NCBI GenBank assembly: GCA_032622095.1
Contig: CP136062.1
Location: 132,883,282 to 132,947,281 of the forward strand
Length of the DNA: 64,000 nucleotides
Reading direction: 5' to 3'
From: Siphonodentalium dalli
Taxonomy: Eukaryota; Mollusca; Scaphopoda; Gadilida; Siphonodentaliidae
Positions 1-64,000 of this stretch are shown one piece after another. The position numbers were made by a program, and so were the translations under genes. The stretch's first letter is position 1; each line of letters opens with the position of its first letter. Under the pieces are notes generated by a model, which worked only from the letters and a program-made list of their open reading frames with translations, did no database searches and was not told where the DNA came from.

Positions 1-395
1 TTAATAAAATTGCAGATTATTAAGACACATGTGTAATCATTGTTATCTCAGCAGTCTTTGGCATCCAGCAATGAATTTTTGATGTCTGCAGACTTCCACT
101 GAGACAATGTCTGCAGCAATTTGTTTCACAAAGATTTACCTCAGCCAAAAAATAGCCTACAAAATTTCTTTTTCTTAAGCATTTGGCTCGGCTCAGCAGA
201 CAACCGACGCTAATTAACATTGTGTGCTATATTTTTCAAATTCTGATAGACTAAGTATTTCTGGCTCCAGCAATATTGCTCGTGTAGCTCAAATAAGGGT
301 AATTAGGACATCCTCTTCATTACGATGGTCCAGCATTGCCCCTGGATTGTGAGGGATCATTGAAGCAACTGTCTGAAATAATGATAAATGTCACT

Positions 396-474
396 TTAGT
401 CATCAGATCCATCTGGTTCTTTCCACTTTGAGGAGATTTTGTCCGATTTTCCAGATTCATGTAGAAATCTCTTC
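396..474 (-). CDS. RNA ligase-like gene, last coding exon
   Basis: Residues 364-389. The acceptor TTTCAG ends at 475 and the exon completes a codon split AT|G. It encodes KRFLHESGK..., ends EPDGSDD and stops at TAA (396-398). A second acceptor-like TTTCAG sits only 22 nt further on, too close to form an intron. Confidence 0.75.
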
Positions 475-3400
475 CTGAAATCATGAAGGAAAACACTAAC
501 ATTGATTTAATGCAGATGACACTCTAAATTTGTCAAAATTATATGGCTGCTTGTTCTTTATGCCTTTGACTTTAAAGGGGCAATGTACACTAATTCCGGC
601 CATTTATGGGACCATCTCCTATTATTCTCAAAAAAATATATGTAACCAATGAATGAATTTGCTCTATGAAGGATGCAAACAACATGGTAATTATAATGAA
701 TTTATGACTCGAGTCATTAACACATTTTCATTAAAATTACCATGTTTGTATCAATCATAGAGCACATGAGTGTATTTTGCACTAATCCATGACTCAAATT
801 CATTCATTTGTTGCATATATTATGTTGCGTATAAAAGGAGATGGTCCCATAAATGGTCGGATTTAGTGTACAGTCCCCCTTTAAAATAAATGAAGTCACC
901 ATAATTTGAAGAACTATTATCTGAAACAAGAACGTGTGTTAGTTTATTGAGTCAAATTGATTACTGGGGAAATGTTTTCAATTATTACAGCTGATTACTA
1001 AGGAAATTAAATACTGCAATGTGTAATAAGGAAAACAAATATTGCTATGTGGATATGTGGAGCTGGGCTGTTGTCCAGTGCATACAGCCTAGGGTGGGCA
1101 TACCCTAAGTAGACGTCACAGGACCATGACCATTTTCGATAACTTTTTTGTTTTTTGAGTTAAACATCGTTGGAAGTCCTCAATTATGGTGAACATTCAT
1201 ACCAAATTTCATTGAGATCTGATAACCCATGACTGATATATCTGTATGGATGGACAGAAATAAATCAACATTTGCAGAAGAGAATAACTCCAGAATGGAA
1301 AATGCTCAGATCGACAGACAGATTGATGGAGGACCGGATTCGTGTAATCCCTTATACCTACCACTTTCTTCGGTCATGGGGGTGTAAAAATATGCCACAT
1401 ATTAATGAAGACACTGCTTCATTCACAGCATCTGTCACAGTGAATGATGCTAGTAGCATAGATAAAATAATCCATGGTAAAAAAAAAAATTTAAACTACA
1501 AGTACCACCAATAATTTGTTATTTTAGTGGTAAAACCATAATTGTGAAGATCATTACTTACATAACTACTGGATATTTTTCCTCTATCTCAGATATCTTG
1601 AGTTTTCCATTGCTGATGTGCTGTATTGTCCACCCCAACAGACCAGCACCAAGCTCCGTCCACTCTGTTACTGATTCATCATCTAAATTCAGCCATGTCT
1701 GGATCTCCTTCATTCTATCTCGAATCTTGAAAAACGGTAGGAAAGTTAAGAAATTATGGAGTATACATGTAGTAATAATAATTGTTGCATCTATATATTG
1801 CTTTTCACAGTAGATTAGTTTAAATGCGCTTTACATGATTATTAGCCTGGTCATAGGGCATTGATTACCCATTCTCATTTAGGAGGAAGTAATCCAAGTG
1901 GCTAATGATCAAAGCAGGATTATAGCATATTGACAATATCAATCCACAGAAGTAGCACTTATTGTGTGAGGCTATAAAACTTTCAATAAACATGCACTCT
2001 GAAGTTTCTATCATATGGTGAAGGCGAAATTAGAGCGAGTGTAAAGTTTTTTTATATCTCATAGTGGTGAACATCCATACCAAATTTCATTAAGATCCGA
2101 GAACCTATGGTTGAGATATCTGCTCGGACGGACAAAAAAAAAACATTATTTCCAGATAAGCAAAGATAAATAACTCTAGAACGGAAAGCCTGAATAAATC
2201 TTTTGAACACTCCTCTGAATGTCCTCATAGTGGTGAACATCCATACCAAATTTCAATGAGATCCGACAACATGTGCCTGAGATATCTGCTCGGACAAACA
2301 AAAACCAACATTTCCAGATAAACAAAGACGAATAACTCTAGAACGGAAACCCCAAACAAAACGATTCAACACTCCATTGAAAGTCCTAATAGTGGTGAAC
2401 ATCTATACCAAATTTCATGGAGATCTGACAACCAGTGGTGGAGATATCTGCTTGAATGGAAGGACAGACAGAAGGATGCCTCCGACGGAGGATCAGATGC
2501 ATGTAATCCAGTATAACCACCATTTTCTTCGACATGGGGGTATAATTATGTGAAGAGAGATAAGTGCTTATAAGCATCATTATTAATACTAAAATGCAGT
2601 TGACCTGCACCTACAGCTCAATTGTGCTGATGATGTAATGGTATATGCCCACTTTTCCAAAATGAAAATTAAAACAGTATAGGAGTTGTTTCAATAGCTG
2701 AATGGTACCTTTCTGGTATATCTTGATATAGAGAAGTTGCCAGGATTTTTTACTGACATTCTGGTGGCAGCTTTAACCTTCTCCCTTATAGCTCTGCATA
2801 CTATGTACCTAGAAAAGAAACAAATAGAATGGAATAGTTAACTATAAAGGAGGAAAATAAAAATATTCATAGTTAGGCCAAAGACAAATAAAGAGTGTGC
2901 TCTCAGGCACTGCCCATGTTACTAAAACCCGTTGCATCAAACTTTTTTATGGGGTTTTTGGGGTGAGGGATCGGGATAATTTTGAATAAAAATGTTTGTT
3001 TTATCAACATGTAACATTCAACATGCAAATACATGAGCTCTAACATATCTCTGTGTAAAGTACTCACATAAATTAAACAGTGTGAGATACCACAACATTC
3101 TATCTATATATATAATTTTGTATTTTCATGAACTGATTTAAAGGTACTCAATCCGATTAAGCACCCCTAAATTACTATTTCTTTGGCTTCGGGGGTAAAA
3201 AATATTTGATTCGAGTCGAGGAAACCACCCTTCAAAGTTCAGAGTAATCAGATATCGATTTTTGAAGTTCGTTATTTTTTTTAATCTGGTCCACTTTGAC
3301 GCGCTCAAACGGACAAATTACTGACAAATTGCGGGTGTAAGATGGATAACTCTAAAATCAAGTGGTTATTATTGTTAATAGTAATCACTTGATTATAGAG

Positions 3401-6400
3401 TTATCCATCTTACTTCTGCAATTTGTCAGTACTCAGAAGCATGGACTCGTAAGGGACATGTACATCTGAAATGTTTTATTTTGTAGGAATGTTTTTGAGA
3501 TTTATAAAGAAAAACAAAAAAAAACGCCTCTCCCTCATCAAATTATTTTGCTAAAATTCCCTGAGAGCACAAACTTTTTTTTAATGGCCTTTTGTGTAGT
3601 TTGTGATTGAAAATGTATTTATTAGTTTAATTCTATTTTTTTGAAAGTTAACCCAGCTGTCATCTATTTCCACAATATACTTTGTTTTCTAAAATTCTGC
3701 TAATTCTTGAATATACACTTCTAAACATAGTTGAATATTGTTCGCAAACAATGGTTTTCAAATAGCCAAATTCTCGTCGCTGAATAAAGGCTCCCAAAGG
3801 GAACCTCTTTCAGCTAGTATTTAATAAAAGGTACCTCAGATACTTTCAATAATTACAGAATAATTATATTACCAGATGGTTTTCTTTTTGAGAAGCCCAA
3901 ATACAGTATTCTCTTTGTCAAGGAAGTAGAACACTTCTCCCTCATAATTGTAGCCTTGTCGAATCTGAATATAAAAATATTTCTACTACTAAAGGCAAAC
4001 TTGGTGAGACTTATTGAACGGAAAGCCATTAATGCATTATTGGTATAAACTGCTCTTTTATATCAATGAAGCCAGTCAAGCCTGCAAATATTGTCTGTCA
4101 TTTGCAGAATGAGGTCCCCAGAGGGTGAATTTAGTGATGCTATCCCAAAGTGGGCTAGCATCACCAAATTCAATCTCTGGGGACCTCATTCTGCTTGGCC
4201 TCATCTACTGGGAAGTATCCATAGTCTCAAATTAATATGGTCTCCCATAGCAGTTGAGGCCTAAGCAGAATGAGGTTCCCAGAGGATGAATTTGGTGACG
4301 CTAGGATGCTGTGCGGGATAGCATCACTAAATTCACCATCTGGGGACCTCATTCTGCAAATGACAGACACACTATTTGCAGGATTGAAGCCAGTTTATGT
4401 CACAAAGCAAGCATATGCTGTTCATGTAGAAAATGTAAACAAATCAATTTATAATTAGACGATTTGTCATTCATATCTAAACAGGGTTCGAACTGTCAGT
4501 GGCCAAATTGGCCAGTGGCCATTGTTTTTTTGAAAATGGATAAAGTTTGTTTTTTTAATTTCAAGGATATGGTCAGCAGTCACATCTCAAATAATCAGAT
4601 CTCTGAAACCCATAATCAGCTAACAGGTACCAGCAGTTGCCCGCCTGTTTATGAAATATTTACCCAGGATCTCTAATTCTGCACTAGCACATATACTGTC
4701 ATGAAAGGGTTAATCAAGTGACAGTACTTACTGCTGTGTGGTTCCAAATAAGACAACGTAGGCGAATCAGTGATCATTTATGTTAATATACATAATGTGA
4801 CTAATGTTGTTACTGGCTAGACCTATTTCAGTTCAGGGGAGCGGATAGTTCAGTTGGTTAGTGGGCCGAACTCTGAGCTACACCTTCATTTGGTTGAAGG
4901 TTTATAACCGACATGGTATTGGTCGGAATTTGTGTAGGAATCTGCATTCCCAGTACCATGGGCATCACAAATTGACCATCAATGTCATGATCAGTGCTCT
5001 GAGAACGATTCCAAAAGCAAAAGGAATCTCAGACAAATTTGAAAAATACGTACTGGGCGAGTTTCATATCTCCGCTCCTCTCGTAATGTCATAACCAGGG
5101 ATAGGATAGGATAGGATATTTTATTTCAATATACACATATTAATGCATGATACATTTGACAAATATTATATTGTATATTCGAGGGGGTGGCATAGTCAGG
5201 CCAGGGATGACACTATGCTATGCACACCATCGGATCGAGTGCAAGAATATGCGCACATTAAAGATCCCCACTGTGGCAAAGAAGTCATTCATCAGAAAGC
5301 TCTCGGGTCTGCTGTGGTTAAGGAGTCGATTATTTAGGGCATTACTATAATGCTCTATAATGTGGGAGCTAGCAGTGCCACAGATAGATAACAGTTTTTG
5401 CAGTTCCCATCCATGCAAATTTATCACTTTTGTCCAACTCAATATATATTGGTTATATTTATGTGTATTTCTTGATATTTTTGTTTTAGTTTCAGATTTC
5501 TCAATGATCCCATATTTTGGTTTTTCAATTTGGCGAAAGTTTTTGAAAATGGCCAAAATATTCAGAAATGGCCAAAAAAATGGCCAAAAGAATTTTCCAC
5601 CCAGCGTGAATACTGTATTTATACTGGTCAGATAAAGTATTCTCAATGTGTTGAAAACAAATGAATGTGAATGAAGGCTAATGGTAACGCACAGTCACAA
5701 AGTTCATTAGATGTAAATAAATTTTCAAAAAGTTGTATGTCTGGCAATGAACTGCATATTTGGTTGAAGAAGTAAGATAAATTGATTTTAGGCATGAGCT
5801 AAACATTAAAGCATATGGTAAGATGAATGATTATAGACCATCCTCAAAAGTATCTTGTGTTTACCTGCGCTATTCTCTCATCTAATTTGCACAATGGTAT
5901 GACTTCATATGTGACTGGGTCCAGACCAAGAGCCTTAGCTATCTGAAAAGAAGATAGTATATTTATATATGTCAAGACACAGAGGTACAGAAACTTTCCG
6001 CAGACCTGGCCCACTCTCCTTACCAATAGTGATATGTTTTAAGATCCAGTCTTTCATAATCAAACAGGCTACTGAAAAGGGGGTTGAAATGTCCGCGCTG
6101 AAGTTAGGAAGTATTACGACTGAACAACATTGCATTACAAAGTAACCCTTGGAATCAAAGTGCAGTGAACTCAAGCCTTGAAATATTGTGTCTGACATTT
6201 GTAGAATGAGGTCCCCAGAGGGTGAGTTTAGTCACGCGGGTAGCATCACCAAATTCACCCTCTGGGTACCTCATTCCACTTAGGCCTCATCTTATGAAAA
6301 GTATCTATAGTCTCAAATTAACATGATTTTTAGTTACTTTTTCCCTTATGTTCAGTTTCTATATCCACTAATTTGCAGAAGATAAATTGCATAATCAAGG

Positions 6401-9400
6401 TCAAGTATGGGTGGACATCATCAACTTCAACTGGGGAACATTAATCTCCCATAGCAGTCGAGGCCTAAGCAGAATGAGGTTCCCCTCAGATAAATTTAGT
6501 GATGCTAGCGCACCGTGAGGGATAGCGTCACTAAATTCACCCCCCTGGGGACCTCATTCTGCAAATATCAGACATATTAATACATGCTTGGTTCCCTTAG
6601 GAAATGTTCAGATAATAAGTTCAACAAACAATATATTATCTGAACAGTTCCCTCCAATAAATAAGGCTCCTTCTACACATTTATTATCTGTCGTCTGCTT
6701 ATTTTTGCTGAACTCCCCTCAGATGAATAATTGACACTTCCAATGTATTATTTTATAAATGAATTTGAGAATTCATTTAGTACAGAATTGGTTAATACAT
6801 GGAAATAGACTACTCGGCACATTGAGTTGCCTGCATATAAATAAATGTCTGTGATCGAATCCTCGACCACCTTCTTCGCCCAGGCTGCATTTGTGTTCAT
6901 TTTCCATGGTCTAACCACCTTGACTAGAGTGACATCTTTCAAGCGAAAGATCTTTCACCAACTTCACATAGAGACTTATAGTTGAATTGCTAATTAGTCA
7001 GGTTTTAAATGAGATGAGGGTAGTTCTACCAACCTATATAAACTGCAGCGTAATTTCAGTATGAACCATTTCTATACTAAATAGTAAATTTCCCTTAGGA
7101 AATGTTCAGATAAAATAAGTTCAACAAACTACCAGTTGAACTTATCATCTGAACATTTCCCACCAATGAATATGAATCATTATGGTCTTGTATTATCTAT
7201 TTTTCTGTCTGTCATCTGCTTTTATTATGTGAACACCCCTACAAATGAATAATAGACCATTTCAATTTATTCTATTATAACTAGGTGGGAGAATCCATTC
7301 AGTATAGAAAGGGTTAAAACAAGGCATGGTGAATAACAAAGTAAATATGTGGAATCAAAGTGTCATGCTAACAAGGATAATAGCAATTAAACATTCCTAA
7401 ATTCACCAAAATGTTTGAATACAGGTGAAAATGTGGCATCCACAGAAATTGAGAAACCTCAGAGCTGATAGAAAGGTTAATATGTTCAATCTCAAATGAC
7501 TTTATGCACTACTTCCTGTCTATCTCACATGTTCAAGGAAATGGTTAGCTGTCACAGACAAAAATCTAAATTTCTTACTGAAATGATGGTTTTGTTGTCT
7601 CCTAAAATAGCCACAATTAATCAAAGGGTTAACCCTTTCAATACTGGAGCTTTCTGAAATTTTGCAAAACCCCTGTGCCAATGCATTCTCTTATATAAAC
7701 GAGTCTCCCACAGGGAGATATAAGATAATACATTGGCCTAACAATATTTACCTTGACCTTGTATGCCAGTGCATTCTCTTATATATGAGAGGCTCCCCAT
7801 GGGAGACTTGCATATATAAGAGAATGCACTGGCATATGATATTTAATGCAGCGTCAGTGCAGCTCCCATCATGAAAGGGTTAAATCCATGTATGTTTGAA
7901 GGAATGTAATTTCATCTGACTTACTTCTATTCCAACATGAGGTGGCATTGTGCATAATTGAGAAGACTGATCAAAGTCAAGTTCTGCCGATGTCCATGTG
8001 ATAAACTTGAGTGACGGACTGTAAATACAAAGGGTACATGTATTATATATAATGTATGAAAAAAAACAGCTTTACATATAGGAAGAACATCATACAACTA
8101 ACATGAAAAAAATACTGTGAAGTAATAAGTTAAAACAATTGGAAAAGTAGAGTATGAAAAACTTAAAGTTAGACTATTTGATTGTACATAAGCAATCATG
8201 GGCATTATCATTGCATTTATGGGCATATGTTAACCCTTTACCCAACAAAACGGCCAAAAACGCCCAAATAAAGCTTCAACAGCCTAAAATATCTTCGGTC
8301 TGTCTCAATAACAATATACAAATATGGATATCATTGGAACCGGTTCATTGACCACATTGTGATGGTTACAGTTATGCCCTGTGCCAATGCATTCTCTTAT
8401 ATATGCGAGTCGACCATAGGTCGCCTCGCATATATAAGAGAATACATGTTTCACAATTTTATAATTTTTTCTTACATTTTTTAACAATTTTTATAATATT
8501 TTTCTACATTCTTTGACAATTTTATCATTTTTAATATGTGTTAAGCCAATGCATTCTCTTATATATGCGAGGCAACCTATGGTTGACTCGCATATATAAG
8601 AGAATGCATTGGCACAGGGCCGTTCTGTTGGGTAAAGGGTTAAGTGGACAAAATGATGAGTTTCTTCAGCCTTTCATAGATAATTCCAACAATAAATATA
8701 ATTATGTCATAGATGTCTGTGCAAAAATGCAATTTGGAAATTTGAATGTTTCATTGCTTCAATACCTTTACCTAATACAATGCATGGGTGAATTGAAACT
8801 ATTATTGTTGTAAACTGGGTTTTGGGGTTAGCCCAATAAGACTACTACTTTCAGTTCTGTATAAATGAAGTTGTAATCTTTCACATTCACATTTAAAATA
8901 CCTTTTGAGATGAGATAAGTCTTCGACGTGGTGATGACTGGGTGACAATATTTCGAACACTGTAGTGAGCCTCGTGTGAGCAAGGAAAGACATGAGCCTG
9001 TAAATAATAAAGACCAAACCTTGAAATACAGTAATGCCCTAAATAATCAACTCCTTAACCACAGCATAATTATGGGTAATTTTTTAGTGAGAGCATTCCG
9101 ATGAATGGCAACAAGCCATATTTCCGACTAAACCCTGAAAAGTTACCCATAATTCTGCTGTGGTTAAGGAGTCGATTATTTAGGGCATTGCTGTGGTGTG
9201 TCTGCCAATTGATTATGCGGTACCCAGTGGGTGAATTTAGTGACTTTATCCCGCATGGTGGGCTAGCATCACCACATTCACACTCTGGGAATCTCATTCT
9301 GCTGAGGCCTCAACTGCTATGGGAGACAAGCATCAGATTGAAGTTCCCCAGTTGAAGTTGGTGATGTTCACCCATTAGTCACATCGATTATACATTTTAT

Positions 9401-12400
9401 CTTCTGCAAATTAGGAATATGAAACTGAACACAATTGAAAAAGTAACTAAAAACAATGTTAACTTGATACTATAGATACTTCCCAGAAGATGAGGCCTAA
9501 GCAGAATTAGGTCCCCAGAGGGTGAATTTAGTGATGCTAGCCCACTGTGCGGGGTAGCATCACTAATTTCACCCTCTGGTGACCTCATTCTGCAAATGAC
9601 AGACACACCATTTCAAGGTTTGATAGAGACAAGCTTAGGCCAGATAAATAAAAAAAAATTGTTTCTCGGGGAAAGCCTCATCACCAAAAAACCTGCTCCT
9701 CAAGCTTATTAATGACCTGCCAAAATTAACCCTTTCTATACTAAATGGATTCTCCTATTCGGTTATAAAAGTATACATTGGAACAGTCTATTATTTAATT
9801 GGAGGGGTATTTAGGTAACAAAAGCAGACAACAGGCAAAAAAAAAAAGATATTAAAACTAAATTCACCCTCTAGGCATAGCAGCCAAACATTGCCAATTG
9901 AACTTCGGAACATAATTATCTGGGGACCTCATTCTGTAAATTCACCTTTGGGGACCTCATTCTGTAAATGTCCAACACCATATTGTGTGGCCTGATTCTG
10001 GATGACTTTGCAATTTAAATTGTTTGATGAGACTCTCTGCAGGTAATGAGGGAGTTGCCTGAGAATACAGTATTTTTTATTTAATTGGCCTAAATACCAG
10101 CCTGTTGATGGTGGACTACATTTGGAAGAAGAAGAGACGACAATTCATTTATTTAATAAAAAAAAACTTGGCTGGGATAAAATAACCATCTGCCATAATT
10201 TCAAATTCAAATTTAAAATATAGTTTTCTGATATTTAGTTGAAAGGCATCTTGATACAACTCTCGGAATACTGGGAATTATACAAACATTAAGGCAGGGA
10301 CCTATATGAGTATAATGACAAAATTTAATTCTCAATTATTTCTCAGCTATTTATAAATGTCTGATGTGTTTATTATCACTGATTAACATTCAGAGTCAAA
10401 GTTGATGGGCATTTTATTCTTTGGAGAAAAAAACCCTATAAAACAGCGAAGAAACATGCATCAGAAAATGGAGAACATAGTGTATAGTGACTGGTGAGTA
10501 CGTCATATAATCACTCATACAGGGGTGAATATATTTTTTTCAAAATTAACTGGATAATATTGTAACAAATTTACAATTGCCTATAAAACAAGTAAATTAT
10601 ACAAACGACATTACTAAAAGCATGAATAACGACATTACTAAAAGCATCAATTAATGTAAATGAACAAAACGATTGAACACTCAATCGATTGCATCATAAT
10701 AGTGAACATCAATACCAAATTTCAATGATATCCTTCAACCCGTGGTGAAGATATGGACAAAAAACCAACACTTCCAAATCTACAAAGATGAATAACTCTA
10801 GAATGGAAAAAAACGATTGAACACTCAATAAAACGATTGAACATCCATACCAAATTTCATTGAGATTTGTCCACTGCGGTGGAGATATCTGCTCGGATGG
10901 ACTCTGTTGAATGCCCTCATAGTAGTGAACAATCCATAACAAATTTCATTGAGATTCGTCAAACAGTGGTGGAGATATCTGCTCTGATGGACTAAAAAAC
11001 CAACATTTCCAGATAAACAAAGATGAATAACTCTAAAAGGGAAAATCTGGAAAAAACAATTGAACACTCCGTTGAATGCACTCATAGTAGTCCATAGCAA
11101 ATTTCATTCAGATCTGACAACTGGTGTTTGAGATATATGCACAGACAGATGGACGGTACAACTGAGGGACAGTTGTCCGGATGGAATGATGGATGGACGA
11201 GGTCAATCCAGTATACCCCCCATTATCTTCGAGAGTGGGGGCATAATAATCAAAATAATATCCATCCAAATTATATCCATGAAATGTTTCCTTTTAGGTT
11301 ATGATTTTTCAAAGTTATGTACATAGTAACATCATAATACCCTAAAACTACACAAATGACATAAATATCATTCCACCCGCCAACCATGTCGACATATATG
11401 TCGTTCATACTGCCAAAGGGTTAAATTTAAAGCTAGACAATCTGGTTACACGTATATAAACAGTGGGATTAATTATCGTTGCATTTATTTGTGCTTGAAA
11501 TTTTAAATGGATGAAATCATCAGTTTCTTTACAAATTTCATAGATAATTCTGTCGACTGTTAATAGAATTATGTTATAAAATGCCTATGCCTGATGACAA
11601 TTTTGAGGTTGTGCTTCAAAATGACTGATAGGTTACCTTTGTTTTTCTTCTTGTGACATTAGATCTAACATATCACAGATAGTTTCGCAAACTTCAGAAG
11701 CAATCCTGAATCTGTCTCCAGTGTATCGTCTGACATCATCTAAAATCAGGAAATGCTCATGTTTATTTGTCATTGTTAAATAAGATTTGGGATACCAAAC
11801 ATAACAAACAGTTAACCCTTTCATGACTGGAGCTTCCTGAAATTCTGCAAAAACCCTGTGCCAATGCATTCACTTATATATGCGAGCCTCCCACAGGGAG
11901 CCTCGTATATATAAGAGAATACATTGGCCCATAACAATATTTACCTTGACCTTGTAAGCTAGTGAATTCTCTTATGTATGCGAGACTTATGGGAGACTCG
12001 CATATATAAGAGAATGCTCTGGCACAGGATCATTAACGCTGCACCCGCGCAACTCCCGTCATGAAAGGTTTAACAGCCCGACGTCGCCATCGCACGCCGC
12101 CGCCAGCCATATTGGCGACAAGCCGCCACCAGCCATATTATCCTACCATCAGCCACATGAAAAAACTCCGCCACCGGAATTGTAAAATGGCTGAGCTATG
12201 CGCATGGGCTTATAGGTCAAGTACAACTGTACTGTGAATCGCAAAGAACTAAACCGCATTGCCTAATATCAGCATACACGTATGGACACTGCTTGGTTGT
12301 TATATTATCAGAACACCCGGGCCTCTCAATGTGGAATGGACTATTCCAATGCATGCTTTCATATAACTGAATGGGAGCATCCATTCAGTATTGAAACTTG

Positions 12401-15400
12401 AAAGGGTTAAAAAATAAATTGTTTATTTCGACACGACTCAGTCTCAGACATTGCTGGCATTTGTTAGTATATGCACAAAACCTGTAGAATAGAATAGAAA
12501 ATAGTTTGAAATATTATATATCATTACTATCGGATTCATCCTTCAATGAATCATGCATATATTGCAAGATGCCAGTGATGATAGCAGTCTGAAGTCGACA
12601 GAAGTCCCAATGTAACTTATACCAATTAGGTGGGAAACTACATAGTACATCCATGCGTTTTTTTTTTAGCATTTGTGGTGAACCCGTAGAATTCCAGATA
12701 ACATGTAGTCTTTTGGTGTTGGGCTTTTCCATAATGGCGAAAATAAATGAAGGACTTGGGGTCTATAGGAATGACTGAACTAAATGGTTTCCCATAGACG
12801 ACAGTGTTAACGTTTCAGCCAAATTCACTGAATTTAAGCCTGCAGGCCACTCCAGTGATGTTTACTCAGCTAGATTGACACCAGTTGATCATGAAAATGA
12901 AAGGAAAATCATAGGTCATGTGTTTACTTTTTAAAATAAATCCCCAAGTGTAAGACAGGGCTATCCCACAGCCAAATATTATCTGGAAAATCCCAGAACT
13001 CCAGCAGCTAATTAAATAAATTTCCCACAAAAATCCATTCCCCCATTAATTCACAAGTTTAAATTATTTAGATATGATGTATGAATCAAATAAACAAGAT
13101 TTCATCCTTTAATAATGCGCCACATGTAACAGGTGAAGGTCATTCTTCAGTAACCTTCACCTCTAGCAATTCCAGGTGCACTCGCTCCCCGACTCTGGAA
13201 CACATTTAGCTCCCTGATTCCTATAACTGGGGTTTAGGACAATTTCGGAAACGAAAATACGCTGAATGATAACGTCTCAGCTGGCTGAGCCGCCATATTT
13301 CATCAGCCACGAACGTCGTGACTGAGCCGGCTTAGCTAGCTAACCAGCCACGAAATTGGTTGAGCCAGCCGCGAAAACTATTTGTTGTGGCTTCGGGGTC
13401 TAATCAGAATCATGATCCTTGTATTTAAAAACGAGATAGCTACTTTTCCAAAATGCCTTGATCCACATCCTTGCTGTATCTCACTTATAAAAATTATACT
13501 GGTATCTAGCAACATCACACTACCTCTTGTCATTATACACAAACAAACAACATAAATATACCAAAAACCTAACTACATCCTACTAGACACAGATATTTTC
13601 TGCTAAGATTCCATTGAGAGCCAATATAAAGATTTTATTACTGAATATGTGGTTCAACCTCAAACAAGGAAATGGTACCACTTTAAAAGTAGTTTCTATT
13701 GCTTAAATAAAAAAGTATCGACACCATGATTCAATTTCAGACCACAATTTATGTTGCAGTAATATTGTAGGTCAACCATGTTAAAGCGAGTTAGTTTATT
13801 AAAGGCATGGATGGCCTTGGTTGTAGGTTTTAACCTCTTGGCTGCTACTGTCTGTACTCAGTACGGACATAAAATGTCCCGCTGTGTGCTATACAGTAAT
13901 GCCCTAAATAATCGACTCCTTAACCACAGCAGAATTATGGGTAACTTTTCAGGATTTAGTCGGAAATATGGCTTGTTGCCATTCATCGGAAAGCTGTCAG
14001 TAAGAGTTGTAAACAAAATGGTGGCAATTTTAATAAAAGTTCACTTGGTTGGGTCTCCCCGGTGTTCAGTGTTTTGCATATCACACACTCTTTATGTACT
14101 GTATCAAAACATTTGTTTTTGTTTACTAACAAGGCATATGATCTTGACAATGACATGCTATTTATATGCAATATTAATGATTGGTATAAGAACAACATTT
14201 TTCTATATTTTAATAATCTTTCTGCTTATGGCAATTTTAATGGATGTGCTATTTTAACAGCAATACCCATCAAGAAGGTCATCCGTGCCTTAACCCTTCC
14301 ATGACTGGAGCTTCCTGAAATTTTGTGAAAACCATGTGTCAATGTATTCTCATTGGGGAACCTAACATATATTAAAGAATACATTGGCCTAACAATATTT
14401 ACCTTGACTTTGTAAGCCAGTGCATTCACTTATATATGCAAGGCTCCCTACGGGAGACTCGCATATATAAGATAATAGACTGGCACAGGAACTTTAATGC
14501 TGCACCAATGCAGCTCTCGCCAAGAAAGGGTTAAAGAATAGCTGCATCTCATACCTTTTTTATTGAACAACAAATGGACGTTTTTTGATCCACCACAGAA
14601 TATAATTTTGCCTGCAACAACACAACAACTAAGATGAGCAGCTTCTCCATTGGCTTTCTTTGTGCAAATTATCTTGGATGTCGCATCCAATGGCTGAAAG
14701 ACAATAAGCACTTACCACATTAGAAGTTATTCCAATTCCTCTCTTAACCCTTTTTTCACTGAATGGATTCTCCCATCTAGTTATAAAAGTAGACATCGGA
14801 ATGGTCTATCAGTCATCCGGAGGGATGTTCAAGAAATATAAGTAGATGACAGATAACAAAAGTTGAGTAGAATTACTATTGATTGGTTGGAAATGTTAAT
14901 ATGGCTGCTTGTTGAACTTATTATCTGAACATTTCCAAAGAGAACTACATGTACTCATCAATTAGTATTTATGATAGAAATGGTTAATCAGAGAAATTTG
15001 TTAGTAATAATGGCATGGGAATGTTTTAAAGATGCATTATCCGAATTAACGATCCCAAATTACTATTTCTTTGGCTCCGGGGGTAAAAATATATTTGATT
15101 TGAGTCGAGGAAGCCACCCATCAAAGCTCAGAGTGATCAGATATCAATTTTTGAAGTTTGTTATTTCTCGAGATGTGCAACTATTTGTGGCCCAGAAAAC
15201 AGTCATCAAACCATCAGACAAAATTGTGGATGAAGATGGATAACTCTAAAATCAACTGGCAATACAGCCAAATTTTGTGATACTCAAGTGATAACATAGC
15301 CATATTTTGTTGAACAAATGTTGATAAAAAAACACATTTTGGGAAATTTGATACATGTACATATACATATTTAATGCACTACTGCATAACAAAATATGAT

Positions 15401-17505
15401 ATGGAATTGTTTGTGACATAATGTGCCTGTCGGATCAACTGGTCCTTTCATGTTGCAATATTTTCATCTATGCAAAATTTAAGTAAAAGGTCATAAGTCA
15501 GGCAGCCAAAATGCAGAGATTGCGGCTGGAATATAAATTTGAGCGATACATTTCGAAAACATACATAGATGACAATACAAATTGCGATGCATGCTATCTG
15601 TTATGGTCTATGTGTATCATAATGCAGATTTCTACTGACTGGACTAACCTTCGTAAAATACTTCTTCCATGTGAAATTGTCGCCTTTATCCCTGTCATCA
15701 TCATCACCGAGACCTCCTGTAAACTTCTTCAGAGCATACACAACACACTGGATTCCACGATCATCTCCCTTATCTATGTTCAAGAAGCAGTTTCCTCTTG
15801 CTACCTTCAGATTAAATAAGAAGACAATATAAACATTTGCAAATGCTTACAAAACAGACAATTATCGAATAGGATTATTTGTTTTCTTTTACAGGCAATT
15901 AATGCCAAATTTCTTTAGTATATGGACAAAATGCAATCACTAAAGTTTGTCAGTTGACCAAAGTTGAGCCGATTTACAAAAGTAAGGTACATGTATTGTA
16001 TTCTGTAATCAAACATGCAAATTTTGCAAAGTGTTATACAGTGATACCTATAGAATGCTTTAAGGGGGTGCTTCATGTGCTTTGTCATCCTAGTTCCAAA
16101 TATATTGCAAACATATACTAAATACCCGTTGTTTCAAGAGCAATTAACATTGCCTGAACAGTGTCAAATACAGCTGAGCATTTTTAACTGCACTTCTAGT
16201 TACTGTAATAAGACCCATAGCTAATGTAAGTGTCAATGACACTGTTGGCCATGTTTTTCATCGAACTTTGTTCAAATTTGATCTCTCTTATTTATAGGAA
16301 TACTTTACAGGCGAAAAGTGTGACACCAGCTCTGTCCCTTTTGACATGCCTCATTTGAACAAATTTGAATCCCTACTACATCCAAGGCCCCTTCACACCA
16401 TATGTCAGATTAATCAGCCCGGTGGTTCCTGAGAAGATGTTTTAATGAGTCTCAGTAATTTCATTGAAGAAAAACGTCATGAGTTCCCTAGCTCGGCCCC
16501 TTTTTGACCCGGAGACCCTGTTTTAACAAATCTCGAACCCATTCACACAAGGACCCTCTGTACCAAATAAAAGCTAAACAGAACTCACGGTTCTCAGAAG
16601 TCATATTAAGAATTGCTATGGAGGGAAAGAGCTATTTTCCTGACTCATTTGTTCAACTGGGTTGACACATCTGAATCCCCTTCATCTAAGGATCATCTAC
16701 ACGAAATATGGCCCCATCTGGTATATCGCTTCTGAAGAGGAAGATGTTGATGGAAGATGGATGGACATATGGATGGATAATGGACAATGGAGTGATGACT
16801 ATAGGCTAGCTTCACCAGATGCAAGCTAAAAAAAAAAGTGGCTTTTTGGGGTGTTGGCAAACTTCCACCTCGATAAGCTGATAAGGGGTACAACAGAAGA
16901 CACTGCTCACTTCTATAGAGGTGGGACAAAAAGGGCTGTAACACATGTACAAATAATTGGACGAAACCCATATTCAAACTTGCCTGGCCTGTATATTTGG
17001 ATGTGAAATACACGAACAAACTTTGGTTATGATCAACTAATCCAACCTGGGTTATTGGTTGGAAACCAAAATGTTATGAAATCGGGTAAATTCTTAGTCG
17101 AAAAAGAGCCATATGCCCATAAATATAATTGGATGGAACCCATATTCCAACTGCGCCTGAATTTCTGGCTGGGAAACACACATACCAACATTGATTCAGA
17201 TCAAGTAATCCATACTAGAGTTATCGGTCGGTTAACATATGGATGGATGGATGGCTATTCAAATGGGCATATAATAAATTATATAAAGAGAAATTAATCC
17301 CCAAGCATCAGTTCTTCGAACACAAAGAAGTTAATCTCACCCGGTCTCTGATTTCTTTATGATTGTCAAATATTGGATCATCTGGACCGAACTTAGTGAA
17401 GACTTTCACATCATGTAAGATTCCTGTGATCCCATTTGGTAGAATACCAAAAGGGACTGGTACAGTCACAATCTTTAAATTAGGATCCTGTTTTGCCCAT
17501 TTCAT
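396..17505 (-). CDS. Predicted T4 Rnl1/Trl1-like RNA ligase (nucleotidyltransferase), 10 coding exons
   Basis: Ten exons with GT/AG borders and matching phases join into one 389-codon frame: 17341-17505, 15649-15804, 14555-14693, 11637-11739, 7925-8018, 5865-5942, 3873-3964, 2709-2808, 1562-1725, 396-474. The protein has motif I TKKANGE with nucleophile Lys120, motif IV YEGEVFYF at 252-259 and motif V LLKKKTIWY at 269-277, then a helical C-terminal region. KANG at about residue 120 and the 133-residue spacing to EGE match T4 Rnl1 (K99 to E227) and fungal Trl1 (KANG). These enzymes activate a lysine with ATP and seal 5'-phosphate/3'-OH RNA ends. No kinase or phosphodiesterase domain follows, so this would be a stand-alone ligase. 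The start is the first ATG after the acceptor at 17510; the frame upstream in the likely 5' exon has a stop. RNA ligase function is inferred from motifs; substrate and localisation are unknown. Confidence 0.82.
576..880. mobile_element. TTAA-flanked 305-bp MITE
   Basis: Terminal inverted repeats of about 40 bp begin AGGGG(C/G)A(A/C)TGTACACTAA at both ends and are bounded by TTAA at 572-575 and 881-884. The TTAA duplication is the target preference of piggyBac transposases. No coding capacity. Confidence 0.8.
1094..1395 (+). repeat. Tandem-core element T1, short copy
   Basis: One unit of the T1 family (gtgaacattcataccaaatt, attgagatc, gatatctgt, then a run of gga-rich sequence), followed by the family's 3' end: ccttatacct...catgggggtgtaaaa, an imperfect hairpin. 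It lies in the ligase gene's terminal intron. Confidence 0.6.
1562..1725 (-). CDS. RNA ligase-like gene, exon 9
   Basis: Residues 310-364 (IRDRMKEIQTWL... to ...EEKYPVV). Phase 0 entry after CAAG, donor GTAAGT at 1561-1556. It encodes an amphipathic helical segment with WTELGAGLLGWTI, part of the C-terminal domain beyond the catalytic core. Confidence 0.85.
1975..2556 (+). repeat. Tandem-core element T1, about three units
   Basis: Roughly 110-180-bp units repeat catccataccaaatttcat, gagatatctgctcgga and gataaataactctagaacgg. The array ends in ggacagacagaagg and a hairpin, ataaccaccat...tgggggtataatt. Reading frames on the minus strand here are by-products of the repeats. Confidence 0.7.
2709..2808 (-). 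CDS. RNA ligase-like gene, exon 8
   Basis: Residues 276-309 (YIVCRAIREKVKAATRM...). It completes Trp276 from TG|G, with acceptor TTTTCTAG and donor GTACCA. It continues directly from motif V, as the Y-x-x-x-R-x-x-R-E stretch does after motif V in fungal Trl1. Confidence 0.85.
3142..3435. repeat. Truncated copy of the AGGTACTCAA TTAA-MITE family with internal hairpin
   Basis: It starts after TTAA (3138-3141) with the end seen intact at 51633 and 59853. An internal inverted repeat (gatggataactctaaaatca against tgattatagagttatccatc) follows, and then the far end is lost. It lies in the intron between exons 7 and 8. Confidence 0.6.
3873..3964 (-). CDS. RNA ligase-like gene, exon 7 (motifs IV and V)
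   Basis: Residues 246-276. It carries YEGEVFYFLDKEN (motif IV, Glu253-Gly254) and FGLLKKKTIW (motif V lysines 271-273), which in this superfamily contact metal and the ATP phosphates. Acceptor ATTCAG, donor GTAATA. Confidence 0.87.
4077..4386. mobile_element. hAT-type MITE with terminal palindromes, 310 bp, 8-bp TSD
   Basis: Ends CAAGCCTGCAAATA and TATTTGCAGGATTG. Flanked by the direct 8-bp repeat AAGCCAGT (4069-4076, 4387-4394), the duplication length of hAT transposons. Each end contains a palindrome of about 95 bp (ggtccccagagggtgaattt and its complement). Same family as 6172, 9194, 19454 and 48319, with a shortened middle. Confidence 0.82.
4836..5095 (+). repeat. tRNA-derived SINE-like element
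   Basis: ggagcggatagttcagttgg at the left end looks like a tRNA 5' half with an RNA polymerase III A box, and a degenerate B-box-like stretch follows. It is not a tRNA gene: the cloverleaf cannot be completed and the sequence runs on for about 180 bp. Confidence 0.45.
5096..5127 (-). repeat. LINE/SINE 3' tail, (CCTAT)n
   Basis: On the minus strand, tattgaaataaaata is followed by repeated CCTAT. This pattern is typical of a non-LTR element 3' end. The upstream body on the minus strand (about 5128-5270) is not recognised. Confidence 0.4.
5272..5345. repeat. Partial mariner-type palindromic MITE
   Basis: catcagaaagctctcggg is followed by ctgctgtggttaaggagtcg and agggcattact, which matches the right half of the complete copy at 50511-50724. 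The left half is missing. Confidence 0.6.
5865..5942 (-). CDS. RNA ligase-like gene, exon 6
   Basis: Residues 220-245 (IAKALGLDPVTYEVI...DERIAQ). Exactly 26 codons, phase 0 on both sides, acceptor TTTTCAG, donor GTAAAC. Confidence 0.85.
6172..6590. mobile_element. hAT-type MITE with terminal palindromes, 419 bp
   Basis: Full-length relative of 19454-19872 (same 419-bp length), with both end palindromes and the unique middle (ttaacatgatttttagttac). Ends CAAGCCTTGAA and ACATGCTTG. No clear 8-bp duplication remains, so the flanks have changed or the copy is recombinant. Confidence 0.7.
6595..6791. mobile_element. TTAA-MITE family 2, partial copy
   Basis: It contains aggaaatgttcagataataa and its inverted partner, then atgaataattgacac and an end at ggTTAA. 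Related copies: 7091, 9730, 14748 and 54352. Confidence 0.5.
7091..7313. mobile_element. TTAA-MITE family 2 copy
   Basis: It contains the foldback gttcagataaaataagttca / tgaacttatcatctgaac and ends in agaatccattcagtatagaaaggg before TTAA (7314-7317). Confidence 0.6.
7633..7879. mobile_element. Foldback TTAA-MITE, 247 bp (CCCTTTCA family)
   Basis: Begins CCCTTTCAATACTGGAGC and ends GCTCCCATCATGAAAGGG, between TTAA at 7629-7632 and 7880-7883. The interior holds two hairpins built from gccagtgcattctcttatat and its complement. Same family as 11816, 14294 and 29228. Confidence 0.82.
7925..8018 (-). CDS. RNA ligase-like gene, exon 5
   Basis: Residues 188-219 (PSLKFITWTSAELDFD...). Enters by completing AG|T (Ser188) and leaves at phase 0 with the perfect donor GTAAGT. 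The aromatic-rich LKFITW strand lies where motif III is expected, but the motif is not clear-cut. Confidence 0.83.
8234..8639. mobile_element. Foldback TTAA-MITE, 406 bp (CCCTTTACCCAACA family)
   Basis: Begins CCCTTTACCCAACA and ends TGTTGGGTAAAGGG, flanked by TTAA (8230-8233, 8640-8643). It contains two copies of the hairpin ccaatgcattctcttatata...tatataagagaat, a module shared with the 247-bp family. A partial relative is at 36222. Confidence 0.8.
9029..9193. mobile_element. Mariner-type palindromic MITE, 165 bp
   Basis: Begins CAGTAATGCCCTAAATAATC after TA and ends GGGCATTGCTG. The arms are near-perfect complements. A shorter-centred copy of 50511-50724. Confidence 0.7.
9194..9622. mobile_element. 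hAT-type MITE with terminal palindromes, left tip lost
   Basis: Both terminal palindromes and the middle region are present, in the opposite orientation to 19454. The right end is CAAGGTTTG. The left tip abuts the mariner-type MITE ending at 9193, so one element inserted into or recombined with the other. Confidence 0.65.
9730..9975. repeat. Fragments of TTAA-MITE family 2 and the hAT MITE
   Basis: ccctttctatactaaatgga (TTAA at 9726-9729) to about 9850 is the end of TTAA family 2. ctaaattcaccctctaggc and ggggacctcattctgtaaat (about 9858-9975) are pieces of the hAT MITE end palindrome. Confidence 0.5.
10625..11252 (+). repeat. Tandem-core element T1, four to five units
   Basis: Repeats of catccataccaaatttcatt, ggtggagatatctgctcgga and acaaagatgaataactcta. 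The array ends in gatggatggacga and a hairpin, agtataccccccat...agtgggggcataat. It lies in the intron between exons 4 and 5. Confidence 0.72.
11637..11739 (-). CDS. RNA ligase-like gene, exon 4
   Basis: Residues 154-188 (DDVRRYTGDRFRIASEVCE...). Acceptor TTTTAG, donor GTAACC, phases 1 in and 2 out. It is a helical segment between motif I and motif III. Confidence 0.84.
11816..12069. mobile_element. Foldback TTAA-MITE, 254 bp (CCCTTTCA family)
   Basis: Begins CCCTTTCATGACTGGAGC and ends CTCCCGTCATGAAAGG, between TTAA at 812-815 and 070-073 (11812, 12070). Same two-hairpin interior as 7633. Confidence 0.8.
12330..12408. repeat. TTAA-MITE family 2 end fragment
   Basis: aatggactattccaatgcat to agcatccattcagtattg, then aaagggTTAA. 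It matches the right-hand end of 7091-7313. Confidence 0.5.
12514..12732 (-). CDS. Possible nested small gene, 72 residues, unidentified
   Basis: An uninterrupted frame from ATG (12732) to TAA, in the intron between ligase exons 3 and 4, on the same strand. The product starts MEKPNTKRLHVIWNSTG. It has a basic run (MLKKKRM) near residue 21, a PPNWYKLHWDF segment and an acidic tail (SLKDESDSNDI). A canonical AATAAA lies about 85 nt after the stop (minus strand, about 12425-12430). The composition looks more protein-like than the repeat-derived frames around it, and it lies outside the recognised MITEs. No family recognised. It could be a chance frame, an alternative terminal exon, or a small intronless gene. 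Confidence 0.35.
   Translation of the reverse strand: MEKPNTKRLHVIWNSTGSPQMLKKKRMDVLCSFPPNWYKLHWDFCRLQTAIITGILQYMHDSLKDESDSNDI
13894..13998. repeat. Half of the mariner-type palindromic MITE
   Basis: Starts at TA|CAGTAATGCCCTAAATAATC and reads through ggcttgttgccattcatcgg to the midpoint of the palindrome, then stops. It corresponds to one arm of 50511-50724. Confidence 0.65.
14294..14530. mobile_element. Foldback TTAA-MITE, 237 bp (CCCTTTCA family)
   Basis: Begins CCCTTCCATGACTGGAGC and ends CTCTCGCCAAGAAAGGG, between TTAA at 14290-14293 and 14531-14534. It lies just 24 bp beyond the donor of ligase exon 3 (14554). Confidence 0.8.
14555..14693 (-). CDS. RNA ligase-like gene, exon 3 (motif I, catalytic lysine)
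   Basis: Residues 108-153. It carries IICTKKANGEAAHLSC. The KANG tetrad is the covalent nucleotidyl-lysine signature, identical to the form in fungal Trl1. GKIIFCGGSKN follows, as the beta strand after motif I does in Rnl1-type ligases. Acceptor CTTTCAG, donor GTATGA. Confidence 0.87.
14748..14983. mobile_element. TTAA-MITE family 2, 236 bp
   Basis: Begins after TTAA (14744-14747) with CCCTTTTTTCACTGAATGG and ends tagaaatgg before TTAA (14984-14987). It contains the internal gaacttattatctgaacatt block seen in 54352. Confidence 0.6.
15030..15250. repeat. Partial copy of the AGGTACTCAA MITE family
   Basis: tactatttctttggctccgg, atttgattTgagtcgagg and gatggataactctaaaatca match internal blocks of 51633-52101, without the ends. 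Confidence 0.55.
15649..15804 (-). CDS. RNA ligase-like gene, exon 2
   Basis: Residues 56-107 (VARGNCFLNIDKGDDRG...). Exactly 52 codons, phase 0 on both sides, donor GTTAGT. It includes ALKKFTGGLGDDDDRDKGD, an acidic loop before the catalytic exon. Confidence 0.83.
16290..16830 (+). repeat. Tandem-core element T2, about three units
   Basis: Units of about 135 bp carry gaacaaatttgaatcc, accatatgtcagattaatca and tcctgagaagatgttttaa. The array ends in a gatggatggacat run and the hairpin tagcttcacc...gcaagctaaaaaa. It lies in the intron between exons 1 and 2. Confidence 0.7.
17341..17505 (-). CDS. RNA ligase-like gene, first coding exon
   Basis: Residues 1-55 from the ATG at 17505; the exon itself begins at 17509 after TTCTTCTAG. 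It encodes MKWAKQDPNLKIVTVPVPFG and continues GILPNGITGIL.... Donor GTGAGA. No better upstream coding exon was found, so the start is an inference; translation could begin further upstream if an exon was missed. Confidence 0.75.
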
Positions 17506-17809
17506 CCACCTAGAAGAAACCCAGAAATCACAAATTCATGAAAACAAGGAATGTTAAATAAATCTTAAGGGTACTGAATCCGATCAGATGGTGTCCATAC
17601 CATCAGGATACAAAAAAAAAAATTCTTCAAAATACACTTTAGTTATTAGAATCGATAAGTGCAGCAAAATAATGCTAACCACTGTCAACTATGGTATCAA
17701 ATTTCCCAAAACTTGTTATTTATCACCATTTTGTTCAACAAAATATGGCCGTATTATCACTTCCATCTAGTAGATCAATATCAAGATTAATATGAAGTTT
17801 GTTGATGAT

Positions 17810-18400
17810 TGGATGAGGGAAGTGGACTGTAGGTTGTGCCAAAGGATTTAGTCATGTAAAGAGTAAAATCCAAGATGGCTGCTGGCGGCCATGTTTTATG
17901 GCCGAATGACCCCAAAATGACTCATTCCCATCTACATGTCAATATTAACATTCATGACAAATTTCATGATGATCTGACCAAAGGTACGACCTGCAGCCCA
18001 TGCCAAAGGATTTAGTCATGCAAAGAGTAAAATCCAAGATGGCTGCTGGCGGCCAAAAAATTACTCGTTCCCAGCTACATGTCACTATTAATTTGCACGA
18101 CAAATTTCATGATGATCAGACGAACACTCCGGCCTGTAGCCCGTGCTCATGGATTGAATTTTGAAATCCAAGATGGCCACTGGCAGCCATGTTTTTTTGC
18201 CGAATGACCCCAAAATGACTCGTTCCCATCTACATCTCATTGTCAACATCTGTAGCAAATTTCATGATGATCCTACTAAAGGTACGACCTGTAGCCTGTG
18301 CTAAAGAAAATTGTTGACGAATCACCCACACACGCACACACACACGACGGATAACAAGCCATGGCAATAGAGCTCAAACTTTACAAAGTAAAGTTGAGCT
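17810..18400 (+). repeat. Tandem-core element T3, about three units
   Basis: Units of about 150 bp carry catgcaaagagtaaaatcca, agatggctgctggcggcca and caaatttcatgatgatc. The array ends in acacacgacgg and the strong hairpin agctcaaactttac-aaa-gtaaagttgagct followed by A-rich DNA. It lies just upstream (5') of the first coding exon of the ligase gene. Confidence 0.75.
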
Positions 18401-18639
18401 AAAAAAAACAATTTAACAAACAATTTTTTATTTTTTTTAAATAAACCAAAAAAAAAACAATTTTTATTTTTTAATATAGGCAATTTAACAGTTAATACTG
18501 AAAGTATGGGCGGATATTAAAATTAGGGTGAACAAAGACTTTTCATTGCAGCAAGTGGCCAGGTCAGTTGCCGATTGATAGAAAATATCTAATAATTTTT
18601 TGATTGACAGCTGTGGAAGGGTCCATCAAATGATAATTT

Positions 18640-19365
18640 TTGCTGTAGAGCATGCCAAGGATTTAGTAATGCAATGAGTAACATACACAATGGCTGCTGT
18701 TTTTCATTGAAAATTTTTCAAATTTGATGGCTCCCATCTAGAGGTGATCCTAAACATGTTTGTGAATTTTCAAAACAATTCTCCAATAAATGCGGGCTGC
18801 AGGGTGTGCCGATGGATTCAAATCTGAAATCCGAGATGGCTGCTGGTGGACATGCTCCCATCTAGATATCACCCCGAAGATCCATATAAAGTTTGGTTTT
18901 TTGATCGGATGAGAGATCATCATGCAGGCCTTTATATTGGTCTAATTTGGGGACATCAGATATATCCATTCTATTGTGAGATATATGTCCTGTTAGAAGC
19001 CAAGATATTGCATTTCACGGGTTTAGATTAAAAAAAATTCTCACGACGTGACGAACCTTGGTTTTTAAATCTAAACCTGTGAAATGCAATATCTTGGCTT
19101 CTAACAGGACATATATCTCACAATAGAATGGATATATTTCTATCCATGTATAATTCAATTTAATTTTTTTTTAATTTGGGGACATCTCTTTAATTTGGGG
19201 ACATCGTTAAACGCTGTGAATTTGGGGTAATTTAAAGGCCTGAGAGATGTGATCCGTGGGATGTGCTAAAGGAAATTGTTGATGGACACACACAAACACG
19301 CATGCAGACAGCAGACGCCAAACTATGACAATAGCTCAAACTTGTTTAAAGTTGAGCTAAAAATG
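18640..19365 (+). repeat. Tandem-core element T3, diverged, with an inserted inverted repeat
   Basis: T3 units (tgctgtagagcatgccaagg, ctcccatctagaggtgatcc) are interrupted by the foldback at 18958-19138 and end at agctcaaacttg-ttt-aaagttgagctaaaaa (about 19330-19358). Confidence 0.65.
18958..19138. repeat. Long inverted repeat, 73-bp arms
   Basis: Arms 18958-19030 and 19066-19138 are complementary apart from a single interior mismatch (atccattctattgtgagata against its complement). They are separated by a 35-bp spacer holding tctcacgacgtgacgaa. Transcripts would form a long stem. Confidence 0.8.
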
Positions 19366-19453
19366 GCATTAGTATGTATTTGAAGCTCGATTGATCGGGG
19401 CATCAAAATAGGATTTATGACGTGCCTTTCTCAATTTCTCACACTCACTGGAG

Positions 19454-19872
19454 CAAGCCTGAATTTAGTGTGTCAGACATTTGCAGAATGAGGTCCCCCC
19501 AGAGGGTGAATATAGTGATGCTATCCCACAAAGCAGGCTTAGCATCACCAATTCTGATTAGGCCTCATCTTCTACGAAGTATCAAAATTCTCAAATTAAC
19601 ATTGTTTTTAGTTACTTTTTCCCTTCTGTTCAGTTTATATATCCCTAATTTGCAGAAGATAAATTGCATACTCAAGGGGACTAATGGTGAACATCACCAA
19701 ATTCAACTGGAGAATCTGAAACTAGGACTCCCATAGCTGTTGAGGCCTAAGCAGAATGAGGTTCCTGGAGGTTAAATTTTATGATGCTAGCCTGTCATGT
19801 GGGATAGTGTCACTAAATTCACCCTCTGGGGGACCCATTCTGGAAATGTCAGACGCACTAAATTCATACTTG
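19454..19872. mobile_element. hAT-type MITE, full length 419 bp, perfect 8-bp TSD
   Basis: Ends CAAGCCTGAATTTAGTG and its inverse (ctaaattcatacttg), bounded by the direct repeat CACTGGAG (19446-19453 and 19873-19880). This is the best-preserved duplication in the family and fixes its boundaries. A terminal palindrome sits at each end around a unique 200-bp middle. Confidence 0.87.
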
Positions 19873-20309
19873 CACTGGAGGTGCAAAATTTCTAATAATT
19901 TTTTTTTTGGTAAAACTTTGCAGCTGAAAATGTGAGAGATGCATATCGTCAGTGAGATTCTAAGAGGTCATAATGTCAAATTAGCAATTGTTCAGGAGGC
20001 AAAAAACTGATTCTTAGTTATTTATGACAAAATTTAGATTTTCGTTGTTTCCATGTTTTACGATTTTTCTTAAGTATAAATAAGTAACAATTGATTACAC
20101 TTTGCGGAGGTTGTGCTTGAATTTACATGTATATATTCTTGTAGGTGCCTGTCATGAACATGTAGGTTGTGTAAAATCTCATTGGGGTGTGATATAAAGG
20201 GAATGCCTTTTAAATATCCACGACTGCATGACTCAGATGGTAATAACGTCATTTTCAATCTGGATTTTTCGCTCAATCAGATTTATGGAATTTTTGTCTC
20301 ATGTCGAAA

Positions 20310-20850
20310 AACAAGACAGTCAATGACTGTGGGGTCGCTCACCAGACTGCCAAGACTGATAAGACTTGGACTCTGGAGACCACAACACTCAGAACTTTTC
20401 ATAATCACTTTAAAAGAAGTAGATATAAACAGGATATGTGGCTAGAGAGGCTTCATGTATGTAGATCGGTGAATATCCACCTTGAAATTACCAACTGTAC
20501 ACTACTGATCACCCCCTCCTCCAGCTCAACAAGTCCGGGCTCCAGACTCCCAAGTCTTAGGTTGGAATTTCACAACCGACATCTCAAACTTTCTCAATTG
20601 TTGGAAATTTCCAATCTCACAAGCGCCTTTTTATAAAACCATTTAGACATGTTTGAAGCCCAATTATCCATGGACCCAAAACACCATACATGTACATGTA
20701 TGTCAGATTAATCAGCCAGGTAGTTCCAAGGTAGATGTTTTAATGAATTTGGTATTTCAATGATTTTATTAGACATAAAAGGTTAACTCCCCATAGCCCC
20801 GTCATTTCTTAAAAGGTTGACCTCATGTTAACAAATCTGAATCTCAGTCA
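20310..20850 (+). repeat. 5' unique part of a T2-type tandem-core element
   Basis: gacagtcaatgactgtgggg to tctgaatctcagtcacta is repeated at 45195-45710 with high identity, and its last 160 bp again at 25044-25205. In the other copies it runs straight into T2 core units. It therefore appears to be the left portion of one large T2 element that is split here. Confidence 0.7.
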
Positions 20851-20852
20851 CT

Positions 20853-21250
20853 ATATTATTTATGTGGGCAGTAGCAGTAGTATTGGGGCGCCTGCGGCGC
20901 ATAAGGTACTATGGGTGGCGGGATGGGGTGGTGGGCGGGCCACCTTATACATATTATTTATGTGGGCAGTAGCAGTAGTATTAGGGCGCCTGCGGCGCAT
21001 AAGATACTATGGTTGGCGGTATGGGTGGTGGGCGGGCCACCTTATACATATTATTTATGTGGGCAGTAGCAGTAGTATTGGGGCGCCTGCGGCGCATAAG
21101 ATACTATGGGTGGCGGGATGGGGTGGTGGGCGGGCCACCTTATACATATTATTTATCTGGGCAGTAGCAGTAGTATTGGGGCGCCTGCGGCGCATAATAT
21201 CCTATGGGTGGCGGGATGGGGTGATGGGCGGGTCACCTTATACATATTAT
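20853..21250 (+). repeat. Four tandem 98-bp units with GGGCGCCTGCGGCGC
   Basis: Units start at about 20863, 20961, 21058 and 21156 (spacing 98, 97, 98). Each contains gggcagtagcagtagtattg, ggcgcctgcggcgcataag and a G-rich stretch (ggtggcgggatggggtgg). The 169-residue plus-strand frame here is just the translated repeat. Confidence 0.88.
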
Positions 21251-21495
21251 TGGCAACATTCCATTGTGAACCAAATGTCACCGTCTCAATTGAGTACATC
21301 CTTTCGTTCCGTTTACTATCAGAAAATTGTATAAAACTAAAATTGGTGGCCGTAGTTTTCTCGCTCCGATCCGATTATCTACCGCCCAGGTGGCGCTCTA
21401 GGTAATGCGGTCCTGAGAATGTAAACAGATCGCTGTCAATGTAAGGAAGTACAGTCAATCATATCAGAATCGTGGTCCTTTGACAACGTATAATA

Positions 21496-21699
21496 ATGCC
21501 ATCTTCGAGTTGTTGTGTCCCATTATGTAACGGAAGTGGAGGACATGTATTCCCTGCAGAAGTGTCTATTCGTAACGCATGTATTTATGCCATAAAACGT
21601 GCAAATTATGTTCAGAAATACGCGACTTTCAAGCCAACGAAATCAAGTGTTGTTTGCAAACAGCACTTCACATCATTGGATTATGTAGAGAAAACCTAA
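21496..21699 (+). pseudogene. Decayed THAP-type zinc-finger exon
   Basis: A 67-codon frame starting MPSSSCCVPLC with a later SSVVCKQHF fits the THAP C2CH spacing: Cys6 or 7, Cys11, Cys54-x2-His57. THAP domains bind DNA and occur in P-element-like transposases and host regulators. The conserved tryptophan before the AIKR stretch is replaced by cysteine (NACIYAIKR), and the frame ends at a stop before the usual C-terminal AVPT-like box. The reading continues in another frame. It is read as a transposon-derived remnant; no adjacent transposase domain was found. Confidence 0.6.
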
Positions 21700-22579
21700 A
21701 CAAGATTACATTATGGCCGACAAGGGATTTAAACGTGCAAGATATTTTCGCCCCCTATGACATAATAATAAATATCCCAACATTCTTTAAAAAGAAGAAT
21801 CGTTTGACTGGTAAAATTGTCCTCTAGGACAGGAAGGTGTCGTCTAAAAGGGTTCACATTGAATGTGTTTTAGGCCTCGGGAAGACAAATCGGGTGATTG
21901 TAGACACAATGTCTGGGACAGAGACGAAAATGTCGTCTGGGATAATATTCTCGTGTTTCATGTTATGTAACTGCATCATGCCACAACATGCCTGAGGACG
22001 GCCTCCCACCGGAAAAGAAAATTAATGACATGCGGTGACCATAGAAAAATGTAAACATGGAGATACCTCGTTTGTTTAGAGACAGTTTTATTATTAAAAT
22101 GGATATATGTTTATTTACAGTTTACAGTGTTCCTTATGGAATGAACACATGCACATAGAAAATGTCAGATATGCAAACACAAAATGTAAAGTGATCAATA
22201 TACATGTATATATATATATACATATCATATATCATTATATTTTGGCATAGCTGCAATGTGTACTGAGTTGTATATCATTATAATTTTTTTCAATTCATTC
22301 AAACGTTTGATTTTTGTGTTGGTATATGTATAGTCGTGTATTTTCTTGTGTCAAACCCATTGGTATAACATAAGTTATGTAGAAATTTTGAAAGTCATCT
22401 GACATTTTGTTGTGTATGTACTACAGTACATATACCATTCTCAAATCGTGAATATTTACTAGGCGAGATATGAATATTAGCCAGATATAAGATATATAGT
22501 ATATACTGTACTGTATATTATGTTCAATCTTTCAAATTAACCACAACCTGTCTATTAATGCGTTTTGGTGGCATGTTTA
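21700..22579. other. Spacer without recognisable gene
   Basis: AT-rich DNA between the THAP remnant and the YqaJ remnant. It holds a short (TA)n tract with tacatgtatat at about 22200-22225. Nothing else supported. Confidence 0.5.
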
Positions 22580-23709
22580 CTAGTACATTAGTTTGTAGAA
22601 ATACTTCTTTAATAATACATCTTTCAAACGGGAATTAAAAAATTTAGAAAGTTCCAATAACATGTCATTGATGAAAATTTCATCGCGTTTGGTGGTCAAC
22701 CATTTACAATCAATCAGTGTAAAAATCACAAAATCACAGTATTGTTTTCCCGTACAATACAGTGTCCTTGTACCTGGTAATAGTAATTGTGATTTTTTTG
22801 CCAAGGTCAAATTTCCACTTTCGTCGTGACAGGTATTTTACTGTATCTTTTGTAATTTCATGTCGCCTTGAGCTAAACGTTTTCGTTTCTCTTGTAAAAC
22901 TGCAACCTGTTAAAAAAAATAATCGCGTAAGTTTATTGAGTACATTATAAACCACAAGTAAATTGAGATTTACCGTAAGTCAAACAAATGAGTTCATATT
23001 TTTTCACAACAGTTTATAAGTGTATAGAGATGCAGATGGGGTCCCCAGTTAATCCTATAACGACACGCGCAACTCGGTGTCATAACTCTTTAATGACGTA
23101 AGCAAATAAAATTACTTTCAGACACGTGTCCGGAAATAGACCAACGAATGGGTGGACGATTTTGTGACACCATTAAGCAAACATTCCACCAACCGGCACG
23201 CGTACTTCTGGCGTCTGTATTGTTATTTATGAAGCCCACGCTCATTGAGAATGTGCAAAATTTCACTCCCCTATACAAGTGTAGAATATATATATATCTT
23301 TATTATATTATCTAATATAATTATAACATATTATTAGATAAAACGAAATTATTTTATCATGTTCTGATGTCTGATATTTGTATAGTTATGGGTGTCTCGT
23401 AATGTCTTAATAGTATATAACTCTTCAATCGTTGAGGTAATAACGAATTAAATTGATGAAGTAATTGTGCCTTTAATTAAATAATTAAGTAATTAGAAAT
23501 TAAATAAAAACATGAGAAATGACCCGTTTTGGAAATGGGCCGAACAGGCACTACGTGTAGGGACATTATGTCGAAATATTATACACCTTACCGGTATATA
23601 TACATATATTAAAATTTATACACATACCTGTCTTCTAACTCTTTTTTTTTCTCCCAGACACTTTAGCTGCCCTCTTTCGAAGTTCTTCTTTTAATTCGGA
23701 CAAATTCAT
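22580..23709 (-). pseudogene. Decayed SAP-YqaJ exonuclease-like gene
   Basis: Exon A (23628-23709) starts MNLSELKEELRKRAAKVSG, a SAP DNA-binding motif. A long A run (23642-23650) then breaks the frame. Exon B starts at 22906 and resumes the SAP helix (LQFYKRNEN) in the shifted phase. About 60 nt later come pieces of the YqaJ viral-recombinase/exonuclease family C-terminus: the block NHNYYYQVQG in one frame and LYCTGKQYCDFVIFT in another, ending at a stop at 22580. At least three frame breaks, two of them at or near A runs, and a missing middle show it is dead. SAP-YqaJ proteins in marine invertebrates are usually repeated, transposon-like genes. Confidence 0.7.
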
Positions 23710-24834
23710 TTCTGCTTTTACTTATTCAAATATTGATGTTTAATGCAACAACTGACATATACTACTGTTATACCACATGGCCATTAGCTGCCAGGCGCTA
23801 ATATCGCAGCTTCGGCAAGCTGTAGTTAATTTGGACCGGATTACCTAGCACGCCCTCTGTTAACGGCAAGGGCAATTAATTATCTCGCTTCCCTCATTGA
23901 CAATCTTTTAATATAATGAGCTAATGTCTTTTGAGAAGGTCTGTACATGTGTCAGAGGGTTACTATGGGTCCATTATACATGTATATATTAATGTCCTCG
24001 AGCCTTTTGACATTAAATTTATATAGTTTGGCAGTATGGGCTCTGTCAATGAATTCTCAATCTTGGTGGGCAGGGTCAATGGAAAGTTCATATTACCTGT
24101 ATAGGTCTTCAATAGCATTTATTCATCTTTCATAAGAATAACACATCTCGATTATCATCATCACCACCATCAACACATACTATCAAAAATCATCCACAGA
24201 CTGGCATAGTCTGCACACATAACACAGAGAGTGTTATTTATCATACACCAGTATAGGCATAGAATAGGCCCTGCAACCAAATGCAAATATATTACCATTT
24301 GCATACATGATAAGCACGCATATGTGGATACACAAATATATGTTAAAGGAACTTGAGGAGTTCCTGAAAATACAAGAGATGCCAGATATCCAATCTATCT
24401 AATTGAGATATCTACAAACTGGCATCTCAGGTTATCGGGAGATAACCTCACAAAAGTAATAACATTAAAATATAAATAAAATAGGAAATATACTCCTAAC
24501 TATTGGGCTAAATATACTTTATGTCAAAATGGACAAACTCTATGCTGAACTACTTGAAGACAAAAGTATTAATAAAAACATGATTATAACAATAAAATAT
24601 AGAAACTGTGAACATACCAGTTCAATGGGACATAGGCCACTATGTCAGCATAATCTGCGTTCAACCATAATCAAATCTTGGCGACATCTTTACGACAAAA
24701 TAAACTCAAACTTGAAGACAATAACTTTCTATATCAACTTTACTTTCTGACCGACTAATCTGAAACCCCGCGAAATATTTGACCTTTGATAATTTACGCG
24801 CCGGCTGTGTGTATCCAATCAGCAGCGGGCTTAC

Positions 24835-24985
24835 CTGTGGTATTTGAAATAGCAATACTAGAGCGTTTAGCATTGGGCTAAAGTGACAGAGTAATAGTTA
24901 CAGGGACGGATCGAAACAGCGAAGTAGAGAGGGTAAACGGGATGTCGTAAATACCAGTGATTTGGATGAATATGTTAGCTGCTAG
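24835..24985 (-). other. Putative 5' untranslated first exon of the RNA ligase-like gene
   Basis: The minus strand has an excellent donor, CCACAG|GTAAGC (24835/24834), after a non-repetitive GC-richer stretch. Joined to the acceptor at 17510 it places a stop in frame upstream and leaves the ATG at 17505 as the first start. The right boundary is a guess from a TATA-like sequence. The implied first intron is about 7.3 kb. Confidence 0.35.
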
Positions 24986-25007
24986 TTGTCAGTATTAACT
25001 TGTATTA

Positions 25008-25020
25008 GTTATATATATAC
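25008..25020 (-). promoter_or_regulatory. TATA-like sequence upstream of the putative first exon
   Basis: agttatatatatact lies about 30 bp before the presumed start of the untranslated exon on the minus strand. In AT-rich DNA this is weak evidence. Confidence 0.2.
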
Positions 25021-25043
25021 TAGGGCTAAATTACACCGTCACA

Positions 25044-26415
25044 CATGTATGTCAGATTAATCAGTCAGGTAGTTCCAAGGTAGACGTTTTAATGGATTTG
25101 GTATCTCAATGATTTTATTAGACACAAAAGTATTAACTCCCCATAGCCCCGTCATTTCTTAACAGGTTGACCTCATGTTAACAAATCTGAATCTCAGTCA
25201 CTAAAGGATCCTCCATACTATATGTAAGCTAAATAGTCCAACCTCTCTTGAGAAGACATTTTAAGAATTTCTATAGAGACATACAGTTATGTCCCTGGTC
25301 CCACCCAATTTAACCTGGTGACACCATCTGAATAAATTTGAATCCCAGACACAAAAGAACCCTTCATACTAAATATCAGTAAAATAGACCTGATGGTCCT
25401 TGTGAAGGAAGCATATTAAGAGGGGAATCTGTCCTTCGCTTGGCCCCTATTTGACCAGGTGACCCAATTTAAAAAAATCTGAATTGCAGTCAAAGAACAT
25501 TCCATGCTAAATAAGCCAACTAGTTCTTGGCTCTTGCAAAGTTATGCAAACATATTTTAAGAATTACTATGTGGTGAAATAGTTGTCTCTGGCTCTGCCC
25601 TTATTCGACTTTGTGATTCCATTTTCACAAATATGTCACCCAAGGTAATTTCATACCAAATATTAGCAAAATAGGCCATTTGATTCTTGCATAGAAGACA
25701 TATCATGAATTACTATGGAGAGAAAGAGTAATGTAGCTGGCCTTGCACCTACTTGACCTGGTGACCCTGATTGAACAAATCTGAATCACAATCACCAAAG
25801 GAGCCTCAATATTAAATATGAGCTAAATAGATCTGGTGGTTCTTTCAAAGAACACTTTTCAAGTTTGCCAAATATGTTCTAGTGAAGTGGTGGATGTGGG
25901 AGTGTTAAATGTCCTGTTGAATGATTTGAACAATACATATGATATATTGTTGTTGTAATTGGGAATTAATGATCTCTAGCAGATCTCCAGGGAATGTTTA
26001 TAAAAATGTCAGATTTCACTTGACATGTGTAGGCATACCTGGCATACAGTTAGAGCCAAAGTAAATGCTTCTTATTAATGATTCTCTGTCAAGAAATCTG
26101 AACCCCTGTCACCCAAGGATCCTTCATACCAAATATAAACCCATGGTATTTGAGATGTTTAAAATAATTACTATGGAGGGAAAGAGTTATGGCCTTGGCT
26201 TCGCAACTATTTGACCCAGTGACCTCATTTGAAGAAATCTGAATGTGAGTCACCTAGGGAACATCCACACCAAATATGAACCCATTCGGTCTTATGGTTC
26301 CAGAGGAGAAGAAGTTTAAATTGTTGACGGACAGCTGGACAGATGGACGGACGGATGAGGGACGAGGAGTGATGACTATAGCTCCACCGGAGACTTCGTC
26401 TCATGTGAGCTAAAA
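25044..26415 (+). repeat. Tandem-core element T2, eight or more units
   Basis: A 160-bp leader identical in layout to 20690-20850, then units of about 130-145 bp (aaatctgaatctcagtcact, cataccaaatat, agaattactatggaggg, tatttgacctggtgaccc). The array ends in ggacggacggatgagggacg, gaggagtgatgactatagct and tcatgtgagctaaaaaa. Confidence 0.8.
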
Positions 26416-26708
26416 AATCAGACTTCCGATTGGATATACAAACACATGGTTAAGTATATAAAATAGTTCAGTCAGGTTGCAGTTAGATCGTGTTTAACTA
26501 GTTTATTATGTATCAGAATAGGACAAAGATGCGTAATCCTAATAAACTGGGTGATTTTCAATAAAAAAAAATCTGAACAATAATGTCTCTGCCGAAGAAA
26601 AGACATGCTTCCTTGCCACCAATGATAGTTTTTCTAAGTCACATAGTCATAGTGAATGATAAAATGAGACTATCTGGCCAAAAAATGTTAAGGTATGGAA
26701 AATTCAGG

Positions 26709-26790
26709 CGGGGGGGGGGGGGGGGGGGGGAGATGATCAGGGCGGGGGGGGGGGGGAGATAACCTAGGTCAACTTCCCCCCGGGGGGGAA
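26709..26790 (+). repeat. Poly-G tracts
   Basis: Two uninterrupted G runs (about 21 and 13-15 nt) and a CCCC/GGGGGGG pair lie within 80 bp, repeating gatgatcagggcgg and cagggggga. This would form G-quadruplexes and is also prone to assembly error. Confidence 0.7.
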
Positions 26791-27534
26791 GTTGATCAGG
26801 GGGGAGATAAACTGTTACACCGGGACTACTTTTCAAAGCACTTTTTCAAACTGGACCCAAAAAATTTTCAGTCCAAAAAGTTTGGCCGAGGTGGCTATGA
26901 ACAAATATGGGGTTATTCCGCTCATTTTCTTCCATATGATGAATAAGGAATAAGGAAAAAAATTCACATTTCTATAACTCTTACTGTGTTCCTTTAAAGG
27001 GGTGGTGCACTTAAGTGTAGCTATGGCAGTATAAACTTTTATTATAAATAATTATACACATGTGAATATGAGCATGCATTCAAATCAAAAATATGAAACA
27101 CAATACAAACAGACAAAATTAGAATGTTCTTTAACATTTAATTTTACACACATGGTTGTCAAACTTGTCCATCTACACCAGCGTCCACAAGCTGGCTAAT
27201 AAAATTTGAGAATAATGTATTTTCAATTTGAACAACAACAGCTGTGTGATGGCTGGGCTTATAGATTTAAGTGTCCTAAAGTTCAGCTGTTTTCACATTG
27301 TTCAAATTGACGATAGTGGGCACAAATTATTATCATGCACTGTTGGAAAGCTTTATTAGAAATGGATACACAAAGGCCAATTATCTGCGTAGGTACACAT
27401 GCAGGACTAGTGTCTGTTAAAACTGTAAATGAAAGTGTCAATGACACTGTAGCTCAACTTGGAGAGGGGATACTTTCATCTGTTACAGACAATGGAGAGA
27501 TTAGGAATGCAGAAAGTTGAAATGTCTAAGTAAT

Positions 27535-28392
27535 ACTAGATGTCAACATGAAGAGATATATATATAAAATAAAATCCAAGATGGCTGCCAACATCCATGT
27601 TTTCCAATAAAATTAAAAAAAATTGATAGCTCCCATCTGGTGGTCACCCCAAAGGTCATTATGAAGCTTGGTGACATTCGGATGAGGGATGTGGTATGTA
27701 GGTGTGCTAAATTATTGTCATGCAAAGAGTAAACTCCAAGATAGCTGCCGGTGGCCATGTTTTTCATCAAAAATCATTCAAAATTGATAGCTCCCATCTA
27801 GCGGTGATCCTAAATATGCATGTAAATTTTCAATACAATTCTCCAATAAATGCGGGCTACAGGTGTGCCGATGGATTCAAATTTGAAATCAAAGATAGCT
27901 ACTGGCGGGCCAATGGCGGCCATATTTTTTTTGCGAATTTCGGAAAATATTGATGGCTACCATCTAGAGGTCACCTCAAAGACACATGGTAAGATTGGTG
28001 ATGATCGGATGAAGGATGTAGCCTGCAGGGTGTGCCAATGGATTTAGTCATGCAAAGAGCAGAATCCAAGATGGCCACTGGCAGCCAATATTTTGCAACG
28101 AAATTAGAATAAATTCGATGAATCCCACCTGAGGGATGTGGTCTGCAGGGTGTCAAAGGATTGAGTCATGCAAAGAGTAAAATTCAAGATGACTGCCGGC
28201 AGCTTTGTTTTTAAGGATTTGAGGAAAAAAATTTATGGCTCTCATCTGGAGGTTACCTCGATGTCCCATATGAAGTTTTGTGTTGATTGGATGAGAGATG
28301 AGATGCTAAATGAAATTGTTGATGGACGACGGACGCCAACCCATGGTAATACATGTAGATTAAACTTGACTTGGTCAAGTTGGGCTAAAAAT
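27535..28392 (+). repeat. Tandem-core element T3, five to six units
   Basis: Units of about 150 bp (aaaatccaagatggctgcc, gatagctcccatctggtgg, ggatgagggatgtgg, tgtgccaatggatttagtca). The array ends tgatggacgacggacgcc and ttgacttggtcaagttgggct followed by aaaaa. Confidence 0.78.
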
Positions 28393-28394
28393 GT

Positions 28395-29100
28395 AGGAAC
28401 TAAAGAACCATAACTCAGAACTAAGGGCCATTTAGGCCATAACACAGGTAAAATAAATCGGATAAAGCTGGTTTTTGAACTCAATTAAGATATTGTTGTG
28501 AAAGATTGATATACACAATATGAATGTAATTGGTTGATGCTTGTACAAGATATAGCGCAGTCATAACATTACTAAAAATAGGCAAAATAAGAGACGTAAC
28601 TCAGGTAAAATACATTGGACAAACCTGGTTTTCTAAATCAATTGAAATAGTGAAATAGAAAGGTCTACATACTAGTAACAAACATGAATGTAATCAGTTG
28701 CATTTGTTCAAGTTATTGCACTAACAGACATCAAATTTCCATTTAAAAAAAAGACGAACTGAGGTAACTCAGGTAAAAAGTTTATTTAGACAAATCTGGT
28801 TTTTGAACTTGTTCTAGATATTGTTGTAAAAGATCCATATACAAAATATCAATGAAATTGGTTGACGTTTGTTCATGTTATCATGCTAGCGGACATAAAA
28901 TTGCTAAAATAGAAACAAATGGCATAACTCTGGTTAGAAAGTCGGGCTGCCCTGATTTCTGTGTGAGTAACAATAAACTAACATACCAAAAATTGTCAGA
29001 ATCCATCAATAAATGGCTATGTTATATAATAGCTTTGGGTCCACCCGCCCGCCAACTGTCGAGTTTTGATAAAAACACTGGACTAAAAAGTTTAAACTAA
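28395..29100 (+). repeat. Tandem-core element T4, about four units
   Basis: Units of about 145 bp carry cataactcaggtaaaata, gacaaacctggtttt, gatattgttgtgaaag and gttcaagttattgc. Same family as 57600-58560. The frame at 28852-29100 is repeat-derived. Confidence 0.65.
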
Positions 29101-29227
29101 ACCGGTAACTGTATAAATGCACACACTTCAAATCTAAAGAGAGGAACTAACAGTCTGTTTGAACTTATTTCAACATGTCTAAGCCAAAAAAAAATAATTA
29201 AATGTGTCGTCATGAACACATCTTTAA

Positions 29228-29469
29228 CCCTTTCATGACAGGAGCAGCACTGGTTCAGCATTAAAGATCATGTGCCAGTGCATTCTGTTATATATGCGAG
29301 TCTCACATAGGGAGCCTCACATATAAAAGAGAATACTCTGGCTTACAAGGTCAAAGTAAATATTGTTAGGCCAATGCATTCTCTTATATATGGAGACTCT
29401 CATATAGATAAGAGAATGCATATTTGCACAGGTTTCACAAAATTTCAGGAAGCTCCAGTTATGAAAGGG
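29228..29469. mobile_element. Foldback TTAA-MITE, 242 bp (CCCTTTCA family)
   Basis: Begins CCCTTTCATGACAGGAGC and ends AGCTCCAGTTATGAAAGGG, between TTAA at 29224-29227 and 29470-29473. Orientation of the inner hairpins is opposite to 7633. Confidence 0.82.
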
Positions 29470-29479
29470 TTAAATAGTA

Positions 29480-30395
29480 ATGAAATCAATGATGTGTTCA
29501 TATAACATGTAATGTATTCACCTAATTTCAATTTTGTTAAAAGTGATGTGAAACACTCTGCTGGGGTGATCGAATTGGAATACATATTACATAATAAAGT
29601 AATGGTAGCCGTTTTCGTAAATTAAATATCCAAATTCATTCTTTTATATAAATTATATTCAGCGATTCTCATTGACATACTGTATTAATTGCCATTTGTT
29701 TTTCAGAGTAAATCTTTACAATTTTGAGTAGTTCAGATGGTGTGTTTTCTTAAAATGTACATTGATTCAGTGGGCAGAGTGCAGGGATACTAAATAATCA
29801 GTTTGATTGATTGATTGAAATAAGTACAAAATATGTCTTTAAAATGGTTGCATATACATTGTCAAGGTGCTTGGATTTATGCTTGCATGCAACAAACTGT
29901 ATGAAAATATCAGATGTACATGTACATGTAGAAATTTCGCCTCCCGCATCATTTACACAGTGAGACAACTTCTTAACCCTCTAACAGTGATGTAAGGATT
30001 GTGACTAATAAGGAAGTTAAAGCATATTTATCAGCTACATGTATACTTGGTTGTCTTCAATTTCACCAAATTGTTATATACCCATGGGGCCATTCATCTA
30101 ATTCTGCAGCAATTATTGAAAATAAAAATTGTGATCAAAATCTTTTTCATAGCAACTATTTGTCATATACAATGTGGAAGTTTCAGATGATAAGCAAGAG
30201 ACTTGGTACCAATACCAGTATATCTACAGTTCCAGATGTTGTTTGGCATTTTCACACCTTTATATGCCCATAGATGCATACAAAATTACATTGATTGCAT
30301 ACATATCTACATATAAAGTTAATTATCTAAGTCAGGTCATAGACATAAATGTACTTGGAGCAGCACCATTTTTGGTTTAAACTTATTGAACTTCA
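29480..30395. other. Unassigned AT-rich DNA
   Basis: gtgatgtgaaacactctgct (about 29543) also occurs in 50930 and, inverted, 53090, so a mobile-element fragment is present. A plus-strand 90-codon frame at 30001-30273 has no recognisable domain, and no gene can be supported. Confidence 0.4.
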
Positions 30396-30399
30396 AACA

Positions 30400-30860
30400 A
30401 ACAAGTGTGCAGAAGGACAGACAATTCAGGCATACAAAAAAAATATTTGTGTTTCTGTTATAAAAGTGTGATCAAATAGAAATTTAGAATAATCTTGCTC
30501 AAAGTAGTTATTTTTTTACAAATATAAATCCAAATTTACATCACACACCGTCATTGTAATATATTAATTCAATTCAATGACTCCCGATGGCCGAATCAAT
30601 TGCACTGGTTTATCGTCGTTTGTTGTGTCCCGAATCGAAATGTAAATATTTACAATTGCTCGTTGTTCAGGCGATGTTTTCTACGGAGTGGTGTGGTTGA
30701 TTTCATTGAGATTTTCGGCGATGTTAATAGAATTCTACATTCCTCCAGTTGGCACAGCGCCTGAGTACTAGCTTATCAGTTTCATGCACCCGAACAAGTC
30801 CATATTATGTCTTTAACGGAAATTCGTCAGGGCAGGATAGGAACATAGGAAAATTATTAC
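30400..30860 (-). repeat. Diverged, inverted copy of the interior of the 875-bp element at 52352
   Basis: caaagtagttattttttt, tcccgaatcgaaatgtaaat, ctccagttggcacagcgcct and cacccgaacaagtccatatt match 53040-52730 on the other strand. The long terminal repeats of the 52-kb copy are not evident here. Confidence 0.6.
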
Positions 30861-30864
30861 TATT

Positions 30865-32225
30865 ATTTTCATTTTTTTTTTCATTTTAGTCAAAATATAA
30901 ATCAAAACCTCACAAAGTTCTTACTGAAATAGTTCTTTCACAACACCTGAATCAGTGAAAACAATACAAAGGTCATGAAAATAATTTTTGCACATGTGTT
31001 AAATCATCATTTCAATTTTTTTGGGAGAACATGTCAATTTCAAGATAAAAATTCACTTCTAATAGATATACAAAGTTCCATGATTCTAGCATAAAAGAAA
31101 TGGTGACATGTCAGTGTTCAGTTTAATAGGTCATAAAAAAATTTATCAGGGTAGGAGGCTCAAACATGGGTATTGGGCAGTAAACATGTACAAGTAATTG
31201 TATAAACAGGTATTGCGGTATACTTGTATACAGTAGATGTACTAGTAGGTACTAGTAGGTTTAGCAGAAACACAGATAATCTTTCTGTAGGCCTCATGTT
31301 AGTCCCAGTTTCCTTCAACATAAACCATCTAGTGAAATTGTTTGGGATAATGCGGATTTACAGCGAAGCCCCGTGTGTACTAGAATGTCTTTCAATAGAA
31401 GACTTTACGTCCAGACCCAGTGAAGTAATTTTTTGTCAGTTTTAATAAATTTTACCCTACAAATACATGGTGCTCTATAGTATATCAGAAAGAGTACATC
31501 TTAATCATAATGATGTACCTGTATTATAATATAACTTTTACGTTAAATTGTGCATAGAATTAGCAGTAATCTCGTATTTATGTAAATGTGATAAAATATA
31601 TTTTTCGCACTGGTACACTAAATTTAGTACTACTTTCAGTTGGCAACTCTTGTGGAGTTCAGAACAAATATAATATTTTCTATGGAATAAGCCGGTTTAC
31701 AGTACTTAAGGATTGTAACATGCATTGGGGATTTTCAGTAATGATTAGTTACATGCATTGGGGATTGTAGGTGAGTGGATCAACAACGCTAAACCCCGAT
31801 ATAAAAAGAGATATATACGGGGTTTTCAACATAAAACAGAATTATCCCAACCAATTTCACTAGCTGGTTTACGTCGAAGGCAACTTGGTCTAGCCGTCAA
31901 AGGCAACTTGGTCTAGCCTCATGTGTACTAAATGAGGGCCTACCGGTATCTCTTTCCGGAGTATAAAATAATAGAAGATATGACTGGAAACACTTCTATC
32001 AATCAATATTGATTTATATTGATATTTTCTTATATATTAAATGCGATAACCAATTTTTTTATACTATTTTTAGATTTTTTTTATGTTGGCGATAATCAAT
32101 TGGGAATTCAAAATAAAATTAATATTAATTGATAGAGACATTTCCGGACAGGGATCTTCAATTCATATCTATTATTTTGTCTGAAGAAAACTATAAAAAA
32201 AAAACTTGTTATAGGAATTAAGAGA
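30865..32225. other. Intergenic DNA without recognisable gene
   Basis: Local direct repeats only: gtactagtaggt twice at about 31240-31260, acatgcattggggatt twice near 31720-31765, and aaggcaacttggtctagcc twice near 31880-31920. No coding signal. Confidence 0.4.
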
Positions 32226-32248
32226 CCATCTTTAATGGCAAACAAACA

Positions 32249-33265
32249 TCACTTCAAAAGCAAATAATTTTTCAAAATGGTGGGCAAAGGCAAATCGTCT
32301 GTATGCTTAACAAAATTTTTACCATTAAAAGAGTCAGTAATGAAAAACCTAATTGTTCTCCGGCATTGTTGCTTGAGTGATAGTGGCTCGCAGGTGAAAG
32401 AGTCCAGAATAGCGAATGTAGGTCTGTCTGCACAGTTATTGACAGCCAAAGCGGCTCTTGCTCTTGAGATTTCACAATTTGAAGCACCAGCTGCTAATAT
32501 AAGCTTGAGGATTTCCATATTTCCATGTTTTCCAGCCCAGAATAACGGTGAGTTGTCATTAATGTAGATAGGTAACTGTGGACCTTTGAGATTACTTCCA
32601 TGAATAATCAACAGTTTAAGAACCATTGCACTGGATCTGTACATCAGGGCCGTGAGGAGAGGGGTGTAGTTATATCTGTCAGTTTTGTTGACACTAGCAC
32701 CATTTTGAATGAGATATTCCACTAAGTTGGGCATTTCTTGTCTTGCCGCCATCCATAATGCAGTATGTCCGAAATTGTCCACCGAATCTATATCTGCGCC
32801 GCAATCAACTAAATTTATCACACCTTCAACAAAATGCATTCTGCATGCTGTGACGATAGGAGGCTCAATTCTATTTAAATGGTCTTTACTGCATTTGTTC
32901 AAATCAATGTTCCCATTCTTCTCTTGATGTCGCATAAGCATATGAAACACCTCAAAGTTTCTTTTGTATAAAGAAAGTGACAAGACTGTTGATCCCTTAA
33001 CTGACAGGTTTGCGTCCAAATCTGGATATGATAGCAGAATATTCCGCACAGCACTCACACAATTTGAAATCACAGCCATGTACAGATCATACACAAGTGA
33101 AGACTGTGTGTAATCATTGCAAGCACGGAATGGTGTTATGTTTGGGTGTTTATTTCCAGTCATAACGAGATTTTCTGGAGACTGTATATGTTTTGTTTCT
33201 GGGCAGGAAGTAGCGATCATTTCCTGACTGGTACTATGATACAGGAGACAAGAGAGTAAATCCAT
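32249..33265 (-). CDS. Ankyrin-repeat and SOCS-box (ASB-type) protein
   Basis: A single-exon frame of 338 codons. Ankyrin-type helix pairs occupy about residues 60-265; the clearest repeats are 133-164 (IEPPIVTACRMHFVEGVINL), 166-196 (GHTALWMAARQEMPNLVEYL), 199-228 and 237-263. Residues 294-338 form a SOCS box: SLKQQCRRTIR matches the Elongin B/C-binding BC box and LPLPTILKNYL the Cullin-5 box. ASB proteins present substrates to Cullin-5 ubiquitin ligases in cytosol or nucleus; the substrate here is unknown. A stop precedes the ATG in frame, and a splice acceptor (tcatcaatctcag) ends 12 nt upstream of it, so a 5' untranslated exon is likely. Which ASB subtype this is cannot be told from sequence alone. 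Confidence 0.9.
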   Translation of the reverse strand: MDLLSCLLYHSTSQEMIATSCPETKHIQSPENLVMTGNKHPNITPFRACNDYTQSSLVYDLYMAVISNCVSAVRNILLSYPDLDANLSVKGSTVLSLSLYKRNFEVFHMLMRHQEKNGNIDLNKCSKDHLNRIEPPIVTACRMHFVEGVINLVDCGADIDSVDNFGHTALWMAARQEMPNLVEYLIQNGASVNKTDRYNYTPLLTALMYRSSAMVLKLLIIHGSNLKGPQLPIYINDNSPLFWAGKHGNMEILKLILAAGASNCEISRARAALAVNNCADRPTFAILDSFTCEPLSLKQQCRRTIRFFITDSFNGKNFVKHTDDLPLPTILKNYLLLK

Positions 33266-33277
33266 AACAATTCAACT

Positions 33278-33293
33278 GAGATTGATGAAGAGT
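33278..33293 (-). promoter_or_regulatory. Splice acceptor upstream of the ASB-type start codon
   Basis: Pyrimidine-rich ctcttcatcaatctcag on the minus strand ends 12 nt before the ATG at 33265. It would join an untranslated exon, whose position is not resolved, to the coding exon. Confidence 0.45.
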
Positions 33294-33299
33294 TAATTA

Positions 33300-34435
33300 T
33301 CATATCAGTCTTTGTCACAACTAAAGTAATTTTTAGATAAGTTCTTTATGCAGTGCACCAAAGTCAAACCAACACCACAAATGCAGAAAATGCTGGTACA
33401 TGTACATCTACATGTATGACCCTAGACTACATACAAATGTAGCCTTGGCACTGTAAATAGCTATCTTCTAAGGATTCTCCAAGAACAAGAAGAGAAATGT
33501 CATTTATTCCATATGAAAGAGTCCAGATCCTAGAACTACATATAGCAGCATAGCTCTGTGGCTGGGTGTATTTGAAAATTAATACATATGCAACATCTCT
33601 TATTCACTACTGACTCTGGTATCAATTAATCAATCTGAATGCTTAGCAAAGCCCATCTGGCCACACGGGTGCACGTGCTGTGGATAACGCATTCGCATGT
33701 TAACATATGCAGTAGCCGGTAGGCATCCCATTAATTTGTTATCCCTGTCGGAATGATAATCTGTTGCAGGCTGCAGCAAACTGTCACCAGACACTACTCA
33801 ACGGCGAGTCTTTCAGTGCGATGATAAGCACTAGTCTTTGCAAAGTATCATATAAATGATTTTCACAAAAATCAATTAACCTCCTTTGAACAGATTCGGA
33901 GAACAATTTCCTGGCATTATTAGTCCAGAAAATATCATTAGAACTTGAATGTAAATCAGTACAAATCACGAAAATTGATTCATGTTTACGTCAATCCCGA
34001 ACGGAAATACGGTTAACATCAGGAAGTTGCAACATTTCCACGCGCTGATTGGTCAAAAATAACGCGCACCTGCTGTCTGCTACAATGTCGAGTTGTTTGC
34101 TGCTACAATGTCGTATTGTTTGCAACACTTTTACTACAGTGTATACTGAGCGTGTATCCCTTTGGAAAACTTGAAACCAAAAACAAGCAAGCGCATGATA
34201 TACAGGCTGGAAAAATCAATGGCGATTGCTTCCAAGAATTTAAAATTATAATTAATTTATTGAGGTTTGACATCTGTTGATTCAGCAGACGACATGGCTT
34301 ACAGAAGAATGAAAACAATTTACACCCATCATAAGTATAGGGACCACTATGGAAATAGGAGGGATGTTTTGGTCCTTCTTTCGTTGTTATCACTGGGAAT
34401 GATATATTTAATTATAGAGGCTGACCAGGATTAGT
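33300..34435. other. Upstream region of the ASB-type gene
   Basis: Non-repetitive DNA. A minus-strand open stretch (33784-33969) has no ATG and no clear splice partner. The GC-richer interval 33980-34090 (cacgcgctgattggtcaaaa includes an inverted CCAAT box, attgg) is the best promoter candidate. Confidence 0.3.
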
Positions 34436-34439
34436 AATA

Positions 34440-34578
34440 AAATTTATTAATATTAATACCACCGACTAACCATCTCAAAAACTTTTTTCAATTTGTATAC
34501 ATGTGACAACTTCTGTATTTATAATTGCATAGATTTGTATCATTACCAATAAATAAACTAATCTAATCTAATCTAATC
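34440..34578 (+). repeat. 3' tail of a non-LTR retrotransposon
   Basis: ccaataaataaact followed by repeated CTAAT (ctaatctaatctaatctaatc) is a polyadenylation-like motif plus a simple-repeat tail, typical of a LINE 3' end. No reverse transcriptase frame lies upstream. Confidence 0.4.
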
Positions 34579-35500
34579 CACAATACCAATGGATGATTTT
34601 GTGGATTTTCACTATGCCTGTGACATATTTTATACCAACACATAATTTGTGACATAAAGATTAAAATAACAGTAAGAAATTTAATACTTGTTTATTTCAA
34701 AATGTACTTTAAATGTAAGGAATTGACATTATAATTCTTATTAAATTAAATTTGATAGGACCCCCATATGATCTATAATTCATTATTTCATATTACATTT
34801 AAGGGCCCTATAAGAGCTCTCTAGGAATTTCACACCATGGAGACATTGGGCTTTGATCAATCTAATCTCTTATTTTGACAGCACTATATAAAAACACCAC
34901 TTCCTTTATGGAAATTATTCTTCAAAACTAGAATCAGGAAAACATAATAATGTGAAACCAGCCTTAGATATTCCAACCTCAAATACCAGTCGACGTAAAC
35001 ATCTCCGTAATAATTATAATATTACTCAGATGAATTTATATGATATACAGATGAATTTATATGATATACTGAGTCGAAATTTATGTCGACTGCTCAAATA
35101 CCTGATACACATGTACCAGCAATCCTCAGTAGTTTTGTATTTTTGTGGATCCCCATCATTTCAGGATCTAACTTATATGGCATTCCTAGCTTTATAACAC
35201 ATCAGCAACACAACAGAAGAAACCACAACAGAATTGCAACAAATTAAAAAAGATATTTGTGTACACTTATGTACTTGTGTAACCTTGTGTTATGATCCAT
35301 AAATTCATTATCATTCTATAAATATGAGATGGTACCAACAAGCTCTTAGCTAAGATACTGCCAAATATATTCTTATTTATTAATAACAAACCAAAGCCGG
35401 ACACTTTGAGTGGTATATAGACTATATCTGATTTTGTGACATCACCAATTATTATCTAATAGATGCTGCTGTTTTGAATTTTGAACTACCACAGTCTACA

Positions 35501-35672
35501 CCCTGCAGGGTAGTCCAAAAAATTAGACTTTCGGATTAAGAGGAATTTTAATATTTGGACATTTACGAACCTCTTAACCCTTATAAGGATTAAGATAATC
35601 GTAAATGTCCAAATATTAAAATATATCTTAATCCGATTAGTCTAATTTGTTGGACTACTAGTACTGCAGGGT
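35501..35672. mobile_element. Foldback MITE, 172 bp
   Basis: Ends CCCTGCAG...TAGTCCAA and the inverse TTGGACTA...CTGCAGGG. The arms are complementary for over 60 bp (aattttaatatttggacatt / aatgtccaaatattaaaata) with a small centre at about 35578-35590. Target duplication not clear. Confidence 0.7.
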
Positions 35673-36221
35673 GAGTGAAAAGTGATCGAAATTCGTAATA
35701 CATGTATGAAATATAATTTAATAGATAATTACATGTACGGTAGCTCGTTTTGGATGTGTGCCTGACCTTCGACCCTACGAGGCTAAAACTGATAGCAGGC
35801 TTTCCGCTAGTAGGGCAGGGGGTCCCTTTAAGGGTCCAATTCCCCCAGCCAATTTTTCCCCTTCTGTCATACAACAGGACATATTCCATATGTATAAACT
35901 ATAAAGGTATAAAGATGTTTACTTCTCAATTTTGTTGGGACAGTACTAAGAAATTTAAATAGTTGACAACTTTATTTGATTTCTAGCGAGAATACACACT
36001 CGGACCGATTTAACACTAAAAGTTGGATGTTTGTAGGCTGGAGCTAACATTCAACTGTTCCATTTAGAATATAGAGTACACTTTATTTAGTATTTACTGA
36101 AATGCTCCGGATTCTGAATGAGCACACCCGGCTCTGAACGTTGCACACTAGCTCCAACCTGCAGGCGCAGTTAGATGAACTGAGGAAGTGATAGAACCCG
36201 ACATCGCTAGAACATATGCTT

Positions 36222-36419
36222 TGGAGTCCTCGCATATATAAGAGAATGCATTGGCCTAAAAAAAATCTTTTTTTACCATTTTTTCTTACATTCTTTAACA
36301 ATTTTATAATTTTTAATGTGTTAAGCCAATGCATTCTCTTATATATGCGAGGCGACCTATGGTCGACTCGCATATATAAGAGAATGCATTGGCACAGGGC
36401 CCTTCTGTTGGGTAAAGGG
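36222..36419. repeat. Right part of the CCCTTTACCCAACA foldback MITE
   Basis: Shares the hairpins and the right end TGTTGGGTAAAGGG|TTAA (36420-36423) with 8234-8639. The left end is missing and begins inside a hairpin arm (cctcgcatatataagagaat). Confidence 0.7.
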
Positions 36420-36880
36420 TTAACTGTTGAACAACGCAAGCTAGGCCTTCACCACCGGTGATCTATAACCTGGCAATTAATTTTTATCAAATAAATTTTC
36501 TAGGTTTTAAAGTTATTGCGGTTGATAGCATAGTAACTTGGGTAGAAAATGGATGCAAAACAATCAGCAAATATACTCTCTGATTCTTTTATTGGCCGAT
36601 ACAACAAAAGTAGGTCCACTAGTGTTTCCACGACATTGAAAACATTGACTGCATTTTCCCCTCGGCGGATACAGGACCCGTTCCCCAAAACCTGGCGGAA
36701 AGCCTGCTGATAGTCACCAAACTATTTAGTAGTAATTTGTGTTTGTTTAGTCTAACTTTAGATAAACTTATAATACTAGTAGGTCAATGGAACCCATTAG
36801 GCGCTAATACTGATTGAACAGAATCAGGTAGTAGCGCCATAGGGTCTAGCCAACCTGCTGAATATCAGAATCACAGGCCT

Positions 36881-37006
36881 TCTCAACTGTGAGTGATAAA
36901 TAATTAAAATATTTTTTTATTAATATTTACCTATAAGTATAGATCTACTTATAGGTAAATATTAATAAAATTTCTATTTTAATTATTTATCACTCACTGT
37001 TTAGAA
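36881..37006. repeat. Inverted repeat with roughly 55-bp arms
   Basis: gtgagtgataaataattaaa...taggtaaatattaataaaat and its complement leave only a few bases between the arms (agatct at about 36941-36946). An AT-rich cruciform. Confidence 0.75.
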
Positions 37007-37019
37007 GTAGCAACCTCAC

Positions 37020-37555
37020 TTCCACAGTTTCATTTCCAGTGCCTATCTGGACACATGTTAAATCGCAATGTTTATTCTATTGTAAACTCACTTTATACCA
37101 GGATTATTTCCTTTTTCCTACTATCTATGACAACTTACTCTTATTCTATTTACTTTTTAAAGTATTTTTATACTCCATTTGTTCATATTTATTTGCATCT
37201 TCCTGAAATAGTGGTTTAAAATTGTTTTATATCACCTAATTTTGCTGGTGAAAAAAGTGGCAGAAAACAGAGGCGAGACAAACTGCTTACTATTTTTTTT
37301 AGATTGTATGGGCACTGATTTTAGTAATGGCTAAGAAATTTGGGCTCTTCTTGCTCCCCCAACGAAGCCCAAACCGTACAAACATTTTATTTCAAAGCCC
37401 GAACTTAAAAAAATTTGCCCAAAAAAAATAATTTTGGGAATTTTTTTGTTTTTGCTTTCACATATGCTTGTAGTTGTAGTTATCTCCCCCTCTGTGAAAA
37501 CATAAATATCTAAACAATCACATGTACTTTTCCAAAAACCTTTGAGGTTGCTATT
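37020..37555. other. Unassigned DNA between two foldbacks
   Basis: T-rich spacer; no gene, repeat family or RNA recognised. Confidence 0.3.
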
Positions 37556-37560
37556 AGAAG

Positions 37561-37738
37561 GCCTGTGATCAGAATCACAGAAGTTGGAATCACTTACTTT
37601 TATGCCACTTTTAGAGATTATCCAGGGGAGTTATAGTTTTATCATTTTTTGCATATAATTCCCATGGATAATCTCTAAAAGTGGCATAAAATTAAAAGTC
37701 AGTGATTCCAACTTCTGTGAGTGTGATCAGACAGGTCA
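37561..37738. repeat. Inverted repeat with arms of about 70 bp
   Basis: Arm 37561-37632 (agaagttggaatcacttact, atgccacttttagagattat) pairs with 37663-37738 (ataatctctaaaagtggcat, agtgattccaacttctgtga). Its right end overlaps the start of the next foldback element. Confidence 0.75.
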
Positions 37739-37852
37739 GGGAGAACCCAAAATCGATGTACTAAACCTCGATTTGTGTAAACAACCTCGAACGAGGTTCT
37801 TCGAGAACATGTGACCACTGGTGATATAGTGTGTAGTATTTTATCTTACACC

Positions 37853-38176
37853 TACCCCGCTGGACAAAACAAGTGTCCACTGCCACCGCGGTGTACTTGC
37901 CGTTCGGCCGCGGTGTCACTTTGTGTAACCGCGGTTGAGCAGTGAGCACCGCGGTCAAACGGCAAGTACACCGCGGCCGAACGGCAAGTACACACCGGCT
38001 GAACTGCAACTACACCGCGGCCGAACGGCAACTACACCGCAGCCGAACGGCAACTACACCGCAGCCGAACTGCAGTCAGCCGGTGGAGCCGCGGTGTAGT
38101 TGCAGTTCGACCGCGGTGGCAACGCAAACCGCACCGCGGTTAAGTGGACACTTGTTTTGTCCAGCGCCGGCAGCGG
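37853..38176. mobile_element. GC-rich inner element with CCGCGG repeats
   Basis: Ends TACCCCGCTGGACAAAAC and its inverse, followed by AAGTGTCCACT. The interior repeats accgcggccgaacggcaact-type units of about 22 bp at least six times, in both orientations. It is strikingly GC-rich and CpG-rich against an AT-rich background. Confidence 0.75.
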
Positions 38177-38179
38177 GGT

Positions 38180-38267
38180 ATGGGAGGCCAAATTCACATT
38201 AAATAATTAATTGTGCTTGATTGCACTCAAGCACAATTAATTATTAAATGTGAATTTGGCCTCCCAT
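38180..38267. repeat. Near-perfect hairpin, 41-bp arms, 6-nt loop
   Basis: atgggaggccaaattcacat...ttaattgtgcttga pairs with its complement around the loop ttgcac. One mismatch seen. Inside the composite foldback. Confidence 0.85.
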
Positions 38268-38544
38268 AGGCATAGGTGTAAACTGTAATATGAAACACTG
38301 TGAAATACTCCACACTAACGTAGCCTATAGACTATAGAAGTATAGTATAGATATCACTTACACTAATTACTTCCATTAGTATCATATTCATAATTGGTAA
38401 ATTAGAGTGTTTCCCCTTATATTATGGGTGTATGTTTTGACCAGTGGTCACATGGTCTGATGGTCTCGAAGAACCTCGATCGAGGTTTTTAACACAAATC
38501 GAGGTTTAGTACATCGATTTTGGGTTCTCCCTGACCTGTCACCT

Positions 38545-39213
38545 GGTCACTGTCAGAATAATGAATTTGTTTAATATTTTGGAAGTAGAAGACTAAGAAG
38601 TACTAGAAGTAGAACCTTTCTGCGTTTCTTTTTTCGTTGTCAATATCTAGATCAATCCGCAGGTTAGTCAGGTACTCGTCTACACTATCAGCGTGTTCAC
38701 ATGATGCTGTTCTATCTTTTACATTTGATATCAAAAGTTTCCAGTCTAATATTTCAGAATTTCTCACTTCCATGGAGGCCGCCATCTTTCTGTTCAGCAG
38801 TAACGACGAAGTGAGGATAAACAAAACTCCACTCCACTTTGCACTCTGACCTCTTGAGATGCAAAGGTCAAACATACAACCGATGTACGTCGATCGTTTC
38901 GGCGACTTCGTTGAAATCACATAAAAGTAGGTGATTCTAACGCCGGGTGACTATATCTGCCAGTACTAACAATTGGAACAGTCTCCCTGAACATTTGGTG
39001 TCGGCCGGTTCGGTGAACGATTTTAAATCAATTTTAAATGACCAGTGGCGAGGCAAGCCAAACAAATTCTGCTATGTATTCTGAATGTAAATGATATGAG
39101 CGCACTGTAAAATAGAGCAAATATGATGTTATACTACGACAATTGGCCAATACAAGCGAAAGCTTAAAATAGGCCCGAAGATCACAGGTAAATCACAGGT
39201 AAATCACAGGTAA
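38545..39213. other. Unassigned DNA left of the Mutator-like element
   Basis: A minus-strand open frame (38603-38920, 105 codons) has no recognisable domain. It includes DRTASCEHADSVDEYL and could be an isolated exon. A short triplicate (aatcacaggta) adjoins the element. Confidence 0.25.
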
Positions 39214-39223
39214 ATATTCGCCG

Positions 39224-41393
39224 GTGCGTATAAAAGCCGAACACAACCGAACACAACCGAACATAACCGAACACAAGTCCAAATAATGGGAAATATAACG
39301 AATAAAGTTCATAGGCGTGTGTATTCATGTTCACACTATTAATATACGAAGTTTGGTGGAGTTCGGGCCAATAATAAGTGTTTTATTCGATATTTTGTAA
39401 AACGCGTTCAGTGTTCGGCATAGACAAGCCGAACACAAGCTTCTCTCGTGTATTAGTCTATAACGGCTGTCTAGCTAGGTGATAATTAATATCAGATATA
39501 TGGTCACTAAGCCGAAAGGCTTTAATTGTTGTTGGTGGCGGTCTCTCGATCACCTATTGTAGTTCAGTGTTTTGACAGTTAGTTGCAATCAGTATTTGAT
39601 GGCGCCTACTATTATAGAAACAACATGCTTTTGGTGGGCCCCGCCATGAAAGTCAACGTACGATTGTAAAAACAATATTTGAGTGACAAGAAAGTGAGTT
39701 CATGGTGCAATATCCGAGAAGTTCTATATAAGAATGTGGTATGATATTATTTGGCAAATCACAATCTCAGCAGTATTTGGCATATTCTGATCTCAGGTCT
39801 GAAAATTCTACAATGCCTAATTCCAAATTGATTTACCCATGTGGTGTTTGTTCCCAGGAATGTCACGAGATACGCAGCATCGGCTGCGATATGTGTGGCC
39901 GATGGTTTCATGTAGAGTGCCAGCAATTGAAAATCAATGACTTTTTACTAAGTCATCGCTTGGTGACCAATTTAATTTATGCCAGAATCTTCGGCAAATT
40001 TCGACTGACGGACGTTTGACGATACCGAAAACCGCGGCTATTGCCAGACTAAAAGAGTAAAGGCATGCAAAACTAGATCAATCAACCCTAGCAAGCGTCA
40101 AAAGGTATCTTGGCGCAAAATAATTATTCCTTTCATATCACATTCCTGTCATATCAGGCACATTTTTGAAAACGATCTTAAATTCCTGCATATCAGCCTT
40201 TTAAAAAGATACAATACGAAACGCTCTTTATTCGTATTCAGACAATTCATTTCAATTCAATCGGTATTCGATGCATGTGTTTCTACGATAAGTTGAACAC
40301 TGGCTTTATATCGGCTTCCACCATACAGCATGATATATACACAAAAGTTAGGCACGCATCAGAGCCATTTCCATCCACTGACTTCAAGGAGAACAAACTC
40401 TGCCCAAATCCGTTCCGCCGAGGACAGAATTTGCATATAAGTATATTGTATAGTATATTGTATAGTACTTTGAACATATACTATGATTGACATCAATTCC
40501 ACCAGAATTCCCTGCACCATCACCAAGAGATGTTATGTCGCCAACAAGAACACTATTATATATAATTTTACAATGTTTACTTATGATTGCAATAAACTAT
40601 TTGTTTTGTGGTTATAGTATTATATTCTCCGAACCATTTCCGCATGAGTATCTTAACTCGACAACCGATTTACTACTTCTTAGAAGTCCGGGGCGTGCTG
40701 ATATGTTCGCATTTGTCCAGTATGATCCATCTAAACTACCACACTGTACGAAATGACTTGTAATAATAACGGGGGGGGGGGGTAACATTTTAGTGAAAAT
40801 GCAGACGAAAATGGACAACAAAACACGTTTTTTCTCGCGAATTAAACCTGCCAAATCCCTTCTGGCAGATATTAATTATCACCTATCAGCGGATAATCTA
40901 ATCCATGAGACAGAAGTTTGTGTTCGGCTTTTCTATGCCAAACACAAACGCGTTATACAAAACACCCAACAAAACACTCATTATTGAACCAAACTCCACC
41001 AAACTTCGTATAGTAATAGTATGAACGTGAATACATATGCCTATGAACTTTACAAGGTGATCTTATATTTAGTAGACTGTATATAGAGTTATATATCTCA
41101 AACGCCAGCTAATGCCACATCTATGCATATATATGTGTTAATTAATTACCGGTGTCACTGAGTGTCGAACATAAACTTGTGTTCGGCTTTTCTATGCCGA
41201 ACACTAAACGCGTTTTACAAAATATCGAATAAAACACTTATTATTGGCCCGAACTCCACCAAAGTTCGTATAGTAATAGTGTGAACATGAATACATATGC
41301 CTATGAACTTTATTCGTGAAATTTCCCATTATTTGGACTTGTGTTCGGTTGTGTTCGGTTGTGTTCGGTTGTGTTCGGCTTTTATGAGCTCCC
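39224..41393. mobile_element. Mutator-like element, 2170 bp, 10-bp TSD, TIRs over 200 bp
   Basis: The left arm (39231-39445) and right arm (41175-41391) are inverted copies running from aaaagccgaacacaaccgaa to the MluI-like acgcgtt stretch and the ggcat-gccgaacac pair. The element is flanked by direct repeats ATATTCGCCG (39214-39223 and 41394-41403). Long inverted ends with a 9-11-bp duplication are the hallmark of Mutator/MULE elements. A second, tandem partial copy of the right arm lies at about 40910-41055. The interior holds a PHD-finger fragment and no recognisable transposase, so it is non-autonomous. Confidence 0.8.
39741..40019 (+). pseudogene. PHD-finger fragment inside the Mutator-like element
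   Basis: The frame contains YPCGVCSQECHE, IGCDMCGRWFHVECQQL, i.e. C-x2-C...C-x2-C-x4-H-x2-C with the aromatic WFH characteristic of PHD fingers, zinc modules that read histone tails and that also occur in invertebrate transposon proteins. Only about half of the domain remains (the last C-x2-C pair is lost after KINDFLLSH). It could be a transposon's own domain or a captured host exon. Confidence 0.6.
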
Positions 41394-41404
41394 ATATTCG
41401 CCGT

Positions 41405-42885
41405 TCCCCGCAGCATACAACAAGCCACATAAATTGGATACAGGTCCATACTATGTTGTTGCTGTCAGGTGCACCCATAACTGGCCATAAGGCCATAACA
41501 GAATATATGGCCGGGTGCACAATGTCGACATCCGGATTGTGATCGAACACTAGTCGTTAGGCCGTCCGTCTGTCCGTAGATGCATGCATGGATGCATGGT
41601 GGGATAACTAAAAAAAATATATATATATCCGATCAGGACCAAATTTTGTATAATTATCTGTTGCTCAGCCCACAAATACAGATCGAGTTCGATTGTGAGT
41701 TTGATCCGATTGTTTTAACGTAGATATATGGTCATGTTTCGACTTATTTACGCATGCTGCGATAACTGAAGCATGTTTTTATCCAATCAAAAATAAATTT
41801 GGAATGTGAGTTTCTCTGCCCACAATACAAATCGAGTTCGAATATGGCTTTGATCCAATGTTTTTTTAAAGAGAAATTATAGCCCCTTTTCGACTTAAGA
41901 TTCATCCAAAATTGAGGTTTCCCGATGACAGCAGTTACATGCTACCCATTGTTACCCTCTGTGAGATGTAAAGCGAATGTTATCTCCTGGATCGAGATTA
42001 AGTAAGCTATTTTAGCTATCATATATTATAAGCTGCAGCACACGACCATCTGCTGTAGTGCCAATACATACATTAATTAATTAAGTCTGTCAGCATCCAT
42101 ATCTGCTGTGTATGTTTATTCCCAAACTTTTGAAATGTTATTGTTGTAACTATGAAACATTTAGGTGGAAGACCTGAGTATAGTCCCATCATATGATGTC
42201 TTTGAAAATTATTAACCTTGTCCACACATATGGTCTTGTGATATTTTTCAATTCATCATCTTCCTATTCCAGGTTGGTGATCCACCTTTCACACAAATGG
42301 ATTTTGTGATTAAAATTAACCCATTCCATTGGCAAATGCTATCTGATATAACAAAATCGTTGTCTGTCAGATTTTGGTGTGCTTTGGTATGGGAAAGACC
42401 AGCATGGGTAAATGGATATTCACGTCATCATGCATGGTTTTTTTTCCAACTGTCCATATGAACGTCCTTGCATTATAGTTATAAATGAGCATTGCTTGTC
42501 AGATTACGGGTCATTCTTTGATATTCTTATAAACTATTCCGTGGTGGGGGCAATGAAACATTGTGATCACGAACACAAAATTGGTCATATCACTAAAATT
42601 AAGTACTATATATAGTACCTATGTATAAGTACTTTTAGTGTTATGACCAATTTGGTGTTGGTACTTTGATCACAATGTCATTTCAAACTCTTTTGGTATG
42701 GTGACAGACCACTAGACCAGCATGGGGGAAGCCTTGATATCCGCACATCGTGGGTCAATTACACCAAAGTTATGCTGAATTGATCATTGTCACATGTTTT
42801 CGTGCCAAAAGAAGCCCAGGATCTCACAATTAATGTGCAAAAAGTCACCCAGCATCTCTAAGTCGATTCAAGGATAGAGAATCAG
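41405..42885. other. Unassigned DNA between two mobile elements
   Basis: Block 42365-42545 (ccagattttggtgtgctttg, gaccagcatgggtaaatgga) recurs at about 50300-50510, so part is an interspersed repeat. An imperfect foldback pairs the bases around 42553-42610 (caatgaaacattgtgatcac, attggtcatatcactaaaat) with 42630-42685. No gene supported. Confidence 0.4.
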
Positions 42886-42895
42886 TCAAACTTAA

Positions 42896-43487
42896 AGGGG
42901 TACTGTACGCCATTTTCAATAAATTCCCGCTGATAACAACGATCTATTATCGATACTATATAGAAATATAAGTAATTTGAGTCGAAGATGTATTCTGTAA
43001 ACGCTCAGGTTAATAGGCTATCTTAAAATTTAATAATTTAAAAGTTAATAATTTAATATAAATTGATTTTATGGCTCCAGCCATAAAATGGCGTCTCTTA
43101 AAATTGGAATTTCCGTGTACAAAACGTAATCAAATTATAATTGAGGGATACTGGATTAATAAAACAATTGCACACACGATCGTTTGAAACATTATGCTTA
43201 TACGGGGAGAAAACCCAAGCCACTCATTGACTAGTGACCATACACTAACTTAAATGAGTATATGGGACTGCTAAGCATATAATATAATGTTTATTTGATT
43301 CATTTGGTTGAAAACTGTACAAAAATTACTCGACAACGACAATTTGTATTTTTGCATTCCGGTAAATTTGCCATCCGTAACAATACTTCGTACTCAACAG
43401 ACTTTCAAAAAATGGAAAAGTTGTTACCTTATTCTCCGACTCGGGGATTATAGAAACCAACAACAACATCTTGGGTACAGTACCCCT
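42896..43487. mobile_element. TTAA-flanked element, 592 bp
   Basis: Ends AGGGGTACTGTAC and GTACAGTACCCCT, between TTAA at 42892-42895 and 43488-43491. The interior is unique in this window (includes ccataaaatggcgtctctta). The inverted ends are short, about 17 bp counting TTAA. Confidence 0.75.
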
Positions 43488-44124
43488 TTAATCAATTTCC
43501 GTTGAAATTCCACTCCAATAAAAAACAATTACTTATCTATATATCTACATTAAAGCCAATTTAGTGTTTGTCTGTGTGTTTATCTGTCATGATTTTGGCG
43601 AGTTTAAAAATATATTATCACATATATATGCCCAAATTATTTTGGCCATTATATACCTGAGGCATATCTTAGAATACGACACACACAATTCCAGGGTAAT
43701 TGGTATATAATCTGTTTCCAAAGGCGATATTGTTACCATTATAATATGGCAAGCCGTTTTCACATTTTCGATTGATTTAGACTTAAGTCCAAATAATTGG
43801 ACTTAAGTCCAAATACCACATAATTGTGAATTCGGCGAGGAATTGGACTTAAGTCCAATTGATTTGGACTTAAGTCCAAATACCGATATTTTCATCTATT
43901 TGGACTTAAGTCCAATTCCTCGCCGAATTCACAATTATGTGGTATTTGGACTTAAGTACAATTCATTTGGACTTAAGTCCAATTCATCTGTATAAAAAAC
44001 ACCCCCATCAGATATTAAGCAGGTCTGGTTTTGCTCATAGGGCGGAGTTGTGGGAAAATGGCCGTTTACATTTGGGTCTAATTCTTGTTGATCTTGTTAA
44101 TTGTTACCTTTCTCAACATATATA

Positions 44125-44301
44125 ATGAATCAGCTCGATGTGGACCAGATCCTATCAACAATAGCCCGTGTTGTAAGAAGTTCGGAACGATTTTTAACAT
44201 ATGATGATGGAAATGAGCAAATTATACAAATAAGACACTTAGTAAATGCAATAAACGAAACTGCGTGTAGCCTACACTACATGCTGTCAAATAACAATTG
44301 A
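44125..44301 (+). CDS. Unidentified 58-codon frame inside the palindrome-array element
   Basis: Starts MNQLDVDQILSTIARVV from an ATG preceded by an A-rich stretch, ends YMLSNNN. It is predicted helical and amphipathic. No family recognised. It may be a cargo exon of the element or a chance frame. Confidence 0.25.
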   Translation: MNQLDVDQILSTIARVVRSSERFLTYDDGNEQIIQIRHLVNAINETACSLHYMLSNNN

Positions 44302-44335
44302 ATCAAGTCGTGAATTAATTTTACTTCATTCATGC

Positions 44336-44602
44336 ATGCAGTTAGCATTTATTAAGATGCCAATTCGGATTCGAAACATTTTCAATCTCGGCATGCCGAA
44401 AACAAGCCACGTGGCAAAGGGGACGTACGGAGTTAGTCTTGGAGTCAGGAATGCCCTGGTTAGTACGGAGTTTGACTGTCAATCAAAACTTGCAGGAATA
44501 TACCATTACAAAGAAGGGGACTATCGTTTCAAACCAGATGAATTGGACTTAAGTCCAAATGAATTGGACTTAAGTCCAAATCAATTCACTAATTGGACTT
44601 AA
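44336..44602 (+). CDS. Unidentified 88-codon frame running into the right palindrome array
   Basis: Starts MQLAFIKMPIRIRNIFNL, with KTSHVAKGTYGVSLGVRNAL in the middle. The last residues (ELDLSPNELDLSPNQ) are translated palindromes, so the natural end is not here unless a donor is used. No family recognised. Confidence 0.25.
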   Translation: MQLAFIKMPIRIRNIFNLGMPKTSHVAKGTYGVSLGVRNALVSTEFDCQSKLAGIYHYKEGDYRFKPDELDLSPNELDLSPNQFTNWT

Positions 44603-45194
44603 GTCCAAATATTTGGACTTAAGTCCAATAATTGGACTTAAGTCCAATTATTTGGACTTAAGTCCAATTATTTGGACTTAAGTCCAATAATTGGACTTAA
44701 GTCCAAATAATTGGACTTAAGTCCAATTGATTTGGACTTAAGTCCAAATCAATTCGCTAATTGGACTTAAGTCCAATTCATTTGGACTTAAGTCCAATTA
44801 TTTGGACTTAAGTCCAAATAATTGGACTTAAGTCCAAATAATTGGACTTAACTCTAAATCAATCAAAAATGTGAAAACGGCTTGCCATATTATAATGCCC
44901 TACCTTCTCTAAAGACGAATGTGGTTTCAGCGGCGTCCTTCATAAATTCCGGACAAACTCTGCACACCGTTTAAAGAGACATAATTATATGAGCAAAAAA
45001 AAAAAATAGTAATACAATTCTTGCAAAAAGAAGTCACCCAACGCGACAATAAAGGCTACCCAAACAACCCCATATAGAAACTGTTCAAATATAACAGACG
45101 ATCGTCGCTTCTGTCATGGATTGCGTCGTCTTCTTCATCGTCGTCGGCATTGTCTGTGGGTTTTGCGATGTGAGCGGAGATCAACAATGGTTGT

Positions 45195-45710
45195 GACAAG
45201 ACAGTCAAAGACTGTGGGGTCGCTCACCAGACTGCAAAGGCGGATAAGACTGGGACTCTGGAGACCATAACAGTCAGAACTTTTCATAATCACTTTAAAA
45301 GAAGTAGATCTAAACAGCTAGATATGTGGATAGAGAGGCTTCATGTATGTAGATCGGTGAATACCTACTTTTAAATTACCAACTGTACACTACTGATCAC
45401 CCCCCCCCCCTCCCCCAGCTCATGTCCCCTCCCGACTGAGCTCCAGACTCCCAAGTCTTAGGTTGGAATTTCACAACCGACATCTCAAACTTTCTCAATT
45501 GTTGGAAGTGTCCAATCTCACAAGCGCCTTTTTATAAAACTATTTAGATATGTTTGAAGCCCAATTATCCATGGACCCAAAAACACCATATATGTATGTC
45601 AGGTAGTTCCAAGGTAGATGTTTTAATGAATTTTGTATTTTAATGATTTTATTAGACACAAAAGTGTCAAGTCCCCATAGCCCCGTCATTTCTTAGCAGG
45701 TTGCCTCATG
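45195..45710 (+). repeat. Second copy of the T2 element 5' part
   Basis: gacagtcaaagactgtgggg, cagaacttttcataatcact, ttggaatttcacaaccgaca and ccatagccccgtcatttctt match 20310-20830. The match resumes at 47150 after the piggyBac-type insertion. Confidence 0.75.
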
Positions 45711-45987
45711 TTAACTCTTTCGCTGCCAAACGCGCATATATGCGAATTTCGGAGACGCTGCCAATCGCGCATTTTTGCGAATTTGGTATGTAGTCTAATG
45801 TATGGGATATAACTCTATACTTTCTGGCATGTTTGACAGTGTACAATGTATTTATCTGTAGTACTGTTGTGCGCGAACAATTTAAAGCGACAATGTCCTC
45901 AAGGTCATGCTATTTCTGACGTTATGGGAGTACAGTCAGAGCCGGAATATTGCGTCATTGTTGTTATCACGTGGTTATCAGTCGAAA

Positions 45988-46035
45988 ATGGCTGCTCGCA
46001 AAAGACTCAGGACTGAAGAAGTTATTGTTATTACC
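45988..46035 (+). pseudogene. Transposase N-terminal remnant (piggyBac type)
   Basis: ATG GCT GCT starts a frame reading MAARKRLRTEEVIVIT, which resembles the basic-then-acidic opening of invertebrate piggyBac transposases. It is cut after about 16 codons by the 144-bp array. Position inside a TTAA element supports the call, but the stretch is short. Confidence 0.5.
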
Positions 46036-46380
46036 TCTATACTCTAATGATCGAGGGGCGCCTGCGGCGCATAAGATACTTATACCTATTATTTATGTGG
46101 GCAGTAGCCTCTATAGGGGCGCCTGCGGCGCATAAGATACTATGGGTGGCGGGATTGGGTGGTGGGTGGGTAACTAACCTCTATACTCTAATGATCGAGG
46201 GGCACCTGCGGCGCATAAGATAATTATACCTATTATTTATGTGGGCAGTAGCCTCTATAGGGGCCCCTGTGGCGCATAAGATACTATGGGTGGCGGGATA
46301 GGGTGGCGGGTGGGTAACTAACCTCTATACTCTAATGATCGAGGGTCGCCTGCGGCGCATAAGATACTTATACGTATTAT
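46031..46380 (+). repeat. 144-bp tandem units with GGGGCGCCTGCGGCGC
   Basis: 2.4 units start at about 46034, 46178 and 46322 (cctctatactctaatgatcg). Each full unit has two GGCGCCTGCGGCGCATAAG blocks. The block and the flanking tattatttatgtgggcagta are shared with the 98-bp array at 20853. Confidence 0.85.
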
Positions 46381-46479
46381 TTATAATACTCCTTTACTGG
46401 TTTTGAACAACCCTTGTCTATTGTATCGTTTTCCAGTGGTGATAACAGGCAAGTAAATTAATTATGCTGGTGAGTTGAC

Positions 46480-47100
46480 CATGCGTACGCCCGCGTGACC
46501 CATATAATTCACATAAATCATCGTAAAACCCAATTTTCCTGAAATTCAAGATGGCCACCAAGATCACGTGACTTATAAGGGGCGGAGCAGCGTCATATGT
46601 CCCCCTGCAGGTATATATACATATGGGTATGGTTATATATATATCTATATTTGGAATTGTAACTATCAGGGAATATTCAAGCAACAAAAGCACGAACTCA
46701 ACAAAGTGCGCCATTGTATCCCATTTTGCTACAAATAGGTGGCAACTTGCATAAATCCAAAATGGACGCCAAGGTCACGTGATCTATTTTATGTCCAAAG
46801 TGGGTTCATATAGGTAGCTCCCGTGTACCTTACTGTTGGACATCGTATAATTGGGTTGAAAATTAGAAAACAAACAACACACCCATTCATACCCACACAA
46901 AATGTACATATACAGGCAAATAGCCACTAATCCAAGATTGCCGCCAATGTCACGTGACCTTGGTGGGCGTGTCCACGGTGGCATTCGACAGGGTATACCT
47001 ATGTCTATATACATGTGAAGTTTCAACTAATTATATTAGAAACTGCTTGAGATATAATGTATTACCCATATATACCTGAAATACATGGATATATGTACAG
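46480..47100 (+). repeat. Three diverged 190-bp units with CACGTG
   Basis: Each unit has aagatggccaccaagatcacgtgac or a close variant (about 46549, 46760, 46936), followed by a ggggcgg/gggcgtgtcc stretch and a gtatatatac-like segment. E-box-like CACGTG occurs in all three. Confidence 0.65.
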
Positions 47101-47149
47101 GATGCGTGGCACTGGGGGTACGTCTGTGGTGGCGGTGGCAGCGAAAGAG

Positions 47150-47680
47150 TTAACAAATCTGAATCTCAGTCACTAAAGGATCCTCCATACTATATGTAAG
47201 CTAAATAGTCCAACCTCTCTTGAGAAGACATTTTAAGTATTACTATAGAGACATACAGTTATGTCCCTGGTCCCACCCTATTTAATCTGGTGACCCCATC
47301 TGAATAAATTTGAAATCCCATTTAAAGCAAGTGACCCCATTTGAACAAATCTGAACTCCAGTCACCCAAGGACCCTTCATACCAAATATGAACCCATTCA
47401 ACCTGATGGTACCTGAGAAGAAGTCGTTTTTAAGAATTACTATGGAGGGCAAGAGTTATGGCCCTGGCTTCACAACCATTTGACAGAGTGACCTCATTTG
47501 AACAAATCTGAATGTGAGTCACCTAGGGAACATCCACACCAAATATGAACCCATTCAGTCTTATGATCTATAGAAGATGTTCAAAGAATTGTTGACAAAT
47601 GGATGGACGGACAGACAGATGAACAGGTGACATATGAGAAGTGATGACTATAGCTTCGTCTCAGGTGAGCTTAAAAATTA
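47150..47680 (+). repeat. Tandem-core element T2, right-hand part
   Basis: Continues the element interrupted at 45710 (aaatctgaatctcagtcact, catactatatgtaagctaaa). It ends in atggatggacggacagacag, tgatgactatagcttcg and tcaggtgagcttaaaaa. Confidence 0.78.
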
Positions 47681-47689
47681 CATTTCATT

Positions 47690-48275
47690 GAACAAATCTG
47701 TAAATCCCCCCCAACACTGTGGGGACATCCCTGCAAGAACATGCCATTATCTTATTAAGTTATTATACCAGTAGAGTACAGCATAGATACAGGTAGTGTG
47801 AGTGGGGCAGAGCTAAATCTCTTACCTCTGCCCCTATTTGAACAAACATGAATCCCCATCTCTGATATCTATTCATCTAATAATTTTAAACATTCGCTTT
47901 TAAAAAAAGTTGAAGTTAATTGATTTTCCAAAAAGGACCCCATTGGAACAGATCTAAACATGCCACCAAGGACCATGCATACACAAATATAAGCTAAATA
48001 GACTTGATGGTTCTTGAGAAGTAATAGTTGTTAGAATTACTATGAAGAGAAAACGTTATGGCCCTGGCATCCCTCCTATTTGACCTGATGAACTTATTTG
48101 AACAAATCTGAATGTGAGTCACATACAGGTACCGTAGGGAATTCATATAGATCTTGAGAAGAAAACAATTGTTGATGGATGGATGGACAGAACAATGGAT
48201 GAAAGGACACTCTGACAGACCAACAGTTTTAATCCAATATACCCCCCACTTTTTTGTCCATAATAAGGTATAATG
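47690..48275 (+). repeat. Tandem-core element T2/T1 hybrid
   Basis: T2-like units (aaatataagctaaatagact, gaattactatgaagagaaaa, gaacaaatctgaatgtgagt) end with the T1-type hairpin: tggatggatggacag, then aatataccccccac...gtccataataaggtataat. Confidence 0.6.
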
Positions 48276-48318
48276 AGTTCACATAGATAAGCGGTTAAGA
48301 AAATAATATTGGAACAGC

Positions 48319-48736
48319 CAAGCGTGAATTTAGTGTGTCCGACGTCGCAAAAGGGTGAATGTAGTGATGCTATTCTGTAAGGTGGGCTAGCATCACCAAA
48401 TTCACCATCTGGGAACCCAATTTTACTTAGTCCTCAACTGCTATGGGGGACCTAGGGACAGACAGAAGTTCTCCAGCTGAAGTTGGTGGCGTATGATAGT
48501 ATGCGCACCCATTTGACACCTCAATTATGCATTTTAGAATCTGAACAGAAGGGAAAAAAGCTGCTAAAAATGTCAATTTGAGACTCTAGATACTTCCCAG
48601 AAGATGAGGCCTAAGCAGAATGAGGTCCTCAGAGGGTGTATTTGGCGATGCTAGTCTGCCACGAAGGGTAGCATAATTACATTCACCCTCTGGGAACCTC
48701 ATTCTACAAATGCCAGACACACTTAATTTAATCTTG
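48319..48736. mobile_element. hAT-type MITE with terminal palindromes, 418 bp
   Basis: Ends CAAGCGTGAATTTAGTGTG and its inverse (cacacttaatttaatcttg). Reverse orientation of the middle relative to 19454. No intact 8-bp duplication. Confidence 0.7.
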
Positions 48737-48739
48737 GAG

Positions 48740-49235
48740 AAAAGGAATTTAATCTGATATTAATGACTAGTGTATTGTAAACAATGATGGTGCTACATTG
48801 ACAACTTTAGAAAACAAATGTTCAACACTATTAATCTCATTTAAATTATGAATGACATGAATACACAATGAATACACAAGTTCTGTTATCTATCTACCTG
48901 GCACTGTTTTATAAACAACATGTGTCATGTCTATCATGCCTGGTAGTTCAGAACAGAGATGGCTTGTATTAAGTGGATATTAAAAGGATCTTACTGAACA
49001 TTTCTGTACATCTGTCTGTTCATGTTTTCTCCCAGACCCCGGATTTCAACCAAATTTAGTGGGGTGACTAGAGGTACTTACCCCCCGAAGATGTAATGTT
49101 ATAAGTTCTTCAAAATTTTAATTGAATGTTTTTTAATTTATTTAAATAAAAAATATCTTATTTAATAAAAAAATATTATTTATTAAAAATAAAATATATA
49201 TTTATTTTTTTTGGTGAAATTGAGCAATAATTTAA
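48740..49235. other. AT-rich spacer
   Basis: No gene seen. A run of repeated tttattaaaaat/aaataaaat occupies 49130-49215. Confidence 0.35.
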
Positions 49236-49239
49236 ATCT

Positions 49240-49625
49240 AAAAAAAAAAAAAAATCCCATTTATGTCCATAGCCCCACCTACATTTGACCCAGTGACCTC
49301 ATTTGAACAAATCTGAACCACAGTCACCCAAGGTACCCTAGCTCATACCAAATATGAACCCAATCGGCCCGACGATTTCAGAAAAGAAGTCGTCTAAAGA
49401 ATTACTATGTGGAAAAATAGTTATGGTCCTGACATCAAAACTATTTGACTTGGTGAACTCATTTGAACAAATCTGAATATGAGTCACCTTGGGAACATCC
49501 ACACCAAATATGAACCAATTTGGCATTACGGTTCCAGAGGAGATGTTCAAAGAATTGTTGATGGACGGACGAGGAGTGATGACTATAGCTCCACCGGAGA
49601 CTTCGTCTCAGGTGAGCTAAAAACA
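49240..49625 (+). repeat. Tandem-core element T2, two units
   Basis: Units with gacctcatttgaacaaatct, cataccaaatatgaaccca. The array ends gatggacggacgaggagtga, ctatagctccaccggagact and tcaggtgagctaaaaac, almost identical to the end at 26340-26415. Confidence 0.75.
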
Positions 49626-50510
49626 GAGTCCAATTAACTCCAACACAATAACTGTTGCAAAAAGAATATGTCAGTGCTCTAATTCTCGATCTGTGAAGTC
49701 ACCATTGTTCACTCAATGTGTGAAATGAGCATAGATATATAATCAGACTCCCGTTACAATCCGGTTCAAAGCATACGCCGAACAAAAGAACGGTAATTAA
49801 ACGGTCCGCTTATACTAGAGTACGTAATCACTATACCATTACACACTCTCGTCTCGTCCGATCTCATCTCACCCGGTATTCAGAGGTAATAATCAAGTGT
49901 TCGCTTAATTATGGACTAACAAACCTGTCCGGTATTCGGAATATAGAGGTTCCGGATTTTAATTTTTAGAGGTAATTTTTAGTGAGAATGCACTTGGGTT
50001 AATTCGGGACCAGACAATTCATTCGGATTGAGGAGGGATTCGGATTGTAGAGGGTCCAGTATGTAGAGGTTTCACTGTAATAATAAATATAGCAAACAAT
50101 TAATCTAAAGTCTCATTTTTTAATGAGATTTTGATTTTTGCACATTTGGGAGATCCTGGGTGTCTTTTTGTACATTTGAGAGATCCTGTGTGACTTTTTG
50201 CACGATATCATGCGGCAATGACTAATTCAGCCGAAATTACGGGCCTTATTTATCTTGACTATTATTGTCACTGTGATGGTTTTGCGTTATAACGAAATCG
50301 TTGTCTGCCAGATTTTGGTGTGCTTTGGTATGGGAAAGACCAGCATGGGTGAATGGATATTCACGCCATCATGCGTCGATGCATTGTTTTTTTCCAACTA
50401 TATATGTCATGGTCCTTGGTCAACTGTCCATATGAACGTCTTGCATTATATTTTATACATGAGCATTGCTTGTCAGATTACATGTCATTCTTTGATATTC
50501 TGATAAACTA

Positions 50511-50724
50511 CAGTAATGCCCTAAGTAATCGACCCCTTAACCACAGCAGAATTATGGGTAACTTTTCAGGATTTAGTTGGAAATATGGCTTGTTGCCATT
50601 CATTGGAAAGCTCTCGGGGGGGAGCTTTCCGATGAATGGCAACAAGCCATATTTCTGACTAAATCCTGAAAAGTTACCCATAATTATGTTGTGGTTAAGG
50701 AGCCGATTATTTAGAGCATTACTG
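50511..50724. mobile_element. Near-perfect palindromic MITE, 214 bp, TA target (mariner type)
   Basis: TA|CAGTAATGCCCTAAGTAATC at the left and its inverse GAGCATTACTG|TA at the right. The two halves are complementary over about 100 bp and meet at ctctcggggggagctttcc. CAGT termini with TA duplication are typical of Tc1/mariner. Confidence 0.85.
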
Positions 50725-51632
50725 TAGCACATACAGAACAAAGATATCCATATATATATATATATAGATTATTTTGTCCAAGCGTATTATTACACTGATA
50801 ACAGTTATGACACATGGTAGGCAATAACAGGCATGTAATTAAGCATTGTAATTAATGTACTCTCATCGGTGTAACACTGTCATAACATGCCGTGAGAGGC
50901 ATTTTCATGTCAGGTTTTGCACCAAGTCTTGTTAAAGTTATATGAAACACTCTGCTACATGTTTCAATTATCGAATGGAATAATCATCCTAAAAGCAGCT
51001 CAATGTAGTATTCCTAATATCCCATAACTGTTCCGTGGGGATCAAACAAATATTTTCCGACCTCAATTTACTCACCCCCCCAAATATGGTTCAAGATACA
51101 TAATCTGATTCTATGGTCCCGGCCTCATCCAATTACAACAACGCCATTTCACCAAAAGCAAATTTAGTTATCCAAATTAGTTTATTACCAATAAATATTC
51201 ACAACAACACCAATCACGATATCATATTTTCCGTAAAATTCCTACAATATAACTGTTTTTCTTGGCAGTTTGGAGGTGAGCGAGTATGGTTTACAACTTC
51301 CAAATTAATTTGGGTCACACATGATCTCTCATAATGGCATCTGCCCATGTCCACTATTTCTGCGGAATTTTTGCAAGACCACCAACTATTCCAGGTGGTG
51401 AAAAATAACCGATTTCAAAATTGGAAATCTCATAACTCAAAAGCTTTGATGGGTGGGTTCCTTAACTCAATACAAAATGTTTTTTACCCCCCCCCCCCTA
51501 AATAAATAGTAATTTAGGGGCATTAAATCTTTAAGACTTGGAAATTTCATGCCGTTATCATCAGTTGGATATTTCACATCAGTAATTGGTTGAAACTCTG
51601 CTTATAGTTTTGATTTTCCAACCAGTATTTAA

Positions 51633-52101
51633 AGGTACTCAACCCGATAAAACTCCTCTCAATTACTATTTTAATGGCTTCGGGGGTCAAAAATATTTGA
51701 TTCGAGTCGAGGAAGTCACCCATCAAAGCTCAGATTTGTTAGATATCGATTTTAGAAATCTATTATTTTTCATTATCGGGAATACTATCTGGCCCAGAAC
51801 TCAGTAAAAATTGCGTTAAAATTACCACTTGATTTTAGAGTTATCCATCCTTGTCTGTTTGAATAGATTTGGAGAACACATCCAGAGCAGATTACGGCAG
51901 TTAGTAGTACTGATCTCGAGTTTATAACAAATTTCAAAAATCAATATCTAATAACTCTGAGCTTTGTTTGATGGGTTCCTCGACTCGAATCAAATATTTT
52001 TTACCCCCAAAGCCAAAGAAATAGTAATATAGGACCCTCCGATCGGATTGTTGTTGTTGGAATCTGTTGAGATGGGGACCCTCTTTACGGGTTGAGTACC
52101 T
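51633..52101. mobile_element. TTAA-flanked MITE, 469 bp (AGGTACTCAA family)
   Basis: Ends AGGTACTCAACCCG and CGGGTTGAGTACCT, between TTAA at 51629-51632 and 52102-52105. Interior sub-repeats are arranged head to head (tttgattcgagtcgaggaag / gttcctcgactcgaatcaaa). Same length as 59853-60321 and about 97% identical by eye. Confidence 0.87.
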
Positions 52102-52351
52102 TTAATGTGAATTTTGTTTTTAGATCAAAAGTAGCATATTGCCCTGCTTTCGGTAAAATATTTACTATATATTATAGCAAACCAAAATTCCCGGACCCCT
52201 GTCAAAATACTAGTAGGCAATCAGTTGGGAAATTTCCAATCTTACCGGTAATGGTAGTCCACGTTTCATTTGGCATAAACCAGCTTGTGATAACTGTAAG
52301 AATATATACTGTTTTAGTATGATAGTATCTATCCAGGGCTACAGATATCAC

Positions 52352-53226
52352 TAGATCATGTCATGAATCTCTACTCAGGCTAATGCCTGTAGAGATCATA
52401 TTCCACCAGCACAAAACCTGGGAACTTTTTGAAGTTTTGACAGGGAACCTTATAAAATAACACGGGGAATATATTTCTTTGTTATTATCTATTTCTTAAT
52501 AATGTACTTCACTGTAGGTGAAGGTCCCAACTCGAAATTTCATTATTTAAGTGACTTTGTGAGCAATTTTGCATTGCGATTCATACAATTATGGAATTTT
52601 TCCTGGGTAATTAATTGAATGTTTATTTCGAAATCGGCTCACAAAATTCACAGAAAAGCATGCAATTTTAAGTTGGGACCTTCGCATATAGTAAAGTACA
52701 CTTTTAAGGAACAGATAATCATTAAAGACATATTATGTACTTGTTCGGGTGCGTTAAACTATTAAGTTAGTATTCAGGCGCTATGTCAACAGGAGGAATG
52801 TAGCATTCTACTATATCATCGAAAATTCAAGCAAATCGACCGTACCACTCCATACAAAACATCATGTGAACTACGCTCAATTGTAAATATTTACTTCTCG
52901 ATTCGGGACGCAACTATCGGCGATAATTAACGAAAACAATTTCGCTATCGCGAGTCACTAAATTTAATTAATACAAAATAATGATGTCGTACATTGCCAG
53001 TTTGGATTTAATATTTGTAAAAATAACTACTTTGAGCAATATTATCCATTTCTTTTTTATCACCCTACCGGAGTGTTTCACATCACTTTAAGAAATATAT
53101 TCCCGGTCTTATTTTTTCGACTTTAGAAGGTTCCCTGTCAAAACTTCAAAAAGTTCTCAGGTTTTGTACAGGTGGAATATGATCTCTACGGGTGTTAGCC
53201 ATAGTAGAGATTCATGGCATGATCTA
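52352..53226. mobile_element. Mutator-like MITE, 875 bp, 10-bp TSD
   Basis: Inverted ends of about 130 bp begin TAGATCATG(T/C)CATGAATCTC and include tttttgaagttttgacaggg. Flanking direct repeats CAGATATCAC lie at 52342-52351 and 53227-53236. The interior recurs in inverted orientation at 30400-30860. No coding frame. Confidence 0.8.
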
Positions 53227-53239
53227 CAGATATCACAAG

Positions 53240-55780
53240 CTGGTTAACTACAAAGGAAACTACGACTTTCATTAGTTAGGAGATTGATCTGGTCCGGGTG
53301 CAGATGAAAATCCAAGTTGACACCCCCATCCAATGGCGACCATCTACCCATTCCCCGACTACTAATTAGTGAATATCCAGTTATCAAGATGTTAAATGTA
53401 GACTAGTGTAATTTAATTTAACTTTGTTGCACAAATCAGTTGAGATTAAGCATAAATTTTGCAGGTCATACTGATTCAAGCTATTGAATCAGCTAAAAAT
53501 CTGAGTGGTATGATCATCACTTGTATGGACGGCTTTCTCACAATTATTCATATTAAAGTTAACTTGAGTGCAATTGTATTGATCAATTAATTCAATTGTG
53601 CATAAGTGGAATTACTCACAACTGACTCTAATTGCATTTACACTATTTCAGGCTTATTTTGTATTGGTATTACACAACAAATCTTTGCAAATATCCAATA
53701 GAAATGTGAACTGATGTAAAAAGGACTTGAAATCATGTTCAGCCAAATGTGTAAAGTCTCATCTGTTTGGGCATTGGCACTGGAAGAATTAAACACAATT
53801 TTTTTAAGCCATAACAATCTTCCACTCCCAGATATACATTTGGACCATACTAGTAATCAGGATCAGCTATCTGTTTTGCTACAATTACTGTTGTTGTTTT
53901 TTCAGTGGAAAAATTATATATTAACTGGTCCCAATAAATTAATTTTGTTCAATTACATGTATGTCAGAGCAGAATAATTTTTGACTGAATTTCAAGACTC
54001 AGTGTTGACCACCAATTCTGGTATGAAATAGGGTTTATCCTACAATTGCTAACTTCAGCATAGTGTGGAGTACTTCAATTTTAATCAGATCCCCAACATA
54101 AAATGAAAGAAATGGTGAACATCATTTCAGGAACGACTAAAATTATTCACACAAACAAGGACGGTTGTCCATATATACACATTAAGTTAACTTAACACGC
54201 AAAAACTACCAGTCCAATAAAGGTGTTGTTGGCTTCTTGGCGATGACATTAGGATAAGAAATTCAGACAATACCATACTATAATATGCCATATTGTACCA
54301 ATATCCAAAGGTGATTCAGTTTGTCATGAGCTCTGTCATTGCATCAGTATAACCCTTTCTTAACTAAATACAAATATTGATGAGTAGTTCAAATTGTTCA
54401 GATAATTAATAAATTCAACAACATTTGTTGAACTTATTATCTGAACATTTACCACCAATGGATAAGAATACTTTTGCATTTGTATTATCTGTTCAGCTGC
54501 CTGTTATTTAATTTTATTTCCTGAACATACCTCCAGATGAATAATAGACTATTCTAATGTATACATCTGCCTGTCTGTTTGCTTTTAGATGATAACTTTA
54601 GCTAGTCTCAAGTCAACTGAATGGAATGAAATTAAGTATTTACTAGCACAAAATACAGGTCAAGTTGAACTGATCAAATTCTGGTTCCGCCCGTCAATTT
54701 TCACCTGAGTTATGGCACTTTGTTGGAATTACCACAAGCGTATTTTGTTCATGCCCCAGCGATGCTCTTGTTAAGCCTAAACTTTTTTCATCCAGGCTTC
54801 AAGAAAATCTGTTATCCATCAATGTTTATTTTGTACCCATGTATAGTAATTACAAATACTCGTTTTATATATAAAATGCAGTAAAAAACATAGAACTCAT
54901 GGGAATATAATAAAAATTTATGTTTTGTGACAAGTGGATTTACACAGATGAATGTAGATACACATTGCAATTTAATAACCTTAACTTCCAACTAAGAACA
55001 AAACAAGTTTCAAGAGGAAATTCTTAACAAAATAACAGATACTTAAATACAAAATTGTGGAAGGACAGCAATAATTGACCTGAAAACAGAATTAACCCTC
55101 ACCATCCCTTCTTCAAAATCTAATCTATAAATTCCCTGAATCAAACAGTAATTTTGTTCATGTACATTTGTATACTATGGCATTCCTGCTGCCAATCACT
55201 AGTCAATTTTGAAAACTTTAGTTGATGAAACTTCAGTTACTTAGATATTTCTGCATGGACAATGATGTTTCTATAGTGAAAATGATGCACTGCCCGAGTT
55301 TTAGACAATGAATATTTTGTATAATGTAAAAATCTCTTATAACACAGACACACAAATCATTCATTCATTCAATGGTGACAGACAGTTCAGATGAAATGGT
55401 CACTTTCATTGAGTGATAAAAAATTATCTAGAAGTTAAGAGTCATATATGTTTCTTTTGAGAACAGAAAAAAAAATTTAGCATGGACTAAACCTTTCTTT
55501 AATGAATACTCATTGACAAGTACTTCCCTCAGGAAATGTTCAGTTAATAAGTCCGACAAACGACTATTGGCCATAATGTTTTTTTTTAGGTATTTGGAAT
55601 GTTACTTTTAACAGCATACTAGTGTTCAACAACAGAACAAAATTATTTCAGCGTGATAAATACTACCACAGCTTGCCCTCTAATTTTATATCAGCCTAAG
55701 TAGAGTCTTAGCTGGAATAAAATAAGACAGCATTCCAAGATAAAAACTACACTAGAAAAAAGTTTTCAAAAGTAATATCT
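53240..55780. other. 3' flank of CFAP20 without recognisable gene
   Basis: Mostly unique AT-rich DNA. A TTAA-MITE family 2 copy lies at about 54352-54570 (aaccctttcttaactaaat; gaacttattatctgaacatt), with a small fragment near 55525-55580. The plus-strand frame at 53735-53977 (80 codons) has no recognisable domain. Confidence 0.4.
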
Positions 55781-55918
55781 CCTTAAAATTCTAGAACTTC
55801 ATAAAAATCAAATAGATAGAGATATCCTCAGAATGTCCTGTTTTAAGCACTAGATATAACTCCTTCATTCCAACGCTTGGCATATACATGTATAACATCC
55901 AGATTTTTGATGATAAAA

Positions 55919-55924
55919 CTTTAT
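55919..55924 (-). promoter_or_regulatory. AATAAA polyadenylation signal candidate for CFAP20
   Basis: Canonical hexamer on the minus strand, about 205 nt after the CFAP20 stop codon (56128), in a plausible 3' UTR. Confidence 0.5.
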
Positions 55925-56127
55925 TCTTTGACACATGAATTCCAATTTCAACTGATAACCTGATTAGAGAACATGGAATGTCAAGGCTGAGACAGGAAAG
56001 CAGGCACTCTTGTCTTGTATTCAGATGTAGGTTTCCAACTTGAATCTTCAATTTTCCCAGTTTTGATTCAGAAAATGTCATATATACAGATGAGTTTAAT
56101 TGTCTTAATTCATAATCACATTTCGTC

Positions 56128-56235
56128 CTACTTTTTCGTGACAGGTAAATACAGTTTGAATTCTGCTGGTAGTTCGTCTTCTGAATAAAGTCTGTCTGAA
56201 AAGTACACTCTCCTGATTCGACAGTTAGCATGGAT
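56128..56235 (-). CDS. CFAP20: CFAP20 exon 5
   Basis: Residues 156-190: [20 protein letters not shown], then [14 protein letters not shown] and TAG. Acceptor CTTTCAG at 56236-56242, phase 0. A 178-codon frame overlapping on the same strand in another phase is a shadow. Confidence 0.95.
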
Positions 56236-59200
56236 CTGAAAGCAAAATAAAGAGAAGAATGCAATAATTCCATTTCAAATGATGGAAATTTGGCCAATAA
56301 AGAAAGCAATATAGACAATGTTCGCATTCCCCCTACCTATACACATCATACTAATTAGTAAAAACAGTACCCTTATTTATTTTCCACACTAATTTAGTAC
56401 TAGTTTCCTTCAATGTACCTACCCATGAAGTTTAAAATTAATTTCTAATTGAAATGGAGGACACATTAATATAATGTATACAGTATAGAACAAAAACCAC
56501 GAGGCCCAAAGTACATGTGGGAACTAATTCGGTGACAATATATTTTGATGGATGCCAGACATAAATATCATGTAAGGCTTCTAGGGACAGTTCAATTGCT
56601 AAATTAAATTGATGGCAAAGTCAACGAAATCTCACCTGTACTCTGAGTGTTTCGATGTAGTTCGTGCCATATGCCCTACGTGTGAAATCTGACAAGTTGA
56701 ACTGAATTTGATTCCATCCGTCATCCAGTCTCATTGGCATAGTACAAATAAACGGCTTCACCCTTGTCGTACTCTGGTAGTTACTTGCTCGGAATCTCCT
56801 TCTGACATTTTTGTCATCTAAGACCTGTGGAAAAAGTTACAAATTAATACAAAATGATTTCAAGATCAATTCAATCACATAACATTATTCATCAAGGACA
56901 AGCTGTTGAACTCAAATAATCCAATTATCTGACATTCCATAAATCAGGTCAATATCCAAACATGTGGCACTAAATCAGCTGAACATATGCATGTAAATAT
57001 TTGTTTCAAGAACACATTGAGCCCACAAAACACATAAAATAATTTTCAAAGATTTAAAATTAGAGGGGAGCCAAATAGGCAAATACTAGTCTATGGAATG
57101 AGTAAATAACAAAAAAAATGAGGAGAGGGAACCATTCATTATCTGTTCAATAAGAAGAGGGGCCCAATGCCTTCACAGCGGGTAAATATACCAACAATTA
57201 TAAAAGTCTCCAAAAAGCTCACCATCAAGAAGAATGTGGAGAAATAGATCAAATTTGTTCCTATAATCTTTATAGATAGTTCACCAAAAGAAATTTTACA
57301 TGTTGAATCCATTGAACATAATGTAAACAGAACTGTTACAGCTATTTGTAAAAAAAACACCACTATCCGCATAGTAAGTTATAATATTTTAAAATGATTT
57401 TCCGAAAAGTTTTTAATGCTTTGATGCTTCCAATGGTTACAATCCAGTTTTGATTTATAATAAACTTTAAATAGTATTTAATGAACTAATTGGACTTTGA
57501 CCGGTAATATCATTGTAATAGTAACACTTACATAACAATGAGTGAATGACTTCGATATGCAAAATATTGTTATTGGAGTGTCATAATAATAACAAGAGGT
57601 GGCATCAGAGATGCTGTGTCTCGTTTTCGGTGGCTTACCGCCGGTGGCTACCGCAAATTGGTGTGCATCAGTATCGGTAGACTAATTAATAGGTAAAATC
57701 GGTTAATATTTGTTCAAGTTATCGCGCTAACGGCCTCAAAATCGCGAAGAATTCACATACTAAGGGGCATAATTCAGGGGAAAAATTTCGGAGAAACCTG
57801 GTTTTCGCACTCTTTCGAGATATTGTGCGAAGCAAGCCACACACCAAAAATTAATATAATCGGTTAATATTGTTCAAGTTATCGCGCTAACGGCCTCAAA
57901 ATCAAGAAAATTTTGCAAACTGAGGGGGATAACTCAGAGAAAAAAGATCGGACAAACCCGCTTTTCGAACTCGTTTGAGATATTGTGCCAAGAAAGTCAT
58001 GTACTGGTACCAAATTTTTTTAATCAAATCGGAGGATGTTTGTTGAAGTTATCGCGCTAACGAGCTAAAAATTCACGAAAAATGACTAATTAAGGGCCAT
58101 AACTCTATCAAATTTTATCGGGCCAGGCTGGTTTTCGAACTCGTCCAGGATATTATTGGAAGACACCTATATACCAAATTTCAGTTGAATCGGATGACGT
58201 TTGTTGAAGTTATCGCGCTAACGAGCTGAAAATTCGTGAAAAATGACTAATTAAGGGCCATAACTCTATCAAATTTTATCGGACCAGACCGGTTTTCGAA
58301 CTCGTCCGAGATATTCTTGGGAGACACCTATATCGCAAATTTCAATCGAATCAGATAACGTTTGTTGAAGTTGTTGCGCTAACAAGTCTAAAATCAGTGA
58401 AAAATGGCAAAGGGCCATAACTCTGTAAGAAATGTGCGGACGAACCCGATTTTTTGTCTGCAGCTTATGTGCATGGATATGTACTCACACAGACACACAC
58501 CAAAAAAAAAATTAATCCGTCAATAAACTCGACTAAAAATAGGAACAAACCCTGGTATCTATTTTTACAAGAACATGTTGATGATTGTTGTTTTACAGTA
58601 TACCGGTACACGGAGTCTTCTATAAAATTTATGTTATTGTGCATAAATCAATTTGAAGGCCTCAAGCCACTTTAACATACCTGAACTTCAAATGTGAAAT
58701 ATTTCTTCAAATTCTTTATGATCATCACCAAGAACGGCAGCTTGATGCCTAATGTCTTCTTTGGATCAGCTGGACATGTGATGAATGTGGTACTGGAATT
58801 AAAATAAGAAGGAATATTGAACACAATGAACAGATCATGTACAATTGTCATCTGAGTTTCACAATTTTATATGGATAGAAGTACCCAGGTACGGTGGGCT
58901 GACTTAGTAGTAAGTTCAATAACTGGGGAGGACTATGGTAAGTATGGTCCATCCAGATTCATGACATGATCTCAGCCCTCATAATTGGCTACGGCAATCA
59001 GCAATGCCGAAGCCATTTGCTGACGCAAACTGGGCCACGATAAAGGGTTGCCGTAGCAGATTGCCGAAGCCAAACAATCTGAATTAAAAGGGCTGCGATC
59101 TAAGGCTGTTCCAATTGATCTCCTGTCAAAAAAAAAACATGGCATGGTTGGCAATAATGAAAACTAAGATGAAAAAAACATAAGTGTTGCCAAATCATGA

Positions 59201-62200
59201 ATCAGCGATCGTCTTACTCAAACAGACTTATCCTGAGAAAAAAAATGCAAAGTATACAATGAGAATGTGGGATAATATAATTAACATACGGCTAATACAC
59301 ACCTAACATTTGTTCCAACAATTTCTAATACAAGTGACTGGATATCGTTGTCTGTTATTCTCTTTATGTGACCATTCCGCACCTACAAAAGGAAAAGTAA
59401 GACATAGTAATTTTATTCATCACAAACAACTAAGTGACTCCAATTAACTCAAATTTACTAAAGTGTCAGTAGTAGATAAGACAAAAAGCCTTTTCAAAGC
59501 CAGTTTCTGCAATTTATAAGATGCATTGCCGAAAAATCATGGGTCTATATTGAAAAAATGCACAAATGAGAGCAGAATTACAGACTACATGTATCCTGAT
59601 TTGTACCAATTCTTGACAAAATTATAGTGTCAGAAATCACAAGTCACGTTGGAACTTTGATAAATTTTACTTTTTCTTTACATAAAAGGATGAATTGCAC
59701 CGTGATTTACTAGAATGTGTCAAACTGTCATTTTGAGACAGTTGATCTAAACCCAGATGATGCAAGCTCACTTGAAGTTGAAAAGCCTTCATGACACCAA
59801 AGAACCGGGATTACTAGTAGTAGTATTTAGTCAACAACAGTGCTCACATTAAAGGTACTCAACCCGATAAAACTCCTCTCAATTACTATTTCAATGGCTT
59901 CGGGGGTCAAAAATATTTGATTCGAGTCGAGGAAGTCACCCATCAAAGCTCAGATTTGTTAGATATCGATTTTAGAAATCTATTATTTTTCATTATCGGG
60001 AATACTATCTGGCCCAGAACTCAGTCAAAATTGCGTTAAAATTACCACTTGATTTTAGAGTTATTCATCCTTGTCTGTTTGAATAGATTTGGAGTACACA
60101 TCCAGAGCAGATTACGGCAGTTATTGGTACTCATCTCGAGAACATAACAAATTTGAAAAATCAATATCTAATAACTCTGAGCTTTGTTTGATGGGTTCCT
60201 CGACTCGAATCAAATATTTTTTACCCCCAAAGCCAAAGAAATAGTAATATAGGACCCTCTGATCGGATTGTTGTTGTTGGAATCTGTTGAGATGGGGACC
60301 CTCTTTACGGGTTGAGTACCTTTAAGTGATGTTTCGTTGATCATTGATTGATCAATCACTTCAATGTCAGGGTTTCCGTTAGTACGGCACAGCGTCCGTA
60401 GGACGGCCTCATTCCCCTCGCAGATGATCTGTTTGATTCATACATGTACCAAAAGTCAGCAGCAATACAGCAATATGTCATAACAAATTTGGACTGCAAC
60501 GCGAGTTCGGGGGTTAAACAGAATACTGGTGAAAAAGCGGTCCATTGAGCACAGTGTGTTACGGTACAACATAACCCTTTGAAATCAAAGCGCCAAAACT
60601 GCAACGTAATGTTTGATGTACATTGGAATAGCGACGTTACCGTATATACAGCGTAATAATGTCGCGGTAACATCAAAGAATGCAGGACGACTGAGTACGG
60701 ATATTTTTGTTCACGTGATTTGCGAGGTTGAAACTACTCACGCTCGGAGATCCCGTGCTATCGTACAATTACATAATTTGATCAAAGAATGCCGAATTGC
60801 TGAGTTAGGCAGAGTGGGATCAACATACACCAAAAGGCGGTTCTCCTTAAATTCTCCTTGCCAGGTATTATTGGTCATTATACATGTACCGTACCATCAT
60901 AAATTTGTAAATACTGTGACTTGTAGCTTGTTCATTTATATAGTCTCAATCAGACGTAATTGCATAATTGCGTGCGTAATTACATGATTAATTATCTGGA
61001 TCAACAGAATTAATGCACCCACGGAAATGATCGACTTGCGTAATATACGTATAGCTTTGGATTGCTTTGTGGGACACTCAGGTGCAAGGAAATTGCTACT
61101 GTTTATTGTCAAATAACAAAATTTTCGCGTTATGTATTTTCCCAATACGGACTCATTAATTTTCCCTTGGCGGAAACACTGACTTCATGGTAAATCATGA
61201 AATAATATTTTAAAACGCCAAGAATTAAAAAACAAAACAAAATTCAAATGTCACCGAGTCGGTGAACAACAATGCAGAGTACCGGGTACCGTAACTCAGT
61301 TTTCAGCAATATGCTAGACACTCAAAGCCATATGACAATCTGCGAACAAGATATTACTGAGTATGATAGACAGAGTGGCAGCCCTCATAATTGGCTACGG
61401 CAATCAGCAATGCCGAAGCCATTTGCCGAAGTAAATGGACCCCACATCAATGGTTGCCGTAGTGGATTGCCGAAGCTGAAAAACCTGAATTATGAGGGCT
61501 GCTCAGTGGCCATATAAATGTATTATTTTATTACAATATTTATTATCGGATATCCACCCCATCCCATTATAAAAATAACCACAGTGACATTGTTTCACAA
61601 ACTCAAATTATTTCTACCTACTACTACTAGTACGTACCTGATTATTGATCAATTATGAGATCATTTTAATGCAGCTAATGTAATACTAATAGGCCTAATA
61701 AGTTTTTTCTTCAATAAATTTGTTCTATTTGACATTTGTTGTTGTTATATTGTCTAATATTTAATATTGTTGTGTTTTTAATTTTTAACTCACTTTATTA
61801 TGTTAATTGTGATTTAATTCAGCAATTTCAGGTTTAGGTCAATCTAAAATACTAATGTTTAAACAAAAAAAGATCAAGAACAAATGTCCGAAAAAGGCAT
61901 AATATTATATTATAAATTTATATAATAAACTTAAGCAAAATGACAAAAATGATCACATAATAAAACAAGACTTTAAAAAAAGACAAGTTCTGAAAAACAA
62001 ATATTTTTATCTAAGATTTACTAGTAAGTCAAGTCTCAAGACAAGTTCAAAATTTGCATGATCATCTCGTGCAGTCGTGACCCGTGGTCACCGCACTAGT
62101 ATCAAGCATTAAGTTAACAACTGATACAGACTACAGTGCTTAAGCAGGTACACATTTCAGTTCAGTTTGATTCTTCAAAGGTAAATAAGTACTAATAGTA

Positions 62201-62793
62201 TGGTGAAATCTAGAAATGAAACTTGACATCTATGGCCCCCATCATGATCATCGGGCCCATGGAAATTGGAATGGATTAGATTTATTATATCCCGTGGTTC
62301 TGTTCGGAGTGCTGAGTAGAATACAGCCAAATCAAATAATAACTAACACCTTTCGGCACGACTCGGGGGATCTTCAATAGTGGGGTCAGTCACTGAGTCA
62401 GACAAATTCTCACTTGGCAACTGACATTTTTTTTCAGAACGAACAACTCGATCAAGTCCAACTCGAACTTCGAAGACGAAGGCATACTTCGAGTTTCAGT
62501 AATTTACAAATTATGGGCCTCCAGCATTTCATTTACGCTCATGTCTATTTTTAATCGAGTTGTTTTAATGTTTAGTAGAACCACATACAGCTACACATGA
62601 GTCATGGACATGAGGGCTTGAGTAATTCGCATTTCAGAATTTCGAGGTATTTACAAATTATCACTATGGCGATCAAGTAACTTCCCCAAGTTAACACAAA
62701 TTTACTCACCTTTTTGTCCCATATCTGCAATGGTTTGCTGCCGATGCTATAAAGTATCGACAAAAATCCACTTTGAAACGTATTTTTGAACAT
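56128..62793 (-). CDS. CFAP20: Cilia- and flagella-associated protein 20
   Basis: Five exons (62710-62793, 59303-59382, 58681-58792, 56636-56824, 56128-56235) with GT/AG borders and consistent phases encode 190 residues; the family is usually about 190-193. The product starts [20 protein letters not shown] and contains [20 protein letters not shown] and [20 protein letters not shown]. These blocks are almost invariant from algae to vertebrates. CFAP20 (BUG22) is a beta-sandwich protein of the ciliary axoneme: in doublet microtubules it forms part of the inner junction between A and B tubules, and it has also been linked to nuclear functions. The start is the only ATG matching the family. Intron 1 is 3.3 kb and carries several MITEs. 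The C-terminus ends LPVTKK, slightly different from vertebrate forms. Confidence 0.97.
56636..56824 (-). CDS. CFAP20: CFAP20 exon 4
   Basis: Residues 93-155 ([18 protein letters not shown]... to YIETLRVQ). Exactly 63 codons, acceptor TTTCCACAG, donor GTGAGA. Confidence 0.96.
57600..58560 (+). repeat. Tandem-core element T4, six units, in CFAP20 intron 3
   Basis: Units of about 145 bp: gggccataactctatcaaat, ggttttcgaactcgtccgag, taccaaatttcagttgaatc, gttgaagttatcgcgctaac. The left edge is gaggtggcatcagagatgct; the right edge is a cacacagacacacacc run and ctcgactaaaaat. Orientation is opposite to the gene. Confidence 0.82.
58681..58792 (-). CDS. CFAP20: CFAP20 exon 3
   Basis: Residues 55-92 ([20 protein letters not shown]... 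to FEVQ). Completes AG|T (Ser55), acceptor AATTCCAG, donor GTATGT. Confidence 0.96.
58973..59095. mobile_element. Short MITE, 123 bp, in CFAP20 intron 2
   Basis: Ends CAGCCCTCATAATTGGCTAC and the inverse (aattaaaagggctg). The arms repeat the tggctacggcaatc / attgccgtagcc theme. Same family and same length as 61379-61501. Confidence 0.72.
59303..59382 (-). CDS. CFAP20: CFAP20 exon 2
   Basis: Residues 29-54 plus two bases of Ser55: [26 protein letters not shown]. Acceptor TTTTGTAG, donor GTGTGT. Confidence 0.96.
59853..60321. mobile_element. TTAA-flanked MITE, 469 bp, in CFAP20 intron 1
   Basis: Ends AGGTACTCAACCCG and CGGGTTGAGTACCT, between TTAA at 59849-59852 and 60322-60325. About a dozen substitutions relative to 51633-52101 and no length change. 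Confidence 0.87.
60368..61181. mobile_element. hAT-like element, 814 bp, in CFAP20 intron 1
   Basis: Ends CAGGGTTTCCG and CGGAAACACTG, matching the CAGNGNTTCC-type ends of hAT transposons. Flanking 8-mers (ttcaatgt, acttcatg) are similar but not identical. The 124-codon frame inside has no transposase features. Confidence 0.6.
61379..61501. mobile_element. Short MITE, 123 bp, second copy
   Basis: Ends CAGCCCTCATAATTGGCTAC and gaattatgagggctg, better preserved than 58973-59095. Target duplication unclear (cagagtgg / ctcagtgg). Confidence 0.75.
61510..62700. other. Remainder of CFAP20 intron 1
   Basis: AT-rich DNA. A local repeat of cttcgaagacgaagg and tcgagtt lies near 62440-62500. No other gene or element recognised. 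Confidence 0.4.
62710..62793 (-). CDS. CFAP20: CFAP20 exon 1 (start)
   Basis: Residues 1-28, [20 protein letters not shown] then PLQIWDKK, with donor GTGAGT. The ATG context is tatcaagATGT. A 5' UTR directly upstream is likely; no TATA box is obvious. Confidence 0.97.
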
Positions 62794-62799
62794 CTTGAT

Positions 62800-64000
62800 A
62801 TCTAGAATGTGTTGTTTATGTCTAAGTCCAACGCATAAAACGTTGCTGTTCGCCGACAAAGGTCTGCTTTGCTCGATCTTCCAGTTGTCAAGTGAGAACT
62901 GCTGCCTGTGTCGCCTTTCTAACCACGTTGTCAAGGACCACTCACAACCGCGTATGTATACACGTTGCTATGCTGGATGGCGTTTAAATATGTATATCAT
63001 TCAAATTAGTTTATTCATATTAGAAACCACTACATATAATAAATGTCTATTTTAATATCACAGAAATCATACGGTTTAATAAAGTTTTGGGAGTCAGTTG
63101 TAAAATCACCCGAGAACTATTTCTTTGAAGTTTTACTTCATGACTATATGAACTTCCGGGTTAGAGGAAGGCAGAATTGACCTTTAGTTACTTAGCGATA
63201 GTAGCATGCCCAAGGAGATGCCTGTCATCTCGTGAATGACTGACACACCTCTGTACAGGTGTGTACAATTGTAAACAATGCCACATGTGGCTCGGTTCTG
63301 AATCTTCCGATACCACACCATACAATGCTCATACACAATTAACTTTCTTGTTATACGCCAGATTTTTTTTTTAATGGGACTTATTATCATGTACGTTCAG
63401 CCAGATAAATGAACGTAGGCCTACTTTGTACGTTTGCTTTTTTTTTTGTTCCGGTGATAACTTAATTTAGACTTTAGTTTAGTATGACTGAGGGCCCCTC
63501 CCCCCCCCCATTTTCGTACGCCGGATTCGACCCATTTTGGACCCGTACGCCGGATTCAAGACACAAATTAAGCTGGATTCCGGATTCATGTATTTATATA
63601 AACGGATTCCATTTCGGTGAATTAAATATTGCGATTTGGTTCCTCATTTGGTCATAGGGGCCTATTCATAATACCGGTAGATCATAATATCATGAATTTT
63701 ATATGGGATCCAATCTGATGCACACTCTTTTTGGACTTAGTCCGTATATATTCGTTTGGTATTTGGGTTTTAATTTAGTATTTGGGTTTTCTAACACAGA
63801 GTGCAGGCCGAGACCACGTGTTCGGTGACCGCCGGCCAATTTCCGCTATAGGCTATAGAATAGGGTCCCCCTTTTTTGTTGGGATTTCCTTCCATGTGCG
63901 TCCCCATGTGAGGGCATTGGTAAGTCCAAACTGGTTTTACTGGGATTACTGATCCGGTGCAGGTTGGGTTCGAGTTTGGAGTCCACCCGAGGGTTTTACA
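62800..64000. other. Upstream region of CFAP20
   Basis: The 150 bp before the ATG are GC-richer (cgcctttctaaccacgttgt, ggaccactcacaaccgcgta) and probably contain the promoter. Beyond 63050 only short poly-T and poly-C tracts and a duplicated tacgccggattc (about 63518, 63547) are seen. No gene supported. Confidence 0.4.

Follow-up and report, generated by a model that had tools for sequence, protein, structure and literature searches.

Introduction

The sealing of tRNA halves in animals is usually attributed to RtcB. RNA ligases of the 5'-3' type have also been reported from animals; these include BfRNL, presented in a review as a stand-alone 5'-3' RNA ligase of the lancelet Branchiostoma floridae (Englert 2010; PMC3400036), RLIG1/C12orf29, described as an animal 5'-3' RNA ligase in two articles and a preprint (PMC9931718, PMC11494293, PMC11071452), and the RNA ligases that bdelloid rotifers are reported to have acquired horizontally (PMC11258130). 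The lancelet PNK/CPDase is treated in PMC5434554, and among viruses of molluscs an RNA_lig_T4_1 gene is listed for herpesviruses (PMC5552708). Two further systems serve as points of comparison: phage T4 Rnl1 (gp63) and the ligase domain of fungal Trl1 (PDB 9qw7 and 6n67), which is followed in the same polypeptide by a kinase and a cyclic phosphodiesterase (CPDase).

The window studied here, by which we mean the whole analysed stretch of 64,000 nucleotides from the scaphopod mollusc Siphonodentalium dalli, was originally predicted to carry a gene for a stand-alone RNA ligase of the Rnl1/Trl1 kind that would be a distinct enzyme in animals. The claim of distinctness overlooks earlier work: BfRNL, RLIG1/C12orf29 and the bdelloid 5'-3' ligases have been published, and the general idea of an animal ligase with this mechanism that stands alone is not new.

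Results

An intact spliced gene on the minus strand

The first 20 kb of the window were read and translated for gene modelling. Exon joining reveals a ligase-like gene on the minus strand, running from 17505 to 396, with 11 coding exons that encode 421 residues, followed by a stop codon. GT-AG boundaries are present at each of the ten internal junctions, and the joined frame contains the terminal stop only, whereas each of the other five has 13 to 33. The gene is thus real, with an intact spliced reading frame, as had been predicted for the interval between 396 and 17505. Its exons are as follows.

17341 to 17505, minus strand: exon 1 as modelled from the first ATG (17505); probably extends upstream
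15649 to 15804, minus strand: exon 2, with Arg58-Gly59 aligned to T4 Arg54-Gly55 and Lys82-Phe83 aligned to T4 Lys75-Phe76
14555 to 14693, minus strand: exon 3, motif I KANG, with Lys120 aligned to T4 Lys99
11637 to 11739, minus strand: exon 4, joined frame
8902 to 8997, minus strand: exon 5 (96 nt), motif III TTVFEILSP, with Glu203 aligned to T4 Glu159
7925 to 8018, minus strand: exon 6, joined frame
5865 to 5942, minus strand: exon 7, joined frame
3873 to 3964, minus strand: exon 8, motif IV EGEV (Glu285) corresponding to T4 Glu227, and motif V KKK (303-305) corresponding to T4 Lys240/Lys242
2709 to 2808, minus strand: exon 9, joined frame
1562 to 1725, minus strand: exon 10, C-terminal region, with no family match above cut-off
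396 to 474, minus strand: exon 11, TAA stop at 396-398

This model differs from the original prediction, which had ten exons and 389 residues, in the inclusion of exon 5 (8997-8902), which runs from phase 2 to phase 2 and is the sole 96-nt exon between KANG and EGEV. Skipping this one exon had shifted the downstream motifs by 32 residues, so that EGEV, here at 285-288, was placed at 253-256, and KKK, here at 303-305, at 271-273; KANG lies at Lys120 in the joined protein, exactly where it was predicted.

Position 17505 is unconfirmed as the gene start. An acceptor-like TTTCTTCTAG terminates four bases ahead of the ATG at this position, so that a 5' exon is probably missing, the amino end of the protein is probably longer and the 5' end of the model is probably incomplete. 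A crude in-phase search for an upstream first exon gave five candidates, none of them convincing.

The introns of the gene hold many repeat copies. Among these is a palindromic repeat of about 77 nt, with five copies in three introns (7762-7838, 8380-8456, 8542-8618, 11857-11933 and 14413-14489), which looks like a miniature inverted-repeat element.

The protein matches the DUF7920 family

A Pfam scan places the 421-residue protein in PF25536 (DUF7920), with a score of 33.6 bits (E=2.8e-8) for residues 39-315 on profile positions 45-314 of 315; the curated cut-off of this family, 27 bits, is exceeded, and a match at this E-value exceeds chance. The score is spread along the protein, with 24.9 bits for residues 154-322 alone and 21.8 bits for residues 1-251 alone, both under the cut-off; no DUF7920 row appears when either residues 1-188 or residues 220-421 are scanned by themselves. 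Together with the ten GT-AG junctions and an unbroken frame that stops only at its end, this match over residues 39-315 makes it hardly credible that the gene is a pseudogene or a set of open frames assembled by chance, a reading for which the probably missing 5' exon might be cited. The correction of exon 5 matters to this interpretation because the 389-residue version loses the DUF7920 match altogether; when the profile test suggested with the original prediction is applied to that version, reconstructed by omitting exon 5, it fails, with neither DUF7920 nor any RNA-ligase family giving a row up to E=10, at which level the HMMER filters drop most weak rows.

The name DUF7920 carries no function, and no paper naming the family was found in the literature searched. 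The Pfam family that holds both T4 Rnl1 and fungal Trl1, PF09511 (RNA_lig_T4_1), aligns with residues 134-291 at 12.8 bits (E=0.11), under its curated cut-off of 28.3 bits; for comparison, each of two Trl1 fragments scores above 300 bits against this profile, and all 18 of the phage proteins described below match it at E up to 1. The PHROGs family of T4 Rnl1-type phage RNA ligases, phrog_562, matches residues 167-319 with E=0.0013. The NCBIfam scan of the protein gave no row, and neither did T4_Rnl1_C (PF20819) in the Pfam scan, a family matched by 13 of the 18 phage proteins. A sequence search of PDB chains gave no match, only two chance rows with a best E of 0.9.

These scans also bear on RLIG1/C12orf29, a 5'-3' RNA ligase for which homologues in many metazoans are reported (PMC11494293), so that membership of its family might be considered for an animal gene of this kind. 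We regard this as very unlikely: no match to an RLIG1 family appeared in the Pfam scan of the window protein, where none of the five rows carries an RLIG1-named model (the name and presence of such a model in Pfam being unconfirmed), no solved structure was matched, and DUF7920 is the best family.

Putative catalytic residues align with those of T4 Rnl1 and fungal Trl1

For alignment we assembled 18 phage Rnl1 proteins, comprising T4, 11 of 33 loci and 6 of 7 further phage records; the seventh record (L166) was excluded on account of an annotation that splits its gene in two. Against the profile of these proteins the window protein gives an hhalign score of 30.2 (E=0.0031), which none of 200 shuffled sequences reaches (best 23.1), while the reversed protein scores 15.0. 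With the two fungal Trl1 fragments included in the profile, the score becomes 36.5 (E=3.8e-4), again unmatched by 200 shuffles (best 23.9) and by 73 ORFs of at least 300 residues from bacterial loci (best 22.9), which were picked mechanically and may include some shadow frames. For the 389-residue version the score is 23.6. The hhalign probabilities are low, at 10 to 36 percent, and the global mode gave no useful alignment. A profile that holds only the two Trl1 fragments fails to exceed shuffled sequences (18.7 against a best shuffle of 30.0), and BLASTP of the protein against Trl1 finds nothing significant.

The combined alignment maps Lys120, Gly123, Glu203, Glu285, Gly286, Lys303 and Lys305 onto T4 Lys99, Gly102, Glu159, Glu227, Gly228, Lys240 and Lys242. 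Identical residues also match T4 Lys75, Phe76, Trp245 and Tyr246 in this alignment. Seven T4 residues that are invariant in the 18 phage proteins (Arg54, Lys75, Lys99, Glu159, Glu227, Lys240 and Lys242) are all kept here. The motif I lysine, the motif III and IV glutamates and the motif V lysines therefore stand in the order and register of covalent nucleotidyltransferases. With the phage-only profile, the pairing of Lys99 with Lys120 appears only in a low-confidence extension of the alignment.

Beyond these residues the likeness to T4 Rnl1 is incomplete. Motif order, the aligned catalytic residues and the phrog_562 match speak for it, whereas PF09511 stays below its cut-off, T4_Rnl1_C gives no row, and the extended alignment shows identity at 12 of the 18 positions that are invariant in phage Rnl1 and a change at the other six (T4 Phe77, Asn78, Asp101, Ser103, Gly187 and His250). 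In the change at Asp101 the window protein has Asn122, and fungal Trl1 likewise has Asn at this position (KANG, KENG). By eye, the protein shares further elements with the Trl1 ligase domain: KANG as motif I (KENG in 6n67), upstream ARG and KF elements, the EG of motif IV and a YxxxRxxRE element after motif V; however, no pairwise score is significant and the Trl1-only profile fails the shuffle test. The protein resembles T4 Rnl1 and fungal Trl1 distantly but recognisably. The predicted Rnl1/Trl1-like core is supported by profile evidence and motif register, including the expected placement of Lys120 on T4 Lys99; PF09511 remains below its cut-off.

The changed residues invite another reading, in which the protein has kept a nucleotidyltransferase-like form and lost ligation, acting instead as an RNA-binding or AMPylating factor. 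The replacement of the Asp of KxDG by Asn, the six changed phage-invariant residues and the weak similarity to proven ligases would all suit such a protein; yet the protein retains the lysine of motif I, the two glutamates and the two lysines of motif V, and the same Asn is present in solved fungal tRNA ligases. We thus consider loss of ligation improbable, and an active RNA ligase of the DUF7920 family remains our preferred reading.

Layout of the protein and comparison with BfRNL

The gene model ends at the stop at 396 and gives no Pfam row for a kinase or cyclic phosphodiesterase domain, in agreement with the original prediction. This sets it apart from Trl1, in which both follow the ligase domain, although exons beyond the model are possible. 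BfRNL is closer in this respect, as a stand-alone animal 5'-3' ligase that lacks healing domains, a likeness that is drawn from its description and not from its sequence. It is said to have a strict 2'-phosphate requirement. The window protein shares this layout, along with a similarly weak likeness, and could be a candidate orthologue of BfRNL, serving a 5'-phosphate route of tRNA splicing or repair with separate PNK and CPDase. This is a narrower form of, and compatible with, the reading of the gene as a DUF7920 ligase; we hold it only tentatively, at somewhat less than an even chance.

Genomic setting and search for relatives

Five ORFs of the window were scanned with Pfam, and a clear neighbouring gene is an ORF on the minus strand (32252-33271) with ankyrin repeats and, at its C terminus, a SOCS box, resembling ASB proteins. 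A THAP-domain ORF fragment of 66 residues lies on the plus strand at 21499-21699, just above the Pfam cut-off, and is possibly a transposase remnant. The ankyrin/SOCS-box ORF and the THAP fragment make a setting that fits an animal, and the former supports the animal origin assumed for the gene. Elsewhere in the window, a PHD-finger ORF above the Pfam cut-off (39732-40016, plus strand) could be part of a retroelement, and a tandem array at 20853-21251 holds 4.1 copies of a 98-nt unit with 95 percent matches. Scans of the window for tRNAs and Rfam families returned nothing.

No match was obtained when the spliced protein was used in a tblastn search of phages and plasmids. Peptide-pattern scans of viral and genome contigs found no relative; in one of the scans 12 stretches held a pattern and none was confirmed. 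Searches of phages, plasmids, viral and genome contigs and prokaryote genomes likewise yielded no intronless relative. PF25536 was not found over its cut-off in any of five sets of prokaryote genomes (0/12, 0/294, 0/297, 0/292 and 0/296); as 14 control genomes were equally empty, the absence of DUF7920 from prokaryotes is only suggestive. Five rows below the cut-off were seen in prokaryote genomes (L120-L124). In two of these, L120 and L122, both strands carry long frames that overlap, which points to chance.

Discussion

Our analysis suggests that DUF7920 is probably an RNA ligase family. We consider the product of the gene likely to be a stand-alone RNA ligase of this family, ATP-dependent and joining 5'-phosphate to 3'-hydroxyl ends, with a build that resembles the adenylyltransferase core of T4 Rnl1 and fungal Trl1, a proposal that draws on the family match and on the register of the catalytic motifs.

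Covalent nucleotidyltransferase ligases use a three-step reaction, and the aligned residues suggest how it may proceed here. Lys120 would attack ATP to form an enzyme-AMP intermediate (Lys120-AMP), from which the AMP would pass to one RNA end, at its 5'-phosphate; a second RNA end would then use its 3'-hydroxyl to displace the AMP, and the bond would be formed. Glu203, Glu285, Lys303 and Lys305 are predicted to hold the nucleotide and metal. As the gene model has neither a kinase nor a cyclic phosphodiesterase domain, healing enzymes would be needed in trans, and we propose that RNA ends made by an endonuclease would be healed by separate proteins, as in the lancelet. The substrate may be met in RNA repair or in a side route of tRNA splicing, and we infer both the physiological role and the activities of adenylylation and ligation from the sequence of the protein.

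A wider proposal is that DUF7920 constitutes a separate class of eukaryotic 5'-3' RNA ligases that some animals have alongside RtcB and that differs from RLIG1, Trl1, T4 Rnl1 and BfRNL, its members acting as a sealing module reliant on healing enzymes in trans; we regard this as rather doubtful. What the locus newly offers is a probable RNA ligase role for DUF7920, a family that is unnamed in the literature searched. If this role is true, a DUF7920 ligase in an animal would be a concrete and testable enzyme, and the uncharacterised family PF25536 would gain a likely function with named catalytic residues.
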